This document shows positions 1 through 64,000 of a DNA stretch of 64,000 nucleotides, piece after piece. Below the pieces are notes generated by a model. That model was not told the DNA's origin. It worked only from the letters and a program-made list of their open reading frames with translations, and did not search any database. The stretch lies in contig NC_019567.1 of assembly GCF_000317895.1 (NCBI RefSeq), forward strand, positions 2,666,001 through 2,730,000, in the 5' to 3' direction. The number at the start of each line of letters is the position of its first letter. Positions within the stretch are counted from its first letter, which is position 1. Source of the DNA: Bdellovibrio bacteriovorus str. Tiberius. GTDB lineage: Bacteria > Bdellovibrionota > Bdellovibrionia > Bdellovibrionales > Bdellovibrionaceae. A program made the position numbers and the translations under genes.

Positions 1-1
1 T

Positions 2-643
2 GAGCTGATTCACATTTCTCATCGCGAGATCCTTTTCAAAAAAGGCCAGCCCATAGAACACATTTATCTGGTGCTATATGGATCATTCAAAATTCAGGAG
101 TCCATCGAAAAAGGAGCGGTGAAAATCTTTAATTTCTTAAGCCAGGGTGAATTCCTGGGCGTTGCCATGGCCGGCCTGCCGCAGCCCCGTTACCCGACTT
201 CTGCGGTCGCCAATGAAGACAGCACTCTGCTAAAGATCCCCATCGGCATTTTCTTTGACCGCCTGATGCTGATCCCGGAACTGCGCCGCAAGGTGAACCG
301 TCAGATTTCCGAGCGTTTTCTGGAGTTCCAGAATGACATCTGCAAATCCCACAAACTGGCCCCCTATCGAGTGGCGGACTTTTTACTGCGCCTGCTGGAT
401 CGCCAAGATTCGAACAAAACCTATATTCAGCTTCCCCTGACCCGACTGGATATTGCCGATCGCACCGGCACCCAGAGCGAAACCGTCATCCGCATTTTAA
501 GCCAATGGACCAAACAAGGCTGGATCCGCACCGTAGACCATCATATTGAAATTCTGGATCCCCAAGCCCTGAAGGAGGTGGAAAGTGAACGCCCTTCTCG
601 AAAAACTGCGACAGGAACATCAGATCATCCTGAAAATGTTTGA
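2..643 (+). CDS. Crp/Fnr-family transcriptional regulator, 5' end outside window
   Basis: The reading frame is open from the left edge, so the N-terminus is missing. The visible part starts inside a cyclic-nucleotide-binding-type beta-roll (EILFKKGQPIEHIYLV, then GSFKI and GEFLG) and ends in a winged helix-turn-helix (LTRLDIADRTGTQSETVIRIL), the usual Crp/Fnr layout. The N-terminal cysteines that would mark an oxygen-sensing FNR cannot be assessed, so a DNR/NNR-type NO sensor is equally possible. Its place beside hemerythrin, DUF2249 and nirK genes, and near two FNR-type boxes, suggests it controls this nitrogen-oxide and micro-oxic region; that is inference. The last 59 bases overlap the next gene. 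Confidence 0.9.
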   Translation, partial: ELIHISHREILFKKGQPIEHIYLVLYGSFKIQESIEKGAVKIFNFLSQGEFLGVAMAGLPQPRYPTSAVANEDSTLLKIPIGIFFDRLMLIPELRRKVNRQISERFLEFQNDICKSHKLAPYRVADFLLRLLDRQDSNKTYIQLPLTRLDIADRTGTQSETVIRILSQWTKQGWIRTVDHHIEILDPQALKEVESERPSRKTATGTSDHPENV

Positions 644-1100
644 AGAACAAGTTTCCATTCTGGAAATCATCCATTTCGTCGAAAAAGTGCATCATCCCCT
701 CGAGGAACAGGAATTGTTCCCCGCAGTGGCGGGTCACCCGCTGCTGCGCGAAGGCGGACCGTTATGCACTTATTTCCGGGGCATGGAACTGGATTTAAAT
801 CCGCAGGAAGCCCCCCGCCAGCATCTGCGAAAGCTGTATGAAGAAGGCTTCCCCAAAGCCTGTGCTTACGCCAGTTTCAACTGGTTGAACCCACAAAGTC
901 CCTTAAGTCTTCCGATGGATGAGCATGAACTGGGTCATGAGTTAGCCGAAGCTTTGAAGATTCTGGTAAATCCTGACATGCAAAAAATCTATCCGGGATA
1001 TTTTGAAGTATTAAAGGCCGACTATGAAAGCTTGCTTCGCCGGCATATCGCCAAAGAGGATGGGTGTCTGTTTGTCTTGTGTGAAAAACTGTTAAGCTGA
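585..1100 (+). CDS. Hemerythrin-like HHE-domain protein
   Basis: A soluble 171-residue protein. Metal-ligand-like motifs fit a di-iron four-helix bundle: RQEHQ near residue 11, VHHPLEEQELFP near 36-47, DEHELGHE near 110-117 and RRHIAKEDGCLF near 153-164. Proteins of this family bind O2 or NO or take part in iron-sulfur repair and NO defence. The GTG start at 585 is preceded by a strong ribosome site (AAGGAGG, 572-578) and lies inside the regulator gene, so the two are probably co-translated. The next ATG (636) would cut into the first helix and has no ribosome site. The substrate is not evident from the sequence. Confidence 0.85.
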   Translation: MNALLEKLRQEHQIILKMFEEQVSILEIIHFVEKVHHPLEEQELFPAVAGHPLLREGGPLCTYFRGMELDLNPQEAPRQHLRKLYEEGFPKACAYASFNWLNPQSPLSLPMDEHELGHELAEALKILVNPDMQKIYPGYFEVLKADYESLLRRHIAKEDGCLFVLCEKLLS

Positions 1101-1101
1101 T

Positions 1102-1131
1102 CCCTGTTGCGCTGTCGCGGGCGCAACAGGG
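1102..1131. terminator. Strong hairpin between convergent genes
   Basis: CCCTGTTGCGC (1102-1112) and GCGCAACAGGG (1121-1131) form a perfect 11-bp stem with an 8-base loop, directly after the hemerythrin stop and before the 3' end of the convergent DUF2249 gene. Neither side has a good T tract, so it may act as a weak or bidirectional terminator or as a 3' stabilising hairpin. Confidence 0.6.
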
Positions 1132-1144
1132 GGCTTGTTTCAGG

Positions 1145-1402
1145 CTACTCGCAGAAACCGCAGCAGCCTTCTTTTTTCTTTTTCGTCAGGCGCAGCTTCC
1201 AAACCGCCGGACCTTTTTCAAGATACTCATCAACAAACTGATTGGGACGGGCTTCACCGAACTGGCGCAGCAGCGGAAGCGGATCATGGTTGTTCACGAT
1301 CAGCAGGCTGTCGCCGCCTTCCAGCTTGTCAAAACTTTCGAAAATAAAAGAATGGCGGGTCGCTGGTTCAATTTTCTGAGCTTCAATGACTAGTTCTTTC
1401 AT
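1145..1402 (-). CDS. DUF2249-family small protein with cysteine-rich tail
   Basis: 85 residues. The central HDPLPLLRQF motif and overall pattern match DUF2249, a small domain common beside hemerythrin and nitrogen-oxide genes, with no settled biochemical role. The C-terminus is unusual: a lysine run followed by GCCGFCE, giving three closely spaced cysteines that could bind metal or be redox active (inference). The start is fixed by AAGGAG about 7 bases upstream. An FNR-type box and a matching -10 lie just upstream, so the gene appears to have its own anaerobic or NO-responsive promoter although it follows the nirK-nirV-sco genes on the same strand. Confidence 0.8.
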   Translation of the reverse strand: MKELVIEAQKIEPATRHSFIFESFDKLEGGDSLLIVNNHDPLPLLRQFGEARPNQFVDEYLEKGPAVWKLRLTKKKKEGCCGFCE

Positions 1403-1425
1403 GGAATCACTCCTTTGTTTTCCCC

Positions 1426-1467
1426 AATTTAGGATGAAAACTCAGCGCCCGCCTTGATCAGGATCAA
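1426..1467 (-). promoter_or_regulatory. FNR/DNR-type promoter of the DUF2249 gene
   Basis: TTGATCAGGATCAA at 1454-1467 is a perfect match to the FNR consensus TTGAT-N4-ATCAA. On the minus strand a TAAATT -10-like hexamer is centred 32 bases downstream of the box centre, exactly the spacing of a class II FNR-activated promoter (box at -41.5). This places the start of transcription near 1419, about 17 bases before the ATG at 1402. The box overlaps the stop codon of the upstream SCO1 gene. Confidence 0.75.
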
Positions 1468-2060
1468 GGGATGAATTTTATCAGATCTTTTGGATCCCCC
1501 GCAGCACCCACCTGGCGGCCACGTGGAACACCGTCGGCGTCAAGCACAGTGATAATGAAAGAATGATCATAGTCGCCGCCCTCTACTTTGCTGTACTTGA
1601 TTCCCAGCACACTGGCGATTTCGCGTGGTTCTTTGTCAGACTTGGAAGTCAGCAGGCTCCACTGTCCACTGAGGTCTTTCTTTTTACCAAAGGCCTTTAA
1701 CACCGCGGGCTTGTCTTTTTCCGGATCAAAGCTGACCAGAACAAAGCGCACGTCTTTTTTACCTTTGGCCTGCAGGGCTTTTTCAATCTGCTGCATTTGC
1801 GCCACAATCAGGGGGCAAGTGTACACACAGCTGGTATAGGCCATGGAAATCACCACGGGCTTCCCTCGAAGGCTTTCCAGATTCACTTTCTTCCCGTCAG
1901 TATCAAGCAAGGATGAATTCAAATTATAGATTGAGTCCTCGCTTAAAGCCGGACTCTTTTCCGCGGCCGCGGGGGCGGCGTGATGATGATGGTCATTGGC
2001 CTGGGCCATTGCCACCATCAGCAGAACAACACCAATGGGCAGTACTTTTGACAGTTTCAT
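1464..2060 (-). CDS. SCO1/SenC/PrrC-family copper chaperone
   Basis: 198 residues with an N-terminal signal peptide (about 1-21) and a histidine-rich stretch (NDHHHH) just after it. The thioredoxin-like fold carries the copper-binding CVYTCP motif and a distal histidine (YDHSF), the three ligands of SCO proteins. The family delivers copper to Cu-A centres or other periplasmic copper enzymes. The position behind nirK and nirV suggests it loads NirK here, although the nearby cbb3 oxidase could also benefit. The start is separated by 12 bases from the nirV-like stop, consistent with an operon. Confidence 0.9.
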   Translation of the reverse strand: MKLSKVLPIGVVLLMVAMAQANDHHHHAAPAAAEKSPALSEDSIYNLNSSLLDTDGKKVNLESLRGKPVVISMAYTSCVYTCPLIVAQMQQIEKALQAKGKKDVRFVLVSFDPEKDKPAVLKAFGKKKDLSGQWSLLTSKSDKEPREIASVLGIKYSKVEGGDYDHSFIITVLDADGVPRGRQVGAAGDPKDLIKFIP

Positions 2061-2072
2061 AAATCACTCCTG

Positions 2073-2825
2073 TTATTTAGCGCAGCGAAAGCCCAGATTC
2101 TGAACAGTGTATCGGGCTTGCAAACTGCTGCGAAATGCAAATCTCATAAAAGCGGCGTAATCCGCCGGGTCTGCTGCACCGGAAGCCCCGGCACCACAGA
2201 ACAGATTTTTATCCAGCCCCCCGTCAGCGCGGGACTCACCGGTGACCAGAGCCGTGTTGAAATCTTCAACCCACTCCCAGATCAACCCATGCATGTCATA
2301 CACACCCAAACGGTTGGCACTTCCTTTTTGAACTTTCGGCAAGGGCCACTCCGCCCCCCGCCCGTACCATTCCAGAATCAAAGCCTTGATGTCGGCGTCA
2401 TTTTTAAAGGGACTTAACGCCACGTATTCCCACTCGTTGGTCAACGGCAGCCGCAGACCTTTCCACGCGCAGTACTCACGTGCCGCAAACCAGCTGACTC
2501 GCACCACCGGGGACTGCCCGGACACTTTGTCTTCCCAATGAAGATCGTTCTTCCAATAATCCAGATAGCTGGCATCAGCGAAAATCTTTTTTACCTGGGA
2601 TTTTCGCCACTGGGGATTTGCTTTCACAAACTCCAGATAGTCGGCATTGGTCACCGGATGCAGGTCCATTTGAAAGGGGGCCACCGTCTGTTTTTTCTGA
2701 TTCAGCCGGGCCGGCATCTTGAACTCTCCGCCGGGGATCACCACTTGATTCAGCGCCAAGGCACTGAGGCTGATGAAAAGGACGGCCACGATCAGAAGAC
2801 CCTGTTTAATTCCGTCCATTTTCAA
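2073..2825 (-). CDS. nirV: NirV-like FGE-sulfatase-domain protein
   Basis: 250 residues with an N-terminal hydrophobic signal and a formylglycine-generating-enzyme fold: IPGGEF near 29, LHPVTNADYLEFV, WFAAREYCAWKGLRLPLTNEWEYVA, and a C-terminal RFAFRSS...LGFRC. The two active-site cysteines of true FGE are not recognisable, so sulfatase activation is unlikely. Genes of this family next to nirK are called nirV; their function is unresolved. It lies 23 bases downstream of nirK on the same strand. The family assignment is firm; the symbol rests on neighbourhood. Confidence 0.8.
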   Translation of the reverse strand: MKMDGIKQGLLIVAVLFISLSALALNQVVIPGGEFKMPARLNQKKQTVAPFQMDLHPVTNADYLEFVKANPQWRKSQVKKIFADASYLDYWKNDLHWEDKVSGQSPVVRVSWFAAREYCAWKGLRLPLTNEWEYVALSPFKNDADIKALILEWYGRGAEWPLPKVQKGSANRLGVYDMHGLIWEWVEDFNTALVTGESRADGGLDKNLFCGAGASGAADPADYAAFMRFAFRSSLQARYTVQNLGFRCAK

Positions 2826-2848
2826 CCTCCTTACTGATTCGTTGACGC

Positions 2849-4267
2849 TTACTTTTTCCCTGCTGCACGGACAGCTTTAACATCCGCCGGAGTCACCACT
2901 TTCTTCGAGTTGCCCCACATGCTGTATACATAAGTCAGCACGTTCGCCGCATCTTCGTCAGACAGGATCTGAGCCGGCATAACAGAATTAAATTCTTTGC
3001 CGTTCACTTTCACCGGACCTTCCAGACCGTGGATCACCGCAGAAATGGACTTTTCCTTGCTGTTGTTCAGGAAGTCGGATTTCGCCAGCGGAGGAAACGC
3101 ACCCGGCAAACCCTGGCCATTGCTTTGGTGGCAGGCAAAACAGGATGAATCGTAAATACGCTTCCCGCCCGCCAGACGCTCTTCCAAAGTTTTGGCTGGA
3201 ATCTGCTTCGGAGCTTCCGCACCGATTTCCTGGATCACGCCCCCCTCGGGCTGATAGATACCGTCTTTAGTTTTGCCGGAATAAATCTCATGATCCTCTT
3301 TACCTTCGACTTTCAGCATCCCGATGGCACCTTTATTAAAGGCGCGGAAGATCGAGTGATCGACCAGAATGAAAGTGCCAGTAGTGTCCAGCTTGAATTC
3401 AACGATGGCAGAACCACCGGCCGGAACCAAAGTAGTCTGCACGTTTTCATTCACCAGCTTGCCGCCTTCAACATAAACCTTGTCGAAGATCTCACCAATG
3501 ACGTGGAAGGAAGACACCAGGTTCGGTCCACCGTTACCCACAAACAAACGGACTTTTTCACCAGTTTTGGCTTTCATGGCATTGTCGCCCACCAAAGCAC
3601 CCACACTGCCGTTAAAGACCACGTAGTCCGCTTTTTCTTCGACCGCCTTAGTCATGCTGAAAGGCTGCAAACCCGGCGCACCGTATTTGCCTTTAGTGTA
3701 GAACTCACTCTGCATAACATAGAATTCGCGGTCCACTTTTGGCAGACCTTCTTTAGGTTCAACCAAAATCAAACCGTACATCCCATTGGCAATGTGCATC
3801 CCCACCGGCGCAGTTGCACAGTGATAAACATACAAGCCCGGATTCAGCGCCTTGAAGCTGAAAGTGGAACTATGTCCCGGTGCAGTGAAGGAGCCTTCGG
3901 CACCACCACCCTGACCTGTCACTGCATGCAAGTCGATATTGTGCGGCAATTTACTGGAAGGATGGTTGTGCAGATGGAATTCCACCTGATCCCCTTCACG
4001 AATCCGGATGAACTTGCCCGGCACCTTGCCTCCGAATGTCCAGAAAGTATAATCCACCCCGTCGGCCAGACGCAGTTTTACTTCCTTAGTTTCCAGATTC
4101 ACAACCACTTTAGTGGCGTGTTTGCGAGTGATCGGTGGTGGCACTTCCGGGGCGTCAGTCAAGACGGCCACTTCCTCGCCTTTAATTTTTTCCGCCATTG
4201 CCGCGACCGGAGCTGCGCCGATCAACAAGCCTGCCAAGAGTATCTTTTTATAATTCCAGTCTTTCAT
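2849..4267 (-). CDS. nirK: Copper nitrite reductase with C-terminal cytochrome c domain
   Basis: 472 residues; reduces nitrite to nitric oxide in the periplasm. A signal peptide (about 1-25, ending PVAAMA) is followed by two cupredoxin domains. Type 1 and type 2 copper ligands are visible: LPHNIDLH, then YHCATAPVGMHIANGM in domain 1, FHVIGE and DHSIFRAFNKGA in domain 2. The ligand spacing is of the AniA-like class II type. A C-terminal class I haem-c domain carries CFACH near residue 376 and a likely axial Met in VMPAQ, so the enzyme has an internal electron donor. The start at 4267 (MKDWNYKK) is chosen because AAGGAG precedes it and it opens the signal peptide; a start at 4315 lacks this. 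Confidence 0.93.
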   Translation of the reverse strand: MKDWNYKKILLAGLLIGAAPVAAMAEKIKGEEVAVLTDAPEVPPPITRKHATKVVVNLETKEVKLRLADGVDYTFWTFGGKVPGKFIRIREGDQVEFHLHNHPSSKLPHNIDLHAVTGQGGGAEGSFTAPGHSSTFSFKALNPGLYVYHCATAPVGMHIANGMYGLILVEPKEGLPKVDREFYVMQSEFYTKGKYGAPGLQPFSMTKAVEEKADYVVFNGSVGALVGDNAMKAKTGEKVRLFVGNGGPNLVSSFHVIGEIFDKVYVEGGKLVNENVQTTLVPAGGSAIVEFKLDTTGTFILVDHSIFRAFNKGAIGMLKVEGKEDHEIYSGKTKDGIYQPEGGVIQEIGAEAPKQIPAKTLEERLAGGKRIYDSSCFACHQSNGQGLPGAFPPLAKSDFLNNSKEKSISAVIHGLEGPVKVNGKEFNSVMPAQILSDEDAANVLTYVYSMWGNSKKVVTPADVKAVRAAGKK

Positions 4268-4420
4268 CTTTTGTCTCCTTGATGAATTCATCTGCAGCTT
4301 CATAGTCGCGAACAACTGACGGAAAATACATGACGGCCATCAATCATCCAAAAAAGTTGCGCTGTTTTTTTAGTCGTTATATATAACATTATGGTTACTT
4401 TAGAAGCAAACGGCGGGAAT

Positions 4421-4434
4421 TTGATCTGGATCAT
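4421..4434. promoter_or_regulatory. FNR/DNR-type box between nirK and the cbb3 operon
   Basis: TTGATCTGGATCAT matches TTGAT-N4-ATCAA in all but the last base. For the plus strand a TAGCAT hexamer at 4458-4463 is centred 33 bases downstream, close to the class II arrangement, with transcription starting near 4469. For the minus strand, TAACCA (33 bases away) or CATAAT (37 bases away) could be the -10 of nirK. One box may thus serve both divergent units. Confidence 0.7.
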
Positions 4435-4466
4435 GGAACGGGATCCCCCGGATGCCGTAGCATGGA

Positions 4467-4498
4467 CTATTTCTAGACCGTCCCAGTTTAGAAATAGC
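4467..4498 (+). other. Inverted repeat at the predicted 5' end of the cco transcript
   Basis: CTATTTCTAGAC and GTTTAGAAATAG form a 12-bp stem with one G-U pair and a 7-base loop. If transcription starts near 4469, as the FNR-type box predicts, this hairpin lies at the extreme 5' end of a roughly 160-base leader before ccoI. It may stabilise the mRNA or be an operator; the sequence alone does not decide. Confidence 0.5.
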
Positions 4499-4631
4499 CT
4501 GTAAAGTGCAGCAAATTGAAGCACCTGTGCCTCCAACCCACCTCACATTTTGCGACTATTTTGGGGAACATGATGCCGATCATATCGGGGCGGGGTGGAG
4601 AAAGGCATATTTGAGACAGGTCGAGGAGTTT

Positions 4632-6902
4632 ATGAGCACAGCCACCCTACACGAATGCGCCTACTGCCGAGCGGGAACAACAGAACCCGTGTACTGCTGT
4701 TCTGCGTGTGAAATGCTGGACCTGCATGTGCGACAGATGCCGGTACTGGGTGAAAAACAAAATCCCTTCGCTTATCTGGATCAACCTGAATTCCGTAAGC
4801 TTTATTCCCACCCACAGCAGGACTTTAACTATCTGTTCTTTGCAGAGGGACTGCACTGTTCTTCCTGCGTTCACCTGCTGGAAAAACTTCCTGAATTTTA
4901 TGATCGCATCGAAACTGCGCGTGTGAACTTCGGTCAAAGCACTGTCACCGTCAAACTTGCCGATGACGGTTCCTTGGCGCAAGTGGCGCACGTGATTGCT
5001 GAGCTTGGTTACAAACCTTCCCCTCTGGCCGCCCAGGACAATCTGGCTGAACGTTATCAGTCTGAAAATCGCAGCTTCCTGAAAAGAATTGCGGTGGCTG
5101 GTTTCTGTGCCGGGAACACCATGCTGTTTGTGATTCCGGTGTATGCCGGACTTGCCGGCAGCTGGGCGACTGTATTTAACTGGCTGAGCTTCGCGCTGTT
5201 CCTGCCAATTCTATTGTATTCAGCGCAGCCTTTCTATAAGGGCGCATGGAACTCTTTGAAGTACAAAGTTATCAATGTAGATCTGCCGATCACTATCGCC
5301 ATGCTTTCCGGTTTTGCGCTGTCCACGGCCAACCTGATCCGTGGAAATGGTGACATCTATTTCGACAGCACTGCCAGCTTCATGTTCTTCATCCTGTCCG
5401 CACGCTATCTATTGAAACGCGTGCAGCAGAACTACCTGTCCCCGTCCCGTATGAAGTCCTTCTTCCAGATGGAAAAATACGAGCGGGTTGACGGTGGCAA
5501 GGCCGCCGTGATCCCGTGGTCTTCCGTAAAATCCGGCGATGTGCTGAAGCTGAAACAGGGGCAAAGCCTGCCTTCGGATGCGACTTTGATGTCGTCCCAT
5601 GCCACTTTGGACATGTCGCTGTTTAACGGCGAATCCCTTCCTAAAGTCTTTTCCTCCGGAATGACTTTGTTTGCCGGCACCAAGGTTCTGGATGACGGTG
5701 TTTTGATCCGCATGAATGTGACTTTTGCCGAAAGCAAACTGGGTCAGCTTCTGCAGCAGCTGGATCAGGGGGCTTTGCAAAAAAGCCGCTTCATCGCACT
5801 GACTGACCGCCTGGCTCAATATCTGATTATAACTGTTTTCTCTATCGCGGTTTTGTTCTTCCTGGCATACGCCAGTGTGGATATGTCGGAAGCCTTCAAC
5901 CGCTCTTTGGCGCTGATTGTGCTGGCCTGCCCTTGTGCTTTGGCCTTTGGCTCGCCGCTGACTTTCGGACTGGCTCTGAAGAAATCCCAGCGTCTGGGAA
6001 TTCTATTAAAAGATGCGACCAGCCTTGAGCGCATGCTGGAAGTTAAAAACATCTTCTTTGATAAAACCGGCACTTTGACTGAAGGGCATCTGTCGCTATC
6101 CCACTCTGAACCGGCCATCATTTCTCCGCGCCTGCAAGCCCGCATTCTGGCTTTGGAAGCTCGCTCTTACCACCCGCTGGCCTTTGCACTTCGTAAAGCG
6201 TGGCCTCATCCGGAAAGTCTTCCGGTCGTGGAACAAGCCCAGGAAATTCTGGGAAAAGGTGTGAAAGGCCTGATCGACGGAAAGCTGTATGAAATCCGTC
6301 ACCTGTCTGAAAGCACTCACGAGGATGAAACCGCCATCGAAGTGATTTGCGAGGGTCAAAGCCTGTGCCGTCTTTACTTCCTGGATGAACTGCGTGCAGA
6401 CTCTGCCCAAGCCGTTCAAGAACTGAAAAAACACGGCATGAACTGCTTCCTGCTTTCCGGGGACAAAAAAAGCCGCGTCTATCAGGCGGCAGCCCAGTGT
6501 GGCATAGCCAAAGAAAACGCACATGGCGAACTGTTCCCTGAAGACAAAAAAGAGATTCTGATCCGCCATAAAAACACCTGCATGATCGGCGACGGCGCCA
6601 ACGATTCCCTCAGCCTTCAGGCCGCGGATGTTGGTATTGCCGTGAAAGGCAGCGTGGACTTAAGCCTGAACAGCGCGGATGTGTACTTCACTCGCGGGGG
6701 TCTTTCGCCCTTCTTTGATCTGATGCAGATCTCTTTGCAGACTCAGAATGTTCTGAAACGCAATCTGGGCATTTCCCTGGTTTATAATACTGTCGGCGGA
6801 CTGCTGGCTTTGGCTGGGTTCATTGATCCGCTGATGGCCGCGATTCTGATGCCGATCAGCTCTATCATTATCATTCTTTCTTCATTGTGGGGTTTCCGAT
6901 GA
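4632..6902 (+). CDS. ccoI: Cu-exporting P1B-type ATPase for cbb3 oxidase assembly
   Basis: 756 residues. The N-terminus has a cysteine cluster (CCSAC, 22-26) typical of CcoI, then a heavy-metal-associated domain with CSSC at 76-79. The membrane region contains the ion motif CPC at 433-435, followed by the phosphorylation site DKTGT at 477 and the hinge GDGANDS. This is the CcoI/FixI pattern: moves copper across the inner membrane for the CcoN active site. The ATG at 4632 follows GAGGAG; a longer GTG frame from 4506 has no ribosome site and adds a low-complexity leader. It is first in an operon of overlapping genes, predicted to be driven by the FNR-type box at 4421. Confidence 0.92.
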   Translation: MSTATLHECAYCRAGTTEPVYCCSACEMLDLHVRQMPVLGEKQNPFAYLDQPEFRKLYSHPQQDFNYLFFAEGLHCSSCVHLLEKLPEFYDRIETARVNFGQSTVTVKLADDGSLAQVAHVIAELGYKPSPLAAQDNLAERYQSENRSFLKRIAVAGFCAGNTMLFVIPVYAGLAGSWATVFNWLSFALFLPILLYSAQPFYKGAWNSLKYKVINVDLPITIAMLSGFALSTANLIRGNGDIYFDSTASFMFFILSARYLLKRVQQNYLSPSRMKSFFQMEKYERVDGGKAAVIPWSSVKSGDVLKLKQGQSLPSDATLMSSHATLDMSLFNGESLPKVFSSGMTLFAGTKVLDDGVLIRMNVTFAESKLGQLLQQLDQGALQKSRFIALTDRLAQYLIITVFSIAVLFFLAYASVDMSEAFNRSLALIVLACPCALAFGSPLTFGLALKKSQRLGILLKDATSLERMLEVKNIFFDKTGTLTEGHLSLSHSEPAIISPRLQARILALEARSYHPLAFALRKAWPHPESLPVVEQAQEILGKGVKGLIDGKLYEIRHLSESTHEDETAIEVICEGQSLCRLYFLDELRADSAQAVQELKKHGMNCFLLSGDKKSRVYQAAAQCGIAKENAHGELFPEDKKEILIRHKNTCMIGDGANDSLSLQAADVGIAVKGSVDLSLNSADVYFTRGGLSPFFDLMQISLQTQNVLKRNLGISLVYNTVGGLLALAGFIDPLMAAILMPISSIIIILSSLWGFR

Positions 6903-7054
6903 ACATTATCTTATTGATGATCCCCATGGCATTAATTCTGGGAATAGGCTTTGTCTCTGCCTTTCTCTGGGCCACCAACAAAGGTCAGTTCGATGACCTC
7001 GAGACACCAGCACACCGTATTTTAGATGACGAAAACGAAAGGAAAAAATCGTGA
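6899..7054 (+). CDS. ccoS: cbb3 oxidase maturation protein CcoS
   Basis: A 51-residue membrane protein. One N-terminal transmembrane helix (about 2-24) is followed by AFLWATNKGQFDDLETPAHRIL, which is the CcoS signature (it is given here in two parts: AFLWATNKGQ and FDDLETPAHRIL). CcoS is needed for cofactor insertion into cbb3 oxidase. The ATG overlaps the ccoI stop (ATGA), and its own stop overlaps the GTG start of ccoNO, so translation is tightly coupled. Confidence 0.93.
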   Translation: MNIILLMIPMALILGIGFVSAFLWATNKGQFDDLETPAHRILDDENERKKS

Positions 7055-9171
7055 ACACATCGGGAAATCTCATCGAAAAAATTTACTACGATGACGATAT
7101 TGTCAAAAAGTTCGTCCTGGCGACCTTGATCTGGGCCGGGGCTGCGTTTCTTTTTGGCTTGATCGCAGCGTTGCAACTGGCTTATTGGCCCATGAACGCC
7201 AATCTGGAATGGATCACATTCGGCCGTCTTAGACCGCTGCACACCAATGCCGCGATCTTTGCTTTTGCCGGAAATGCGATCTTTGCCGGGATTTATCATT
7301 CCAGCCAAAGACTGCTGAAAACCAGAATGTTTTCGGATGTGCTTTCCAAAATGCACTTCTGGGGCTGGCAGCTGATCATCCTTTCTGCCGCCATCACTTT
7401 GCCGCTGGGTTACACTCAGTCCAAAGAATACGCGGAACTGGAATGGCCGATTGATATCGCCATCACAGTTGTGTGGGTGATTTTCGCGATCAACTTCTTT
7501 ATGACCCTGCGCCAACGCCGTGAAAAACACATGTACGTGGCGATCTGGTTCTATATTGCAACGATTATCACGGTGGCGGTTTTGCACATCGTGAACTCTA
7601 TCGAGATCCCGGTGACATTCCTGCAGTCCTATCCGGTTTATGCGGGTATTCAGGATGCGCTGGTTCAGTGGTGGTACGGACACAACGCCGTGGCATTCTT
7701 CCTGACCACTCCGTTCCTGGGTCTGATGTACTACTATGTACCGAAAGCCGCGAATCGTCCGGTGTATTCTTACCGCCTCAGTATCATTCACTTCTGGGCG
7801 TTGGTATTTATCTATATCTGGGCCGGTCCGCACCACTTGCTTTACACTTCCCTGCCGGAATGGGCGCAGACTTTGGGGATGATCTTCTCGATCATGCTGT
7901 GGGCTCCGTCCTGGGGTGGTATGATCAATGGTCTTTTGACTTTGAAAGGTTCCTGGCACCTGCTAAGAACCGAGCCCCTGATCAAGTTCTTCGTGGCGGC
8001 ATTGACCTTCTATGGCATGTCCACTTTCGAAGGGCCTCTGCTTTCCATCAAGTCCATCTCTGCAGTTGGTCACTATACTGACTGGATCGTGGGTCACGTT
8101 CACTCTGGCGCTCTGGGCTGGAATGGATTCCTGACTTTCGGTATGGTTTATTATCTGGTGCCACGTTTGTGGAGAACTGAACTGTACTCCAAAAAACTTC
8201 TGGAAAACCACTTCTGGATCGGTTTGACCGGTGTGCTTCTGTACTACACTTCCATGGTTGTTGCCGGTATCACTCAAGGTTTGATGTGGCTGGCGGTCGG
8301 TGAAGACGGTACTTTGGTGTATCCGGACTTTATCGAAACTGTGGTTCGTATCGTTCCGCTGTACTGGGTTCGTGCTCTGGGTGGATTCCTGTTCATCGTG
8401 GGCTTCGTGATGATGTGTTACAACATCTACAAAACCATCAAGCTGGCTCCAAAAGAACAACATGATTCTTACATTGAAGTATCCCGTTCCGGTTATGACG
8501 AGCTGACCAAGGGTCACCGCAAACTGGAAGGTATGGGAGCCGTGTTCTCTGTCCTGGCGTTCCTGGCAATTGCCGTGGGTTCCGTGATCGAGATTTACCC
8601 GACGCTGTCCCTGCACCGCTATGTGAATCCAAACAACATCGTAGATCCCTATTCACCGCTGGAACTGGCGGGTCGTGATATCTACATCAAGGAAGGCTGC
8701 TACGTCTGCCATTCCCAGCAGATTCGCCCGATCGCTTCCGAAGTAATGCGTTATGGAGCGGCCTCCACCGTGGAAGAGTCCATGTACGATCGTCCGTTCC
8801 AATGGGGTTCAAAACGTACCGGTCCGGATCTTTCCCGTCTGGGCAAGAAATATCCGAACCTGTGGCATTACAGCCACATGCTGGATCCGCGTGCCGTGAC
8901 TCCGAAAAGTATCATGCCGAACTATCCGTGGCTGGCAGACAAAAAAACCGACTTCCTGGTTTTGCGTAAAAAACTGTCCGTCATGAAGCAGCTGGATGTT
9001 CCTTATGCAGATGATGTTGTGGCGAACGCCGACATTTATGCTCAGAAACAGGCCAAAGAGATCGCTGCGGATCTGGAATCCAACGGCGCTCCAAAAGGTC
9101 TTGAAGACAAGGAAATCGTGGCCCTGATTGCTTACCTGCAGTCCCTGGGTCAGAAAGGAAAAGCACAATGA
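7051..9171 (+). CDS. ccoNO: Fused CcoN-CcoO subunits of cbb3-type cytochrome c oxidase
   Basis: 706 residues. Residues about 1-475 are the multi-helix haem-copper subunit I, with ligand motifs RPLHTNAAIFAF, WWYGHNAVAFF, AGPHH and GHVHSGALGWNG. Residues about 490-706 are CcoO: one anchor helix, then a mono-haem domain with CYVCH at 550. In most proteobacteria these are separate genes; the fusion is known mainly from Bacteroidetes and some other lineages. Together with CcoP it forms the high-affinity oxygen reductase in the inner membrane. The GTG start overlaps the ccoS stop and follows an AGGA-type ribosome site. Confidence 0.95.
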   Translation: MNTSGNLIEKIYYDDDIVKKFVLATLIWAGAAFLFGLIAALQLAYWPMNANLEWITFGRLRPLHTNAAIFAFAGNAIFAGIYHSSQRLLKTRMFSDVLSKMHFWGWQLIILSAAITLPLGYTQSKEYAELEWPIDIAITVVWVIFAINFFMTLRQRREKHMYVAIWFYIATIITVAVLHIVNSIEIPVTFLQSYPVYAGIQDALVQWWYGHNAVAFFLTTPFLGLMYYYVPKAANRPVYSYRLSIIHFWALVFIYIWAGPHHLLYTSLPEWAQTLGMIFSIMLWAPSWGGMINGLLTLKGSWHLLRTEPLIKFFVAALTFYGMSTFEGPLLSIKSISAVGHYTDWIVGHVHSGALGWNGFLTFGMVYYLVPRLWRTELYSKKLLENHFWIGLTGVLLYYTSMVVAGITQGLMWLAVGEDGTLVYPDFIETVVRIVPLYWVRALGGFLFIVGFVMMCYNIYKTIKLAPKEQHDSYIEVSRSGYDELTKGHRKLEGMGAVFSVLAFLAIAVGSVIEIYPTLSLHRYVNPNNIVDPYSPLELAGRDIYIKEGCYVCHSQQIRPIASEVMRYGAASTVEESMYDRPFQWGSKRTGPDLSRLGKKYPNLWHYSHMLDPRAVTPKSIMPNYPWLADKKTDFLVLRKKLSVMKQLDVPYADDVVANADIYAQKQAKEIAADLESNGAPKGLEDKEIVALIAYLQSLGQKGKAQ

Positions 9172-9332
9172 AATCGGAAGGACTGAAATTTTTCACTGAC
9201 ACGCATCTGACCGCGATGGGACTTTTGATCTTCTTCCTGTTCTTTGTAGGAGTGCTGATCTGGGTTTACCGCAAACACAGCTCAGAAATTTACGCGCACA
9301 TGGAACAGATTCCTTTGAAAGACGGAGAATAA
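9168..9332 (+). CDS. ccoQ: CcoQ-like small subunit of cbb3 oxidase
   Basis: 54 residues with a single transmembrane helix (about 16-33, MGLLIFFLFFVGVLIWVY) and a short charged tail. Its position between ccoNO and ccoP, with an ATGA overlap with the preceding stop, and its size are typical of CcoQ, which stabilises the complex. Sequence similarity in this family is low, so the call relies on context and topology. Confidence 0.85.
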   Translation: MKSEGLKFFTDTHLTAMGLLIFFLFFVGVLIWVYRKHSSEIYAHMEQIPLKDGE

Positions 9333-9333
9333 A

Positions 9334-9903
9334 ATGAGCGACGATAACAAGGAAAAATTCCACGAATATGACGGGATTATCGAGCACGATAATCCCCTGC
9401 CAACCTGGTGGCTGTGGACCTTCTACCTCACTATCATTTTCGCCTTCCTCTATTACATCCACTATGAGCTGGGGGGTGGCCCGACTTTGCAGGATGAACT
9501 GAAAGTGGCGATGACTGAAATCGAACAGGTTCAGGCCAAGGCCGCAACGGCGTCACCGATGGAAACCGAGGAATCCCTGCAGGCCGCGTTTGATAAAGAC
9601 GGCGTACTGGCAGTGGGTGCTGCGCAGTTTGCCTCGAAGTGTGCTTCCTGCCATGGCCAGGAGCTGCAAGGTTTGATTGGTCCCAATTTAACAGATAAAT
9701 TCTGGATGCATGGCAAAGCCACTCGTATGGATGTGGTGAAGGTCATTCGTGACGGGGTTCCTGAAAAAGGAATGCCGCCATGGGGGCCGGTCATGAAAAA
9801 AGATGAAATCTATGCCGTGTCGGCGTTTATTCTGTCCAAAAAAGGCAGCAACCCGGCGGGCGCGAAAGAGCCTCAAGGTGAGGCTGTCGAGACAGTGGAG
9901 TAA
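9334..9903 (+). CDS. ccoP: CcoP subunit of cbb3 oxidase, single-haem form
   Basis: 189 residues. The N-terminus has the conserved YDGIIEHDNPLPTWWLWTF region leading into a transmembrane helix (about 25-45). A spacer is followed by one c-type haem domain with CASCH at residues 103-107 and a likely Met ligand in KGMPPWG. Standard CcoP is about 300 residues with two haems, so this subunit is short and carries only one. With the single haem of the CcoO part, the complex would have two c haems rather than three. The C-terminal tail is acidic and low in complexity. Confidence 0.92.
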   Translation: MSDDNKEKFHEYDGIIEHDNPLPTWWLWTFYLTIIFAFLYYIHYELGGGPTLQDELKVAMTEIEQVQAKAATASPMETEESLQAAFDKDGVLAVGAAQFASKCASCHGQELQGLIGPNLTDKFWMHGKATRMDVVKVIRDGVPEKGMPPWGPVMKKDEIYAVSAFILSKKGSNPAGAKEPQGEAVETVE

Positions 9904-9906
9904 GTT

Positions 9907-11313
9907 ATGTCAGGGTTGGATTCAGGAAAGCTGACAAGTGTTGATGAGCACGGCGACCGGTTGAATATCATCCCCGCAGAAGTGCGGGGCCGCTTCCGCC
10001 GTCATCGTGACTGGACTCAGATCGTTTTGCTGATTGTGTTCCTGATCCTGCCCTGGACGACTTTCAATGGTCATCAGACCATTCTGCTGGACATCCCCAA
10101 ACGCGAGTTCGCTCTGTTTGGGGTTCTGTTTAAAGCCCACGATGCGCCGATGCTGTTTTATATCGTCGGAACTTTGACTCTGGGCCTGGCCTTTGTGACC
10201 TCGATCTGGGGTCGCGTCTGGTGTGGCTGGGCGTGCCCGCAGACTGTGTTCATTGATGCCGTTTACCGCCGTATTGAAAAATGGGTGGAAGGCACCTACA
10301 TTCAACGCCGTCAGTTGCGTGACGGACCAATGACCTTCACCAAAATCCGCAAAGTGTCTTTGAAATGGTTCCTGTTTTTTGTCGTGTCTTCTGTGATTGC
10401 CCACAGTTTTATTGCCTACTTCGTAAGCGCAAGTGAACTGCTGGCAATGACCCAAGGCTCACCGGCCCAGAACATGACTTATTTCCTGCTGGTGCTGTTT
10501 TTCACGGCCATCATTCTTTTCGATTTCGGATGGTTCCGTGAACAGTTCTGCGTGATCATGTGCCCTTACGGGCGTATTCAGTCCGTGCTGCTGGATCAAA
10601 AATCCCTGGCCGTGGTTTATGATGTGAATCGCGGCGAACCCCGCAAAGGCACCACTCAACCCAGTCAAAAAGCCGGCGACTGCGTTTCTTGCAATCGCTG
10701 CGTGCAAGTCTGCCCGACTGGCATCGACATCCGCAACGGCCTGCAAATGGAATGCATCGCCTGCACCGCGTGTATTGATGCCTGTGATGAAATCATGGAA
10801 AAAGTGAAAAAGCCCAAAGGGCTGATTCGCTATGACACTCTGGATGGCAGCAAGATCTCTTTGGCTAAACCACGTTCACTGATTTACATCCTGGCGATTG
10901 CGGGTTTGATTGGCGGCCTGGCTTACGCGGTCAGTACGCGCGAACCGGTGCATATCGCAGTCCTTCGCGGGGCCGGTCTGCCCTATTCTTACGTAAAAAA
11001 CAGTGATGGTCAGGAAGTCCTTTTAAATCAGTTCCGTCTGCACATCCAAAATCAGGGCGCCTTGCGGGCCCGCTACAATCTGACCTTGCCTCAACAACTT
11101 CTGGACCAGGGAATCCAGGTTCAGGTGGCGGAAAATCCGATTCATCTGGCGCCGGGTGAATCACGTGAATGGTATTTCTTTGTCAGAATCCCGACATCTG
11201 TGATCCCGGCAAATGGACAACTAAAAACAGAAGTGAATGTTCAGGACGAACTGGCTCCGGAAGGTTTCAAGACCCGCCGCGAACTGATTCTTGTCGGACC
11301 GAGGTCACAATGA
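9907..11313 (+). CDS. ccoG: Cytochrome oxidase accessory protein CcoG/RdxA/FixG
   Basis: 468 residues: several transmembrane helices, a WCGWACPQT motif near residues 106-114, a CPYG motif, and two 4Fe-4S-type cysteine groups (CVSCNRCVQVCP and CIACTACIDACD). The last roughly 120 residues form the Ig-like domain typical of FixG C-termini. CcoG has been linked to copper reduction during cbb3 assembly. It starts 3 bases after ccoP. The stop overlaps the next start. Confidence 0.93.
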   Translation: MSGLDSGKLTSVDEHGDRLNIIPAEVRGRFRRHRDWTQIVLLIVFLILPWTTFNGHQTILLDIPKREFALFGVLFKAHDAPMLFYIVGTLTLGLAFVTSIWGRVWCGWACPQTVFIDAVYRRIEKWVEGTYIQRRQLRDGPMTFTKIRKVSLKWFLFFVVSSVIAHSFIAYFVSASELLAMTQGSPAQNMTYFLLVLFFTAIILFDFGWFREQFCVIMCPYGRIQSVLLDQKSLAVVYDVNRGEPRKGTTQPSQKAGDCVSCNRCVQVCPTGIDIRNGLQMECIACTACIDACDEIMEKVKKPKGLIRYDTLDGSKISLAKPRSLIYILAIAGLIGGLAYAVSTREPVHIAVLRGAGLPYSYVKNSDGQEVLLNQFRLHIQNQGALRARYNLTLPQQLLDQGIQVQVAENPIHLAPGESREWYFFVRIPTSVIPANGQLKTEVNVQDELAPEGFKTRRELILVGPRSQ

Positions 11314-11951
11314 TGTCATCAGCACTTCTGGCATTGGGAATATTGTCCTCCAGCTTCTTCGGCAGCTGGCATTGTGCCGGAATGTGCGGACCTGTTGCCA
11401 CGCTGATGAGTGCTCGCAATAGTTTATTAAGTTATCATCTGGGTCGCTTGTGCTCTTATGTATTGTTGGGTGTTTTGGCGGGATCTCTGGGGCAGTTTTT
11501 CCTGAACAGTCAGTTTGTGACCCTGCGCTGGATTTCGGCGATACTTTTGGCATTGGTGCTGGTAGGTTCCGGGGCTCGTCTGATTCTGCCCGCTTCGTGG
11601 CAACAGCGTTTGTCTGCGAATAAGATTTCTCATTCCATTTTAAGTGTGATCAAAAGGCTGCAGGCCTTCCATGTCAGAAAGTCCGGCTTTGTCGTGGGAT
11701 TACTGACAGCCCTTCTTCCCTGCGGCTGGCTTTACACTTACGTCACTGCGGCCATTGCCACTCAAAGCCCGTGGGCTGGTGGTCTGACGCTGGGTCTTTT
11801 CTGGCTGGGTGGTTTACCCGCATTAAGTGCTGTTCCCATGATGGTTCGTCAAGGCATTCAACACGCCGGACTTCGCCAGCAACGCATTGCTGGTGGCGTG
11901 CTGATCGTGGCAGGTTTGTATTCTTTGGGCAGCTTTATGCTGATGCACTAG
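11310..11951 (+). CDS. TauE/SafE-like membrane protein at the end of the cbb3 operon
   Basis: 213 residues with about six hydrophobic helices. WHCAGMCGP near residues 19-27 and LLPCGWLYTY near 134 are hallmarks of the DsbD/SafE-like family found beside cbb3 genes, where it is annotated as sulfite exporter or heavy-metal transport protein without proof. The ATG at 11310 overlaps the ccoG stop (ATGA); a longer frame from 11169 runs through ccoG and is rejected. CcoH, which usually sits between ccoG and this gene, is missing. Confidence 0.85.
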   Translation: MMSSALLALGILSSSFFGSWHCAGMCGPVATLMSARNSLLSYHLGRLCSYVLLGVLAGSLGQFFLNSQFVTLRWISAILLALVLVGSGARLILPASWQQRLSANKISHSILSVIKRLQAFHVRKSGFVVGLLTALLPCGWLYTYVTAAIATQSPWAGGLTLGLFWLGGLPALSAVPMMVRQGIQHAGLRQQRIAGGVLIVAGLYSLGSFMLMH

Positions 11952-12128
11952 TTCAGTTGATATTTCCATCTCGCAACAAACACGACCTTTCCTTAGCCGA
12001 GCCTGCTTGTTAGTACGCAGGGATTCGCCGGTTCCGGGTTGTTTTCCTTGTAAGCTTTCCTTCCGCGGGATTAGCGTTAAATCAAGAATTTAAAACACAT
12101 TCGTTTACTTCTATGAAGGAGGCGTTCT

Positions 12129-13451
12129 ATGGTTTCCCGGACTCATAAGGTACTAGCATCTGTGGCTGTTGCCGGATTTATCGCAGGTTGCGCCAGCAAG
12201 CCGCCAAGCGTGCAGCCAATATCTTCCAGTGCCAATCCGACGGCCGAGATTGAAAAAACCGAAGCCATGATCAGCGAGGCCCGCTCGAAACAAATTGACG
12301 TGCTGTCACCAGAAAACTTCACGGACGCCACCAAAGCTTTGGAAAAAGCAAAACAGAAAAAGGAAAAAGACAAACCCAATGCTGATATTCTGGAACAGGT
12401 CGCCTATTCCCGCGGCTGGCTGAGCGAAGCCAACACCCGCGCTGAAATCGCCCGTACATCGATGAGACAAATCACCGATGCCCGCGAAGGTGCAATGAAA
12501 GCCGGAGCCCCAAAACTGTACCCTAAAGAATGGGACAAAGCCGGCAAGGATCTGGAAAAGATCACCGTCGCCATTGAAAAAGGCAACCTGAGCCCCGCTG
12601 ACAAACGCGGAGACGAAATCATCAGCCGCTATCGCGAGCTGGAGATCATGTCTGTCACCAAAGCTTATCTGGGAACAGCCAAAGACAATCTGGACACGGC
12701 TAAAAAAGCCGGTGCCGACAAAAATGCACCGAAGTCCTTTGGTATGGCTGCGATGAAGTATGAAAATGCCGAAAAGCTGATCAAAGCAGATCCGCGCAAT
12801 CCCGCCATCATCGCCCGTGCCTCCCAGGATGCCACCCGTGAATCCCAGCACCTGATGGATGTCACCCGCAAGGTCAACGCCGGAAATTCGGAAGAACTGG
12901 TATTGATGGCGGAACGTCAGCAGCGCACAATTTCAAGCCTGCGCACGGAATATTCCAGTGCAGAACAAGAGCTGCAAACAGTGCAAACTGAAGCCGAACG
13001 TCAGCGCATGGAGCTGCAGAAACAGCAAGCCCTGCTGGGTCGTGCCCAAGCGCTGCGCAGCCAGCTAAGACCCAACGAAGCTGAAGTGTTCACCGAAAAT
13101 GGCAAGCTGATGGTGCGCCTGAAAGGTCTGCAATTCCCAACAGCCCAAGCCAATCTGGGACCTAAAAATCAGGCGCTGTTGAAAAAAGTCGAAGGAGCTT
13201 TGGCCGGGGTCACACCATCCAAAGTGATCGTGGAAGGTCACACGGATAACGTGGGCAGCGCTGAAGCCAACCGTGCCCTTTCTGAAAAACGTGCTCAATC
13301 CGTACAGAACTTCCTGGTATCCCAGGGAACTCTGCCCGCGGATAAAGTGGAGTCCGTGGGAATGGGTTATGACAATCCAGTTGGTAACAACAACACGGCT
13401 GCAGGACGAGCACAGAATCGTCGTATTGATCTTGTGATCGAAACAGAGTAA
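12129..13451 (+). CDS. OmpA-family lipoprotein with helical periplasmic region
   Basis: 440 residues. A lipobox (FIAGC, Cys near 21) predicts an outer-membrane lipoprotein. The middle (about 40-320) is rich in Ala, Lys, Glu and Gln, with DUF4398-like character and a probable coiled coil near 255-310. The C-terminal OmpA domain binds peptidoglycan: VEGHTDNVGSAEANRALSEKR and the terminal NRRIDLVI. It probably tethers the outer membrane to the wall. A strong ribosome site (GAAGGAGG) precedes the ATG. The upstream 177 bases contain no recognisable gene. Confidence 0.9.
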   Translation: MVSRTHKVLASVAVAGFIAGCASKPPSVQPISSSANPTAEIEKTEAMISEARSKQIDVLSPENFTDATKALEKAKQKKEKDKPNADILEQVAYSRGWLSEANTRAEIARTSMRQITDAREGAMKAGAPKLYPKEWDKAGKDLEKITVAIEKGNLSPADKRGDEIISRYRELEIMSVTKAYLGTAKDNLDTAKKAGADKNAPKSFGMAAMKYENAEKLIKADPRNPAIIARASQDATRESQHLMDVTRKVNAGNSEELVLMAERQQRTISSLRTEYSSAEQELQTVQTEAERQRMELQKQQALLGRAQALRSQLRPNEAEVFTENGKLMVRLKGLQFPTAQANLGPKNQALLKKVEGALAGVTPSKVIVEGHTDNVGSAEANRALSEKRAQSVQNFLVSQGTLPADKVESVGMGYDNPVGNNNTAAGRAQNRRIDLVIETE

Positions 13452-13462
13452 GGAGGTGCCCT

Positions 13463-13786
13463 ATGGCATCACAAATTCCTGGTCCAGGCTGGCAGGAACT
13501 GAAACGAGAGCTCATGCAGAAATGGCGTGAGCTTTCGGACAATGACCTTGAAAGCACCAAAGGCAATGCCCAGTCCATCGTCGATTTGCTGGAACGCAAA
13601 GTCGGAATGGCGATCGACGAAGCCAGTGAAAAGTTCGCTGAAATAGCATCGCATTATCACCTGTATGATGAACCCGAGGAAAAGCCGGTGAAAGCTGACG
13701 AGGAAAAGAAAGAACGTGTGATGGAGCTAAAGCCAAAAGCTCCGGCGAACCGTGACCGAAAACCGAAAGATGATTTCCTGGGATGA
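13463..13786 (+). CDS. CsbD-like small protein
   Basis: 107 residues. The first 45 (GWQELKRELMQKWRELSDND, then LESTKGNAQSIVDLLERK) match the CsbD/UPF0337 pattern of stress-associated small proteins. The tail is charged and lysine-rich, probably disordered. It starts 11 bases after the OmpA lipoprotein with AAGGAGGTG before the ATG, so the two form an operon. Function of the family is unknown; a link to envelope stress is inferred from the neighbour only. Confidence 0.65.
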   Translation: MASQIPGPGWQELKRELMQKWRELSDNDLESTKGNAQSIVDLLERKVGMAIDEASEKFAEIASHYHLYDEPEEKPVKADEEKKERVMELKPKAPANRDRKPKDDFLG

Positions 13787-13809
13787 GACCCTGCTCACCC
13801 ACCGGAGGC

Positions 13810-13840
13810 TTGATTCAAAGACTGTGTTCTTTCGAATCAG
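13810..13840. terminator. Hairpin between convergent genes
   Basis: TGATTC-AAAG pairs with CTTT-C-GAATCA (one bulged base, 8-base loop), followed on the plus strand by a short GC stretch and six T's (GCCCCGTTTTTT). It would end the OmpA/CsbD-like transcript and overlaps the last codons of the convergent methyltransferase gene. Confidence 0.5.
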
Positions 13841-14492
13841 GCCCCGTTTTTTCCCGGACCACACTAACGAAAGAACAAGGCACTGACGTCACAACATGCG
13901 GCTCTGAGCCCACCTTGTGAATCAGCTCCAGCATATCTGGTGATCCCTGTGTCTTACGCACAAACACCATCCATCCGGATTCCTTCAATTGCGCAAACAC
14001 TTTCTGTGGAAACTCGGACGATCCGGCCGTGAATATAACCCGGTCATACGGACCGTTGGCGGTATCGCCTTCAAAGCCATCCCCCGCTTTAACGATCACC
14101 TGAGACAGGTGACGTTCGCTCAGGATCTTCCGGGCTCGCACTGCAAGCTCCTCGATCACTTCGACTGACACCACTTTGCCTTCTTTGCCGACGATCTCGG
14201 CCATCATCGCTGTGTTCCAGCCGCTGCCCGTACCCAGTTCAAATACTTTCTGACCGGGTTCAAGTTTGAGCAGATCCAGAATGCGCAGAACGAAGCTGGG
14301 TTGGGAAATAGTGGATACAAAAGGCGGACTGTTGAAAAGCACCAAGGGATGATCTTCGTAGGCCTCTTCCACTGTGTATTCCGGCACGAAGACGTGGCGT
14401 GGTTGACTGTAAAAAGCCTCTACCACTTTTTCAGACAGTGGCAATGCGCGCTTCAAGACACCTTGTTGATAGTGTTCCAATGACAAGCCCAT
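13815..14492 (-). CDS. Protein-L-isoaspartate O-methyltransferase-like protein
   Basis: 225 residues. SAM-binding motif I is clear (VFELGTGSGWNTAMMA), and the preceding ISQPSFVLRILDLL corresponds to the Pcm region that contacts substrate. Pcm enzymes methylate isoaspartyl residues in aged proteins for repair. The ATG at 14492 (MGLSLEHY) is preferred as the natural domain start, but an in-frame ATG at 14537 would add 15 residues and overlap the start of oxyR; neither has a clear ribosome site. The gene is divergent from oxyR. Confidence 0.85.
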   Translation of the reverse strand: MGLSLEHYQQGVLKRALPLSEKVVEAFYSQPRHVFVPEYTVEEAYEDHPLVLFNSPPFVSTISQPSFVLRILDLLKLEPGQKVFELGTGSGWNTAMMAEIVGKEGKVVSVEVIEELAVRARKILSERHLSQVIVKAGDGFEGDTANGPYDRVIFTAGSSEFPQKVFAQLKESGWMVFVRKTQGSPDMLELIHKVGSEPHVVTSVPCSFVSVVREKTGPDSKEHSL

Positions 14493-14496
14493 GATT

Positions 14497-14531
14497 AAGC
14501 TTGCAAGCTTTTTTCCCGAACGGCAAGCTTG
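14497..14531. repeat. Palindromic repeat between pcm-like and oxyR starts
   Basis: AAGCTTGCAAGCTT (14497-14510) is a perfect palindrome, and GCAAGCTT recurs at 14523-14530, exactly 20 bases after its first copy at 14503. The spacing of two helical turns at a divergent start region suggests an operator, perhaps for OxyR autoregulation, but it lacks ATAG elements. Confidence 0.45.
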
Positions 14532-14535
14532 TATC

Positions 14536-15492
14536 ATGACACTGACTCAACTCGAATATATTCTTGCCGTCGCCGATACAGGCAGCTTCAGCCACGCTGC
14601 CCGCCAATGCCATGTCACTCAGCCCACGCTGAGCATGCAAATTCAAAAACTGGAAGAGGAATTGGGTGTGATTCTTTTTGATCGCACCAAACAGCCCATC
14701 CGCGCAACCTCGGTCGGCGAAGAAGTCCTGCAACAGGCCCGCCTGGTCGTCAAAGGTTCCCAGCATCTGAAAGAAATTGTCGATGATGCCAAAGGATCCC
14801 TGTGCGGCGAACTGCGCATCGGAATCATCCCGACCCTGGCGCCTTATCTGCTGCCGCTGTTCCTAAAAAAGATCAAGGATGCGCACAGCAGTCTGCATCT
14901 GACCTTTGAAGAACTGCAAACCGAAGCGATGATTGAAAAGATCCGCAATCACAGTCTGGATCTGGGCATCATCGTCACCCCGATTGATGATCTGAACATC
15001 GCCAATCACGTTCTGTTCTATGAACCCTTCAATGTGTATCTGTCCAAGGGGCATCCCCTGCTGAATCAGAAATCCCTGGATGAAAAGGATCTGTCGTCTG
15101 AAGACGTGCTGTTGCTGAACGAAGGTCACTGCTTCCGCGAACAAAGTCTTTCCCTTTGTCGCAACAAAAAGGCGCCTTCGGTGATGGACCGCAGCTTCAC
15201 CTTTGAAAGCGGCAGTCTTGAGACATTAAAAAAACTGGTGGACCAGGGTGAAAGTTTCACACTGCTTCCGTATCTGGCGGCTTTGGATGTGCAGGACAAA
15301 AAGCGTCTGCGACCTTTCTCAGATCCTGTCCCAACCCGGGAAGTGAGTTTGGTTCACGGGCCGCACTTCCAAAGAAAGGCTCTTTTGAAGGCGCTAATTG
15401 AAACCATAAAGAGAAACCTGCCCGAAGGCCTGTCCGCCACCCGAGGTAAAAACCAACTGAAAATCGACAATCCGCTCGGCTATCTCAAATAG
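14536..15492 (+). CDS. oxyR: LysR-family peroxide sensor OxyR
   Basis: 318 residues. An N-terminal LysR helix-turn-helix (LEYILAVADTGSFSHAARQCH, residues 5-25; the first half is the diagnostic part) is followed by the effector domain. Counted from the ATG at 14536, the GHCFREQSLSLC motif puts cysteines at 199 and 208, the same numbers as the peroxide-sensing disulfide pair of E. coli OxyR, which strongly supports both the identity and the start. It should activate oxidative-stress genes; the dps-like gene directly downstream has an OxyR-like site in its promoter. A start at 14491 would give a nonconserved extension. Confidence 0.93.
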   Translation: MTLTQLEYILAVADTGSFSHAARQCHVTQPTLSMQIQKLEEELGVILFDRTKQPIRATSVGEEVLQQARLVVKGSQHLKEIVDDAKGSLCGELRIGIIPTLAPYLLPLFLKKIKDAHSSLHLTFEELQTEAMIEKIRNHSLDLGIIVTPIDDLNIANHVLFYEPFNVYLSKGHPLLNQKSLDEKDLSSEDVLLLNEGHCFREQSLSLCRNKKAPSVMDRSFTFESGSLETLKKLVDQGESFTLLPYLAALDVQDKKRLRPFSDPVPTREVSLVHGPHFQRKALLKALIETIKRNLPEGLSATRGKNQLKIDNPLGYLK

Positions 15493-15505
15493 TTTTCATC
15501 TATGC

Positions 15506-15544
15506 CTATAGACAGCATATAGACATAATCTATAGGTCCTATAG
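15506..15544 (+). promoter_or_regulatory. Probable OxyR-binding site upstream of dps
   Basis: Four ATAG/CTAT elements occur in 39 bases (ATAG at 15508 and 15519; CTAT at 15530 and 15539). The middle pair has ATAG-N7-CTAT spacing, as in the OxyR consensus, and the elements repeat about every helical turn. It lies about 100 bases before the dps start and just after the oxyR stop. Confidence 0.7.
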
Positions 15545-15646
15545 AAAAAGAGAACTGTTCACCTCCTCCACACTGGCTTATCCTGTTTACAGGCAAGAGC
15601 GGGGTTCCTGCAACGGACCCCTCTGACAGTGACAAGGAGGAATTTT

Positions 15647-16153
15647 ATGAGATCACAAAACGCCCAATCACTGAACGAAAGTAAATCCGTCAGCAATCTG
15701 AAGTCCGTTGAAACCGGAACAGATTCTGTCGTTGAGACTTTGAAAAAGTCCCTGGCAGAAGAATATCTGCTGCAACTTAAAACCCAAAACTTCCACTGGA
15801 ATGTGGAAGGCCCGTTGTTCTTCTCTTTGCACAAAATGTTTGAAGAACAATACGGCCAGCTGGCTGAATTCGTCGATCGCACGGCGGAAGTCATCCGCGC
15901 TTTGAAAGTCAAAGCTCCGGGCAGCTTCAAAGAGTTCCGCGAATTGTCCTCTATCCAGGAGGCTTCGGATAAACTGACCGCCAATCAAATGATCGAAATG
16001 CTCAGCCAGGATCACACGAATCTGGCTATCGCCCTGAAATCCCGACTGGAAACCGCGGAAGATGCGGAAGAAACCAGTGCTGTGACTTTGTACGAAGACC
16101 TGATCGGCTTCCACGAAAAAGCCGCTTGGATGATCCGCAGTCACAGATCCTGA
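15647..16153 (+). CDS. dps: Dps-family DNA-binding ferritin-like protein
   Basis: 168 residues. The Dps ferroxidase region is evident: TQNFHWNVEGPLFFSLHKMF, then EEQYGQLAEFVDRTAEVIR with the paired His, Asp and Glu ligands. A lysine and polar N-terminal tail could bind DNA. Dps dodecamers oxidise iron with peroxide and protect DNA. The ATG at 15647 follows AAGGAGG; an in-frame ATG at 15629 is upstream of that site and rejected. The OxyR-like repeat upstream indicates peroxide induction. Confidence 0.93.
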   Translation: MRSQNAQSLNESKSVSNLKSVETGTDSVVETLKKSLAEEYLLQLKTQNFHWNVEGPLFFSLHKMFEEQYGQLAEFVDRTAEVIRALKVKAPGSFKEFRELSSIQEASDKLTANQMIEMLSQDHTNLAIALKSRLETAEDAEETSAVTLYEDLIGFHEKAAWMIRSHRS

Positions 16154-16187
16154 TCCCGATTTGAATCATCGAGAAAGGATGTAGAAC

Positions 16188-16928
16188 ATGGGCAGCGCAC
16201 TGATGGGATTATTGGCAGGAGGAATCACCGGGCTTTCAACGATGCTCGGTGCTCTTCCCATTCTGAAAAACAAAACCACCGGCTGGAACCCATGGCGCAG
16301 TCTGAATCTGGACTTTGCCATCGGAATGATGCTGGCGGCAGCGGCCTTCAATCTGATCGGGCCTGCTTATTCAAGCACACACAGTTCCTTCGGGGTGTCT
16401 CTTGCCCTGGCGCTCGGTGTGGCTTCCATCTATGGGCTGAGTCATCTGATCCATAGCGTGTCGCCCTCCGAATGGTCTGTTCATCGAAGAGCCTGGCTTT
16501 TCGTGACGGCTATGATGCTGCACAACCTCCCCGAAGGTTTGGCTTCGGGAGCTGCGCTGAGCGCTGACTCCATTTCCGCCGCCAACGGCTGGACAGTAGT
16601 GGGCGCCATCGTGTTTCAAAACTTTCCGGAAGGCCTGGCCACTGCGGCGGCTTTCCTATCCATCGGCATGTCCCGCAAGGTTTCTTTCTTTGGTGCCGCA
16701 ATGACTGGTGTCATGGAGATTCTGGGTGGAGCCCTGGGTGGAATCTTTACCAGCATCACTTCGGCATCCCTGCCGTTCATTCTGGCTTTCGCCGGCGGCG
16801 CGATGATCAGCGTGACCCTGGAGGAAATCTTCGCCAAAATGAAAGAAACGCGCATGACTTATCTGTGGCAAAAGCAATTTGTCGCAGGCGCCCTGTCCGT
16901 GGTTCTGATGAACTGGCTGATCAGCTAA
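16188..16928 (+). CDS. ZIP-family metal transporter
   Basis: 246 residues, about eight hydrophobic helices. The two metal-path motifs of ZIP proteins are present: LHNLPEGLASG near 112 and VFQNFPEGLATA near 146. It imports zinc, iron or similar divalent cations across the inner membrane. It begins 34 bases after dps with an AAAGGA ribosome site, so it may share the dps transcript, which would link metal supply to peroxide defence. Metal specificity cannot be read from the sequence. Confidence 0.88.
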   Translation: MGSALMGLLAGGITGLSTMLGALPILKNKTTGWNPWRSLNLDFAIGMMLAAAAFNLIGPAYSSTHSSFGVSLALALGVASIYGLSHLIHSVSPSEWSVHRRAWLFVTAMMLHNLPEGLASGAALSADSISAANGWTVVGAIVFQNFPEGLATAAAFLSIGMSRKVSFFGAAMTGVMEILGGALGGIFTSITSASLPFILAFAGGAMISVTLEEIFAKMKETRMTYLWQKQFVAGALSVVLMNWLIS

Positions 16929-16967
16929 AGGGTGGACAGCGGCGACGGGCCACGCTAGGCTTTTGTC

Positions 16968-18152
16968 ATGACATTAACAGCATTTCAAACCGTCGCCCTG
17001 GCAGCACTGGTCGTCTATTTCGGCCGGTATATTAAAAGCAAAATCCATGTTCTGGATAAGTACAATCTTCCGTCACCGGTTATCGGTGGATTTATTGTCG
17101 CCGTCATCATCTCCATCCTGAAGGCCAACGGCCTTTTCGTGCTGACATTCAACAAGGCCTTTGAAGAAGCCCTGATGATCACCTTTTTCACGTCAGTCGG
17201 CTATTCCGCGTCTGTGCGCCTGCTAAAAGAGGGCGGCAGAGCTGTCGTGTTCTTCCTGCTTTTGACCATCGGCGGCCTGGTGGCACAAATCGTGGCCGGG
17301 ATCGGCTTGGCTAAAATGATGGGCGAACATCCTTTGATGGGGGTTCTGACCGGAGCGGTTTCCTTAACCGGTGGCCCGGGCACGGCTTTGGCATTCGGTC
17401 CCGTCTTTGAGGCCGCCGGCGTCGAAGGTGCCTCTGTCATCGGCCTGACCACCGCCATGGGTGGCATCGTACTGGGGGGATTGATTGGAACTCCCCTGGC
17501 GACTTATCTGATCAATAAAAAGAAGCTGAAGCACCCGGTAGATCACAACAGCGGCGAACCGCATGAATCCATGATCCTGAAATCCTTCGCCGGTCGCGAT
17601 CTGTTGATGCACCTTTTGGCACTGACTCTGATTATGGGCATCGGGACCACGATCAGTTCGTGGATCAGCACCCTGCAAATCACCCTGCCCATCTATATTG
17701 GTTCCATGGTGGTGGCGGCGATCTTCCGCAATATCGAAGATGCTAAGCCGGTGTTTAAAATATCCCCGGAATGGATTGAAGAGATCGGCTCGGTGGCCCT
17801 GACCCTGTTCATTGCCATGGCCATCATGAGTCTGCGCTTGGAAGAGCTGAAAAACGCCGCCTTACCGATTCTGGTTTTCCTGACGGTGCAGGCTGTTCTG
17901 GTCGCGGTCACCGCCGTGGGACCTGCGTTCTGGGTCGGAGGCAAGGATTACGAGGCCTCGGTAATGAGTGCAGGTTATGTCGGATTTATGATGGGCACCA
18001 CCGCCAACGCCATGGCCAACATGCATTCACTCAGTCAGCGTTATGGCCATGCTTACAAGGCCTTCCTGGTGGTTCCTTTGGTGGGTTCCTGCTTCATTGA
18101 CTTTATCAATGCCGCGCTGGTCACATTCTGTATCAACATGTTTGGCAACTGA
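16968..18152 (+). CDS. gltS: Sodium/glutamate symporter GltS
   Basis: 394 residues, hydrophobic throughout, with two repeated halves. GltS-like signatures include the start (KYNLPSPVIGGFIVA), TGAVSLTGGPGTALAFGP near residues 125-142, and GTTANAMANMHSLSQRYG near 343-360. It takes up glutamate with sodium, which suits an organism that feeds on amino acids. The ribosome site before the ATG is weak. A bidirectional terminator follows. Confidence 0.92.
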   Translation: MTLTAFQTVALAALVVYFGRYIKSKIHVLDKYNLPSPVIGGFIVAVIISILKANGLFVLTFNKAFEEALMITFFTSVGYSASVRLLKEGGRAVVFFLLLTIGGLVAQIVAGIGLAKMMGEHPLMGVLTGAVSLTGGPGTALAFGPVFEAAGVEGASVIGLTTAMGGIVLGGLIGTPLATYLINKKKLKHPVDHNSGEPHESMILKSFAGRDLLMHLLALTLIMGIGTTISSWISTLQITLPIYIGSMVVAAIFRNIEDAKPVFKISPEWIEEIGSVALTLFIAMAIMSLRLEELKNAALPILVFLTVQAVLVAVTAVGPAFWVGGKDYEASVMSAGYVGFMMGTTANAMANMHSLSQRYGHAYKAFLVVPLVGSCFIDFINAALVTFCINMFGN

Positions 18153-18173
18153 TACCACAGTAAAATACCAAAT

Positions 18174-18206
18174 AAAAAAAGCCCGCTGAATCCAGCGGGC
18201 TTTTTT
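18174..18206. terminator. Bidirectional rho-independent terminator
   Basis: GCCCGCTG-AATC-CAGCGGGC (18181-18200) is a perfect 8-bp stem with seven A's before and six T's after. It serves gltS from the left and the minus-strand secreted protein gene from the right. Confidence 0.92.
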
Positions 18207-18231
18207 GTTTGAAGAACTCTGTCTGAAAAGA

Positions 18232-19497
18232 CTATTGTTCGAAGCCGCAGCGGGTCTTCAAGGACTCAAAAATGCGACCATCCAGAGTCAAACCAAAGGT
18301 GTCGTGTCCGGACTGGGCCACAATAACACCTTCACCGCTTGCATCACGCATCCAGCTGCGCTGATGATCGGCATAATAATTACCGATGCAAATCTGAGCA
18401 GGCTCGCCCGTCTGATAGAAGTTGATAAAACCACCTGGACGAGTCGAACGAAGGCTGTAATCAACATGATTCAACTCAAGCTGAAGAGTTTTGATCTGAG
18501 TCAGCAAACCCTGCTCATTATAAATCAGCTCGGAAGCTGTCGCCTGACCAATGGATTCTTTCGAACGCAAAACAAAACCCGCAGACGTGCAACCCATTTG
18601 AATGCGTTTCACCCTTCCTGTTGGCCAGAAAGAGATGATGCCGCCACCTTGCTCTACAGCCTTTGTTTCAGTGGCCCCACAATAAACCGGCATGGTACGC
18701 CCACCCGGACCGGAAAGATAAAACGATCTTGCCAGCGTCGCGGACGTAACAACACCTGTTTCATTAAAGGATACTCTGTAGGACTGACCACGACCCGTTT
18801 CCTGACCGGAGTGCAGGAACACGTGGTAACCATTCACGTCGGCCAGCTGCAGACCTGATCTTTGCAACAGATCAATGTACTGAGGCAAGGTCACGTCACG
18901 CATCATTGTGGAATGCAGGAAGCCGTTCAGCAGACGAACACCATTGGAAGTCTGGAAGTTATTTTCCGGCTGCAGACCTTCGCGGTAAATGAACTCATGC
19001 AATACCAGCGCTGAACGCTGAGTGTTGGTCATGCGATCCCAGACATCTTTATTGAAGTAATAGCGATGACCCTTGATGCTTGGGCGTTTGTACTGAACTG
19101 CCCCCTGAACCAGGATACAACCCTTTGGCAAAGCACCCCAGCCACGATCCGGGATGTCGGTGAACTCGGTGCCTTTCAGGAACAAAGCTTCACGGTCAAA
19201 AGTCTCCAGGAACGAGGTGTACAAAATCGCACGGGTTGGATTGATATCTCCCATACGGGCAATCATCTGGCGCAGGATTTTTTTATACTCAAGACCTTCA
19301 AGAACATCCATATCGAATGTCTGAATCTCGCGGGCTTCAAACAGATCCAGCACTTCAAAACGCTGATTTTCAAAACGGTTTTCGCAATAAATTACACTGC
19401 CGCCGTTGCCTTTTTCATCACCGCCGATAAACGCGGCCTGTGCCAGCGACCCCGCGAATGAAAACAGAATCAGGGGTAACAGGGTTCTTTTGATCAT
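18232..19497 (-). CDS. Secreted protein of unknown function, partner of TIGR02147 regulator
   Basis: 421 residues with a signal peptide (about 1-21, ending SLAQA). No family is recognised with confidence. A LVLHEFIYREG motif near residue 165 resembles the histidine-glutamate of metalloprotease-like folds but is not HExxH. The C-terminal half is rich in beta-strand-like segments. Its start overlaps the stop of the TIGR02147 gene by 4 bases, so the two are co-translated. Such regulator plus exported-protein pairs are common in Bdellovibrio-type genomes; the role is unknown. Confidence 0.8.
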   Translation of the reverse strand: MIKRTLLPLILFSFAGSLAQAAFIGGDEKGNGGSVIYCENRFENQRFEVLDLFEAREIQTFDMDVLEGLEYKKILRQMIARMGDINPTRAILYTSFLETFDREALFLKGTEFTDIPDRGWGALPKGCILVQGAVQYKRPSIKGHRYYFNKDVWDRMTNTQRSALVLHEFIYREGLQPENNFQTSNGVRLLNGFLHSTMMRDVTLPQYIDLLQRSGLQLADVNGYHVFLHSGQETGRGQSYRVSFNETGVVTSATLARSFYLSGPGGRTMPVYCGATETKAVEQGGGIISFWPTGRVKRIQMGCTSAGFVLRSKESIGQATASELIYNEQGLLTQIKTLQLELNHVDYSLRSTRPGGFINFYQTGEPAQICIGNYYADHQRSWMRDASGEGVIVAQSGHDTFGLTLDGRIFESLKTRCGFEQ

Positions 19498-20267
19498 AGC
19501 GGCTTCTCTCTTTCAGCAACAGTCAGGGGGAAAAACTGGATATTCAGGTTGTACACTTCCGTCATGTCACCCTCTTCAACCAGCATGGACAGTTTACGGC
19601 GGAATTTTTTAATCAAACTCTTGGCCTCTTCCATTTTGTGCGGATTGATGGCCATGGTGATGGCGGAATAGTCACGACGATCCGTCGGAGTTCTTTTCAG
19701 AACTTCGATAGCCTTGTGCATGTCAGACACGTGGGCCTGAACCAATGCTTCACTGGGAATATCGGTGGTGGTGGCAAGACTTGCCACGGAACGCGCGATG
19801 GAATTACCTTTGCGCTTGATAAAGCCCAGATCCAAAAGCAGATCCAGACTTTGCTGAACTTTTTCCAGCGGCAAAGCCAGACGCTCGGCAATCCATTCCG
19901 GCTCGGGCTTGAAGGTTTTCATGCGGATCAGATTCAGGATCGCGAAGTGCTCCCAGCTGGCAATCAATTCCAGCTCTTTTTCCGCCAAAGTTTTTTGTGC
20001 GGCAAATTTACGGGAACGCGTAGAGATCAAAGAATAAACTTCGTTGCGTTCCTCTGCACCCAGCTCCAGACCCAGAACAATTTTGTTGGCGTAGAATTCA
20101 CTCAAAGGGCGCTTGCCGTGCATCAGCTCGTTCAAACAACCTGGTGAGATACCAACTTTCTTGGCCAAAGAGCGGAAAGAAAACCGAGGGTTCTTTTTCT
20201 GAATTTCCTCGAGCTTATTTTTTAACAGGGCACCGAATTGATTAGACACAAAATCCCCCACCGACAT
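19494..20267 (-). CDS. TIGR02147/DUF4423-family regulator
   Basis: 257 residues. The N-terminal third has a helix-turn-helix-like pattern (SFRSLAKKVGISPGCLNELMHGKRPLS, of which SLAKKVGISPG is the key part), followed by the TIGR02147 domain. The family is expanded in Fibrobacter and Bdellovibrio and is presumed to regulate or pair with neighbouring exported proteins. It is the upstream gene of a two-gene operon with the secreted protein, overlapping by 4 bases. Confidence 0.85.
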   Translation of the reverse strand: MSVGDFVSNQFGALLKNKLEEIQKKNPRFSFRSLAKKVGISPGCLNELMHGKRPLSEFYANKIVLGLELGAEERNEVYSLISTRSRKFAAQKTLAEKELELIASWEHFAILNLIRMKTFKPEPEWIAERLALPLEKVQQSLDLLLDLGFIKRKGNSIARSVASLATTTDIPSEALVQAHVSDMHKAIEVLKRTPTDRRDYSAITMAINPHKMEEAKSLIKKFRRKLSMLVEEGDMTEVYNLNIQFFPLTVAEREKPL

Positions 20268-20356
20268 GAGGGATTTTTTACATTTAATACCAAAGTTGCA
20301 AGATTAAAATAGACGAAGAGTTCCGTACAACAAACAAAGGGAACGCTGCGACAGAT

Positions 20357-20632
20357 TTAGATTACAAGCTCTATGATAGCGCGAAAGCCATGATTGCCTG
20401 CCATTGCGCCGATAATGTTACGAAGTGACGTGATGTTCTTCCCCTGAGAACCGATCAATTTCCCTCGGAACTCCTGCGGCACCGTCACCTTGTACACTGT
20501 TGTTTTGTCGCCGGCCGCAAAGGTCACTTCCACTTGCTCATAGCAGGAAGTCATCTCTTGAATCACACTCTCAAGAACCTTCGCCAAACGATCTCTGATA
20601 TCCGCATCCTGGGTCATATTCTCCGCCAACAT
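20357..20632 (-). CDS. KH-domain RNA-binding protein (KhpA-like)
   Basis: 91 residues. The GKLIGSQGKNITSLRNIIGA segment near residue 64 contains the GxxGxxG loop of KH domains. Preceding beta and alpha segments (VEVTFAAGDKTTVYKVTVP) fit a small single-KH protein of the KhpA/YlqC type, which binds RNA. The ATG at 20632 is preceded by a GGAG site and yields the usual length. A longer frame reaching 20980 covers the divergent promoter and is rejected. Confidence 0.8.
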   Translation of the reverse strand: MLAENMTQDADIRDRLAKVLESVIQEMTSCYEQVEVTFAAGDKTTVYKVTVPQEFRGKLIGSQGKNITSLRNIIGAMAGNHGFRAIIELVI

Positions 20633-20858
20633 GTTTCGTTCTCCGTAACACTCATTTTGTTGATCCCCAGCCTTAAGAGCAACCCTGCGCGTCCGCCCTA
20701 GGCCGGAAAGTGTTCCACCAAGAATATAGGAATGCTCAAATTCCCCTCTGATAGGACCTAAAAAAACAGCCATCCGGTTAACCTTTTTTTGTTTCATGCG
20801 GGTCATGCAGTACCGGGACAAGGCCGTCCCACCAATCCCCATCAAAGGAAGATAACGG

Positions 20859-21755
20859 ATGCAAAAAACAGTTTTATGTTTTTCTATCTTAATGCTCTTA
20901 AGTGCCTGCGAAAACAGCACTCCCGGTGAAAGCTCGGGAATAACAACCCAGGGCACGCCGGAACTGCAAGAGAAAGTCATCTATGGCAATGATGACCGAA
21001 AAGACCTCTACGAAGTGAAGTCCGCCCTGCAACGCCGCCTGGCTGACTCTACGGTCGCTTTAATCAAAGATGAAAACCTGCAGGAAGGTGCCGAGATCAC
21101 GCGCATCACTGCCCAAACTTTCCGCAGATCCTACAATCTGTGTTCTTCAGAACGTTTCGGGGAGCAGGAAAATGCGGCCTTTTGCTCAGGCTCCTTAGTA
21201 GCGCCTGACGTCATTGCCACTGCTGGTCACTGCGTCCGCTCGGTTCGTGACTGCAGTGAAACCCGTTTTGTCTTTGGCTATGCCGTTAAATCCGCAGGTG
21301 TTCAACCCCGCGAAGTCGCTTCCAGCGAAGTCTATCGCTGTGCTGAAATCATTCACAGCGAAGTTTTGGGAACGGGATCGGACTTTGCGCTGATCAAGCT
21401 GGACAGAGCCGTCACCAATCATGCAGTTTTGAAAACCCGCAAAACCGGAAGCGTCAAGGTCGGCGCCTCGTTGGTTGTGATTGGACATCCCGTGGGTCTT
21501 CCCACCAAGGTGGCTGCCGGAGCCAAAGTCCGCAGCACCACAGAATCAGAACATTTCGTCGCCAATCTGGACACCTATGGCGGGAACTCTGGATCCGCAG
21601 TGTTTAACTCGTCCGGCGTGATTGAAGGAATTTTGGTCCGCGGCGACACTGATTTTGTGTATCAGGGTTCCTGCACCGTTTCCAACCGCTGCACAAGCAC
21701 AGGCTGTCGCGGCGAAGATGTCACACGCATCACCCGCATCCTGCCTTATCTTTGA
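20859..21755 (+). CDS. Trypsin-like serine protease lipoprotein
   Basis: 298 residues. A lipobox (LLSAC, Cys near 17) predicts membrane anchoring outside the cytoplasm. The catalytic triad is visible: TAGHC (His), GSDFALIKLD (Asp) and GGNSGSAVF (Ser), giving a V8/S1-like fold. Ten or more cysteines outside the lipobox suggest disulfides. AAGGAAG lies just before the ATG. Probably an envelope or secreted protease; targets unknown. Confidence 0.85.
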   Translation: MQKTVLCFSILMLLSACENSTPGESSGITTQGTPELQEKVIYGNDDRKDLYEVKSALQRRLADSTVALIKDENLQEGAEITRITAQTFRRSYNLCSSERFGEQENAAFCSGSLVAPDVIATAGHCVRSVRDCSETRFVFGYAVKSAGVQPREVASSEVYRCAEIIHSEVLGTGSDFALIKLDRAVTNHAVLKTRKTGSVKVGASLVVIGHPVGLPTKVAAGAKVRSTTESEHFVANLDTYGGNSGSAVFNSSGVIEGILVRGDTDFVYQGSCTVSNRCTSTGCRGEDVTRITRILPYL

Positions 21756-21816
21756 CCTTCATCAGACTTGGCTGACATTTCTTTCCTGAACCGATCTTTT
21801 TGGTTCCAATAAAGAC

Positions 21817-22917
21817 ATGTCACAACCTCAATGGCACAAGTTGGGTCCGGTGGAGCTGCTGAAGAAAAAGAATCTGCAGCAAATTGAAATTCACCGGACC
21901 AAGCTGGCTCTGATTTACAAAGACAGCGAATTCACGGCCATATCGGGCGTGTGCAATCACGTCGGCGGTCCGCTGGGTGATGGTCAGCTTGAAGGCGACT
22001 ATGTGGTCTGCCCGTGGCATTACTACAAGTTTCATTATCGCACCGGATTTGGCGAACCCGGCTACGAAGCCGACCGCGTTCCGGCTTACACTTTAAAAAC
22101 TGAAAATGGCGAACTGTGGGTGGATCTGACCAGCGCCACCCCCCGGGGCCGCATTTCCCATGAACCTCACCCCCTAACCCGGAAAGTGCAACGGGAACCG
22201 GGACCCCTACGGGTGGTGGGAATTTCCACGACCGTGATGGACAATGCTCATCCGCGCATATCGACTTCAGAACTTTTGCTGGAACAAACCCTGAAGCATG
22301 CGCAAAGCAAAGGCTATGAAACGCGTCTGCAAAAAATCCGCGAACTGAAGTTCCGCCACTGCGAAGGCTTTTATTCCAAAAGTGCACATGCCTGCACCTG
22401 GCCCTGCTCGATCACGCAGATGGATCCAACCGACCAGCTGGATCGCGTGTATGAGGATCTGATTCACTGGGCCGACGTGATGATCGTCGCCACCCCGATT
22501 CGCTGGGGTTCGGCCAGTTCTTTATATTATAAAATGGCCGAACGTTTTAACTGCATTCAAAATCAGATCACCATCAAAAACAACCAGCTGGTTCGCAACA
22601 AAGTGGCCGGGTTCATCATCACCGGAGGCCAGGACAATGTGCAGGCCGTTGCGGGCCACATGATGGGTTTTTTCTCAGAGCTCGGGTACCACCTGCCGCC
22701 GTTTCCATTTATCGCCCACTCTCTGGGATGGAGTTCTGAAAACATGGAATACAACGTGCGCTATGTGCAACAGACCCAAGCCCTCACCGATGCCGCGCAT
22801 GAACTGCTGGACCGCTGTGCCGAACTGTCGTGCGCACTGCTTGAAACCTCTGCCCACGTTCTGCAACACCGGGCCGGGCGCAAGGCTTACAACGCCTCCA
22901 AACACCACGATCGCTAA
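21817..22917 (+). CDS. Rieske ferredoxin-NADPH:FMN reductase fusion
   Basis: 366 residues. The first about 105 are a Rieske 2Fe-2S domain with ligand motifs CNHVGGPLG and CPWHYYKF. After a short linker (about 105-128), the rest is a flavodoxin-like NAD(P)H-dependent FMN reductase domain: VVGISTTVMDN at the phosphate loop and ATPIRWGSASSLYYKM. There is no signal peptide, so it is cytoplasmic. The fusion would carry electrons between flavin and iron-sulfur centre; the partner and substrate are unknown. Ribosome site is weak. Confidence 0.85.
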   Translation: MSQPQWHKLGPVELLKKKNLQQIEIHRTKLALIYKDSEFTAISGVCNHVGGPLGDGQLEGDYVVCPWHYYKFHYRTGFGEPGYEADRVPAYTLKTENGELWVDLTSATPRGRISHEPHPLTRKVQREPGPLRVVGISTTVMDNAHPRISTSELLLEQTLKHAQSKGYETRLQKIRELKFRHCEGFYSKSAHACTWPCSITQMDPTDQLDRVYEDLIHWADVMIVATPIRWGSASSLYYKMAERFNCIQNQITIKNNQLVRNKVAGFIITGGQDNVQAVAGHMMGFFSELGYHLPPFPFIAHSLGWSSENMEYNVRYVQQTQALTDAAHELLDRCAELSCALLETSAHVLQHRAGRKAYNASKHHDR

Positions 22918-23006
22918 CCCGGAAGGCGGCACCGTCGATTTTATAGACAGCCAAAACCTGTCTGGTTTCTTCCCGGGCCGGAACTGCTCTTGCATCCCTG
23001 GAGGGA

Positions 23007-23393
23007 ATGAGGATTATATTCTGGATTCTTGCAGCAATCATGGCCCTTCAATTTACGGCGCCGCCTTTTGCCGAGGCCTGCAGCTGCATCGCCGATCCGT
23101 ATTCCAAAAAATATCAACTGTATAAAAAAACCTGGTACGGAACCCAACGTAAATGGAGCTGTGTCTATACCTGTCAGGATTCCCAGCAGCAGCGCACGGA
23201 AGTCACCGCCCATCATTCAGACTGGTACGTCACTGATAAGGGTCTTGAAGGCATTTGCGATGGACTGCACTATGTGAACGTGTACAACACCCACCGCATG
23301 GATTTTGTCTGGAAGTTTGAAGAAGCACGCTGGTTTAATCCCGCGCAATCATCTTCAGCCGACTTGAAAAAATGGGCGCAAACCTGCCGCTGA
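23007..23393 (+). CDS. Small secreted cysteine-containing protein, unknown
   Basis: 128 residues with a signal peptide (about 1-24, FAEA cleavage) and a mature part rich in aromatic residues and eight cysteines or fewer (CSC near the mature start, SCVYTC, a late TC). No family recognised. GGAGGGA precedes the ATG. The gene stands alone and is convergent with a trypsin gene, sharing a terminator. Confidence 0.7.
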   Translation: MRIIFWILAAIMALQFTAPPFAEACSCIADPYSKKYQLYKKTWYGTQRKWSCVYTCQDSQQQRTEVTAHHSDWYVTDKGLEGICDGLHYVNVYNTHRMDFVWKFEEARWFNPAQSSSADLKKWAQTCR

Positions 23394-23410
23394 TACATCT
23401 AAAAAACAAA

Positions 23411-23434
23411 AACCCCCGGGTTTTCCCAGGGGTT
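23411..23434. terminator. Terminator between convergent genes
   Basis: AACCCC-C-GGG-TTTT-CCC-A-GGGGTT forms a 9-bp stem with one mismatch. On the minus strand it is followed by a run of T's (complement of the A-rich stretch at 23401-23412), so it chiefly ends the trypsin gene; it may also serve the plus-strand gene. Confidence 0.8.
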
Positions 23435-23460
23435 CTTTGAAATTCAATTTTTAAATCGAA

Positions 23461-24231
23461 TTACTGAGCAGTGTTGTTGATCCACTCGATCGCGTTGCTA
23501 ACTTTGGCATAAACACCATAGTAGTTCGCACGAGCACAACCCTGACCCCAACTCACAACACCAACCAGGTATGTCTGATTGTTTTCGTCTTGAGCCACCA
23601 ATGGACCACCAGAGTCACCCTGGCAAGAATCCTTACCGCCACCTTCGTAACCAGCACAGATCATGCTGTCAGTGATGCCGTTGTTGTAAGCTTTGTTACA
23701 AGCTGCTGTAGAAACCAATGGAACGTCCACTTTTTGCAATTTCGTCGGCAAAGAGTAAGAACCTTCACGAGTTGCACCCCAGCCAGCCACTGTCGTCAAA
23801 ATTTCAGAGCCGTCAGTCGGAAGAGTGATTTCAGCAGGGTTCAACGCCACTGGAGCGTATGAAGAATCCTGAGAAAGTTCGATCAATGCAAAGTCATTTT
23901 CCATTGTGCGTGCATTGTAGTTCGGGTGAGCGATGATTCTTTTCGGAGCGATGGATTCTGCATTCAACGCATTCGTGCGGTCATGCAAACCGATCACAAC
24001 TTTTTTAACCGTGCCGCCACGAACACAGTGAGCTGCTGTCAATACCCAGTTCTTCTTAATCAAGGAACCGCCGCAGAAATGGCTGCTGCTCTGCAAAGAC
24101 ACGATGTATGGGAACTCACCGATGGAAGCTTCAACGCCACCAACGATTTTAGCCCCTACAGAGCCAGATTTCGCGAAAACCGGAGCAGACATCATCATAA
24201 GGCCTGCGATAACAAGATGGTTCATTTTCAT
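23461..24231 (-). CDS. Secreted trypsin-family serine protease (S1A)
   Basis: 256 residues. A signal peptide (1-20) and a short propeptide end at Lys28, and the mature enzyme starts IVGG at 29, as in trypsinogen. The triad is clear: TAAHC (His68), NDFALIEL (Asp), and DSCQGDSGGP (Ser), where the first Asp is the S1-pocket residue giving cleavage after Lys or Arg. Cysteines match trypsin disulfides. This is a digestive-type enzyme, plausibly used on prey proteins. The ATG follows GAGGGG, just after a 9-bp hairpin. Confidence 0.93.
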   Translation of the reverse strand: MKMNHLVIAGLMMMSAPVFAKSGSVGAKIVGGVEASIGEFPYIVSLQSSSHFCGGSLIKKNWVLTAAHCVRGGTVKKVVIGLHDRTNALNAESIAPKRIIAHPNYNARTMENDFALIELSQDSSYAPVALNPAEITLPTDGSEILTTVAGWGATREGSYSLPTKLQKVDVPLVSTAACNKAYNNGITDSMICAGYEGGGKDSCQGDSGGPLVAQDENNQTYLVGVVSWGQGCARANYYGVYAKVSNAIEWINNTAQ

Positions 24232-24245
24232 TTTATTTCCCCTCT

Positions 24246-24266
24246 GGTTTTGAATCCTTCAAAACC
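24246..24266 (-). other. 5' leader hairpin of the trypsin gene
   Basis: GGTTTTGAA-TCC-TTCAAAACC is a perfect 9-bp inverted repeat with a 3-base loop, ending directly before the ribosome site of the trypsin gene. It is likely an mRNA stability or translation element; no T tract follows in the coding direction. Confidence 0.5.
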
Positions 24267-24509
24267 TGATATCAATCGTTGTCTGTTTTTTCCCAATGCT
24301 CAAAGACTCTCGGCGACCCACTTTGGAACTGGCCTTTTTTCGGACCTTTGCAGAGGGGAAATTATTGCCCCCGAACATTTCTTCCTCGACGGTAATTACC
24401 GATTTTTTTAAAAGAACTTGCCAAGTCTGCATGATTTTTATGAAATTCGATTTCTTTATTCTTGGAAGATCCTCCGAAGCTCGCTAAGACTGAAATTGAC
24501 GGAGGCCCC

Positions 24510-26039
24510 ATGCGATCACTTGCTTACTCTGCTCTTTTGCTGGTCTTGTTTACCTGCTGGACTTTGAACTCCCACGCAGCGGCCCCTTTCGCGCGATTGG
24601 CTGATGGTAAAATCCAAGGCCTTCGTACTGCTCACGACACCGAAGCCTTTCTTGGAATCCCTTATGCAGAACCGCCGGTGGGTTATCTTCGCTGGAAAGC
24701 GCCCAGATCCCCGGCCCCTTGGATTGGCACTCTCAACGCCACAAAACTTCCTGTCGCCTGCCCTCAAAAAGGAAATTTCTTTGCCAATGTGCCGCCAGAA
24801 AAATTCGGAACTCCGGTTGGCAACGAAGACTGTCTGTATCTGAATGTATGGAAACCCTTCGCGGCGAAAAAACGCCCGGTGGTTTTGTGGATTCACGGCG
24901 GATCGAATTTCAAAGGCACGTCCGCGGATCCTCTTTATGACGGCGCATGGCTGGCATCATCTTCGGATGTTGTTTTTGTCAGTGCCAACTATCGACTGGG
25001 CATGCTGGGCGCACTAGCGCACGAGGCTTTGAACAAAGGCAGCAAGTGGGACAGTTCCGGCAACTATGTGACTCTTGATTTGGTCGCCGTTCTGAAATGG
25101 ATTCACGCCAATATTGAAAGCTTCGGCGGAGATCCTGACAACATCACCATCATGGGTCAATCCGCAGGCTGCATGAATGTGTGGGGTCTTTTGAAAACAC
25201 CCCTTACCAAAGATCTTTTCCACCGTGCGGTTTGTTCTGCGGGTGTGCCGAATGCCTATCCTCGCTGGGTGGCGGAAACCCGCTCTGAAGACTTCATCGA
25301 AAATCTGGTGGTGAATGCCGGCTTGGTGAAAGAAAAGTCCCAAGCGGAAGCGTATCTGCTAGCTAAGGACACCAAGTGGATCCGTCAGTTCCTGTATTCC
25401 CGCACCACCGAAGAACTGGTGCAGGCCCAAGAATACATCGTGCCGTTTCAGCACTTCAAAGATGACGCCGTTTTCCCGCATGGGGTGGAGGGCATCTTAT
25501 TCGGGAATTTCCACCGCGTTCCGCTGATCTTGGGTTTAACCACCGATGAAGCGACTTATCTTTTGGGTGGCGCCCTGATCAAACCCACCGACAAAGAGCT
25601 GTGGTCCCTGATTCAAAATCCTCCAGCAGATCTGAAAGAGGAAGACCTTATCAAAGACAACAAGGTGACTCTGTACCATTCCAGCACTGCCGCCGGGTCC
25701 CTGGCGATGCAGATGACGATGGAAGAAATCTTCTGGGCGGTGAAAGCTTACAACCCACAGACCTATCGTTATTCCTTTGAATGGAAAGAAACCCCCTCCC
25801 CGTGGAAAGAAGTTTTTGGCGCTGTGCACGGCATGGATGCGATGTTCTACCTGGGGAACTTTGAAACCGAAAAGCCCAGCTTTGCCCGATTTGCATGGAC
25901 GGAACAGAATCGTCAGTCCCGGGAGGCCTTGAGGGACTCGATGGCACCCTACTTCAAATCCTTCTTCTGGGACGGAAATCCCAACACCCAGCTCCCCGCC
26001 CAAGCGTCTGTCTGGGACGGCCGAATGGTCTTTAAATGA
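24510..26039 (+). CDS. Secreted type-B carboxylesterase
   Basis: 509 residues with a signal peptide (about 1-24). Type-B esterase features: AFLGIPYAEPPVG, NEDCLYLNVWKP, HGG oxyanion motif (VLWIHGGSNFKG) and nucleophile GQSAG near residue 217. The triad Glu is likely in TTDEATY and His in FGAVHGMD. It hydrolyses carboxylic esters outside the cytoplasm. The ATG at 24510 follows GGAGG; an in-frame start at 24462 lacks a site. It stands alone. Confidence 0.9.
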   Translation: MRSLAYSALLLVLFTCWTLNSHAAAPFARLADGKIQGLRTAHDTEAFLGIPYAEPPVGYLRWKAPRSPAPWIGTLNATKLPVACPQKGNFFANVPPEKFGTPVGNEDCLYLNVWKPFAAKKRPVVLWIHGGSNFKGTSADPLYDGAWLASSSDVVFVSANYRLGMLGALAHEALNKGSKWDSSGNYVTLDLVAVLKWIHANIESFGGDPDNITIMGQSAGCMNVWGLLKTPLTKDLFHRAVCSAGVPNAYPRWVAETRSEDFIENLVVNAGLVKEKSQAEAYLLAKDTKWIRQFLYSRTTEELVQAQEYIVPFQHFKDDAVFPHGVEGILFGNFHRVPLILGLTTDEATYLLGGALIKPTDKELWSLIQNPPADLKEEDLIKDNKVTLYHSSTAAGSLAMQMTMEEIFWAVKAYNPQTYRYSFEWKETPSPWKEVFGAVHGMDAMFYLGNFETEKPSFARFAWTEQNRQSREALRDSMAPYFKSFFWDGNPNTQLPAQASVWDGRMVFK

Positions 26040-26194
26040 ACCACAACGCGTATCATTTCACGACAAATTAAAAACAGTCCGCATAAAACCTCCACAGAAC
26101 ACAAATTACGATCTGTGCTGGTTAATTAACTCCAGTTTATATAAACACGCGCCGATATATACTCTCGCGACCCTTCAACTCTAAGGAGTTTGCG

Positions 26195-28251
26195 ATGAGT
26201 CTGTTTCGCACTATTATACTTGCTACCATTCTCACTGCGTGCCTTCCGACTAAAGCTGACCTTCCTCCCAATTCAAACACCCCTCAGAAAACTGGTGATT
26301 GGTGGTATATTAATTTTGAGGAACCAAAGTACTTCTCAATGCCGGAACTCAACTGCACCACCTGCAAAAACAAAACGCTTACCTACAGCCAATCGACATT
26401 TATTACCCACAATGAATTCGAGTTCGATACGAAAGTCCTCCAGTGCACCTCATCCCCCATTCCCTACAAAAATACGACAGCCAAACCCTGTGAGGGCTTC
26501 AATGGCAAGCGTGGCGCATATAGTTTCCATTTCAATCCATCTAACAAATACAGTTTCACAGCAATCGACCTATCGTTCTTAATGCCTAAATCATCAGCTA
26601 TAGATATCGACAATATGCAAAGAGGCTTGGGTCCAAGGATTCTTTAAGACTGCTGAACATAGGCCCCAAAAACTCATTTAAATGTTCAGCCAATATCGGA
26701 TCTACATTCTCAGGAGGGCAATGGACTGATGGAGTTCTTACTGGCGATGTATTATTTGTAGAATATCGCTTTCCAGCCTCGACAACGGCCTCTCTTGGAA
26801 ATCTTAAGATTTCCTGTAATATGCCAATTTATCGATCAGGAATGTGGCCGGAGGTAGATAACTCAGAATCGATTAACTACTACGACGGCGTCAATACTCC
26901 ATTAATTACAAGCTTAATGGTCGGACTTCTGACTGATATTAAACTAAAGATTGACCAGGTTAACTCTGATGGAGTTGTCGGCAACAATCCGCCAACTTCA
27001 ATTAGAGATCAGGGTAATCTAAACATCCCGCTAGGCGGAATCTTTACCTTAAAGCTGTATGATGGTACCAACCCAATCAATGCGACATATAAACTGGTTG
27101 CCGGCACGGCCAGCCTCCGTCCAAAAATAGATAAGCCTGATGACATAAAGGTAGGGCTTTGGCTAGATCGTGTCGCCTTACTATTTAAAGAAGGAAATGC
27201 CACTTCTTCTCAGCAAATATTGGCAGTTCATAATGGCAGCCAGAAGTTAATAATTACTCCTACCAGCAATAAATATAGACCAATAACATTATTCTTGAAT
27301 GTTGCGAATCCGAAGTCTCTTGGTACAGCAAGTGGACAATTTGATAGTATCATTCTGCAGTATGCTCATCTGCGCGGGATCCCCCCACAGTTTATTAAAG
27401 CGCAAATAAGACAAGAGTCAAATTTTGACCCAGCAGCCTTTAGGTACGAACCCGTCTCCGTTGATTTAGCCTTATTTGGGAAAAATCCGGTTCGAGACAA
27501 AACGAAAGAAAAGATATTTGGTAAATATATAATCGGGCCCAAAAGAGACCTCAAAGCGATACATATTGACCTTTTAAGACCCAGAAATCGATATGGAGTT
27601 TACTTGGGTTCATCACCAGTTCCGAGCGCCGTCCCGGCCAACTACGAAATGGAATACAACAACGGAAAATCTCTTCAAAGTACAGAATTGATGAGAATCA
27701 ACAACGCGGGATACAAGGCAAAAAATAAGAATGAAACAACCTTTGAACGTCAAAACTGGTTTCTTGACCAAGGGAAAGTAGCCAAAGAGGAACTAATTCT
27801 TTTGAACTCAGGTCTTCGCGATCCGAATTCAAAATCGCGCTTTAGCCCCATTTTTGACTTTACTGCTCAAACAATCGTAGCTTCAAGCTACGGGCTAATG
27901 CAACCTCTTTATTCCACTGTAGCAAACAGAAAATTTGCAAACTATTTAAATGCAGATTCTACAGGAAGAAATCCGTTGGACTTATTCTCCCCTCCAACAA
28001 ACCTGCAATACGGAACAACCTTCTTATCTTTCGTTTTCAGAAAATCAAATGGAAACGAGAATAAAGAAAAAGCTTCTTTTGACTCTTTTACCGTCTTTAG
28101 AGATGCTTGGAAAAGAGGATTCATAATGTACAACGCTGGCCCTTATATCACACGTATCGATATTTCGAGCACGTCTTCATATGGTGCCAAAGTCTGGTCA
28201 CACATTTCAAAATATGAACCAGTTGCAGCTAATCCATTTGTATCCAAATAG
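26195..28251 (+). pseudogene. Lytic-transglycosylase lipoprotein, frameshifted near 26629-26631
   Basis: A lipobox start (ILTAC, Cys near 16; AAGGAG before the ATG) opens a frame that stops at 26647. The continuation is in another frame and runs uninterrupted from 26590 to 28251. The two join smoothly if one base is restored in the GGG run at 26629-26631 (LGSKDSLRLLNIG). The C-terminal part, from about 27340, has a soluble lytic transglycosylase domain: QIRQESNFDPAAF with the catalytic Glu, ASSYGLMQ, and YNAG. It would cleave peptidoglycan. Either the strain has a true frameshift or the base call is wrong. Base composition is AT-rich compared with neighbours, suggesting transfer. If no repair exists, an internal start at 26821 could still give a 476-residue enzyme without export signal. 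Confidence 0.7.
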
Positions 28252-28260
28252 GAGTACGAA

Positions 28261-29238
28261 GTGACTAATTTAATTTTAGCTTCAATCATACTATTGATCT
28301 CCCAGCATGCATCTGCGCTTGTCCCAGACAAGATCCTGAGTGCAAATATTCCTGCTACACTTACAAAAGACCCAGAAACAGGAGCCACTCGAACCATAAA
28401 TGACGGGGTTGTGGCCGACCAATTGTCAGTCAAACTTGATGGGCCAACTAAGCTGCCTTATGACGTTGTGCTCCTGAAGACAACAACACTTGACTGCAGT
28501 TTGCTTGTTTTTAAAGAAGGTCCAAAAGGAAGTTTTAAAAAGTATCCAGTTACTTTCTCCACAAGCTCGTCCATTCACTCATGCTTATCCCTTGAAACAA
28601 AGGACTTTAACCAGGATGGGAAACCGGAAATAGTTGTTCAAATCCTTGATGGAAAAGAAGTCGGATCTCCCTCTATTTTTAGATGGGATGGAGCGAAGCT
28701 TATCGATTCAACTCCGACACAAACTTTAAATGGCGTTACGACTAAGAAGCTTCGATCCGTGCTAATCACCGACAAACCCGTCCAGGGTAAATTGATGATC
28801 TTCGATTACTCCAACGACGGCAGCCCTACCAAAGTATTCACTCTGACAGATAAAGGCCTGCAAGAGACCGGCTCCTATGATTCCATTAACATGGTTGGCA
28901 AAACAGTTTCAGGACTTTCCCTAAGGCCCTCCGTAAAGGACGGTAACTACACACTGACAATGACAAACGTTTCCAGCCATCAGCGTGCAGTAAGGGCGGA
29001 GATTTCTATTAACGGCAAAGTATTAGTTTTCCCAAAGCAGTTCTGCAAATCCCCAGCGCCTGCAAAACCTGATGCTGGCAAAGACGATCTTGATGACAAG
29101 AACGAAGATAAAATGAAGCGGTGTCTACCGAACAATACCGTCACATCATCCTTGAATCTGAAAAGAGAAGATGAACTGAAAATTAAGGTGTATGGAAGAG
29201 GCGACTCATTGATGCGTTTTACTTTGACTAAGAAGTAA
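28261..29238 (+). CDS. Secreted protein with an FG-GAP/VCBS-like motif, unknown
   Basis: 325 residues with a signal peptide (about 1-19). DFNQDGKPEIVVQI near residue 120 matches the calcium-binding FG-GAP/VCBS loop found in beta-propeller proteins, but only one copy is clear. The C-terminal region has a charged linker (KDDLDDKNEDKM). The GTG start follows AGGAG, 9 bases after the transglycosylase frame, so the two form an operon with the same AT-rich composition. Function unknown; a partner in cell-wall work is inferred. Confidence 0.65.
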   Translation: MTNLILASIILLISQHASALVPDKILSANIPATLTKDPETGATRTINDGVVADQLSVKLDGPTKLPYDVVLLKTTTLDCSLLVFKEGPKGSFKKYPVTFSTSSSIHSCLSLETKDFNQDGKPEIVVQILDGKEVGSPSIFRWDGAKLIDSTPTQTLNGVTTKKLRSVLITDKPVQGKLMIFDYSNDGSPTKVFTLTDKGLQETGSYDSINMVGKTVSGLSLRPSVKDGNYTLTMTNVSSHQRAVRAEISINGKVLVFPKQFCKSPAPAKPDAGKDDLDDKNEDKMKRCLPNNTVTSSLNLKREDELKIKVYGRGDSLMRFTLTKK

Positions 29239-29417
29239 ACGGGCAAAAAGTCCAGCGATCCGCGTCACGCTTGCCACACTCAAAGCCCTTTTTAATCGAT
29301 AAGGGCCCCCGGGCAGCTCACATTTGAATTTTTGAGGACATTGAGGCCCCCAAAAGGGGCTAAACTCATAAGGGAAATTTTATTGTCATGGGACCCCTTT
29401 TATGAGAACCAATTTAG

Positions 29418-30881
29418 ATGTCTGAAAACAAAATTCGCAACGAAATTCATGTCTTTATCAACGGCGCTGAACACCGCATTTCTGGCGAAAAAGCCTTCCT
29501 TCCGCTAGCCCAGTATTTACGCTATCACAGCTCCCTTCCCGGAACGAAAGTGGTTTGCGCTGAAGGCGACTGCGGCGCCTGCACGGTGCTTTCGGCAAAA
29601 CTTGAAAACAACACGTGGTCTGAATTCCAAGCCATCAATTCCTGCATCGCCCCAATGTACCTTTTCGACATGGGCTCACTGGTCACGGTGGAAGGCCTTT
29701 CTGAACAGGACGACTTAAGCGAAGTGCAAAACAAGATGCGCGAATTCCACGGTGGTCAATGCGGTTACTGCACGCCGGGGATGGTGTGTTCATTGTCTTC
29801 ATTGGCAGAAAAAAGCGCGTGCTCTGGAAAAGCCATCACAGAAAAGAAAGCCCGCAACTTTCTGACCGGCAACCTGTGCCGTTGCACCGGATATGAACCG
29901 ATTCTGGCGGCTGCGACAAATCTGGATCTTTCAAAATGGAAATCCCTTTCTGCCAAGTATCTGACAGACAGTCAGAAAAAACAGTTCCAGTCACTGGCCT
30001 CTGATTCTTTGATGATTGAAGCGGGCGCCAAGAAATTCACCGCCCCGGCGAACTTCCAGGTGGCGACCGAGCAAAAATCCAAATCCCCACAAACTCGTCT
30101 GGTGGCTGGCGCCACCGATCTGGGCGTTTTGCACAACAAAGGCAAAGCCTTCATGGATGACGTGATGAGCTTGCACAAGATCACTGACACCAGTGAAATC
30201 AAAATGACCGCTGACGGTGTCTGGGTCGGTGCCCGCGTCACCCTGACAGCACTGGAAAACTTCCTGGAAAACAAACTGCCAGAGCTTTCCCGCCTATTGC
30301 GCATCTTCGCTTCACCGCAGATCAAAAACCAAGGCACTCTGGTTGGTAACGTCATGAACGGCTCCCCGATTGGTGACAGCATCCCCGCGCTTTTGGCACT
30401 GGATGCAGAAGTTCATTTACAGTCCACCAAGGGTCTTCGCAAAGTGGCTTTGCCAAAGTTTTACAAAGCCTACAAAGTCTTTGATGTGACTGCGGATGAA
30501 ATTGCCACTGGCATTCTGATCCCGGTGCCGGGACTGGAATGGAAGTCCAAGTTCTTTAAAGTGTCCCTGCGTAAGGACCTTGATATCTCTGCGGTGACCT
30601 TTGCCGCTTTGGTAAAAGTCGATGGCAATACCATCAGTGACGCTCGCATCGCCATGGGCGGTGTTGGTCCGACGGTGGTTCGATTAAGTGACATCGAATC
30701 CGCAATGAAGGGTCAGCCTTTCAGCGAGGATACTTTCACCCGCATGGGCGAAAAAGTGCGCACTCTGATCAAGCCTATTTCAGATCTTCGCGCCACAGAT
30801 GAATACCGCCTGAAGGTCGCCGAGAATTTATTCAAGAAATGCCATATTGAACTTCAACAGGAAATGACAGCATGTCCGTAG
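29418..30881 (+). CDS. xdhA: Xanthine dehydrogenase small subunit (2Fe-2S and FAD)
   Basis: 487 residues. Two 2Fe-2S clusters: CAEGDCGACTVL near residue 48, then CGYCTPGM and CRCTGYEP. The FAD domain follows (VAGATDLGVLHN near 230; GTLVGNVMNGSPIGD near 302) with a C-terminal CO-dehydrogenase flavoprotein domain. It passes electrons from the molybdenum site to NAD. The gene overlaps xdhB by 10 bases. The upstream 179 bases hold a weak hairpin at 29346-29360 and no gene. Confidence 0.93.
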   Translation: MSENKIRNEIHVFINGAEHRISGEKAFLPLAQYLRYHSSLPGTKVVCAEGDCGACTVLSAKLENNTWSEFQAINSCIAPMYLFDMGSLVTVEGLSEQDDLSEVQNKMREFHGGQCGYCTPGMVCSLSSLAEKSACSGKAITEKKARNFLTGNLCRCTGYEPILAAATNLDLSKWKSLSAKYLTDSQKKQFQSLASDSLMIEAGAKKFTAPANFQVATEQKSKSPQTRLVAGATDLGVLHNKGKAFMDDVMSLHKITDTSEIKMTADGVWVGARVTLTALENFLENKLPELSRLLRIFASPQIKNQGTLVGNVMNGSPIGDSIPALLALDAEVHLQSTKGLRKVALPKFYKAYKVFDVTADEIATGILIPVPGLEWKSKFFKVSLRKDLDISAVTFAALVKVDGNTISDARIAMGGVGPTVVRLSDIESAMKGQPFSEDTFTRMGEKVRTLIKPISDLRATDEYRLKVAENLFKKCHIELQQEMTACP

Positions 30882-33199
30882 GTCAAAACATCCCCCATGA
30901 TTCTTCCCGTGGCCACGTCACTGGTGGCAGCGTCTTTATCGACGACCGCCCGATGATGGCGGGCGAAGTTCTGGTATTGCCAGTGGGTGTACCCGCTGCT
31001 GCCGGTCGCCTGAAATCAGTTGATTATTCCCAGGCCCTGAAATGCCGCGGCGTTTTAGCGGCCTTCACGGCCAAAGACCTTCACCACAATTCGTGGGGCA
31101 CGATTGTTCCAGAACAACCGGTTTTAGTTGCTGACAAGATCGGTCACTATGACGAACCGGCCGTACTTTTAGTCGGCACTGACATGGAAGACCTGTTGCG
31201 CGCAAAAAAACACGTGCAATTTGAAATTGAAAAAGACAACGGTGTATTCACCATTGATGAAGCCATTAAACTGGATCGTTTTATTTATAAAGCCAACGCC
31301 TTCAAAGTTGGCGACGCCGATGCGGCGATGGCCAAAGCCCCGCACCGCCTTAAAGGCGCCTTTGAGTGCGGCGGTCAAGAGCACTTCTATCTTGAATCCA
31401 ACGCCTGCATCGCCTACCCAATGGAAGACGGTCAGATCGAAGTTCACGCCAGCTCCCAGCACCCGACCGAAACCCAGCACGTGGTGGCTGAAGCCTTGGG
31501 CCTGAGCCTGCATGAAGTCGTCTGCATCGTTAAACGCATGGGCGGCGGCTTTGGCGGTAAAGAAAGTCAGGCGGCCCCGTTTGCGGCGATGGCAGCACTG
31601 GTGGCAAGTAAAATGAAACGCCCGGCTCGTTTGTGTTTGTCGAAAGACGACGACATGATGATGACCGGAAAACGCCACCCATTTAAGAACTACTACGAAG
31701 TGGGCTTTGATAACGACGGCCGCATTCTTTCCTTAAAGGCGCATCTTTATGCCGATGGGGGTGCTTACGCCGATCTATCTAGCTCAATTCTGGATCGCGC
31801 CATGTTCCACATTGATGGTGCTTACTATCTGCCAGCCGCTCACATTGAAGGTTCGGTGGTTCGTACCAACCTGTATTCCAACACCGCTTTCCGTGGTTTC
31901 GGTGGTCCGCAAGGGACCATGACCATTGAAAGCATCATCGAAGACATGGCCCTGCACTTGAAAAAAGATGCCTTGGCCATCCGCGAGCTGAATTGCTATC
32001 AAAAAGAACATAACAACGTGACCCACTATGGTCAGGCCCTGGGACACAACCCCCTGCCCGAACTTTTTGCCGACCTTAAAAAGTCATCAGACTATGATAA
32101 GCGCCGTCAGGAAATCGACGCTTTCAATGCCAGCAGCAAAACTGCTGTGCGGGGCTTGTCCATGACAGCCACCAAGTTCGGCATCGCCTTCACCGCGCGC
32201 TTCCTGAACCAAGGAAATGCTTCAGTGAACGTTCATAAAGATGGCACCGTGCAAGTTTCCACCGGCGCCACCGAAATGGGTCAGGGTGTGAACACCAAAA
32301 TCCAGCAGGTCGTGGCTCACGCCTTTGGTATTCCTGCCAACGACGTCAAAGTCATGGCAACCTCGACTGAGAAAAATCACAACACTTCACCAACGGCGGC
32401 TTCCAGCGGATCTGACATCAACTGCGCGGCAGCCTTGAAGGCCGCCGTCGGCATTCAAAAACGTCTGGCGTGGTTGTTCCAGAACATCATGGCTGGCACG
32501 CCGATGAATGATATCGCGGAATGCCCGCCTTTGGACGAATCCCAATTGAAGTTTGAAGAATTCCATTTTGAAAACGGACTTCTGACCCATAAGCCTTCCG
32601 GAAAATCCATGACTTGGCTGGACGCGATCAAACAAGCCTACTTCAACCGTCTGTCATTGGGCGAATACGCTCACTTTAAAACCGAAGGCCTTGGCTTTGA
32701 CAAAAAGACCAGCCAGGGAACTCCATTTAAATATTTCACCAACGGTGTTGCCGTCAGCGAAGTGCAGGTGGATCTGTTCACCGGTGAATACAAGGTTCTT
32801 CGCACCGACATTCTGATGGATCTGGGCCGTCGAATTAATCCGGGCATTGACAAGGGTCAGGTCACGGGCGCGTTCGTTCAAGGCATGGGCTGGGTGACTT
32901 CAGAAAAGCTTTTCCACAATAAAGATGGAAAGCTTTTGAGCCACTCCCCGACCACTTATAAGATCCCGAATGTGCAGGACACACCAAGGGTCTTTAATGT
33001 GGAATTCATTGAAAACCACGAGAACCGCGAAAACGTCCACCGCTCTAAAGCCGTGGGGGAGCCGCCGTTCTTGTTGGGGATCAGCGTATGGACTGCATTG
33101 AAAGACGCCGCCAATGCCAAAAGCAAAGGTCTGATTTCTGCCCTGAAGTCCCCGGCCACCCCGGAAGAAATGCTGATGGAGATCGCCCGTCATGAGTAA
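30872..33199 (+). CDS. xdhB: Xanthine dehydrogenase molybdopterin subunit
   Basis: 775 residues. Key molybdenum-site motifs: GGGFGGKES near 227, FRGFGGPQG near 344, and the catalytic Glu in VGEPPFLLG near 730. The subunit oxidises hypoxanthine to xanthine and xanthine to urate. It lies in a four-gene operon with overlapping ends; its stop overlaps the xdhC start by 8 bases. Confidence 0.94.
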   Translation: MSVGQNIPHDSSRGHVTGGSVFIDDRPMMAGEVLVLPVGVPAAAGRLKSVDYSQALKCRGVLAAFTAKDLHHNSWGTIVPEQPVLVADKIGHYDEPAVLLVGTDMEDLLRAKKHVQFEIEKDNGVFTIDEAIKLDRFIYKANAFKVGDADAAMAKAPHRLKGAFECGGQEHFYLESNACIAYPMEDGQIEVHASSQHPTETQHVVAEALGLSLHEVVCIVKRMGGGFGGKESQAAPFAAMAALVASKMKRPARLCLSKDDDMMMTGKRHPFKNYYEVGFDNDGRILSLKAHLYADGGAYADLSSSILDRAMFHIDGAYYLPAAHIEGSVVRTNLYSNTAFRGFGGPQGTMTIESIIEDMALHLKKDALAIRELNCYQKEHNNVTHYGQALGHNPLPELFADLKKSSDYDKRRQEIDAFNASSKTAVRGLSMTATKFGIAFTARFLNQGNASVNVHKDGTVQVSTGATEMGQGVNTKIQQVVAHAFGIPANDVKVMATSTEKNHNTSPTAASSGSDINCAAALKAAVGIQKRLAWLFQNIMAGTPMNDIAECPPLDESQLKFEEFHFENGLLTHKPSGKSMTWLDAIKQAYFNRLSLGEYAHFKTEGLGFDKKTSQGTPFKYFTNGVAVSEVQVDLFTGEYKVLRTDILMDLGRRINPGIDKGQVTGAFVQGMGWVTSEKLFHNKDGKLLSHSPTTYKIPNVQDTPRVFNVEFIENHENRENVHRSKAVGEPPFLLGISVWTALKDAANAKSKGLISALKSPATPEEMLMEIARHE

Positions 33200-33983
33200 A
33201 ATGAACTTTGAAGACTATCTATCCGCGATGAAGTCCCTGCAGAACTTGGGAAAATCCTTTGTCAGCGTGACTCTGGTAAAACAAATAGGCTCGTCCCCGC
33301 AGGAAGTGGGAGCTCGCGCGCTGGTGTCGGCTGACGGCCTTGAATTTGGCACGGTCGGCGGCGGTAAAGTTGAAAAACGCGCCATCGAAGAAGCCCAGAA
33401 GATGATCCGCGAAAAGACCCATCACCACTATGCCGACTGGAATCTGCAAAAAGATATCGGCATGACCTGCGGTGGTGTTGTCAGCTTCTTTTTTGAATTC
33501 TTTGAATACAATCACCCGTTCAATATCTGGGTGTTCGGTGCCGGACACATTGCCCAGGAACTGGTGCGCCTGTTGATGCGTCTGGATTGCAAGATCACTT
33601 GCGTGGACCCACGCCAGGAATGGATCGAAAAACTTCCGACCTCTGCCCGACTGAAAACTCTTTGCACTGACGACATGAAGGGTCTTGTTGCCGGCATCCC
33701 GGAAAAGTCCTTTGTGACTTTGATGACAATGGGGCACGGCACAGACTTGCCTATCTTGGTGGAGGTCATGAAACAGCGCGATCGTTTCAGTTATGTCGGC
33801 AACATCGGCAGTGATCAAAAAGCCCGCCGACTGCGCCAGGACCTGATTGATGCCGGCATTGCACAAGAGTCACTCGACAATTTCCACTGCCCTATGGGAG
33901 AAAGCTTCGGCACGAATGCGCCAGTGGAAATTGCCTTCAGTATTGTGGCGCAGATTCTAAAAACAAGGGATTTGGTTCTATGA
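33192..33983 (+). CDS. xdhC: XdhC molybdenum cofactor chaperone
   Basis: 263 residues. The N-terminal XdhC/CoxI region (SPQEVGARALVS, GTVGGGKVEKRAI, MTCGGVVSFFFE with a conserved Cys) is followed by a Rossmann domain (WVFGAGHIAQELVRLL). XdhC binds and delivers sulfurated molybdenum cofactor to XdhB. Its stop overlaps the adenine deaminase start by 4 bases. Confidence 0.92.
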   Translation: MSKMNFEDYLSAMKSLQNLGKSFVSVTLVKQIGSSPQEVGARALVSADGLEFGTVGGGKVEKRAIEEAQKMIREKTHHHYADWNLQKDIGMTCGGVVSFFFEFFEYNHPFNIWVFGAGHIAQELVRLLMRLDCKITCVDPRQEWIEKLPTSARLKTLCTDDMKGLVAGIPEKSFVTLMTMGHGTDLPILVEVMKQRDRFSYVGNIGSDQKARRLRQDLIDAGIAQESLDNFHCPMGESFGTNAPVEIAFSIVAQILKTRDLVL

Positions 33984-35740
33984 GCTTAAACAACAAGAAA
34001 ACCCAGAAGATTGCAGCCGACCTACTGCCAGTCCGCCTGTCGCAGGCGCGCGGCGATGGTACTTTGGATTTGCTGATCACGAATGTGCAGATGCTCGATG
34101 TGATCACGGGTGACATCTATCCGACCTGCATTGCCATTGGTGGCGAACATATCGTCGGCGTGGGCATGGAATATCAAAGCCAGTCCGCCCGCCGCATCTG
34201 GAATGCAGAAGGTGCTTTTGTGACCCCGGGCTTTATTGACGGTCACTTGCATATTGAATCCTCGATGATGTCGCCTTTTGAATTTGAAAAAGCGACATTG
34301 CCATTGGGAACCACCACAGCGATCTGTGATCCGCACGAAATCACCAACGTACTGGGCGGCAAAGGCTTTAGCTGGTTCTTGCGTTCTTCCGAACTGATGC
34401 ACCAGAATCTTTTTGTACAGATGTCTTCCTGTGTTCCGGCCCTTCCGGGTTTTGAAACCACGGGCAGTGATTTCCCCCTGGAAGAAATGAAATCCTTCAA
34501 GGATCATCCGTCCGTTTTGGGTCTGGCGGAAATGATGAACTTCCCGGGCGTGATTCATGCCGATAGGGATGTTCTGGCTAAAATTGAAGCCTTTGATGAT
34601 CTGAACATGGATGGCCATGCACCCCTTTTGCGCGGCAAAGCCTTAAATGCTTACCTGCTGGCGGGAATTCAAAACTGCCACGAAACGGTGACTTTGGAAG
34701 AAGGCCGCGAAAAACTGCAAAAAGGCATGGGCCTGATCATTCGTGAAGGCAGCGTTGCAAAGAACCTGCGCACCCTGGCTCCGCTGGTGAATGAGTTCTC
34801 GTCACCACAATGCCTGCTTTGCACAGATGATCGCAATCCTTTTGAAATTGCGCACGAAGGTCACATCAACTACCTGATCAAAGAACTGATCAACAAACAC
34901 GGCGTGGCCGTGCATGTGGCGTACCGTCTGGCGACTTATTCCGCCGCGCGCCACTTTGGTCTGAAACGTCTGGGACTGGTGGCTCCGGGCAAGAAGGCCG
35001 ATCTGGTCTTCTTGAAGGACTTGAAAGCTGTCGACATTCAAGAAGTGATGATCGGTGGTAAGTTTGTTTCTGAATTAAAACTTCAGGATTCATTGCAGGA
35101 AAAACTGCAGACGTCCCAACCGCCTCTTGAAAACACCATGAAGCGCGCGCCGTTGACGGAAAAAGAACTGACTCTGAATCTGCTGCCGGGTGTTTACAAC
35201 GTGATTGAAATCGTGCCTCACGAAATCATCACTCAACATCTGACCGTTGCTTTTGACGGAAAGAACTTTGCTGAAAGCGATGTTCTTTACATGGCCAACA
35301 TCGAACGTTATGGCAAAGGTTTGCCTCCGGCTCTGGGCCTTGTAAAAGGCATGGGGCTAAAAAGCGGTGCCTTGGCCAGCTCGGTGGCCCACGATTCACA
35401 CAATATCATGGTCATCGGCACCAATCCGGCAGATATGGTCCTTGCTGTGAATACTTTGATCAAAACTGGTGGCGGCTTTGCCGTGGCTGATCAGGGTGAA
35501 ATCAAAGCTTTGGTGGAACTGCCGATCGCAGGTCTTCTAAGTCTAAAGAGCGCTGAAGAAATCAAAGATGGTATCGCGGACCTTAAAACTGCCTTCCGAT
35601 CCTTGGGAGTCCATTTAGATGAGCCGTTTATCCAAATGGCGTTCCTGGCTTTGCCAGTGATTCCGACATTGAAGTTGACCGATCGTGGGTTGGTGAATGT
35701 CACAAACTTCAGCTTCATTCCATTGCAAGTTGAGGCTTAG
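33980..35740 (+). CDS. ade: Adenine deaminase
   Basis: 586 residues. Amidohydrolase motifs in order: GFIDGHLHIESSM near 82, ICDPHEITNVLG, DGHAPLLRG near 212, LCTDDRNP near 278, and a long C-terminal domain typical of bacterial Ade (VAHDSHNIMVIG). It converts adenine to hypoxanthine, the substrate of the XDH encoded upstream, so the operon forms an adenine to urate route. A strong terminator follows. Confidence 0.93.
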   Translation: MSLNNKKTQKIAADLLPVRLSQARGDGTLDLLITNVQMLDVITGDIYPTCIAIGGEHIVGVGMEYQSQSARRIWNAEGAFVTPGFIDGHLHIESSMMSPFEFEKATLPLGTTTAICDPHEITNVLGGKGFSWFLRSSELMHQNLFVQMSSCVPALPGFETTGSDFPLEEMKSFKDHPSVLGLAEMMNFPGVIHADRDVLAKIEAFDDLNMDGHAPLLRGKALNAYLLAGIQNCHETVTLEEGREKLQKGMGLIIREGSVAKNLRTLAPLVNEFSSPQCLLCTDDRNPFEIAHEGHINYLIKELINKHGVAVHVAYRLATYSAARHFGLKRLGLVAPGKKADLVFLKDLKAVDIQEVMIGGKFVSELKLQDSLQEKLQTSQPPLENTMKRAPLTEKELTLNLLPGVYNVIEIVPHEIITQHLTVAFDGKNFAESDVLYMANIERYGKGLPPALGLVKGMGLKSGALASSVAHDSHNIMVIGTNPADMVLAVNTLIKTGGGFAVADQGEIKALVELPIAGLLSLKSAEEIKDGIADLKTAFRSLGVHLDEPFIQMAFLALPVIPTLKLTDRGLVNVTNFSFIPLQVEA

Positions 35741-35759
35741 GTCCTTGAAGCAATTACTC

Positions 35760-35791
35760 AAAAGCCCCTTTCTGACAGAACGGGGCTTTTT
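35760..35791 (+). terminator. Rho-independent terminator of the xdh-ade operon
   Basis: AAAAGCCCC pairs with GGGGCTTTT around an inner TTCTG-A-CAGAA stem, ending in a T run. It lies 19 bases after the ade stop. Confidence 0.92.
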
Positions 35792-35853
35792 CTTCTCGAC
35801 AGTCCAGCAAATTCCGTGATTCATTCGGGGTGATTTCTTATCAGGAGGTCATC

Positions 35854-36837
35854 ATGTTTGAAACATTATGCGCGATGCTTGTGCCCTTTTGCATTCAAGC
35901 TTCGGATCCTGCAACCGACAGCTTAAAAAGTTACAATATTGATCCCAACAGCATCACCATTTCCGGTGTTTCCTCGGGCGGCTTTATGGCCGTGCAGATG
36001 GATGTGGCGTATTCGTCGGTGTTTTCCGGGGCCGGGGCCGTTGCGGGTGGTATTTACTGGTGTTCTGAAGGCGAATCCAAAAAAGCCCAGTCCCAGTGCA
36101 TGGGAAATCCTGACAAGATCGACAGCCGCCTGATGATTGAAAAGGCGCTTGAGCTTTCTTCCCAAGGCGCGATTGATTCCCTCGAAAACCTCAAAGATCA
36201 CCGCATCTATATTTTCGCCAGCCCCAAAGATTCCGTGGTGAAGCTTGGCAATAGCGACAAGCTGATCGAATTTTACGAAAGCTTTGTTCCTAAAAATCAA
36301 ATTCATCGCGTGACCCCTCCGGAAACCGCTCACGGCTTCCCGACTCTGTCCAGTGGTGGCCCCTGTTCCATGGCGGCCCTGCCGTGGCTTTTGAAATGCA
36401 ACTTTGATACGGCCGGTGACATTCTGTCGCATATGTATACGGATTTAAAACCGCGCGGGACAGCCGTGGTGGAAAATCTGCACAAGTTTCAACAGACAGA
36501 TTTTGGGGACAGCAAGACACCGCTTTATCGCGATGGCTGGATCTATGTGCCCGAAGCTTGCGAAAAACGAGCTTCCTGCAAGTTGCACGTGGCCTTGCAT
36601 GGCTGTCAGATGAATCCGGATTTTATTCAAGACAAGTTTGCCACACAGGCTGGATACAATGACTGGGCTGAAAGCAATAACATCGTTGTGCTGTATCCGC
36701 AGTCGGCCCGCGACAGCCGCGGAAATCCTTATGCATGCTGGGATTGGTTTGGCTTCACCGGACCTGATTACGTCAGTAAATCCGGTGCACAGATGTCGGC
36801 TCTGATGAAAATGATCGAGCGCGTGCGCGGACTTTAA
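35854..36837 (+). CDS. Poly(3-hydroxybutyrate) depolymerase-like esterase
   Basis: 327 residues. A weak signal-like N-terminus precedes an alpha/beta hydrolase: nucleophile GVSSGGFMA near residue 39, LHVALHGCQMNPD near 249, and YACWDWFG near 297, features of the PHB depolymerase family. It may hydrolyse stored prey polyester. AGGAGG precedes the ATG at 35854. Its stop codon overlaps the 3' end of the convergent globin gene by 4 bases. Confidence 0.82.
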   Translation: MFETLCAMLVPFCIQASDPATDSLKSYNIDPNSITISGVSSGGFMAVQMDVAYSSVFSGAGAVAGGIYWCSEGESKKAQSQCMGNPDKIDSRLMIEKALELSSQGAIDSLENLKDHRIYIFASPKDSVVKLGNSDKLIEFYESFVPKNQIHRVTPPETAHGFPTLSSGGPCSMAALPWLLKCNFDTAGDILSHMYTDLKPRGTAVVENLHKFQQTDFGDSKTPLYRDGWIYVPEACEKRASCKLHVALHGCQMNPDFIQDKFATQAGYNDWAESNNIVVLYPQSARDSRGNPYACWDWFGFTGPDYVSKSGAQMSALMKMIERVRGL

Positions 36838-37247
36838 TCCGCGCTTTCCGGGAACTCGGGTTCTTCCACGTTTCTCATATGATCTGCCAGGCGCAGCAGG
36901 GAATGCAACAGTTCGCTGCGCAGTGGTTCTGCAATTTGCAGTTCATCAAATGCCTGCACCATGCATATCATCCACTGATCGCGCTCGGACTTTCCGATCT
37001 TGAACGGAAAATGGCGCATACGCAGTCTTGGATGCCCGTATTTTTCCACGAACAATCCCGGGCCCCCCAGCCAGCCGGACAAAAACATAAACAGCTTTTC
37101 CTCGGACCCTTGCAGGTTCCCCGGATGCATGTCGCGAATGCCTTTGGCTTCAGGAAGGTTGTTCATGATCTCATAGAATCTTTTGCACAGTTGGCGCAGG
37201 ACCTGTTCGCCACCCAGCAATTCGTAGGGTTTTTTCTCTTCAGACAT
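36834..37247 (-). CDS. Group II truncated haemoglobin
   Basis: 137 residues. YGHPRLRMRHFPFKIG contains the proximal (F8) His, and the following ERDQW carries the Trp (G8) typical of group II truncated globins. A C-terminal acidic extension is present. These haem proteins bind O2 and NO, fitting the NO-related genes at the left end of the window, although not adjacent. Single gene, convergent with the esterase. Confidence 0.9.
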   Translation of the reverse strand: MSEEKKPYELLGGEQVLRQLCKRFYEIMNNLPEAKGIRDMHPGNLQGSEEKLFMFLSGWLGGPGLFVEKYGHPRLRMRHFPFKIGKSERDQWMICMVQAFDELQIAEPLRSELLHSLLRLADHMRNVEEPEFPESAD

Positions 37248-37386
37248 TACAAGAACTTACTACTCCCGGACCAAAGTGGCAACTTGCTTCAAGTTGAGAC
37301 ATCTTGAGACTTAATTGAGCGCGAGATTTCTTCAGATTCCCTGTGAAAAAGCCGATAAATTCGTACACGCCGTGGAGTCTAAGTTC

Positions 37387-40215
37387 ATGAAAAAATTAAA
37401 TATTCAGCACGTCACTTCGATCCTTTCCATGCTCTTCTTTTTGAGCGCCTGTGATCGTATGGCTGTGGAAGACAGCAAAGTTTCTTTGAAGCTTCCCAAA
37501 ACAGTTTCCGGAAAAGCCGGTGCCCAATCCGTTTCAACACTGAAGCATATTGCCGTGCAAGTCACCGCTGCGGATATGGCCGAACCCGTGACTTTGATTT
37601 TGGATTCCCACGACAGTCAGGCACTTCCCTCTGAAGTGACCCTGGAAATCCCATCTGGCAATAACCGTCTGATTCAAGTGCTTGCGGCGTACGGCACCGG
37701 AAGCAACGACGACAATGCGATCATCTACTATGGCGATGTGACAAAAACTTTGATCGGTGGAACTGATACTGCGGATGTGCCGTTGGATAATCTAAGCGGC
37801 ACTCTGCCTGAAGAGGAAGGTCGCATTTACGGCCGTTATCTGACGGCTGCGAATCAGGGGCCGTCCGGCGAATTAAAAATGGTGTACCGCCCTGCTGGCA
37901 AACCCGGCATCGTGGTGGACCGCCGCTTCATTCTGGGTGGCTGGTTTGAAGCCACCGTTTTCAAAAATGTGGCTGTCGACTATGTTCTGCCTGATGGATC
38001 TCTGCTGGGAAATCAGTGGACTGTTGAGTCCCTGCCGGTTTCCAAACACCTGCTGCGCCTTCGCATGCCCGCCCATTCAGAAAGAAAATGGGAAAACAAC
38101 ACGAACAACTGGCGTGACCGCGGGGTTGAAAACAAATTTCTTGGATTCTTCGCCGCGCAAACATCGCTGTTGGATGATAAAAAAGTCTGCTCATTCAGCA
38201 AAACCAGCAAGAACAATGGTGATGTCTATTTCGGCAACAAGTACCTTGGCCCATCAATCCTGAATGTAATGCCAATTAAGGCTTTCTTTACCGGCACAAC
38301 ACCGCAGACTTCTGCAAACTTTGCTTCAATCATCGGGGGCATGGATATCAGCGCCTGCTCCACCCTGCCGTTAACAGAGGAATTCAGCCGTTATCTTGTT
38401 CTGGACAACTCCAATTATGGCAATGAATTGTGGGAATCGTTCGAAGGCCTTTCCGGTTATCGCGGCGGACAGGCCGCTTTCAGGGAAAAATCAATGGATG
38501 GTTTGACGACCTATCGTAACACCGTCAAGCAGGGGGCAAATTCCAACGGCCCTTACTTCGAGGTTTCGCTTTTGCCAGGCCTGAAAGATTCGATTACCAG
38601 CTACCAAATTTACAAAGCCACTCAAGGTAGTTATGCCCCGATGGGTTATGACAACCGTTGTGAGCCCTCTGAACTGTCCAAACAAGGCTGGATACTTCTC
38701 AGAACAAATGCCCTGCCGGCGGGGGCCGGTGACTTCGTCCGCTTCACGCCTGGTAACATTGGCTTCACTCTGGATCCATACACCAGTTATATGCTATGCC
38801 TGAGCAAAAACAATATCCCCTTAGGTTCGCAGATTCCGTTCGGCAGTTGGGCCTTTACTGCGTCCCCACCTGAAGGCATGAATCTGATCCTGGCGGGGAA
38901 TCAGTTCAATCAAAGCTCTCAGCCAGTGGTTCATGAATGCCGTCGTATCGAAGTGGCTCTGACCACCCCTCAGGGGAACATCGTGAATGCCAACGGGGTC
39001 ACAGCGACTCTCAGCGCACAAGGCCAAGCTGTACTTTACACGGATGCCACCTGCAGCACTACGGCCGCCTCTTCATTAAGTATTTCATTGCCGGCTGGAA
39101 CTCACTTCACCTCGGTCTACACTAAAAGTGCCACGCCCCTTTTATATAATGTCAGTATCGACAGCAACAGCGCAGGACTGAATCTGCCGCCGCCACTGCC
39201 TTTTTCAGTGGTGGATGCTCCAACAACTGTCAGCCACCTGGACATGGTGATGAATTCCTCCCAATGGTATTCAGGCACCCCTGCAGAAATGAAACTTTTC
39301 AAAAACGGATGTTTCCCAATGATGGTGCGCCTGACCAACGCCGGACTGTCCGTAGATACTTCAGGGACGGTGAATTTCGCCTGGTATAAACTGGATGGCA
39401 CCACCGCCTACACTCCACCCACTGGCACTCGCCTGGTGAACAACTGCACCAGCAAATCCCCGATAAGCCAGCTTTCATATAGTAACTCGGCCATTGCAGA
39501 ATTCGCCATCGAAGTCGGCGCTGAAATACCTGCGAATGCCTCTTTGAAAGCCGATGGCTTCGGATTTTCTGCAAAGATTGCCGTCAACAATTCTCCACTG
39601 GTGCACCATTTGGCGATCCGCCTTGCGGGTGGTTCCACTTCAACTCCGGCTGTTGGATCCTGTCAGGCTGTGGAATTTGTCGCCAAAAATGCATCTGATC
39701 AGGATGTCGCCGTTCCTGCCGGACAAGTTGTAAGCTTTATACCGACAACGATATACTATCCCGGCAGCTCTGGAACTCTGGTCGAGTTCTTTGACAGCAG
39801 CAGTTGCAGCTACAACTCAAATAACTACGGCATTGCTGCCGGTGAAAGTGTCAAGACCATATACATGAAGGCAAAAAGCCCTCAAATGGCGGAAATCACC
39901 TATCAGTCCGAACACACCGAACGCACTCATGGCTACAACTCGGATTTGATCAGCAAGCTGACCATCAATCCGGTGGTGCTGCCTTTGCTTGTTCCGGTAC
40001 CGGATCCAGTCGTTTTGGTTGGTAACACCGTCACACTTTACGTCCAGGGTGGTGTGCCCCCGTACTCGATTCAAAAGATCTCAGGTGCGGCAAGCCATTA
40101 CTACTCGGAATACGGCAGCACGCTCAATGTCACAGCCGAAGGAATTGGAGCCATTCAGCTGTCAGTTACGGACAGTATGGGAATTGTTTATTTAGTTAAC
40201 TTAACAGGGCAATAA
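37387..40215 (+). CDS. Large surface lipoprotein, CDR-type N-terminus
   Basis: 942 residues with lipobox FLSAC (Cys near 22) followed by DRM. No enzyme motifs; the body is beta-rich with repeated domain-like segments each containing paired cysteines, suggesting tandem Ig-like domains, and a final VLVGNTVTLYVQGGVPPYS region that resembles an Ig-like (big) domain. The N-terminus resembles that of the RCC1-type lipoprotein at 46113. ATG at 37387 follows GGAG; an upstream in-frame ATG (37315) opens a nonhydrophobic extension and is rejected. GCCGATAA, the FliA -10 sequence, lies at 37351. Operon with the following cyclase (13-base gap). Confidence 0.75.
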   Translation: MKKLNIQHVTSILSMLFFLSACDRMAVEDSKVSLKLPKTVSGKAGAQSVSTLKHIAVQVTAADMAEPVTLILDSHDSQALPSEVTLEIPSGNNRLIQVLAAYGTGSNDDNAIIYYGDVTKTLIGGTDTADVPLDNLSGTLPEEEGRIYGRYLTAANQGPSGELKMVYRPAGKPGIVVDRRFILGGWFEATVFKNVAVDYVLPDGSLLGNQWTVESLPVSKHLLRLRMPAHSERKWENNTNNWRDRGVENKFLGFFAAQTSLLDDKKVCSFSKTSKNNGDVYFGNKYLGPSILNVMPIKAFFTGTTPQTSANFASIIGGMDISACSTLPLTEEFSRYLVLDNSNYGNELWESFEGLSGYRGGQAAFREKSMDGLTTYRNTVKQGANSNGPYFEVSLLPGLKDSITSYQIYKATQGSYAPMGYDNRCEPSELSKQGWILLRTNALPAGAGDFVRFTPGNIGFTLDPYTSYMLCLSKNNIPLGSQIPFGSWAFTASPPEGMNLILAGNQFNQSSQPVVHECRRIEVALTTPQGNIVNANGVTATLSAQGQAVLYTDATCSTTAASSLSISLPAGTHFTSVYTKSATPLLYNVSIDSNSAGLNLPPPLPFSVVDAPTTVSHLDMVMNSSQWYSGTPAEMKLFKNGCFPMMVRLTNAGLSVDTSGTVNFAWYKLDGTTAYTPPTGTRLVNNCTSKSPISQLSYSNSAIAEFAIEVGAEIPANASLKADGFGFSAKIAVNNSPLVHHLAIRLAGGSTSTPAVGSCQAVEFVAKNASDQDVAVPAGQVVSFIPTTIYYPGSSGTLVEFFDSSSCSYNSNNYGIAAGESVKTIYMKAKSPQMAEITYQSEHTERTHGYNSDLISKLTINPVVLPLLVPVPDPVVLVGNTVTLYVQGGVPPYSIQKISGAASHYYSEYGSTLNVTAEGIGAIQLSVTDSMGIVYLVNLTGQ

Positions 40216-40228
40216 AAGAATACGCAGC

Positions 40229-42874
40229 ATGAAAACAGAAAAGATCAGCATCCTGATTGGCATCACCGTGTCGGCGCTTTTTATGTGGTTTGGATTCCAC
40301 TATTTCAAATATGTGGACACCCCGGCGATTCAGCGCCCCTACAGCCCTTTCCTAGAGGGAATTGAGGTTCTGGACCTGCGCTTTAACGACATCAAATACA
40401 AAATCCGTCCGCCTTCACAAAGTCAGGCCCCAGTGGCCCTGATCGCGATTGACGACGCATCAGTGCGCGAAATCGGCCGTTTCCCGTGGAGCCGCGAAAT
40501 GGTCGCGGAGATGACTGACAATCTGTTAAAGCTAGGTGCGAAATCCGTCAGCTTCGATGTCATCTTTGCGGAACCTGAAACATCCAACCCACAAGCGGAC
40601 ACCGCTTTTGCCAAGGTCATCGCTGACAATCCGGATCGCATCGTTCTGGGTACTTTTAGTGAAAATCTGGTCGACTTCAAACCCCACCAGGATCTTTGTG
40701 TGGCAGAAGCATTCCTGGCCACCGGTGGCGACCAGCTGGTTAAAATCAATCCCAGCTTTGCCATTGATGAAGAAACTCACGCCATCGACGATCTGAATTG
40801 GGCGCCGCTGTTCAGCACCCTGTTTCAAACCATTCAGGATCGTGAACAAAATGACCTGCTAAAAAGCCTGGGTAAAAAATCCCCTGAAGAGCTTTCGACT
40901 TTTCAAAAGAACAATCTAAAAGCCCGTCAATCCATGGCGTTATTTGAATATTGTAAAACCTGGCTGACCAAGCACGACATCTTCCTGTCACCAGAAAATA
41001 TCGGTCAGGTGGAAACCCTTTATCATGACGTCGTGGCCGAAGCGCCAGATTTGAAAAATCTGAAATTCGAAGACCTGCGTTCACGTATTCGCAAATCATA
41101 TAAAACCCATCCGATCCCGCAGTATGGCGAATGGACGCCGAACACGCTGGAACTGCAAACACCCGCGAACTACACCTCAAGCTTCATTGCACAGCTGGAT
41201 GCCGATGGTTACGTTCGTCGCTATCCCCTGTTCTTCCGTTCAGGCCACAAATTGGGCACAAGCTTCATTCCTTCCATGGCCCTGCAAAGCTTTCTGCTAT
41301 CCGGCCCTTACCGTGCTGAACTGAAAATGGCCACGGCCAAAGACGGCGAAAAAAGTCTGGATCAATTTAATATCTATGACACCTCCAAAGAACCGGAAGT
41401 CAAAATCGCAAGTTACCCAGTGGATGGTTCTGGCCAATTATTGATCAACTACTATGGCCGTCAAATGTCTTTGCCTTATGTTTCCGCCAAAGAGCTGTTC
41501 AATGACGAACCGACCGTCAAAGTCACCACCAGTGTCATGAATCAGGAATCCAAGCAGCTTGTGATTGAAACCAAAGAATACGACAAGAAAGAATTCTTCA
41601 AGGATCGCAGCCTGATCGTGGGTGCCACTGCCGTGGGCCTTTACGACTTGCGAAACACGCCCTTGGAAGCCAACTATCCAGGACCTGAACTGCATCTGAC
41701 CATGCTGGCAAACCTTTTTGACAAACACTTCCTGAAACAGTGGAACCAAGAGGCCCAATGGCTTCCGGTGGTGCTGTTTGCGGGGGGGACCGCCTTGGCC
41801 GTCGCCTGGGCTTTGCTGGGATCACTGTCATCCCTTCTGGGCTTTGTCGTCTTCATCCTTGCCCTGGGGGCCTTGGATCTATGGCTGTTTATCAAGAACA
41901 ACTTATTGGTTCATTCCTTCCTGATTTATGCCTGTGCCTTTGTGGGCTTTGGTGCGATTCAGGTCTTTAAGTACTTCACTGAAGAAAAGAAAAAGAAAGA
42001 ACTTAAATCGACCTTCTCTAAATACGTGTCTCCGGCGGTCGTGGATGAACTTTTAAAAGACGCCGCGAACTTGAAACTGGGAGGCCGTCGTGAGCGCATG
42101 ACGGCGTTCTTCTCGGACGTCCGTGGATTCACGACGATTTCAGAGAAACTGCCGCCCGAAGAACTGTCCCGCGTGCTGAATCTGTATCTGACACCGATGA
42201 CCGACATCGTCTTTAAGAACAGCGGAACTCTGGACAAATACATGGGTGACGCGATCATGGCCTTCTTTGGTGCCCCGGTAAAAGACCCGAATCATGCGGC
42301 CCACGCCTGCCGTTGTGCTTTGGAAAGCCTGGTAAAACTGAAAGAACTGCAAAAAGAGTTCTCGGACAAGGGACTTCCGCACATCGATATCGGGATTGGC
42401 ATCAACACCGGCGAAATGAGCGTGGGGAACATGGGCTCCAACATCGTTCAGAACTACACGGTGATGGGTGACTCGGTAAATCTGGCGTCCCGTCTTGAGG
42501 GAATTAACAAAGAATACGGCACTCGCATAGTGATTAGTGAATTCACGTACAAAGACGTCAAAGACACCTTCACTGCCCGGGAAATCGACCGCGTGCGAGT
42601 CAAAGGAAAGCTTGAACCCGTGCGCATTTTTGAACTGGTGTGCGAGGGCACTGCCCAAGACAAAACCGCGGAATTAATGACATCGTTCCAGTCAGGATAT
42701 GAACTGTATCATCAAAAATGCTTTGCCGAAGCCAAAGAGGTCTTTGAAAAAGCCCAACGCAACTGGGGCTCGGAAGAACCCGTCAGTGAGCTTTATATCG
42801 AACGCTGTCAGGAGTATCTGGATTCACCACCACCGCAGGACTGGGATGGTGTTTACGTCATGAAAACAAAATAA
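40229..42874 (+). CDS. CHASE2-domain adenylate cyclase
   Basis: 881 residues. After one membrane helix, a CHASE2 sensor domain (APVALIAIDDASVREIGRFPWSR near 65) faces the periplasm, followed by about three helices (near 505-575) and a class III cyclase domain. Catalytic metals bind Asp630 (FSDVRGF) and Asp674 (YMGDAIM). Lys670 (LDKYMGD) and Asp748 (VMGDSVN) are the pair that selects ATP, so it should make cAMP. The C-terminus has TPR-like helices. It responds to an unknown periplasmic signal. A bidirectional terminator follows. Confidence 0.93.
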   Translation: MKTEKISILIGITVSALFMWFGFHYFKYVDTPAIQRPYSPFLEGIEVLDLRFNDIKYKIRPPSQSQAPVALIAIDDASVREIGRFPWSREMVAEMTDNLLKLGAKSVSFDVIFAEPETSNPQADTAFAKVIADNPDRIVLGTFSENLVDFKPHQDLCVAEAFLATGGDQLVKINPSFAIDEETHAIDDLNWAPLFSTLFQTIQDREQNDLLKSLGKKSPEELSTFQKNNLKARQSMALFEYCKTWLTKHDIFLSPENIGQVETLYHDVVAEAPDLKNLKFEDLRSRIRKSYKTHPIPQYGEWTPNTLELQTPANYTSSFIAQLDADGYVRRYPLFFRSGHKLGTSFIPSMALQSFLLSGPYRAELKMATAKDGEKSLDQFNIYDTSKEPEVKIASYPVDGSGQLLINYYGRQMSLPYVSAKELFNDEPTVKVTTSVMNQESKQLVIETKEYDKKEFFKDRSLIVGATAVGLYDLRNTPLEANYPGPELHLTMLANLFDKHFLKQWNQEAQWLPVVLFAGGTALAVAWALLGSLSSLLGFVVFILALGALDLWLFIKNNLLVHSFLIYACAFVGFGAIQVFKYFTEEKKKKELKSTFSKYVSPAVVDELLKDAANLKLGGRRERMTAFFSDVRGFTTISEKLPPEELSRVLNLYLTPMTDIVFKNSGTLDKYMGDAIMAFFGAPVKDPNHAAHACRCALESLVKLKELQKEFSDKGLPHIDIGIGINTGEMSVGNMGSNIVQNYTVMGDSVNLASRLEGINKEYGTRIVISEFTYKDVKDTFTAREIDRVRVKGKLEPVRIFELVCEGTAQDKTAELMTSFQSGYELYHQKCFAEAKEVFEKAQRNWGSEEPVSELYIERCQEYLDSPPPQDWDGVYVMKTK

Positions 42875-42901
42875 AAAAAGCCACCCTCGGGGTGGCTTTT
42901 T
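42873..42901. terminator. Bidirectional rho-independent terminator
   Basis: GCCACCC-TCG-GGGTGGC (42880-42896) has A's on the left and T's on the right. It ends the cyclase gene from the left and the TPR/beta-barrel gene from the right. Confidence 0.9.
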
Positions 42902-42906
42902 CGTTT

Positions 42907-44895
42907 CTACTTACCCAGAATGCTGTGGGTGAAGGTGAATAGGCTTGTCACTACAAACTTGTTATAGTCGTAAGAATCCTCGTCGGAATCCCCCACATTG
43001 TACTGCAGGCTTAAAAGCATATTCACGTTGCGCTTAAGGTCCTTGTTAAAGGCTGCTGTCACAATCGGGTTCGTGTCAATGCGCGGGCTTGTGGCTTCGT
43101 CATAGTTCTGACTGGAATACTCGCCACGCAAGCTGCCATTGAACTTCCACCAGGCCGGGAAGGCATAAGTCAAACCCAGGGCCGAGCGTTTATACCGATA
43201 ATTACGGCCTTCCGCCTGATTGATAATATAAGACGCATCGAGCGTCAGGGACTTTTCGCCTTTCAGATCCAGAATCCACGTCGGCAACAGGGTAAATCCA
43301 TAACGAAGAGCCGTCTGGTCATCATCCCCTACTGAGGTCGCCAGCAGTGAACGTTCATGGGACACATCCAATCGACCCGCCATCAGGACATCACTTTGAA
43401 TCGGCGCGGACAAGGTCGTATTCACACCCAGGGAACTGATGGCCTCTTTACGTGTTCCGCCCGTCGGGCTCATAAAGATGCTCTTATACGTTGGTACCAG
43501 TTCCCAATTCAAAGAGCGCTTGGCATATTCAAACTCTTTATGGAACGGAAGGCTCAGGTCTATCTGCAAAGGATCCGCTGTCTGCAAGGTGGCGTTGTCT
43601 TTAAAGCTGGTGTCGGTGCTGTAGTAATCAGACACCCCGAGTTGAGTTCCAAAGTCCGAAGTCGGCGTGCGTTTCCAAATGGCAAGGGCACTGGCACCAA
43701 AATTCAAACGATACGCCTTCACATCTGTGCTGACGTTATTTTCTGCGACATTCAAAACGTTACCGTCATAGATCGCGCCAATAAAGCCCGTAAAACGGTA
43801 CTTCTCTTTTTTGCTTTCATAGAAGGACTGCATTTTGTCGATCTGAGCCAGCAGGTCTTCGGCCGCACGGTCCATCTGTGGGTCCTGGGAATTATCCAGA
43901 ACGTATTCCATGCTGGTGCGAGCTTCCGGGAACTTCTGCTGCTGCATTTCAATATTACCGGCAAAGAACGACGCCGTCGGACTCAAAGCCGGGTCATTTT
44001 CAGAGCGGATTTCAATCAGCTCTTTGCGGGCCTTGTCATAATCCTTCAGTTTCAGGTGATTCAGGGCCACGTAATAGTCTTTTTCCAAGGACATTTCCAT
44101 CGGCACATCGGCCATGGAAAGAGTCGCCAGGGACTTGTTATAGTTTCCGACCTTGTACAGGGTCACACCATAGCGATAGTAGTAGGAATCGTTTTCCGGA
44201 TCCAGTTCCACGGCGGCAGCGTACTTCTTTTCGGCTTCCACATAGTTCTTTTGGGCATAGAACTTGTCGGCTTCTTTCACCTGGACTGTGGCCTCTTCTT
44301 TTTTGCGTTTTTTCTCTGCCGCACTCATTGCCGCCTGCTGTTCTAGCATGGCCGCACGTTGTTTGGCCTGTTCTTCCTCCAGCATTAATTGGGTCTTCTC
44401 CTGAACACGCTTCTGCTCGCGATCCTGCTTTTCCAGCTTGCGGATATTCTGCGGAGACATCACCTGCGCTGTCGCTGTGGGCTTAGCCACCAGAGTTTTC
44501 TCGTTGGCAGAAACATATTTCGCCAACTCGTCAGCGGACTTGAACAGGACAATTCTCTGCACGGTCCCACCCGGAACGGCGTAAGCATAGTAAGGCGGTT
44601 TTCCTGGTGCTGAAAATTCCAGAACCCGCGGACGATTGTCCCCGATAAAGAACTGAATGATAAAGAACCCGGTCAGTGGACCGCCGGCGCCGCCGCGGCG
44701 ATTCAGCATCACCTGGGCCATTTTGCCCGATTCACTGTCACGCACGCGCAAAGGACGGGCGTCAGCTCCGCCCTCTCCGTCTTGCAATTCAATTTCCAAT
44801 GATTGTGTCTGAGAGATTCGTGCATCCAAAGCATAAGCTGAATTCACGATCAAGGTGCCTGCTAAACCCAAAGCTGCCAGTTTCATACGCTGCAT
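42907..44895 (-). CDS. TPR protein with C-terminal outer-membrane beta-barrel-like region
   Basis: 662 residues with a signal peptide (about 1-22). Residues about 150-200 form a long charged coiled coil; about 205-350 are TPR-like repeats (AEKKYAAAVELDPENDSYYYRYG). The rest shows alternating hydrophobic strands ending VTSLFTFTHSILGK, like an outer-membrane barrel. Predicted to span the outer membrane with periplasmic protein-binding repeats. It follows the FecR gene by 21 bases, and both point away from the cyclase. The start may be 44895 or 44886. Confidence 0.75.
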   Translation of the reverse strand: MQRMKLAALGLAGTLIVNSAYALDARISQTQSLEIELQDGEGGADARPLRVRDSESGKMAQVMLNRRGGAGGPLTGFFIIQFFIGDNRPRVLEFSAPGKPPYYAYAVPGGTVQRIVLFKSADELAKYVSANEKTLVAKPTATAQVMSPQNIRKLEKQDREQKRVQEKTQLMLEEEQAKQRAAMLEQQAAMSAAEKKRKKEEATVQVKEADKFYAQKNYVEAEKKYAAAVELDPENDSYYYRYGVTLYKVGNYNKSLATLSMADVPMEMSLEKDYYVALNHLKLKDYDKARKELIEIRSENDPALSPTASFFAGNIEMQQQKFPEARTSMEYVLDNSQDPQMDRAAEDLLAQIDKMQSFYESKKEKYRFTGFIGAIYDGNVLNVAENNVSTDVKAYRLNFGASALAIWKRTPTSDFGTQLGVSDYYSTDTSFKDNATLQTADPLQIDLSLPFHKEFEYAKRSLNWELVPTYKSIFMSPTGGTRKEAISSLGVNTTLSAPIQSDVLMAGRLDVSHERSLLATSVGDDDQTALRYGFTLLPTWILDLKGEKSLTLDASYIINQAEGRNYRYKRSALGLTYAFPAWWKFNGSLRGEYSSQNYDEATSPRIDTNPIVTAAFNKDLKRNVNMLLSLQYNVGDSDEDSYDYNKFVVTSLFTFTHSILGK

Positions 44896-44916
44896 TCTCG
44901 ATGGTTGAGGTGTTTG

Positions 44917-45861
44917 TTATTTCGGACGAGGTGTAATGACGACCTTGGTTTTGCCGTTGATCGCACGATTAACATCCTTCAACGTGTCCTGGGTCGGAGC
45001 CTTCACCACCGTTGGCGGAGCCACCACTGGGGCCGCAATCGGCTTGATTTCCTGAGCCATGCCCAGATCCATGTCCTTGCTGTCGATCATCGAAGTCGGA
45101 GCAGCAGGTTTATCGGCACCCGCGGCTGGCGCTTCCGAAGCGACATCACGGTTGTTGTCAGCTGATCCAGCTGGAGCAGCACCGGCTTCCGCCGTCAATC
45201 CTGCACCTTCTGTCGGTGCTGACACCGCAGAGGCAACGGATTCGCCGTCAATTTGTTTCATTTCTTCTTTAGGCAAAGCTTTTGGAGGTTCCGGAGCAGC
45301 ATTCGGTGTGGCCGTCGTCATCTCACCTTTTTTTACAAGTACTGGCGCGCCCACCATTTTACCCTGAGCGTTCACTGCCGCCAGACTGACCGCCCCTTTG
45401 AAGGTCACGATGGAAGTCATCTGAGTTTTTACGTCAAACCCTGCCTGGAACTGAGTACCGCGCACACCCGCGACCGCTGTCGGAGTTTTGATCTGGAACT
45501 TGCTCTTTTCACCATCATAGGTTTGCTCGACATTACTGCGCACTTTACCGCCTGAGAGTTTGATCTCGACGTTCTTTTTGCCAGTGGCAGCATCGTTCTG
45601 ATATTGAGTGATTTCAATTGTCGTGTCCGGGCTCAGATTCAAAACGTTTCGATCGGACATCACAATTTTGGCGCGGGAATCAGCGGCAGTGACGACCTTG
45701 TCGCCCTCATAAACTTTCGCACCCACTTTGGCAGGAGCCGTTTTTCCTTCGGTGTGAATTTGCACTCCGCCCTTCACTACCATAAAGACACCATACATTT
45801 TGTCAGCGGCATGAACTTGAACGCACAATAAAAAACAAACAAAGCCAACGACTTTAGCCAT
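44917..45861 (-). CDS. FecR-domain periplasmic protein
   Basis: 314 residues with a signal peptide (about 1-18). The FecR domain (about 30-170) has the typical VYEGDKVVTAADSRAKIVMSDRNVLNLSPDT and GVRGTQF motifs. The rest is a low-complexity Ala, Pro and Glu-rich linker with a basic end. FecR-type domains outside iron signalling often accompany CHASE2 or cyclase systems. With the downstream TPR/barrel gene it forms an operon whose start faces an intergenic region of 251 bases. AGAGGA precedes the ATG. Confidence 0.85.
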   Translation of the reverse strand: MAKVVGFVCFLLCVQVHAADKMYGVFMVVKGGVQIHTEGKTAPAKVGAKVYEGDKVVTAADSRAKIVMSDRNVLNLSPDTTIEITQYQNDAATGKKNVEIKLSGGKVRSNVEQTYDGEKSKFQIKTPTAVAGVRGTQFQAGFDVKTQMTSIVTFKGAVSLAAVNAQGKMVGAPVLVKKGEMTTATPNAAPEPPKALPKEEMKQIDGESVASAVSAPTEGAGLTAEAGAAPAGSADNNRDVASEAPAAGADKPAAPTSMIDSKDMDLGMAQEIKPIAAPVVAPPTVVKAPTQDTLKDVNRAINGKTKVVITPRPK

Positions 45862-46112
45862 TTACGCCATCCTCTAATTGTTAAGTACCTCTATAGTTTA
45901 GATGAGAATTTCTTGGATTAGAAAAACACTTTGTCACCCGTCTCGGTTTTAGACTGAGGTCTCAGATTCAACACTGGACGATGGGCGTGTTCTGTAATGT
46001 TTATTTCAAGTCAGAAATTTCCCAGACCCATTCAGAGATTTTATTGAACGCCTGAAAGTGGGACGTGATTTTCAGTATTTAGAGCCCCTGACAAAAAGCC
46101 GACAAGAACAGT

Positions 46113-48782
46113 ATGAAAAAACATCATGTTATTCTGATTGTGGCTCTTTGGGCGCTGACGGCTTGTGATCGTCTTTCCTTGGATGAATCATCCAAAGTTA
46201 AGATCACCTTCCCCAGCACACAATCCTTGTCTTCCAAAGTCGAAGCCATGACCAGCAATGGAAGCATTCGCCCCGTGCCAACAGGCTTTACCGGTGATCG
46301 TCCGATCAACTGCTACATCATTGGCGCCAGCGGCCCTGAAGCTGCCATGCGAAGAAATGTCTGCACTCGTGACGATGGCACCATGACGCCTAAATTTATT
46401 GGCGAATGGGTTGGCGGCGTTCCTGCCGGAGGTTCCATCACCATGGATGTCACTTCCGGCAAAGACCGCGTGATTACCGTCGTAGGCTTCTATGCTCCAG
46501 AAGGAACGTGCAAAGACTTTAAAGGCACCTCGGGTCCCGGTGACGCTTTATCAAAGCCTTATATTTTAGGTGAAGTGGGCAAGCTGCTGTTGACGGCCGG
46601 TGAAGAAAAGAAAATCGACATCGATATCACTTATGATCCGGAAAAATGGTTTGATTCCTGTGATGGCCCCGACTTCCCGGATGACGGCCCGGGCGGTGGC
46701 GGCAGTGTCATCCCGACTGTCCTGGCAATTCAAAAGGACTACTTCCCGCCAAACACGCTGACGACTTACTCTTGCAGCAGCTTTGGCGTTTCATTGCGTG
46801 ATGCTCAAAACCGTGAAGGTTCCTTACCCACGGATACCGTGTTCTCGGTATCCGCCAATGGATCGCCGTTGGAAGTCTATCAGTCTTTCAATGAGTGTCA
46901 TCAGAACATCGGCGCTTATGGCAATGCGGTGATACCGGCCGGTCAGTCATTTAAAGACGTTATCGTGAAGGCTCCGGACACTCCGGGGGCACTGGTTATC
47001 GCCACGACTATCCTGTCTTCATCTGCGGTGCTTAGTACTCCGACAGCGAATTTCCAAAATGTCGGTTCAGGAGACAAAGGCTTTGACCTTGTCGGAGCAC
47101 GTTCTATCCTTCCGGACCTTTGTTATCCATTTACAATCAAACGCCGCTATGTCACTGGAACTGATGAATACAGTTCTTCACCAGCCATGATCACACTGGC
47201 TCCGTCCAGCGGTTTGACCGTCTATAGCGACTCCAGCTGTGTGACATCAATCACATCTACGACAATTTCGGCTCACACCTATGGCACAAACGTATTCCTG
47301 AAAATGACCGGAGCCCAGGGGCAAAACACCCTGACCATGTCGGGTTCAGGATATCTGTCACTGACCCAATCCGTTTACCGTGGCGGCGGTACGAACGTGC
47401 CTTGGGGCTTTGAAGTGCGTGGACACCGCGATGGACCAAGCCGCGGCCAGTGTTACAATTCAGCGTACGAGGCCGTTTTGGTGAACTCCCAGCACACAGC
47501 CGTCATGGCACCGGCTCAGATGCCGGTCGTTCTGGGATCCGGTAATACCGAGTTTTACAACGAGAGCAGCTGCATGACGACGCCCAGCCCGAACATGACT
47601 TTATACGGTGGCAAGTATTCCCTGCCGTTCTATATAAAAACCATGCAGCCGATCAACCTTCCGTTAAGCGCTAGTTCTCCGGGACTTAACAACGGTGTTT
47701 ACAACATCAATGTTCGAGGTCCGCTTGCGATGGGTGCTGAAAACATCAATGTCTCCCCGTTCAACGGAGCCTGCGCGAAAGTTCCCTATGGCACTTTCTG
47801 CTGGGGCAATAACAATGGCGGCCGTATTTTAAATGGTGCTTCCAATATCCCGGCTTATGTGAACCCTGCTGGTGTTGACTGGAGCTATATCAAAATGGGT
47901 GCTGACTTTGGCTGCGGACTTTCCATGGCCGGTGACATCAAGTGCTGGGGGCAGAATGCTCAGGGGCAGGTTGGTAACGGTTCGACAGCAACTGTCACTT
48001 ACCCTGAAGCACTGGCTGGCGGCGACTATTACATGCAAATGTCCGTTGGGAACATGCATGCCTGTGCAATCACCAATTCAAATATTTTAAAATGCTGGGG
48101 ATCCAATGGTGCCGGCCAGCTGGGCGACGGAACGACTGCTTATCGCAGCTCTCCGGTCATCGTGGATGCCGGGACCACCTATAGATTTGTCTCTACCGGT
48201 TCTTCACACACTTGCGCCATCACCACCACCGATCAGCTGAAATGCTGGGGTAACAACCTGGGTGGCAAACTGGGGAATGGCTCAACGTCGTCTTCCCTAA
48301 CTCCGGTCCTGATTGATTCTGGAGTTCAATACGCCACCGTTTCTGCCGGCTCAACGAGCACCTGTGGAATCACCAATTCCAGTAGCTTGAAATGCTGGGG
48401 TGAAAACAGCTTTGGCAACGTCGGGAACGGAACCTATGGAAACAATGTCACATCCCCCGTGGTTATTGATCCGGGTTCAACTTATACGGCCATTTCCGTC
48501 GGCGAACAAATGGCCTGTGGTATCGACAGTGGCCTGGTGAAGTGCTGGGGCTTAAATAGCAACGGCCGACTGGGGCTAGGACCCGCAGCGGGAGATCAGT
48601 CCGTACCAACTGCGGTTTCAATGCTTTCAGCCTGGGGCACCCCGATTCAGGTGTCCACCGGATCCGGAACGACCTGTGCCAGCACTTCCAGCCGTGTCGT
48701 CTGCTGGGGTGAAGGTATGGAAGGTGAACTGGGTGTGAACACACCGATGAACGCCAGCACTCCTATGGAGCTGATCTATTAA
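46113..48782 (+). CDS. RCC1-repeat lipoprotein, CDR-type N-terminus
   Basis: 889 residues. Lipobox LTAC followed by DRLSLDESSKVKITFP, like the lipoprotein at 37387. The C-terminal about 300 residues contain at least five regulator-of-chromosome-condensation (RCC1) repeats, each with a KCWG-N/Q-N-GQ/G-LG-GS/T pattern (CWGQNAQGQVGNGS, CWGSNGAGQLGDGT, CWGNNLGGKLGNGS, CWGENSFGNVGNGT), a seven-bladed propeller type. The middle has paired-cysteine beta domains. Probably an exposed adhesin or binding protein. The FliA-like GCCGACAA at 46098 sits directly upstream. Confidence 0.8.
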   Translation: MKKHHVILIVALWALTACDRLSLDESSKVKITFPSTQSLSSKVEAMTSNGSIRPVPTGFTGDRPINCYIIGASGPEAAMRRNVCTRDDGTMTPKFIGEWVGGVPAGGSITMDVTSGKDRVITVVGFYAPEGTCKDFKGTSGPGDALSKPYILGEVGKLLLTAGEEKKIDIDITYDPEKWFDSCDGPDFPDDGPGGGGSVIPTVLAIQKDYFPPNTLTTYSCSSFGVSLRDAQNREGSLPTDTVFSVSANGSPLEVYQSFNECHQNIGAYGNAVIPAGQSFKDVIVKAPDTPGALVIATTILSSSAVLSTPTANFQNVGSGDKGFDLVGARSILPDLCYPFTIKRRYVTGTDEYSSSPAMITLAPSSGLTVYSDSSCVTSITSTTISAHTYGTNVFLKMTGAQGQNTLTMSGSGYLSLTQSVYRGGGTNVPWGFEVRGHRDGPSRGQCYNSAYEAVLVNSQHTAVMAPAQMPVVLGSGNTEFYNESSCMTTPSPNMTLYGGKYSLPFYIKTMQPINLPLSASSPGLNNGVYNINVRGPLAMGAENINVSPFNGACAKVPYGTFCWGNNNGGRILNGASNIPAYVNPAGVDWSYIKMGADFGCGLSMAGDIKCWGQNAQGQVGNGSTATVTYPEALAGGDYYMQMSVGNMHACAITNSNILKCWGSNGAGQLGDGTTAYRSSPVIVDAGTTYRFVSTGSSHTCAITTTDQLKCWGNNLGGKLGNGSTSSSLTPVLIDSGVQYATVSAGSTSTCGITNSSSLKCWGENSFGNVGNGTYGNNVTSPVVIDPGSTYTAISVGEQMACGIDSGLVKCWGLNSNGRLGLGPAAGDQSVPTAVSMLSAWGTPIQVSTGSGTTCASTSSRVVCWGEGMEGELGVNTPMNASTPMELIY

Positions 48783-48894
48783 ATTTTGCCCTGTCCACTT
48801 TCTGGGCAGTCCGGCAATTACTTCATCCCCTGCCCGGCGCAGTTGATATTCCGCCTGTGAATATGGAAACTGCCCGGATCACAGGGGATGAGCT

Positions 48895-49515
48895 ATGTTA
48901 AGACCTCACATCATCGGTGTTGCTGGCGGCAGCGGTTCCGGCAAAACACATTTCGCCAAAGAACTGCAGCAGCTGTTGGGTGAAGACAACTGCTCGATCA
49001 TCTATCAGGACAACTACTACATTGATCAATCCGCAAAGTTTGACGGTGATGGGGGCTCGGTGAACTTTGACCACCCTTCTAGTCTGGATTTCGGTCTTTT
49101 GGCTGAAGGACTGCGCGCGCTGAAATCCGGGCAAAGACTGAATATCCCCATTTACGATTTCGTGACCCATTCCCGCAAAAAAGAAACCCTGCTGGGTGAA
49201 CCCAAGAAAGTTATTATCATCGACGGCATCTTGATTCTGCATTCCCTGGAAGTGCGCGCAGAACTGGATGAAGCCATCTTCTTTGACACTCCGGAAGAGC
49301 TGCGTTTCGAACGCCGCCTGAAACGTGACGTGCACGAACGCGGAAGAACTCCGGACGGCGTGCGCAAGCAATTCGAACTGCAAGTTCGCCCAATGCATAA
49401 TCAGTTCGTGGAGCCTTCCAAAGACCACGCCCACACGGTGATCAAAGATCTGGGTGATTACAGCCAGGCACTGCAGATCTTCCGTCAGAAACTATCCCAA
49501 AACTTTTTGCAATAA
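48895..49515 (+). CDS. udk: Uridine kinase
   Basis: 206 residues. The P-loop GVAGGSGSGKT (8-18), the YQDNYY motif near 37, NFDHPSSLD near 59 and the lid RLKRDVHERGR near 140 define uridine/cytidine kinase. It phosphorylates prey-derived pyrimidine nucleosides, feeding salvage. Ends 10 bases before a strong hairpin (49530). Confidence 0.93.
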   Translation: MLRPHIIGVAGGSGSGKTHFAKELQQLLGEDNCSIIYQDNYYIDQSAKFDGDGGSVNFDHPSSLDFGLLAEGLRALKSGQRLNIPIYDFVTHSRKKETLLGEPKKVIIIDGILILHSLEVRAELDEAIFFDTPEELRFERRLKRDVHERGRTPDGVRKQFELQVRPMHNQFVEPSKDHAHTVIKDLGDYSQALQIFRQKLSQNFLQ

Positions 49516-49529
49516 TTGAGACCTGACAA

Positions 49530-49559
49530 CCAACTGGACCCGCATCGGGTGACAGTTGG
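49530..49559 (+). other. Strong hairpin downstream of udk
   Basis: CCAACTG-G-ACCCG-CAT-CGGGT-GA-CAGTTGG folds into a 12-bp stem with a small internal loop. No T tract follows, so it is a candidate 3' stabiliser or a structured RNA, not a plain terminator. Confidence 0.5.
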
Positions 49560-49628
49560 CAGGATTCGCAAGCCAGCATACCCAACAAGCCAGCCCACCC
49601 CTACCCTGATTTCACAAGGGGGCCCCGG

Positions 49629-51377
49629 GTGAAATCAAACTTTTCACGACGATCCTTTCTGAAGTCATCGCTTGCCGCCAGTGCATTGGGCTTTTTTCGC
49701 AGCGAACAGGCCGAAGCCGAGCCCAAAACCCAGAACGTCAACCTGACCATGAACTACACGCGTCTGGCCGATTCCGCAGCCGAACTTGAAAACTTTTACG
49801 AAGTTCTGATCATTGGTTCCGGCTACGGCGGTTCGGTGATGGCGGCGCGATTAAGCCGGCATCACCAGGTCGTCATTTTAGAGCGAGGGCGCGAATGGGT
49901 CCCCGGAGAATTTCCGGAAACATTTCAGCAAATGAAATCCAACCTTTACTGCGAAACCCATCCCCTGGGACTTTATTCCTATCACACCCATCGCGACATT
50001 GATGTCATGTGCGGCAGTGGCCTTGGTGGAACCTCCTTGATTAATGCGGGCGTCGTGATTGCTCCGGATCGTGAACTGTTTCAGAAAAAAGGCTGGCCGG
50101 AAGAAATTCAAAAATCAGCCCAAAAGGGCCACTTTGAAAGTTACTATCAACGCGTTGAAAACATGCTTAATGCCCAGTCTTACGACCCCAGTCGCATGCG
50201 CATTCATAAAGCCAACAATCTAAAAAACAGCAGCGATGAACTGGGTGATCCTTTTCATTGGGCTCATATCGCCGTCAACATTCATGGCAGCCATCGCACC
50301 CCGCTCGGGGACCGTCAGCCCAAATGTCATATGTGCGGAAACTGCAGCACCGGATGCAACACCGGCGCCAAAAACACCCTGAACATGAACTACCTTCCCC
50401 TGGCCAAAAAAAATGGCGCCCGCATCTTCACCCAGATGCAAGTCAGTCATATCGAAAAAAACCGCCAGGGAAATTATCTGGTTCGCGGCACCCGCATCAG
50501 TGGGCGCGACAAAAAGCCCTTCAGCATTGAAGCCCGCAACGTGATTGTTTCTGCGGGAACCATGGGTTCAAATCAGATTTTACTGCGTTCGCAGAAATGG
50601 GGGCACCTGCAGCTGTCCCCTCTGCTAGGGCGGCATTTTTCGGGCAATGGTGACTTGCTGGGCCTGGGCTTCAACGGCCGTCAAGCCACTGACATGCTTG
50701 GCAACAGCAGTGCTCGCATCTATCGTCCGGACATGATTTCCGGCGCGACTATCTATGGGATCGCCGAATACCGCCAGCGAAAGAATATTTTCGAACGCTA
50801 TCTGATTGAAGAAGGCAACATTCCCGGGGCCCTGGTACAAATCGCCAGACGCCTGACCACTTTTGTCAAAGCCCAGACATCGCCGTCAAAAATCTACCGG
50901 GCGTGGATTGATTTTATCAACAGCAAGGATGTGGAAAAAGGTTCGCTGAATCATTCTATGGTGTATTTCGGAATGGGCCATGACCGGGCCGAAGGCCGTC
51001 TGCAACTGGATCACGCCAATCGGGCCGTGGTTCACTGGCCGGGAGTACAACAAGATCCGATCTTCAAGCGCATGATCGCCAAAATAAAACAGCATGTCGC
51101 GGTCAATGACGCCACCTACGTCAAAAATCCCCGCTCAACAATTCTGGGCGGCAATAACCTGATCACAGTGCACCCGCTTGGAGGCTGCGGCATGGGTGAT
51201 TCAGTTCAGACCGGTGTCGTCAATCATCTGGGGCAGGTTTTTCACCGGGACGGATCGCTGTACCCGGGATTGTTTGTCATGGATGGATCAGTGATTCCAA
51301 CAGCTGTGGGCGTGAATCCACTGTTGACGATTTCGGCCCTCGCAGAAAGGGCCGCGGAAAATATGGAGCTGCGCTAG
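49629..51377 (+). CDS. Tat-exported GMC-family flavin oxidoreductase
   Basis: 582 residues. The twin-arginine signal (SRRSFLKSS near 5-13) predicts folded export. FAD binding GSGYGGSVMAAR near 62 and C-terminal GMC motif (GVNPLLTISALAERAAE) place it with GMC oxidoreductases and cholesterol-oxidase-like dehydrogenases; CGNCSTGCNTGAK near 239 is a cysteine cluster of that subgroup. The GTG start lacks a strong ribosome site. Substrate is not known. The gene's end overlaps a convergent haem-c protein by 4 bases. Confidence 0.85.
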   Translation: MKSNFSRRSFLKSSLAASALGFFRSEQAEAEPKTQNVNLTMNYTRLADSAAELENFYEVLIIGSGYGGSVMAARLSRHHQVVILERGREWVPGEFPETFQQMKSNLYCETHPLGLYSYHTHRDIDVMCGSGLGGTSLINAGVVIAPDRELFQKKGWPEEIQKSAQKGHFESYYQRVENMLNAQSYDPSRMRIHKANNLKNSSDELGDPFHWAHIAVNIHGSHRTPLGDRQPKCHMCGNCSTGCNTGAKNTLNMNYLPLAKKNGARIFTQMQVSHIEKNRQGNYLVRGTRISGRDKKPFSIEARNVIVSAGTMGSNQILLRSQKWGHLQLSPLLGRHFSGNGDLLGLGFNGRQATDMLGNSSARIYRPDMISGATIYGIAEYRQRKNIFERYLIEEGNIPGALVQIARRLTTFVKAQTSPSKIYRAWIDFINSKDVEKGSLNHSMVYFGMGHDRAEGRLQLDHANRAVVHWPGVQQDPIFKRMIAKIKQHVAVNDATYVKNPRSTILGGNNLITVHPLGGCGMGDSVQTGVVNHLGQVFHRDGSLYPGLFVMDGSVIPTAVGVNPLLTISALAERAAENMELR

Positions 51378-52513
51378 CGCATCACCGAACTTGCGGTCGC
51401 AGCAGTTTCGTTGATCACACGCTGGGATATCGCAGGATCCCGGCCAAAATATCCAAAGGCACGCAGTTGATTGGGACGAACAATATTACGGCTGGTGTTA
51501 GAAAGATTCCACGAACTTTTAAACGCGACCGTTTTAAATTCATTCTTCCAGTCAAATTGTTTGTAATTGGCTTCACCCCACTGGTGAGCCATGTTCGCCA
51601 GATGGCAACTGGCGCAATCCAAAGTGCCGGGATTATGGCGTTCGGGATTTTCGTATTCAAACACCGTGGAAAGCATCTCTTTCACCTGGGTTTCTGAATA
51701 AATTTTCTTAAAGCGATATGAATCACTGGCAAGTTCGGCAAAAGCTTCATCCGCAGGCTCTGTAACATCCGGTCTTGGAGTCATGCCCCCGGTGAAAGTC
51801 TGAAACTGAAAAGACGTCTGCGTGACCGCATGGGTCTGCCCCCGCACTCGCGGAATATTCATGACTTTCGGCGCTCCGTTCACGATATCAAAGCCGGAAA
51901 AGATCCAAAGCATTTCGTTGGCCATGACATTCATAGCGGTCATACGAATCAGATTTTTTTCTCCGCAATGCTTTAACAACAAGGCGCGCAGGTATTTCCA
52001 ATACGGCCCATGCAGCCCTTCAGCCTTCAGGCGAGGATGAATTTGCAAGGCATCTGTGGCTTTCCCCGAAGACAGCTTTTGCCATTCTTTCCAGATGCCA
52101 GTGAACGCGGTTTCATCAAATTCATAAAAACTATGTATGGCCGCATCCCGGGTGGTTACGCCGTCCGTATCTTCGATCACAGGCTGCCACACCAGACGAA
52201 TCTGGCGACGACATGGCAAAGGCCCCTCTCCTTCGACAAAGCATGGATCAATACGGACGGCTACCACCTTCAATTGGTCACGCCATATTTTAAAGTTTGG
52301 ATGTTCAGGAACCAGCTGAACGATTCCCTGAAAAGTTTTAAGCGAAAGCAGCGGCCCCTGAGCGCCACTGGAAACCGCAGACAACTGCAACGCTTCATCA
52401 GCACTGTCAGGAAGCGGCAGCAGAATGGATAGATCATTCAGGCTTAAAGCCGCCCGGCATTCCCCGCCATAAAGCAGTCCCAAAGAAAGCAAAACTGTCA
52501 CAATTGTCTTCAT
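51374..52513 (-). CDS. Secreted protein with single c-type haem motif, unknown family
   Basis: 379 residues with a signal peptide (about 1-22) and one CASCH near residue 305, a c-type haem attachment site. No other family is recognised; several other conserved-looking Trp and Asp regions suggest a larger fold. It converges on the GMC oxidoreductase gene, so it might accept electrons from it (inference). The 183-base gap to the next plus gene holds no recognised feature. Confidence 0.7.
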   Translation of the reverse strand: MKTIVTVLLSLGLLYGGECRAALSLNDLSILLPLPDSADEALQLSAVSSGAQGPLLSLKTFQGIVQLVPEHPNFKIWRDQLKVVAVRIDPCFVEGEGPLPCRRQIRLVWQPVIEDTDGVTTRDAAIHSFYEFDETAFTGIWKEWQKLSSGKATDALQIHPRLKAEGLHGPYWKYLRALLLKHCGEKNLIRMTAMNVMANEMLWIFSGFDIVNGAPKVMNIPRVRGQTHAVTQTSFQFQTFTGGMTPRPDVTEPADEAFAELASDSYRFKKIYSETQVKEMLSTVFEYENPERHNPGTLDCASCHLANMAHQWGEANYKQFDWKNEFKTVAFKSSWNLSNTSRNIVRPNQLRAFGYFGRDPAISQRVINETAATASSVMR

Positions 52514-52696
52514 GGCGAGGTCATCGCAGAGCCCTGCTCAGATATCAATTCCCAAGTATCAAATGAAAGCGAAATGAGCCCTGTCTTGCGCGTTTTTTGA
52601 GCATTTTCTTTCCTATTTGCCAAAGCTCTGATGCAATTACGCGGAATTTGCCGTATCCTTGTGGAAGGTACTCAAACTTCAACGGAAGGATGAGCT

Positions 52697-53314
52697 ATGG
52701 CACAAAGAAAACCCTCGCCCGCGGGAATCGCAAATACTCTGCTGGATCTGGTCAGTCAGATCCCCGCCTCCTCCCATAAGGCATCAAACACTCCCGTCAA
52801 AGATTCTGCGCAAGTGATCAAGTCAGCCTCATTGCGTGCCGCCAGCGTCTCTGCGGCTTTGGCTATTCCACCAGGTCCTCTTGGCATGGTGACGATCCTG
52901 CCGGATCTGATATTGATCTGGCGAATTCAGGCCCAGATGGTTTCAGATATTGCGGCCATCCATGGCAAAACAGGATTTTTGACCAGAGAGGCGTTGTTGT
53001 TTTGTCTGTTTAAACACGGTGCAAGCCAGCTTTTCCGCGACATCGTCGTGCGCGTCGGTGAACGTTATGTTTTACGCAAAACCAGCCTGCGCATGGTACA
53101 AAGACTGTGTGAACGACTGGGCTTGCGGGTGACTCAGCGAATGCTGGGGGCCAGTATCTCACGCTGGATTCCGGTGGCCGGCGCCGTTGCCGTCGGCTGG
53201 TATACACGCTATGATACAAAACAAGTCGGCCAGTCGGCTTTGGACTTATTTTCCAAAGACATCGACACCGATGACTTGAAAGATGTCACCGAGTCAGAAA
53301 GGAATCTGCCTTGA
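52697..53314 (+). CDS. EcsC-like protein
   Basis: 205 residues. A hydrophobic central part (about 55-80) and the pattern around IPPGPLGMVTILPDLILIWRIQAQM resemble the EcsC family, named after a gene beside an ABC transporter in Bacillus. Function in this family is uncertain. AAGGATGAG precedes the ATG. Its stop overlaps the TTG start of the next gene (TTGA). Confidence 0.55.
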   Translation: MAQRKPSPAGIANTLLDLVSQIPASSHKASNTPVKDSAQVIKSASLRAASVSAALAIPPGPLGMVTILPDLILIWRIQAQMVSDIAAIHGKTGFLTREALLFCLFKHGASQLFRDIVVRVGERYVLRKTSLRMVQRLCERLGLRVTQRMLGASISRWIPVAGAVAVGWYTRYDTKQVGQSALDLFSKDIDTDDLKDVTESERNLP

Positions 53315-53769
53315 ATAAAATCACCTTGTTGTCCCTGATCTGCCTGTCCTTGTGGGGCTGCGCCCACACTGAAACAACGCCTGAGGAAACCAGCATGCAA
53401 AACAACTCCGCCCCTGCTGCCAACTTCAAAGACATCCGCTGGGAACTTGTCGAGCTGATGGGTCAACCCGTGAAATACGCCAACGCGGATTCGCAAAAAG
53501 TTTATATACAGTTTAATGGTGGTGACAATCGTGTGAACGGAAGCGATGGCTGCAACAGCTTCACCGGAGCCTACGAAGAAACTCCGGGCCAACGCCTGTT
53601 CATTTCCAAACTGGCTTCCACCAAAAAATTCTGCGTGAAAATGCCGACTGAAGACAATTTTGCCGAAGTTCTGCAGGGCGTGGATAACTACACCGTGGAT
53701 GGAGACAGCTTAAGCTTGAACAAAGCGCGCATGGCTCCTTTGGCTCGCTTTAAAGCCGTCAGCAAATGA
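53311..53769 (+). CDS. META-domain (HslJ-like) lipoprotein
   Basis: 152 residues. Lipobox LWGC (Cys near 17) and a META domain: FKDIRWELVELMGQPV near 40, RVNGSDGCNSFTGAYEE near 74. HslJ-type proteins are small outer-membrane or periplasmic lipoproteins linked to heat or envelope stress. TTG start with AAAGGAA upstream; the start overlaps the previous stop and the end overlaps the next start. Confidence 0.88.
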   Translation: MNKITLLSLICLSLWGCAHTETTPEETSMQNNSAPAANFKDIRWELVELMGQPVKYANADSQKVYIQFNGGDNRVNGSDGCNSFTGAYEETPGQRLFISKLASTKKFCVKMPTEDNFAEVLQGVDNYTVDGDSLSLNKARMAPLARFKAVSK

Positions 53770-54506
53770 AGTTTTCGCTGATTCTGCTCGGTGCTGCCTT
53801 TCTCGCGACACCGATCGTGCAAGCACAATCCCCCTTCGCTGACCATAAAGGGCGCGAGATCATCTATCAGGGTTTAACTGAAGATTTCGTCCCTTTTAAC
53901 TATCAGGAAAATGGCGAAGTCAAAGGCTCAGCCACGGAGGTGGCGAAGGAAGCCTTTAAACGCGCCAAGCTGAAAGCCACTTTCACCGTCTGGCCCTGGG
54001 CTCGCGCCTATAAAGCCGCCCTGGAAAAACCCAAACACTTTGTCTATTCCACGTCTCGCACGGAAGAACGCGAAAAACTTTTTAAATGGGTCGGTCCCAT
54101 TGTAAAAGATGAGGTCCATTTGGCCTGCTTGCAAAGCGCAAACCACGAACCCCATCAGGATTTCAAAACTTTCAAGTCACATGCGGTTGCCGGCCAGTAT
54201 GGTGACGCCCCGATCGAATTTTTGCAAAAGCACGGCTTTAAAATCACCATTTACCGGGAAGAAGACGAACGCATGCAAGCCTTCAAAAAAGGCCGCATCG
54301 CACTGGATATCGTGACAACCGGAAGCCAAAAGTCCTATGAAGCCAAGTGGAACGTCAAATACAAGAAGCTGGCTTACCTTTACGCCACCGATTACTGGCT
54401 GGCATTTCATCCCAGTACGCCCGACTCTGTGATTGAATCCCTGAACAGTGCTCTGGAATCCATGCGCAAAGACGGCACCCTAAAAAATATCACCGCTAAA
54501 TACTAG
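53766..54506 (+). CDS. Periplasmic solute-binding protein, family 3
   Basis: 246 residues with a signal peptide (about 1-20). The fold resembles family-3 amino-acid-binding proteins: LTEDFVPFNYQENGEVKGSATEVAKEAF near 36, with DIVTTG near 178. No permease or ATPase genes are nearby, so it could feed a distant transporter. ATGA overlap with the META gene. Confidence 0.85.
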   Translation: MKFSLILLGAAFLATPIVQAQSPFADHKGREIIYQGLTEDFVPFNYQENGEVKGSATEVAKEAFKRAKLKATFTVWPWARAYKAALEKPKHFVYSTSRTEEREKLFKWVGPIVKDEVHLACLQSANHEPHQDFKTFKSHAVAGQYGDAPIEFLQKHGFKITIYREEDERMQAFKKGRIALDIVTTGSQKSYEAKWNVKYKKLAYLYATDYWLAFHPSTPDSVIESLNSALESMRKDGTLKNITAKY

Positions 54507-54538
54507 CTTCTGCGGCTTTGATATGTTTTAAATGACCT

Positions 54539-54895
54539 ATGAGTACTGAATCCAAATGCCCTCAATGCAATTCCGAACACATCTATCAGGACGGCAACCT
54601 TTGGGTCTGCCCCGAGTGCGCCCACGAGTGGAGCGCCCATGCCGCTGAAGCCCCGGCAGAAGAAGCCGTCGATGACGGTGTTATTAAAGATGCCAACGGC
54701 AACGTCCTTCAAGATGGTGACACTGTTGTGGTGATCAAAGATCTGAAAATCAAAGGATCTTCCTCTGTCGTCAAAGTCGGAACCAAAGTAAAAAACATCC
54801 GCCTGCAATCCGGTGGGGATGGTCACGACATCGCCTGCAAGATTGACGGCTTTGGATCCATGAATCTGAAGTCCGAATTCGTAAAGAAGGCCTGA
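54539..54895 (+). CDS. PhnA/YjdM-family zinc-ribbon protein
   Basis: 118 residues. An N-terminal zinc ribbon ([10 protein letters not shown], then CPECAHEW) is followed by the PhnA domain ([28 protein letters not shown]). Once linked to phosphonate use, the role is uncertain; a cell-wide zinc-binding function is possible. It ends overlapping the nucleosidase start. Confidence 0.9.
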
Positions 54896-55617
54896 TGACC
54901 AGAATTCTGATTCTGACTGCCATGAAAGAGGAACTCAACGACGTCGCGGGCCTGCCCTCGGCGCCGATGGCCTCTTTGGCACCTTTTGCCGTCCCGGTGT
55001 GGAAGCTGCAAAATAAAGAATCAGACATTCTTATCGCTCAGACTGGCATTGGTCCCATCAATGCCAGTTCAGTTCTGACGTCGTTTCTAAGCACATATAA
55101 ATTTGATGTCGTGATGCTATTGGGATTGGGCGGAGCCATCGACCCGGGCCTTAAGCTTGGCGATATCTGCATTGCCACGGACGTCATTCAGCACGATGCC
55201 ATCTGTTCGTCCAACCACGGATTAGAGTACATGGCCAGCGGAGAACTGCACCTGTCTTTGCCTCCAGAAAAACGCAAATCCATCAAGATCAAAGCCTCGG
55301 CGCAATGGAATCAGAAGATCGACGGTCTGTTGAAGAATAGCCCCTGCGCAGTTCACCATGGCACTGTTTTATCTGGATCTGAGTTTGTTGGCGGCACGGT
55401 TCGCAAGGATTTACTTAAACGAACATTTGCTGACGCTTTATTGGTAGATATGGAAGCTTGTTCCATCGCTTATCTTTGTGAAAAAGCCCAGGTGCCTTTT
55501 GTGATCGTTAAAACGGTGGCTGACACCACTTATAGCAAGCCCACTGATGAATACGTCAACTTCCTGACTTCCAGTCAGAAAAAAACCGCCGATATCATCG
55601 ACGGCCTTTTAAGCTGA
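54895..55617 (+). CDS. MTA/SAH nucleosidase-family protein
   Basis: 240 residues of the purine nucleoside phosphorylase fold. GGAIDPGLKLGDICIATDVIQHD near 79, and DMEACSIAYL near 186, then KTVADTT are the MTA/SAH nucleosidase signatures. It splits 5'-methylthioadenosine or S-adenosylhomocysteine to adenine, which could feed the ade-xdh operon. A futalosine hydrolase role is less likely but not excluded. Confidence 0.85.
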   Translation: MTRILILTAMKEELNDVAGLPSAPMASLAPFAVPVWKLQNKESDILIAQTGIGPINASSVLTSFLSTYKFDVVMLLGLGGAIDPGLKLGDICIATDVIQHDAICSSNHGLEYMASGELHLSLPPEKRKSIKIKASAQWNQKIDGLLKNSPCAVHHGTVLSGSEFVGGTVRKDLLKRTFADALLVDMEACSIAYLCEKAQVPFVIVKTVADTTYSKPTDEYVNFLTSSQKKTADIIDGLLS

Positions 55618-57006
55618 TCACTGCGCCCCGCCTTCGACGCCGAAGTGCGCTGGCATCTTGTGTTCGGTCTTGATCCATACAGGACGCTCGCCGGTTTTTT
55701 GACTTTGCTTGAACATGCGATGCGCTTTCAATGCCGCCAAAAGGTTGACCACATTAGCCAGCACCCAACGCACTGGCACCATCAATGCCTGACTGAAATC
55801 ATTCACCCGAATCACGGCACGCATTCTTTGCAGAATACGAATGCCCATGGCCACCGCATTAAAACTCAAAAGCGCCACAAAGAACGGGCTTTGCAGCAGG
55901 CTTGGCATGGTCTCCCCTTGCAGGCGCAAAGCAAACATCCCCAGCAGAACCAAGATAGAAAGCAAAACCAGAATGCTGTTCGCGGGGCCCTTCCGGTCCC
56001 GCAGCAGGAAGTACCTGTCCACCAGCGTTCCACCCCATTGCAGATTGTGAAAGCCCTGATAAGCAATTCCCAAGGTCCATCGTGACTTCTGGCGGACGCT
56101 CGCCATGAAATCACTGGGGAAGTATTCCCGGGTTGCGATAAACTCTTTTTGTCCGTCCGGTTTCTCAAGCTCAGCGCACACAAAACGGCTTTTAAAGCCC
56201 ATAGGCTTGGCGATAATTCCCAGATGATAGTCTTCAGTCAAAGTGTCTTCTTTTAAAAGCTGCCCGTTTTGCCGCGCCATCATACCCGTCACCAGGTTTC
56301 GCGACATACAAGTTCCCACCCCGGCGGAAGGAATGGCGGCGCCCAGTTCCTGACGGACCAAAAGATCTTTGGTGTGCGCTTCGCTGAATTCGTCAATATA
56401 GATGCCACCCACTAAAGATGATTTGGGCACATCAAAAGAAAACACCGGAATTTGAATGAAGTCAGCCTCGCGACTGTGATAGTTCATCAAGGTGAATGCG
56501 TGAGGGTGCAAAACATCCTCTGAATCCTGCAACAAAAAAAGATCCATCGTCTGGCCCGTGACTTTTTCGGATTGAATAATCTGCCGGGCGATTTCGTTCA
56601 GCATCTGCCCCTTGGAGGTTGGTCCCGCCTGGGTGTTTACAACTACGACAACTCTGTCCGGGAAGAGGCGCTCAAGTTTACTGGCCTCTTCCCATGTGGC
56701 GATGTCGTTGGGGTAAACACCCAGAAAGAACTTATAATTCTGATATTCAATACCTTGGACATTCCCTCGGATCATCGGCCCGATAACATCGGCCTCTTTC
56801 CAATTGGCGATCATGATAGCAATATGTTTCTGCTTCAGCGACTTCATCGTCAACAAAGCCGAGTGCCCAATACGCTGAGGCTTCAGCCTGCGCACCACGG
56901 CCACCACGTCAATGAACAGATCGTCCAAAATGAAGGCCGCCGTTGCCATCACCACCAGCCAGCTCAACAGCGAGAAAGCATCATGATATTCCCAGGTCCA
57001 TTCCAT
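55618..57006 (-). CDS. NfrB-like GT2 polysaccharide synthase
   Basis: 462 residues. One N-terminal helix, then a GT2 glycosyltransferase core: IANWKEADVIGPMI near 66, DSEDVLHPHA near 160 (DxD-like), EDTLTEDYHLG near 262 (acid/base), QKSRWTLGIAYQG near 310 (QxxRW). Three helices follow. This is the NfrB arrangement, but E. coli NfrB has a further C-terminal MshEN c-di-GMP-binding domain that is absent here. Its ATG shares an A with the upstream gene's stop, so translation is coupled. Predicted to build a ManNAc-type glycan given the neighbouring WecB-type gene. Confidence 0.83.
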   Translation of the reverse strand: MEWTWEYHDAFSLLSWLVVMATAAFILDDLFIDVVAVVRRLKPQRIGHSALLTMKSLKQKHIAIMIANWKEADVIGPMIRGNVQGIEYQNYKFFLGVYPNDIATWEEASKLERLFPDRVVVVVNTQAGPTSKGQMLNEIARQIIQSEKVTGQTMDLFLLQDSEDVLHPHAFTLMNYHSREADFIQIPVFSFDVPKSSLVGGIYIDEFSEAHTKDLLVRQELGAAIPSAGVGTCMSRNLVTGMMARQNGQLLKEDTLTEDYHLGIIAKPMGFKSRFVCAELEKPDGQKEFIATREYFPSDFMASVRQKSRWTLGIAYQGFHNLQWGGTLVDRYFLLRDRKGPANSILVLLSILVLLGMFALRLQGETMPSLLQSPFFVALLSFNAVAMGIRILQRMRAVIRVNDFSQALMVPVRWVLANVVNLLAALKAHRMFKQSQKTGERPVWIKTEHKMPAHFGVEGGAQ

Positions 57007-57800
57007 TAAAAGATTCCTCCGACGACCAAAAGACCTTCAAGTTCTCCGCTGTGTGTGTGCTTTTCCAGTGGGTGAAACAACAGCGCCGACATATTCCAGG
57101 AATTTTCAAACCATCCCGTGCGCCCGCCGACACGCCATTCGGTCATGGTCGGCCCCAGATCGGCGCTGCGACTTTCACGTGCATAGAATTCACCATAAGC
57201 GTCCACTTTCAGTTTCGTTAGCGGCGACCAGCGATAACCCTGCTTGACCCAGGCAATAGACACCGGCGTGGACGACAGGCGCGGCACATAGGACGCTTCC
57301 CCATAGACATCAGTGAAGACCTGCGCAATCGGCCAGCTAAAGAAATATCCCGCCGCTGCGACCATGCGTGGATCCCATGTTGTGGCCGCCGGTTGCTCTT
57401 CATTGCCGACCACCGTGCGATAGCCCACCTGGGCCCCGACACTCATCCACTCGACGGGACGAAGCTGCAACCCCACGTGCGGGTTGACCGTGTTGTCATA
57501 GTATTTGGCTTTGGCTCCAGAGGACTGATACTGAATATTGGCACCCAAGTAAGCTGCGAGCTTCGCCGATAGAATCTCGGCAACCGGATGGTAATAGCGA
57601 AGGCGTGTGTCGGTGACGACATCATAGTCGTAAAAATAGCTGCTTTCAGAATACAGTTCGACAAAGCCCTTCGGTGCAGGCTTTGCACTCATCACCATTT
57701 TTTCGGCCAGCACATCCTTGGCTTCATCCGCTTTTGCAGTTGCACAAAAGATAGATGTAAATACAAAAAGTGAACATATATAACGAAACGTCATCCGCAA
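57006..57800 (-). CDS. Outer-membrane beta-barrel-like protein coupled to NfrB
   Basis: 264 residues with a signal peptide (about 1-24). The mature part alternates polar and hydrophobic residues with many aromatic ends (GYRTVVG, GYFFSWP), the pattern of a small outer-membrane barrel. It may play the part of NfrA, the E. coli export or receptor component, at least of its C-terminal region, but is far shorter and no TPR is visible. It sits upstream of the synthase in one operon. Confidence 0.65.
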   Translation of the reverse strand: MRMTFRYICSLFVFTSIFCATAKADEAKDVLAEKMVMSAKPAPKGFVELYSESSYFYDYDVVTDTRLRYYHPVAEILSAKLAAYLGANIQYQSSGAKAKYYDNTVNPHVGLQLRPVEWMSVGAQVGYRTVVGNEEQPAATTWDPRMVAAAGYFFSWPIAQVFTDVYGEASYVPRLSSTPVSIAWVKQGYRWSPLTKLKVDAYGEFYARESRSADLGPTMTEWRVGGRTGWFENSWNMSALLFHPLEKHTHSGELEGLLVVGGIF

Positions 57801-57855
57801 TTCCTTCGCAAAGAGTTCGTGGGAAGGTAGACGGTAAATGAATTTCGCGGCAATG

Positions 57856-57870
57856 AAGAGTTAAACTCTT
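57856..57870. promoter_or_regulatory. Palindrome in the divergent promoter region
   Basis: AAGAGTT-A-AACTCTT is a perfect palindrome with 7-base arms, in the 122-base gap between the outer-membrane gene and wecB. A single AAGAGTT copy lies at 57811-57817. Candidate operator for a regulator of both divergent units. Confidence 0.4.
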
Positions 57871-57922
57871 GTAAGTATATAGGAGTTGCCAACGAATAAT
57901 CTGCGACACTACGGTTGAACGC

Positions 57923-59086
57923 ATGAAAACACTACTCGTCGTATTTGGAACAAGACCTGAAGCTGTGAAATTGGCCCCGCTTATTCTGCAAGCTAAACAA
58001 GATCCGCGCTTTCGCGTGATCGTTGGCTCGACCGGGCAACATCGGGAAATGCTTAGACCTCTTTTGAACTTCTTCCAGATCGAGCCTGATTTTGATTTGG
58101 ATCTGATGAGACCCGGACAAAGCCTTGCAGACATCTCAACATCTGTGATGAAAGGTCTGCATGATTACCTGTCGAACAACAAGGTGGATGGCATCTTGGT
58201 TCAAGGTGACACCACGACTTGCTTTATAGCAGGCCTGGTCGCTTTCTATCATCGCATCCCGATCATCCACGTCGAAGCAGGGCTTCGCTCCGGCGACATC
58301 AATTCACCCTTCCCGGAAGAGTTCAATCGCAAAGCCACAGGCCTGTTAGCAAAGTTCCACTTCGCCCCCACAGAAACCTCGCGGGAAAATCTATTAAAAG
58401 AGCACTACCCGTCTGATGACATCTATGTGACGGGCAACACAGGCATCGACACCTTGTTCGAAGTGCGTAAGCGCCTGCAAAAATCAGATATCTATAATCA
58501 GGAGCTGAACGAACGTTTTGCCTTTTTAGATCCTTTGAAAAAACTGATTCTGGTCACCGTCCACCGTCGCGAATCCTTTGGCACGCCGATGGAAGAAGTG
58601 ATGAAAGGACTGGTGGCCCTGTCAGAACGTCAGGATGTGGAAATTCTGATTCCACTTCATATGAATCCGCAAGTGCGGGCTTCGGCACGCAAGATCTTTG
58701 GGGACCGCGCCCGGTGGATTGACAAGGGACTGCCGGTAAATCCCGGGGAAAGTAAAATCTGGCTGTGTGAGCCCATCGACTATGTCCCGTTTGTCTATTT
58801 GATGGAAAAAGCCCACAAGATCATCACGGACTCTGGCGGCGTTCAGGAAGAGGCACCGTCCTTGGGGAAACCTATTTTGGTGGCCCGGGAAAAAACCGAA
58901 AGACCCGAAGCCATCGCCGCCGGAACATCGATGCTGATTCCCCTGCAGGAAAAAGCTTTCTTCAACACCGCCACCCAGGTCCTGGATACACCCGAGATCT
59001 TTGAACGCATGTCGCAAGCAAAAAATCCATTCGGTGACGGCAAAGCCTCGGAACGCATTCTGGAAGTCCTGGCCGACAAGCTTTAA
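57923..59086 (+). CDS. wecB: UDP-N-acetylglucosamine 2-epimerase (non-hydrolysing)
   Basis: 387 residues. The start LVVFGTRPEAVKLAPLI and later VQGDTTTCF, HVEAGLRSGD, VTVHRRESFG and TDSGGVQEEAPSLGKP are signature motifs of the WecB family. It converts UDP-GlcNAc to UDP-ManNAc, the sugar donor used for the NfrB glycan in E. coli. Divergent from the synthase operon and followed 8 bases later by a secreted TIM-barrel protein. Confidence 0.93.
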   Translation: MKTLLVVFGTRPEAVKLAPLILQAKQDPRFRVIVGSTGQHREMLRPLLNFFQIEPDFDLDLMRPGQSLADISTSVMKGLHDYLSNNKVDGILVQGDTTTCFIAGLVAFYHRIPIIHVEAGLRSGDINSPFPEEFNRKATGLLAKFHFAPTETSRENLLKEHYPSDDIYVTGNTGIDTLFEVRKRLQKSDIYNQELNERFAFLDPLKKLILVTVHRRESFGTPMEEVMKGLVALSERQDVEILIPLHMNPQVRASARKIFGDRARWIDKGLPVNPGESKIWLCEPIDYVPFVYLMEKAHKIITDSGGVQEEAPSLGKPILVAREKTERPEAIAAGTSMLIPLQEKAFFNTATQVLDTPEIFERMSQAKNPFGDGKASERILEVLADKL

Positions 59087-59094
59087 GGTGAAAC

Positions 59095-60249
59095 ATGAAA
59101 GTCCTAGCCTCCATTTTGACAATTGTGTTCGTGGTGCTGGCATCGATCAGCGCGTACGCCCAAAGTGTCGCTATGCGAGGCCTGCGCGTGGATCCGGCGT
59201 ACTTCAGTCGTCTTTATCCAAATCAATCCATTGAAGCGATCGCTAGACGCGTGGTGACTCAAGCAAAACGCGCTGGCGCAAATACTTTGTTTTTATATGC
59301 CTACAGTCCCCTGCATGGATCGTTCTATCGTACCACCTACCCGTTCACCGAAGTCGAAGAACAAATGGGCGAAGACAATGTGTTCTTGGAAGTCTATAAC
59401 ACCGCCAGGGCCCAGGGATTGAAAGTGGTCGCCGTTATTCCGGTCAATGATTTTAAAAAACTTTGGGAGGAACATCCGGACTGGCGTTCTAAAATGCGCA
59501 ATGGCCTGGACTATAAACCCTTTGCCAGGACTCATCACCTATCCGCCTGGCATCCCGCTTATCGCGCGTGGTTTCGGGGCTATGTTCATGATTTACTGCA
59601 AAAGTTCCCGGATCTCTACGCCATCGAGGCCGTGGAGCCCACGGTCGACTGTTTTTGGACGGGTGAACCTGATTACAATCCGGTCGCGAATGCCGAATTC
59701 AAACGACACTATCCTCAAGGCTTACTTGGAGACGCGAACTGGTTTAAATTTCGTGCGCAAGGTTTGACGGACCTCGTAGCGATCATGTCCAAAGTGGCCC
59801 ACGAACACCGAATATTGTCCGCCGTGGTTCACACCTGGCCCGCACACGCCAACGGCCGTTTGATGAGCTCTGAACAAATCCGCGATCAGGTGGGATTTGA
59901 TTTTGATGGAACCCTAAATTTCGTGGGACCTGAAAAGATCGATATCATCGTGGGTGAATTCTTGTGGCAGCAATGGGCCGGCGAATATGGAGGATCGGTC
60001 TTTACTCCGGAATGGACCCGCCGGGCCTCTTTGGATTTTGTTCGTTTTGTCGCCGGTCGCAGTCTGCCCATTTTACATGTCGAGATTTCACCATGGTACG
60101 GACAAGACAGCATGGTGCAGCCCACCCTGCAAGAGTTCCAAAGAACCCTGTGGGCCATACGTGATCTGGGTTACGGTATAGACGTCTATGATCACAGCCA
60201 AATCGAGGATCGCAGCGCTTGGAGCGTATTATCAGATTGGAATCACTGA
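59095..60249 (+). CDS. Secreted TIM-barrel glycosidase-like protein
   Basis: 384 residues with a signal peptide (about 1-22). Features such as GANTLFLYAYSPLHGSFY near 62, ARAQGLKVVAVIPVNDF near 104 and LSAWHPAYRAWF near 149 recall GHL10 and PgaB C-terminal hydrolases. Conserved carboxylates lie at IEAVEPTVD (Glu178/181) and HVEISPWYG near 325. It may trim or release the glycan made by the neighbouring synthase. Co-transcribed with wecB by spacing (8 bases). Family assignment is tentative. Confidence 0.65.
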   Translation: MKVLASILTIVFVVLASISAYAQSVAMRGLRVDPAYFSRLYPNQSIEAIARRVVTQAKRAGANTLFLYAYSPLHGSFYRTTYPFTEVEEQMGEDNVFLEVYNTARAQGLKVVAVIPVNDFKKLWEEHPDWRSKMRNGLDYKPFARTHHLSAWHPAYRAWFRGYVHDLLQKFPDLYAIEAVEPTVDCFWTGEPDYNPVANAEFKRHYPQGLLGDANWFKFRAQGLTDLVAIMSKVAHEHRILSAVVHTWPAHANGRLMSSEQIRDQVGFDFDGTLNFVGPEKIDIIVGEFLWQQWAGEYGGSVFTPEWTRRASLDFVRFVAGRSLPILHVEISPWYGQDSMVQPTLQEFQRTLWAIRDLGYGIDVYDHSQIEDRSAWSVLSDWNH

Positions 60250-61481
60250 ACTATAAAATGACGGCGAAAGACTTCCGTGACCGGCGCTTTTCCCAAGGGT
60301 GAAAAGCCGCGGTTTTCCAATAGATCTGTGTCTTCATCCACCAGCACCTGCCAGATGCCGACCCCATAGAAGCCAAACTCAGTCGATGCCCGCAGTAATG
60401 CCTCCCACGAGGCGGCCTGATGCATGTAATTGATGGGTTCGTTGCCCCCTTCATAGTGGTACGGCGAAACAAAGCATTTTTCGACACTGCGATAGCCAAC
60501 CTCCTGCAACCCCACTTCTTTCGAAACTCCCGTGACCTGGGCGATCTGCTCGACGCTTTTTTGAATCTGTTGCGCAAAGCCTCTGGTCTGAACAGTCAAG
60601 TGATTGGCCAGATCCTCGAAGGCTTCAGGATATTTTGACGTTTTCTTTCCCAAGGAACGGTAAAAATCCAATCCCAGAAAATCCAGGGACTGCCAAAGTT
60701 CGCGCATGTTGTTCTGATGCAAAGTCTCTTTGCTGTTTTTGGGTTTAAAGGTGATGTCGTGGCGCCATTGTTCCAGCTCCCCGCCCCAGGTGCGTTTGGC
60801 ATTTTCCAGCACGAACTGATCCGTGAAGTTGGCTCCGTAAGTGACCGCGACACCACTGGGGTGCAGGCGTTCCTTGGCGGCTTTGATGAAGGTCACCCAC
60901 TTATCCGGAAAGCCAAAGCGCCACTTGGGCTTGCGACTGCCCAAGCCGGAAGTCATCGAATGCATCTCGGCCCCGACAGAATACCACTTAGCCCCCACGC
61001 TCGCCGCCAATGTCATGTAGCGCTCATGAAATTTGAAATAATTGTTAAACCAACTGACCGGATCTTTGGGTTCGATATTTCCATGCCACCACGTGGTGCC
61101 TTTTTCCGTGTAAGGAAATTCTCCCTTAGGCCCCACCACCAGCAGTATCGGCCGAAAGGCCACATCCATTCCCAATTGCTTTGCATAGGCAGCCAATGCC
61201 CGGATGTGAAATTCTTCTTCGGGGCGCAGGGATTCAGGGATCACTGAATTGATCTCACTGCCTTTGCCGGTGATCATGTGGCCTCGCATATTCAAGATCA
61301 AAACTTTGACGCCAAGCTGTTGAATTTTCTCCAGCAGGCGTCGCACCCGCTGTCCCTGTTCGGTTTCATCAACGCGAAAACCCAAAGGATGGTAAGTGAC
61401 GATATTAATGGCGGGCTCAAACGCGGCCGCCGTCCACGAAAACAGGCAAAGAAAAAGAATCATTCCAATTTGCGTCTTCAT
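60243..61481 (-). CDS. Secreted GH113-like glycoside hydrolase
   Basis: 412 residues with a signal peptide (about 1-20). TIM-barrel signs fit GH113 (beta-mannanase-type): VLILNMRGHM near 59, AFRPILLV near 108, acid/base candidate Glu172 (YSVGAEMHSM) and nucleophile candidate Glu327 (LQEVGYRS). Substrate is probably a mannose- or ManNAc-like polymer, not proved. Overlaps the convergent neighbour by 7 bases at the 3' ends. Its coding sequence starts near 61481, 137 bases before the AHSA1-like gene on the other strand. Confidence 0.75.
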   Translation of the reverse strand: MKTQIGMILFLCLFSWTAAAFEPAINIVTYHPLGFRVDETEQGQRVRRLLEKIQQLGVKVLILNMRGHMITGKGSEINSVIPESLRPEEEFHIRALAAYAKQLGMDVAFRPILLVVGPKGEFPYTEKGTTWWHGNIEPKDPVSWFNNYFKFHERYMTLAASVGAKWYSVGAEMHSMTSGLGSRKPKWRFGFPDKWVTFIKAAKERLHPSGVAVTYGANFTDQFVLENAKRTWGGELEQWRHDITFKPKNSKETLHQNNMRELWQSLDFLGLDFYRSLGKKTSKYPEAFEDLANHLTVQTRGFAQQIQKSVEQIAQVTGVSKEVGLQEVGYRSVEKCFVSPYHYEGGNEPINYMHQAASWEALLRASTEFGFYGVGIWQVLVDEDTDLLENRGFSPLGKAPVTEVFRRHFIVQ

Positions 61482-61617
61482 GGCACTATTTTAGATTTGC
61501 ATGCGTCTGCGCGATACCAGTTTGTCCCTGAATATTCACACACCTTGCGCGGCAAAAGCTTCTTTTACCATAAAATCTCCGATAGACTTTGGCTTCCAGC
61601 AAATACCGGAGGTCACC

Positions 61618-62073
61618 ATGATTCCAAAGTTTGAAGTTTCAATCATCATTCAAAAGCCCGTGAACGAAGTTTTTGATGCCGTTTACAATCCAAAGAAAAT
61701 CAGCGCGTATTTTACGACAGCGGGATCATCGGCTCCGTTGAAAGAAGGCACAACTGTGCAGTGGGAATTTGCGGACTTCGCTGGTCCATTCCCCGTGCCA
61801 GTAAAACAAGTCATTCAGGACAAGCTGATTGTGATCGAATGGGAGGCCGAGGCCGGTGGCTACAACACCAAAACAGAATTTGTCTTTGAAGCTTTGAACG
61901 ACAAAGAAACCAAAGTGAAGATCTATGAAACCGGCTGGAAAGAAGATGAAGCCGGCATCAGCAGTTCTTACAAAAACTGCATGGGCTGGTCCCAAATGGC
62001 CTGCGCGATGAAGGCGTATCTGGAATACGGCATCAACCTGCGCCAAGGCGCATACAAGCCTCTTTACTCTTAA
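61618..62073 (+). CDS. SRPBCC/AHSA1-like protein
   Basis: 151 residues. Starts with FEVSIIIQKPVNEVFDAVYNPKKISAYF and has GWSQMACAMKAYLEYG near the end, the START-like fold of AHSA1-type proteins. These bind small hydrophobic ligands or stimulate Hsp90; the ligand is unknown. GGAGG precedes the ATG at 61618; an upstream in-frame ATG is rejected. Stands alone. Confidence 0.85.
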   Translation: MIPKFEVSIIIQKPVNEVFDAVYNPKKISAYFTTAGSSAPLKEGTTVQWEFADFAGPFPVPVKQVIQDKLIVIEWEAEAGGYNTKTEFVFEALNDKETKVKIYETGWKEDEAGISSSYKNCMGWSQMACAMKAYLEYGINLRQGAYKPLYS

Positions 62074-62137
62074 GACAAAGGGCCTGCAAAAGACCTATTT
62101 CCTGGAGGCAAAATAGCAGTTCGTTTACTGTAATCTG

Positions 62138-62821
62138 ATGGAAATAGGTCAAATTCTCTCCTACGACGAACTACGCACATTCTCTGGATTTCAAATTCAA
62201 CATGGAATGAACTATTCTACCCCAAAAGGGGGTCATGTCTTTCTCATGTCCATGAGAGAAAATGCCCCATATGAAGACTGGATCTCAGAAGATGGATCTT
62301 TGGTAGAATACGAAGGCCACAATCAAACGAAAAGCCTTTGCGATGATCCTGAAAGAACTGACCAGCCACGCAAAAATAAAAGTGGAAGTCTCACCAAAAA
62401 TGGTAAGTTCGAGCAAGAGGCCTTAAAGTTTAAAAATTATGGAATCGGCCCCTGCAAGATTTCTATCTTCAATAAAGTCAAAGACGGCATTTGGACATTC
62501 TGCGGAGTTTTTTCTCTTATCGACGTGAGCTATATCCAAGTAGGTCCACGTAAAGTCTTTCGCTTCAAACTTCAACTGGCGGAGTCAAATCCCCAAACCC
62601 ATTCCGTCGTAGACTTGAGACACGATCGAATGATTCCCAGCGAAATTCAAGCGGCGGTCTTTAAACGCGATCAAGGCCGCTGTGTAAAGTGTGGTTCAAC
62701 GGAAAACCTTCACTTTGATCACATACTACCCTACTCCAAAGGTGGATCCTCAAAGAAAATTGAGAACATTCAAATTCTCTGCGCCAAGCACAACCTTTCC
62801 AAAGGAAATCGCTTTGTCTAA
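62138..62821 (+). CDS. Probable SRA-HNH modification-dependent endonuclease
   Basis: 227 residues. The N-terminal half matches the SRA (SET and RING-associated, YDG-type) domain: YEGHN near 57, TKNGKFEQEALKF near 85, WTFCGVFSLIDV near 115, KVFRFKLQ near 137. The C-terminus is an HNH nuclease: CVKCGSTENLHFDHILPYSKGG, then LCAKHN with zinc cysteines. SRA-HNH enzymes such as TagI and Sco5333 cut DNA carrying 5-methyl- or hydroxymethylcytosine. This one may restrict phage or prey DNA. AT-rich composition suggests transfer. Overlaps the next gene by 8 bases. Confidence 0.8.
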   Translation: MEIGQILSYDELRTFSGFQIQHGMNYSTPKGGHVFLMSMRENAPYEDWISEDGSLVEYEGHNQTKSLCDDPERTDQPRKNKSGSLTKNGKFEQEALKFKNYGIGPCKISIFNKVKDGIWTFCGVFSLIDVSYIQVGPRKVFRFKLQLAESNPQTHSVVDLRHDRMIPSEIQAAVFKRDQGRCVKCGSTENLHFDHILPYSKGGSSKKIENIQILCAKHNLSKGNRFV

Positions 62822-63377
62822 AAAGACTTCTTACTTCAAAGACCATAAACGTCGACTTGCGAAGATGAGCATCTCGACAAGCGCCTTTCGCCGGCAAGGC
62901 AAGCAAGGTTTAATTCGCTTTACTCAAAACTACATAAACGAGAGAATTGATCTTCATACTTTTGCTAAAGCCCTAAGATCTGGCAATTACCAAAAATATC
63001 TAGACAAGCAGACTCTGCTTTTAGTTCAAGCTGCAAAAAAGTATAATTGCCGTTGGGGGACAGCTCGCAAAGGTCTAAATATTTTCTTCCGAGACGTTCT
63101 ATACAACAGCTACTTTATCAACGAACTGAAACTCAACTTAAACCATGGTTGGCACCTAGAAATTCCTTTAGACAGCAAAACAATGAGTCAGATTCGCCGA
63201 CTTCACAAATCCGAAAATTTGCAGTCGCTAGGTTTTGCAACACCCCAAACAACCTCAATTATCGCCCTGCATCCAGAGAACTCACTTAAATATCAAATAG
63301 CTGCCACTGCAATTGCCAAAGCGAAGTACCAAAAACACACCCGGGTCGACCTCGATATGGAGTTTTGGACCACTTAA
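62814..63377 (+). CDS. Unknown partner of the SRA-HNH nuclease
   Basis: 187 residues from a TTG start (62814) preceded by AAAGGAA, overlapping the nuclease stop by 8 bases; the earlier in-frame ATG (62691) would lie wholly inside the nuclease frame. No family recognised. Helical and basic, with NCRWGTARKGLNIFFRDVLYNSYFINEL near residue 80 (the RWGTARKGLNIFFRD part looks conserved). Composition like the nuclease gene. Could be a DNA-binding, regulatory or modification partner; function not invented here. Confidence 0.6.
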   Translation: MSKKTSYFKDHKRRLAKMSISTSAFRRQGKQGLIRFTQNYINERIDLHTFAKALRSGNYQKYLDKQTLLLVQAAKKYNCRWGTARKGLNIFFRDVLYNSYFINELKLNLNHGWHLEIPLDSKTMSQIRRLHKSENLQSLGFATPQTTSIIALHPENSLKYQIAATAIAKAKYQKHTRVDLDMEFWTT

Positions 63378-63383
63378 TCCCCT

Positions 63384-63432
63384 TGCCGAGCTTTCGGCAG
63401 CCACCGATTCCCCGGCAGATTCACCTGCCGGG
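63384..63432. other. Two consecutive hairpins downstream of the nuclease pair
   Basis: TGCCGA-GCTT-TCGGCA (63384-63399) and CCCGGCAG-ATTCAC-CTGCCGGG (63411-63432) are two perfect inverted repeats within 50 bases after the stop codon at 63377. Neither has a good T tract; a combined weak terminator or structured RNA is possible. Confidence 0.45.
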
Positions 63433-63566
63433 TTCCCGACAGACTCCTTATCAGATCAAATTAAACGCACTTTCAGCCCTCATCTAGGCTGGCACAACCG
63501 GTGCTTTATAGATCTGCATAACGCTGGCGCTGATGCCGGCAACATAAAAACACTAAGGAGTTCCCA

Positions 63567-63986
63567 ATGAAAAAACAAATCGCTGCTCTGATCTTGATTG
63601 TATCTTCCGCTTTCGCTACTTCTGCTCACGCAGACAACCTAAGTGCCCTGCTAACGGTTCTACAAAATGGCAGTGCACCCACTGAAAAAATGGAAATGAA
63701 AGACTACAATCGCTGCACCGATGAAGAACTGGCTTCCGGGATGTGTATCCTGAAAATGTCAGCCGCGATGACGACAATGATGGATATCAAAATAGCTGAA
63801 GGTAAAAAAGTTCAGTTCTCTGCTGATCCGGAGTGTGGCCGCGACGTGATCGTGCGCGATCCAACCAACTACGAACTGGATCTGCGTTCCGAAACTGAAT
63901 TCAAAGATTCCGGCACTTACACTGTAAACAACCGTGGATTCAGAAATTGTGAAATCCAGGTTGTGATCGCAGCCCCACAACTTTAA
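63567..63986 (+). CDS. Small secreted protein, unknown
   Basis: 139 residues with a signal peptide (about 1-22, ending AHA). The mature part has four cysteines (RCTDEELASGMCI, PECG, NCEI) that may form two disulfides, and beta-rich character. No family recognised. AAGGAGT precedes the ATG. The 189-base upstream gap contains two hairpins (63384-63432) and no gene. Confidence 0.75.
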   Translation: MKKQIAALILIVSSAFATSAHADNLSALLTVLQNGSAPTEKMEMKDYNRCTDEELASGMCILKMSAAMTTMMDIKIAEGKKVQFSADPECGRDVIVRDPTNYELDLRSETEFKDSGTYTVNNRGFRNCEIQVVIAAPQL

Positions 63987-64000
63987 AATTAAAAACGGGA

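Follow-up and report, generated by a model that had tools for sequence, protein, structure and literature searches.

The Pga/Hms systems, which make poly-GlcNAc, consist of a GT2 synthase (PgaC), an outer-membrane barrel (PgaA), a hydrolase and a deacetylase. In Listeria, the exopolysaccharide Pss is a beta-1,4-ManNAc chain with galactose (PMC11439720), and its genes are pssA–E (PMC4125290). In E. coli, genetic evidence ties NfrB, the synthase behind the glycan receptor of phage N4, to WecB alone among the members of the ECA pathway (PMC8669469, PMC8669472). The E. coli system further includes the barrel protein NfrA, whose gene overlaps that of the synthase, and a small periplasmic partner, YbcH.

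Here we describe a block of genes from Bdellovibrio bacteriovorus str. Tiberius, found in a window of 64,000 nucleotides (the whole stretch of DNA that was analysed). The block fairly probably encodes a synthase-dependent system for a ManNAc exopolysaccharide, together with the hydrolases that process the polymer, in a logic like that of PgaB and PelA. No paper naming Bdellovibrio together with NfrB was found in the literature searched, and term searches of the Tiberius genome paper gave no naming of these genes.

Organisation of the locus

Five intact genes, all with open frames on an ORF reading of the window, occupy positions 55618–61481 (Table 1). The earlier note had placed five genes here in the same order and orientation; four are supported by Pfam, with the GT2, WecB, GHL6 TIM-barrel and GH113-like proteins all passing their cut-offs, and the outer-membrane protein is supported by its relatives. 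The frame of the latter can be read from a TTG (57006–57800), but the ATG at 57794 is the better start; the gene has one base in common with the start of the synthase gene. On the other side of a presumed promoter region lies wecB, followed after 8 bases by the GHL6 gene, which in turn overlaps the convergent GH113-like gene by 7 bases. The divergent arrangement of the barrel gene and wecB is also present in G015, G019, G020, G026, G037, G081 and G083. Matches to a promoter consensus within the intergenic region were no more frequent than in shuffled sequences.

Table 1. Features of the Tiberius locus, in window positions
Feature	Position	Strand	Basis
Block present in Tiberius and G007, cleanly absent from HD100, ~8.4 kb	55608..64000	.	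blastn, junction read
Synthase, short NfrB-type GT2, 462 aa	55618..57006	-	Pfam, NCBIfam, identity, motifs, hydropathy, tree
Secreted outer-membrane beta-barrel (OMP)	57006..57794	-	ORF, AlphaFold model, family beside synthase, fold comparison
OMP/WecB divergent intergenic region, presumed two-way promoter region	57795..57922	.	sequence read, layout in relatives
WecB, non-hydrolysing UDP-GlcNAc 2-epimerase	57923..59086	+	TIGR00236
GHL6-type secreted TIM barrel, predicted glycoside hydrolase	59095..60249	+	PF14871, model, fold match, invariant columns
GH113-like secreted hydrolase	60243..61481	-	PF22612, profile match, invariant glutamates
AHSA1-like, passenger in block	61618-62073		
HNH, passenger in block	62138-62821		

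The limits of the block were set by blastn of the window and its flank against G004 and G007, followed by inspection of the junction; its end lies about 23 bases past the window edge, and two small ORFs are further passengers within it. G007 has these five genes in collinear order, and the pairing of barrel and synthase genes recurs across the order, so the arrangement is not due to chance. The conservation of gene order anticipated in the earlier note was thus found for this pair, often together with wecB.

A short NfrB-type synthase

The synthase matches Pfam PF13641 (E 4e-39) and is 36% identical to E. coli NfrB over the catalytic part. It reaches up to 391 bits against the NfrB-group models of NCBIfam, below their equivalog cut-offs (324 of 1170 bits for NF008411 and, at best, 391 of 409 for NF011305). 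Like NfrB it carries the motifs D161-x-E163-D164 (DSED at 161), T257-E-D and Q306-x-x-R-W (QKSRW), and the key residues of these DxD, TED and QxxRW motifs are invariant in 21 relatives. Hydropathy places hydrophobic segments at about residues 9–35, 344–362, 374–392 and 408–426. The protein ends past this membrane region and has no MshEN domain by Pfam, whereas E. coli NfrB has one. In a tree, it falls in a separate clade of short synthases from Bdellovibrionota and Rhizobiales that are without this c-di-GMP-binding domain. No relative of solved structure was found by sequence. As judged from its sequence, the enzyme is a true relative of NfrB in a cut-down form. The models, the identity and the tree agree with the NfrB type proposed earlier, and grouping with chitin or cellulose synthases, set beforehand as refutation, was not seen.

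The outer-membrane barrel

The partner gene of the synthase encodes a protein of 264 aa without a Pfam match, whose AlphaFold model (pLDDT 83) has 12 predicted strands and no TPR. Its relatives are detectable beside the synthase in 25 of the 28 related synthase loci. The suggestion that it is the counterpart of NfrA by descent was dropped: NfrA_C (PF13283) is absent from all 141 Bdellovibrionales genomes, with a positive E. coli control, and the barrel is without TPRs. Fold comparison put ordinary 12-strand barrels on top with no polysaccharide exporter prominent, PgaA (4y25; Z 9.6) being one match among many. We infer that the protein is a candidate export channel. With neither MshEN nor NfrA present, the system must be regulated, and its product exported, in another way than in E. 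coli.

WecB and the identity of the sugar

The epimerase scores 418 bits against TIGR00236, above the curated cut-off of 210, and on this score is a genuine WecB; the view that such an enzyme stands with the synthase is borne out. It is the sole copy in the Tiberius genome, in which no member of the WecG/TagA family was found, that is, no WecG-type transferase competing for UDP-ManNAc. The surface polymer could instead consist of GlcNAc or Glc, or be a mixed chain, with WecB in a minor or separate role. The literature searched gave no measured substrate for short-NfrB enzymes, and WecB is not next to the synthase in several loci, for example G018a, G016a, G045 and G054. We nevertheless regard another sugar as rather unlikely: in Bdellovibrionota as in Rhizobiales, most synthase loci have WecB next to the synthase, most genomes without an adjacent WecB carry close homologues elsewhere, and E. 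coli NfrB has the same genetic partner. The hydrolases point the same way, and the linkage of a ManNAc polymer is likely to be beta-1,4, because the hydrolase role is filled by GH113 and, in two genomes, by GH26, both of them beta-mannanase families.

Two secreted hydrolases

The GHL6 and GH113-like proteins are TIM barrels and distant relatives of each other. The GHL6 protein scores 40.8 bits against PF14871 (cut-off 35), and its model, of middling confidence (pLDDT 76), shows the (beta/alpha)8 order; conserved residues lie at the ends of strand 4 (E178, E181 and D185) and strand 7 (E330). VIA-align gives its fold a Z of 26.9 to Cwp19 (5oq2) and of 26.6 to the hydrolase domain of PgaB (GH153; 4p7q), making it as close to the cell-wall hydrolase as to PgaB; the sequence match to PgaB reaches only E 0.007.

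The GH113-like protein scores 45 bits against PF22612 (cut-off 27), and its profile matches GH113 endo-beta-1,4-mannanases (5ylh, 7dv7 and 3civ; E 5e-17), from which it differs in being part of a biosynthetic locus. Its catalytic glutamates E172 and E327 do not vary among 20 relatives and align with those of the mannanase; at the second position 5ylh has Glu and 5yli Ala. The enzyme probably acts on a mannan-like chain that is N-acetylated. Outside G007 these proteins are only 27–56% identical, and specificity may therefore vary. A scan with the GH113 protein alone found no close relatives in a genome collection from which records near the source genome may be left out. To our knowledge, hydrolysis of poly-ManNAc has been described only for Listeria PssZ.

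The presence of these enzymes follows that of the synthase. Among 141 Bdellovibrionales genomes surveyed, 27 have the synthase and 114 do not. One or both hydrolases are found in 23 of the 27; the GH113-like protein occurs in 19 of them against 1 of the 114 others, where it is a stop-interrupted fragment of 55 residues (G009), and the GHL6 type in 14 against none. Two of the four synthase genomes without either have GH26 directly after the synthase, and the remaining two are draft assemblies in pieces, with contigs that stop within the synthase or within the gene preceding the place expected for GH113. Hypergeometric figures for this co-occurrence ignore shared descent; tree-based independent pairs go in the right direction, with only three to six gains or losses within the genus, too few for significance. 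The hydrolase genes are often unlinked (in G016 the synthase is at 1.88 Mb, GHL6 at 1.83 Mb and GH113-like genes at 1.65 and 0.99 Mb). Independent clustering with the synthase is seen in G014/G016b/G018b, G037, G046, G051, G081/G083 and G108, as well as in two Oligoflexia, L103 and L161; one Oligoflexia genome has all five genes in one run, with a probable hydrolase–deacetylase fusion.

In a predator, two proteins that look secreted might instead serve predation, breaking down surface glycans or peptidoglycan of the prey, and stand beside the synthase by chance; the nearness of the GHL6 fold to Cwp19 of Clostridioides difficile would fit this. The distribution argues against it and leaves it improbable: apart from the G009 fragment, the synthase-less genomes, including that of the predator HD100, are without both hydrolases, while nearly all synthase genomes have a hydrolase, with clustering in several families. 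The same co-occurrence and repeated clustering uphold the earlier placing of the hydrolases in the pathway. A role in prey attachment, also proposed, finds no such backing, as HD100 has no block and the synthase–WecB pair is carried by Rhizobiales, which are not known to be predatory.

The DUF2334 protein and partner Y

Beyond these genes, most relatives have one for a DUF2334 deacetylase-like protein; neither this nor the absence of MshEN had been noticed in the earlier note. Its D253, H326 and H330 are invariant and form an intact metal-site-like triad, and the protein is probably a deacetylase. In L103, GH113-like and DUF2334 parts are probably joined in one protein, the former scoring below the Pfam cut-off. 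No DUF2334 relative of solved structure was found by sequence, and the literature searched held no paper with both DUF2334 and polysaccharide. In Tiberius the DUF2334 domain is absent from the system and only the N-terminal half of the protein is kept, elsewhere on the chromosome. The 570-aa partner Y of other operons was not found in the Tiberius genome, in a search run without a positive control. A reading of the block as an accessory island in decay, its pathway no longer working in Tiberius, is very unlikely. In its favour, the DUF2334 half and partner Y were not found either beside the locus or as genome homologues, relatives hold broken or partial copies (such as the synthase fragment of G022) and HD100 is cleanly without the block. 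Against it, the five frames are open and their catalytic residues are intact; in G007 the set is preserved at 90–98% protein identity (synthase, WecB and both hydrolases); and a reduced form, in which the N-terminal half of the DUF2334 protein alone stands beside the synthase, occurs in seven further species.

A proposed pathway

In the proposed ManNAc exopolysaccharide system, WecB would convert UDP-GlcNAc to UDP-ManNAc, as its family does. The inner-membrane synthase, placed by family and motifs, would polymerise UDP-ManNAc processively and pass the chain to the periplasm, and the small barrel may be the exit for the chain or its fragments. Both secreted hydrolases would cut the polymer during export, setting its length, clearing failed chains or releasing it; that they act on the system's own polymer is argued from co-occurrence and clustering, from the conserved active sites and from the fusion that a relative probably has. 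Relatives would add a deacetylation step by DUF2334, so that their full machine resembles PgaB/PelA processing. Of the NfrB/WecB glycan pathway first put forward, the synthase, WecB and the link to hydrolases stand, and NfrA by descent and prey attachment find no support.

Compared with the E. coli Nfr system, the Tiberius locus shares the synthase motifs, the WecB partner, the overlap of barrel and synthase genes and the presence of a small periplasmic protein. It differs in the missing MshEN, TPRs and NfrA_C, in the DUF2334 protein of its relatives and in its GHL6 and GH113 hydrolases, which have no detectable sequence link to the DUF4434 protein YbcH (single-sequence hhalign probabilities of ~2%, not significant). 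With Pga/Hms it has in common a GT2 synthase, a barrel, a hydrolase of PgaB-like fold and, in relatives, a deacetylase-like partner; however, the synthase is of NfrB rather than PgaC type, the barrel is smaller and without TPRs, WecB is present, and DUF2334 lies on a separate gene or is fused to a GH113-like part. Listeria Pss is likened by description, being a beta-1,4-ManNAc exopolysaccharide for which a dedicated hydrolase, PssZ, exists, but belongs to a Gram-positive, and nothing corresponding to its BcsB-like PssD or its c-di-GMP receptor PssE was seen in the Tiberius locus.

Implications

We tentatively suggest, at somewhat less than an even chance, that these loci form an undescribed class, in which an MshEN-less NfrB synthase, WecB, a small barrel and DUF2334 deacetylases are combined with dedicated hydrolases of beta-mannanase fold acting on poly-ManNAc. 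The class would be widespread in Bdellovibrionota, reduced in Rhizobiales, and gained, lost and moved between sites. The absence of the block from the type strain HD100 may explain why it has gone unstudied. The pathway predicts that some Bdellovibrionota make a ManNAc-type surface polymer, and names the proteins with which to test this in a cultivated strain. From it, two enzyme families also emerge as likely to cleave polymers of this kind, and they might be of use as reagents for characterising the N4 receptor sugar of E. coli.

Gene content of the module

The module consists of five intact open reading frames, laid out as the earlier note had described. Its reading as an NfrB/WecB system holds for two of the three proteins named, the NfrB-type synthase and WecB, and fails for NfrA.

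Genes of the five-gene module (window coordinates)
Product	Position	Strand	State
GT2 synthase	55618-57006	-	intact ORF
Outer-membrane protein (OMP)	57006-57794	-	intact ORF
WecB	57923-59086	+	intact ORF
GHL6-type TIM barrel	59095-60249	+	intact ORF
GH113-like hydrolase	60243-61481	-	intact ORF

The top matches of the synthase in a model search are NfrB-group models, and its whole catalytic part aligns with E. coli NfrB at 36% identity. In a quick tree of 76 relatives, with several long branches, it falls within a clade of short synthases, chiefly from Bdellovibrionota and Rhizobiales; this is split at SH-aLRT 100 from the clade of E. coli NfrB, which takes in every protein with a long C-terminal extension apart from one. 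E. coli NfrB is controlled by c-di-GMP through its MshEN domain (PMC8669469). A Pfam search found no MshEN domain in the Tiberius synthase, so control via that domain is unavailable to it. NfrB homologues in delta-proteobacteria, some lacking MshEN and often neighbouring WecB, already appear in the survey of the E. coli N4 glycan (PMC8669469, PMC8669472). Short NfrB followed by WecB also occurs in Rhizobiales and one record labelled Terriglobia (loci L116, L119, L122, L124, L125, L126, L129 and L130), with an HlyD-like protein and a DUF2334 protein in L126, and an X-like and a GH113-like protein in L130. These loci seem to represent a related, so far undescribed system that lacks the Bdellovibrio-type barrel.

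WecB scores far above the TIGR00236 cut-off and is the single gene of its type in the Tiberius genome. No WecG/TagA-type transferase was found in that genome, leaving the synthase as the sole obvious user of UDP-ManNAc. Genetic work in E. coli has shown that the N4 glycan requires WecB, but no other enzyme of enterobacterial common antigen synthesis (PMC8669469, PMC8669472).

The earlier note had proposed comparing the OMP with NfrA, but the NfrA C-terminal family is absent from all 141 genomes of the order Bdellovibrionales (the E. coli control was positive), and the OMP has no TPR and no Pfam match. Its model (pLDDT 83) has a signal peptide and 12 strands and resembles ordinary small barrels. 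In profile searches, OMP relatives adjoin the synthase at 25 of 28 related synthase loci (excluding the G022 fragment); genomes G051, G052 and G055 have a similar-sized ORF at this position, not recognised as a relative. A barrel is thus a near-constant partner of the synthase, yet not NfrA.

The hydrolases and their association with the synthase

The GH113-like protein lies above the Pfam cut-off, and the strong PDB matches of its family profile are beta-1,4-mannanases only. Neither E172 nor E327 varies across 20 relatives; the position aligned with E327 is Glu in 5ylh and Ala in 5yli. An iterated family profile started from this protein reaches the GHL6-type protein at E 4e-18, so they are probably related, if distantly. 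The GHL6-type model is a (beta/alpha)8 barrel whose closest solved folds are Cwp19 (Z 26.9) and the PgaB hydrolase domain (Z 26.6); E178, E181, D185 and E330 are invariant. By inspection, both proteins have signal-peptide-like N-termini.

The synthase is present in 27 of the 141 genomes, G022 not being counted. The GH113-like protein occurs in 19 of the 27 and in one synthase-less genome, G009, as a 55-residue piece broken by a stop; the GHL6-type protein is confined to 14 of the 27, and 23 have one or both. A GH26-family protein directly 3' of the synthase replaces the hydrolases in G074 and G075 (for the Pfam match the G075 copy was used). Both G020 and G021 are draft assemblies: in one the contig breaks off within the synthase, in the other within the gene which, in sister operons, stands before the GH113 gene. 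Hypergeometric p-values for co-occurrence are 2.6e-16 and 2.8e-12, in a test that ignores shared descent; along the rpoB tree of the genus, no change of one trait runs opposite to a change of the other, with only three well-supported independent events. Simple linkage does not account for the pattern, since several species have their hydrolase genes far from the synthase.

Where the genes do cluster, GH113-like adjoins WecB (G081, G083), follows it (G108) or closes the synthase operon (G014, G016, G018, G037, G046), and GHL6 adjoins WecB in G051. Clustering extends to the Oligoflexia loci L161 and L103, the latter encoding on one strand GHL6, GH113-like, barrel, synthase, two unknown genes, a 1002-aa DUF2334 protein whose N-terminus has a weakly GH113-like stretch, and WecB. 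Clustering has arisen in several families. Co-occurrence and repeated clustering argue that both hydrolases belong to the synthase pathway, as the earlier note proposed; its suggested role in prey attachment found no support.

History of the locus

Compared with HD100, Tiberius and G007 carry an extra block (55608 to about 64023) flanked by a nucleosidase gene on one side and the next conserved region on the other; in HD100 the two flanks are joined, with 17 bases between them. Because G007 is nearer to HD100 on the rpoB tree than Tiberius is, loss in HD100 and transfer are both possible. The same 8.4-kb block holds an HNH endonuclease (62138-62821) and two small ORFs without Pfam match (62691-63986), in an AT-richer stretch (GC 0.44); these are possible relics of its arrival. 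Elsewhere in the window, at 26001-30000, GC falls to 0.42-0.45 from about 0.51 in the flanking sequence, which suggests DNA of foreign origin.

Many relatives encode a 560-620-aa DUF2334 protein, usually from a gene directly downstream of the synthase; its D253, H326 and H330 are invariant and form a set that we take to resemble the metal site of polysaccharide deacetylases. In seven species of the genus, its N-terminal half alone stands next to the synthase. Tiberius has this half at 1.754 Mb (L061:8043-8783; G000:C1:1754102-1754767), adjoining an ABC transporter gene set, and the matching site in those seven species also carries barrel and synthase; the barrel-synthase-WecB unit thus seems to have changed place. 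The stand-alone half also occurs in HD100 (L081) and G010 (L082), both without synthase, and is apparently left over from an earlier synthase locus. G022 has a decaying copy (L043:6177-9441), a 252-aa synthase remnant beside the N-terminal half and a 570-aa partner. At G000:C1:2836687-2837259, Tiberius encodes another protein that just reaches the DUF2334 threshold (26.0 bits against a cut-off of 26). The synthase tree places the Tiberius copy inside a group of G019, G023, G013, G016 and G018, in conflict with the rpoB tree; keeping that group together without Tiberius is barely rejected (p 0.045), a hint of transfer between species.

Proposed working of the module

A synthase, an outer-membrane barrel, a secreted hydrolase and often also a deacetylase form the logic of the Pga, Pel, Psl and cellulose systems, and the five-gene module shares it in general terms. 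Gene families, intact active-site residues, co-occurrence and clustering are established by the analysis, whereas the sugar, its linkage, export and the processing role are inferred, as follows. WecB would produce UDP-ManNAc, from which the short NfrB enzyme would polymerise and translocate a chain; the barrel would be its exit, and the hydrolases may shorten the chain or set it free, either in the periplasm or at the surface. The use of two different beta-mannanase families, GH113-like and GH26, in the hydrolase role suggests a beta-1,4 ManNAc chain. In E. coli, the putative periplasmic scaffold YbcH (L091:1092-1982) matches DUF4434 over its full length; DUF4434 is a TIM-barrel hydrolase-like family, so the N4 glycan system may have a hydrolase-like partner of its own. 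Listeria makes a beta-1,4 ManNAc chain with galactose branches and has its own hydrolase, PssZ (PMC11439720). We read the module as a variant of the known synthase-dependent polysaccharide systems.
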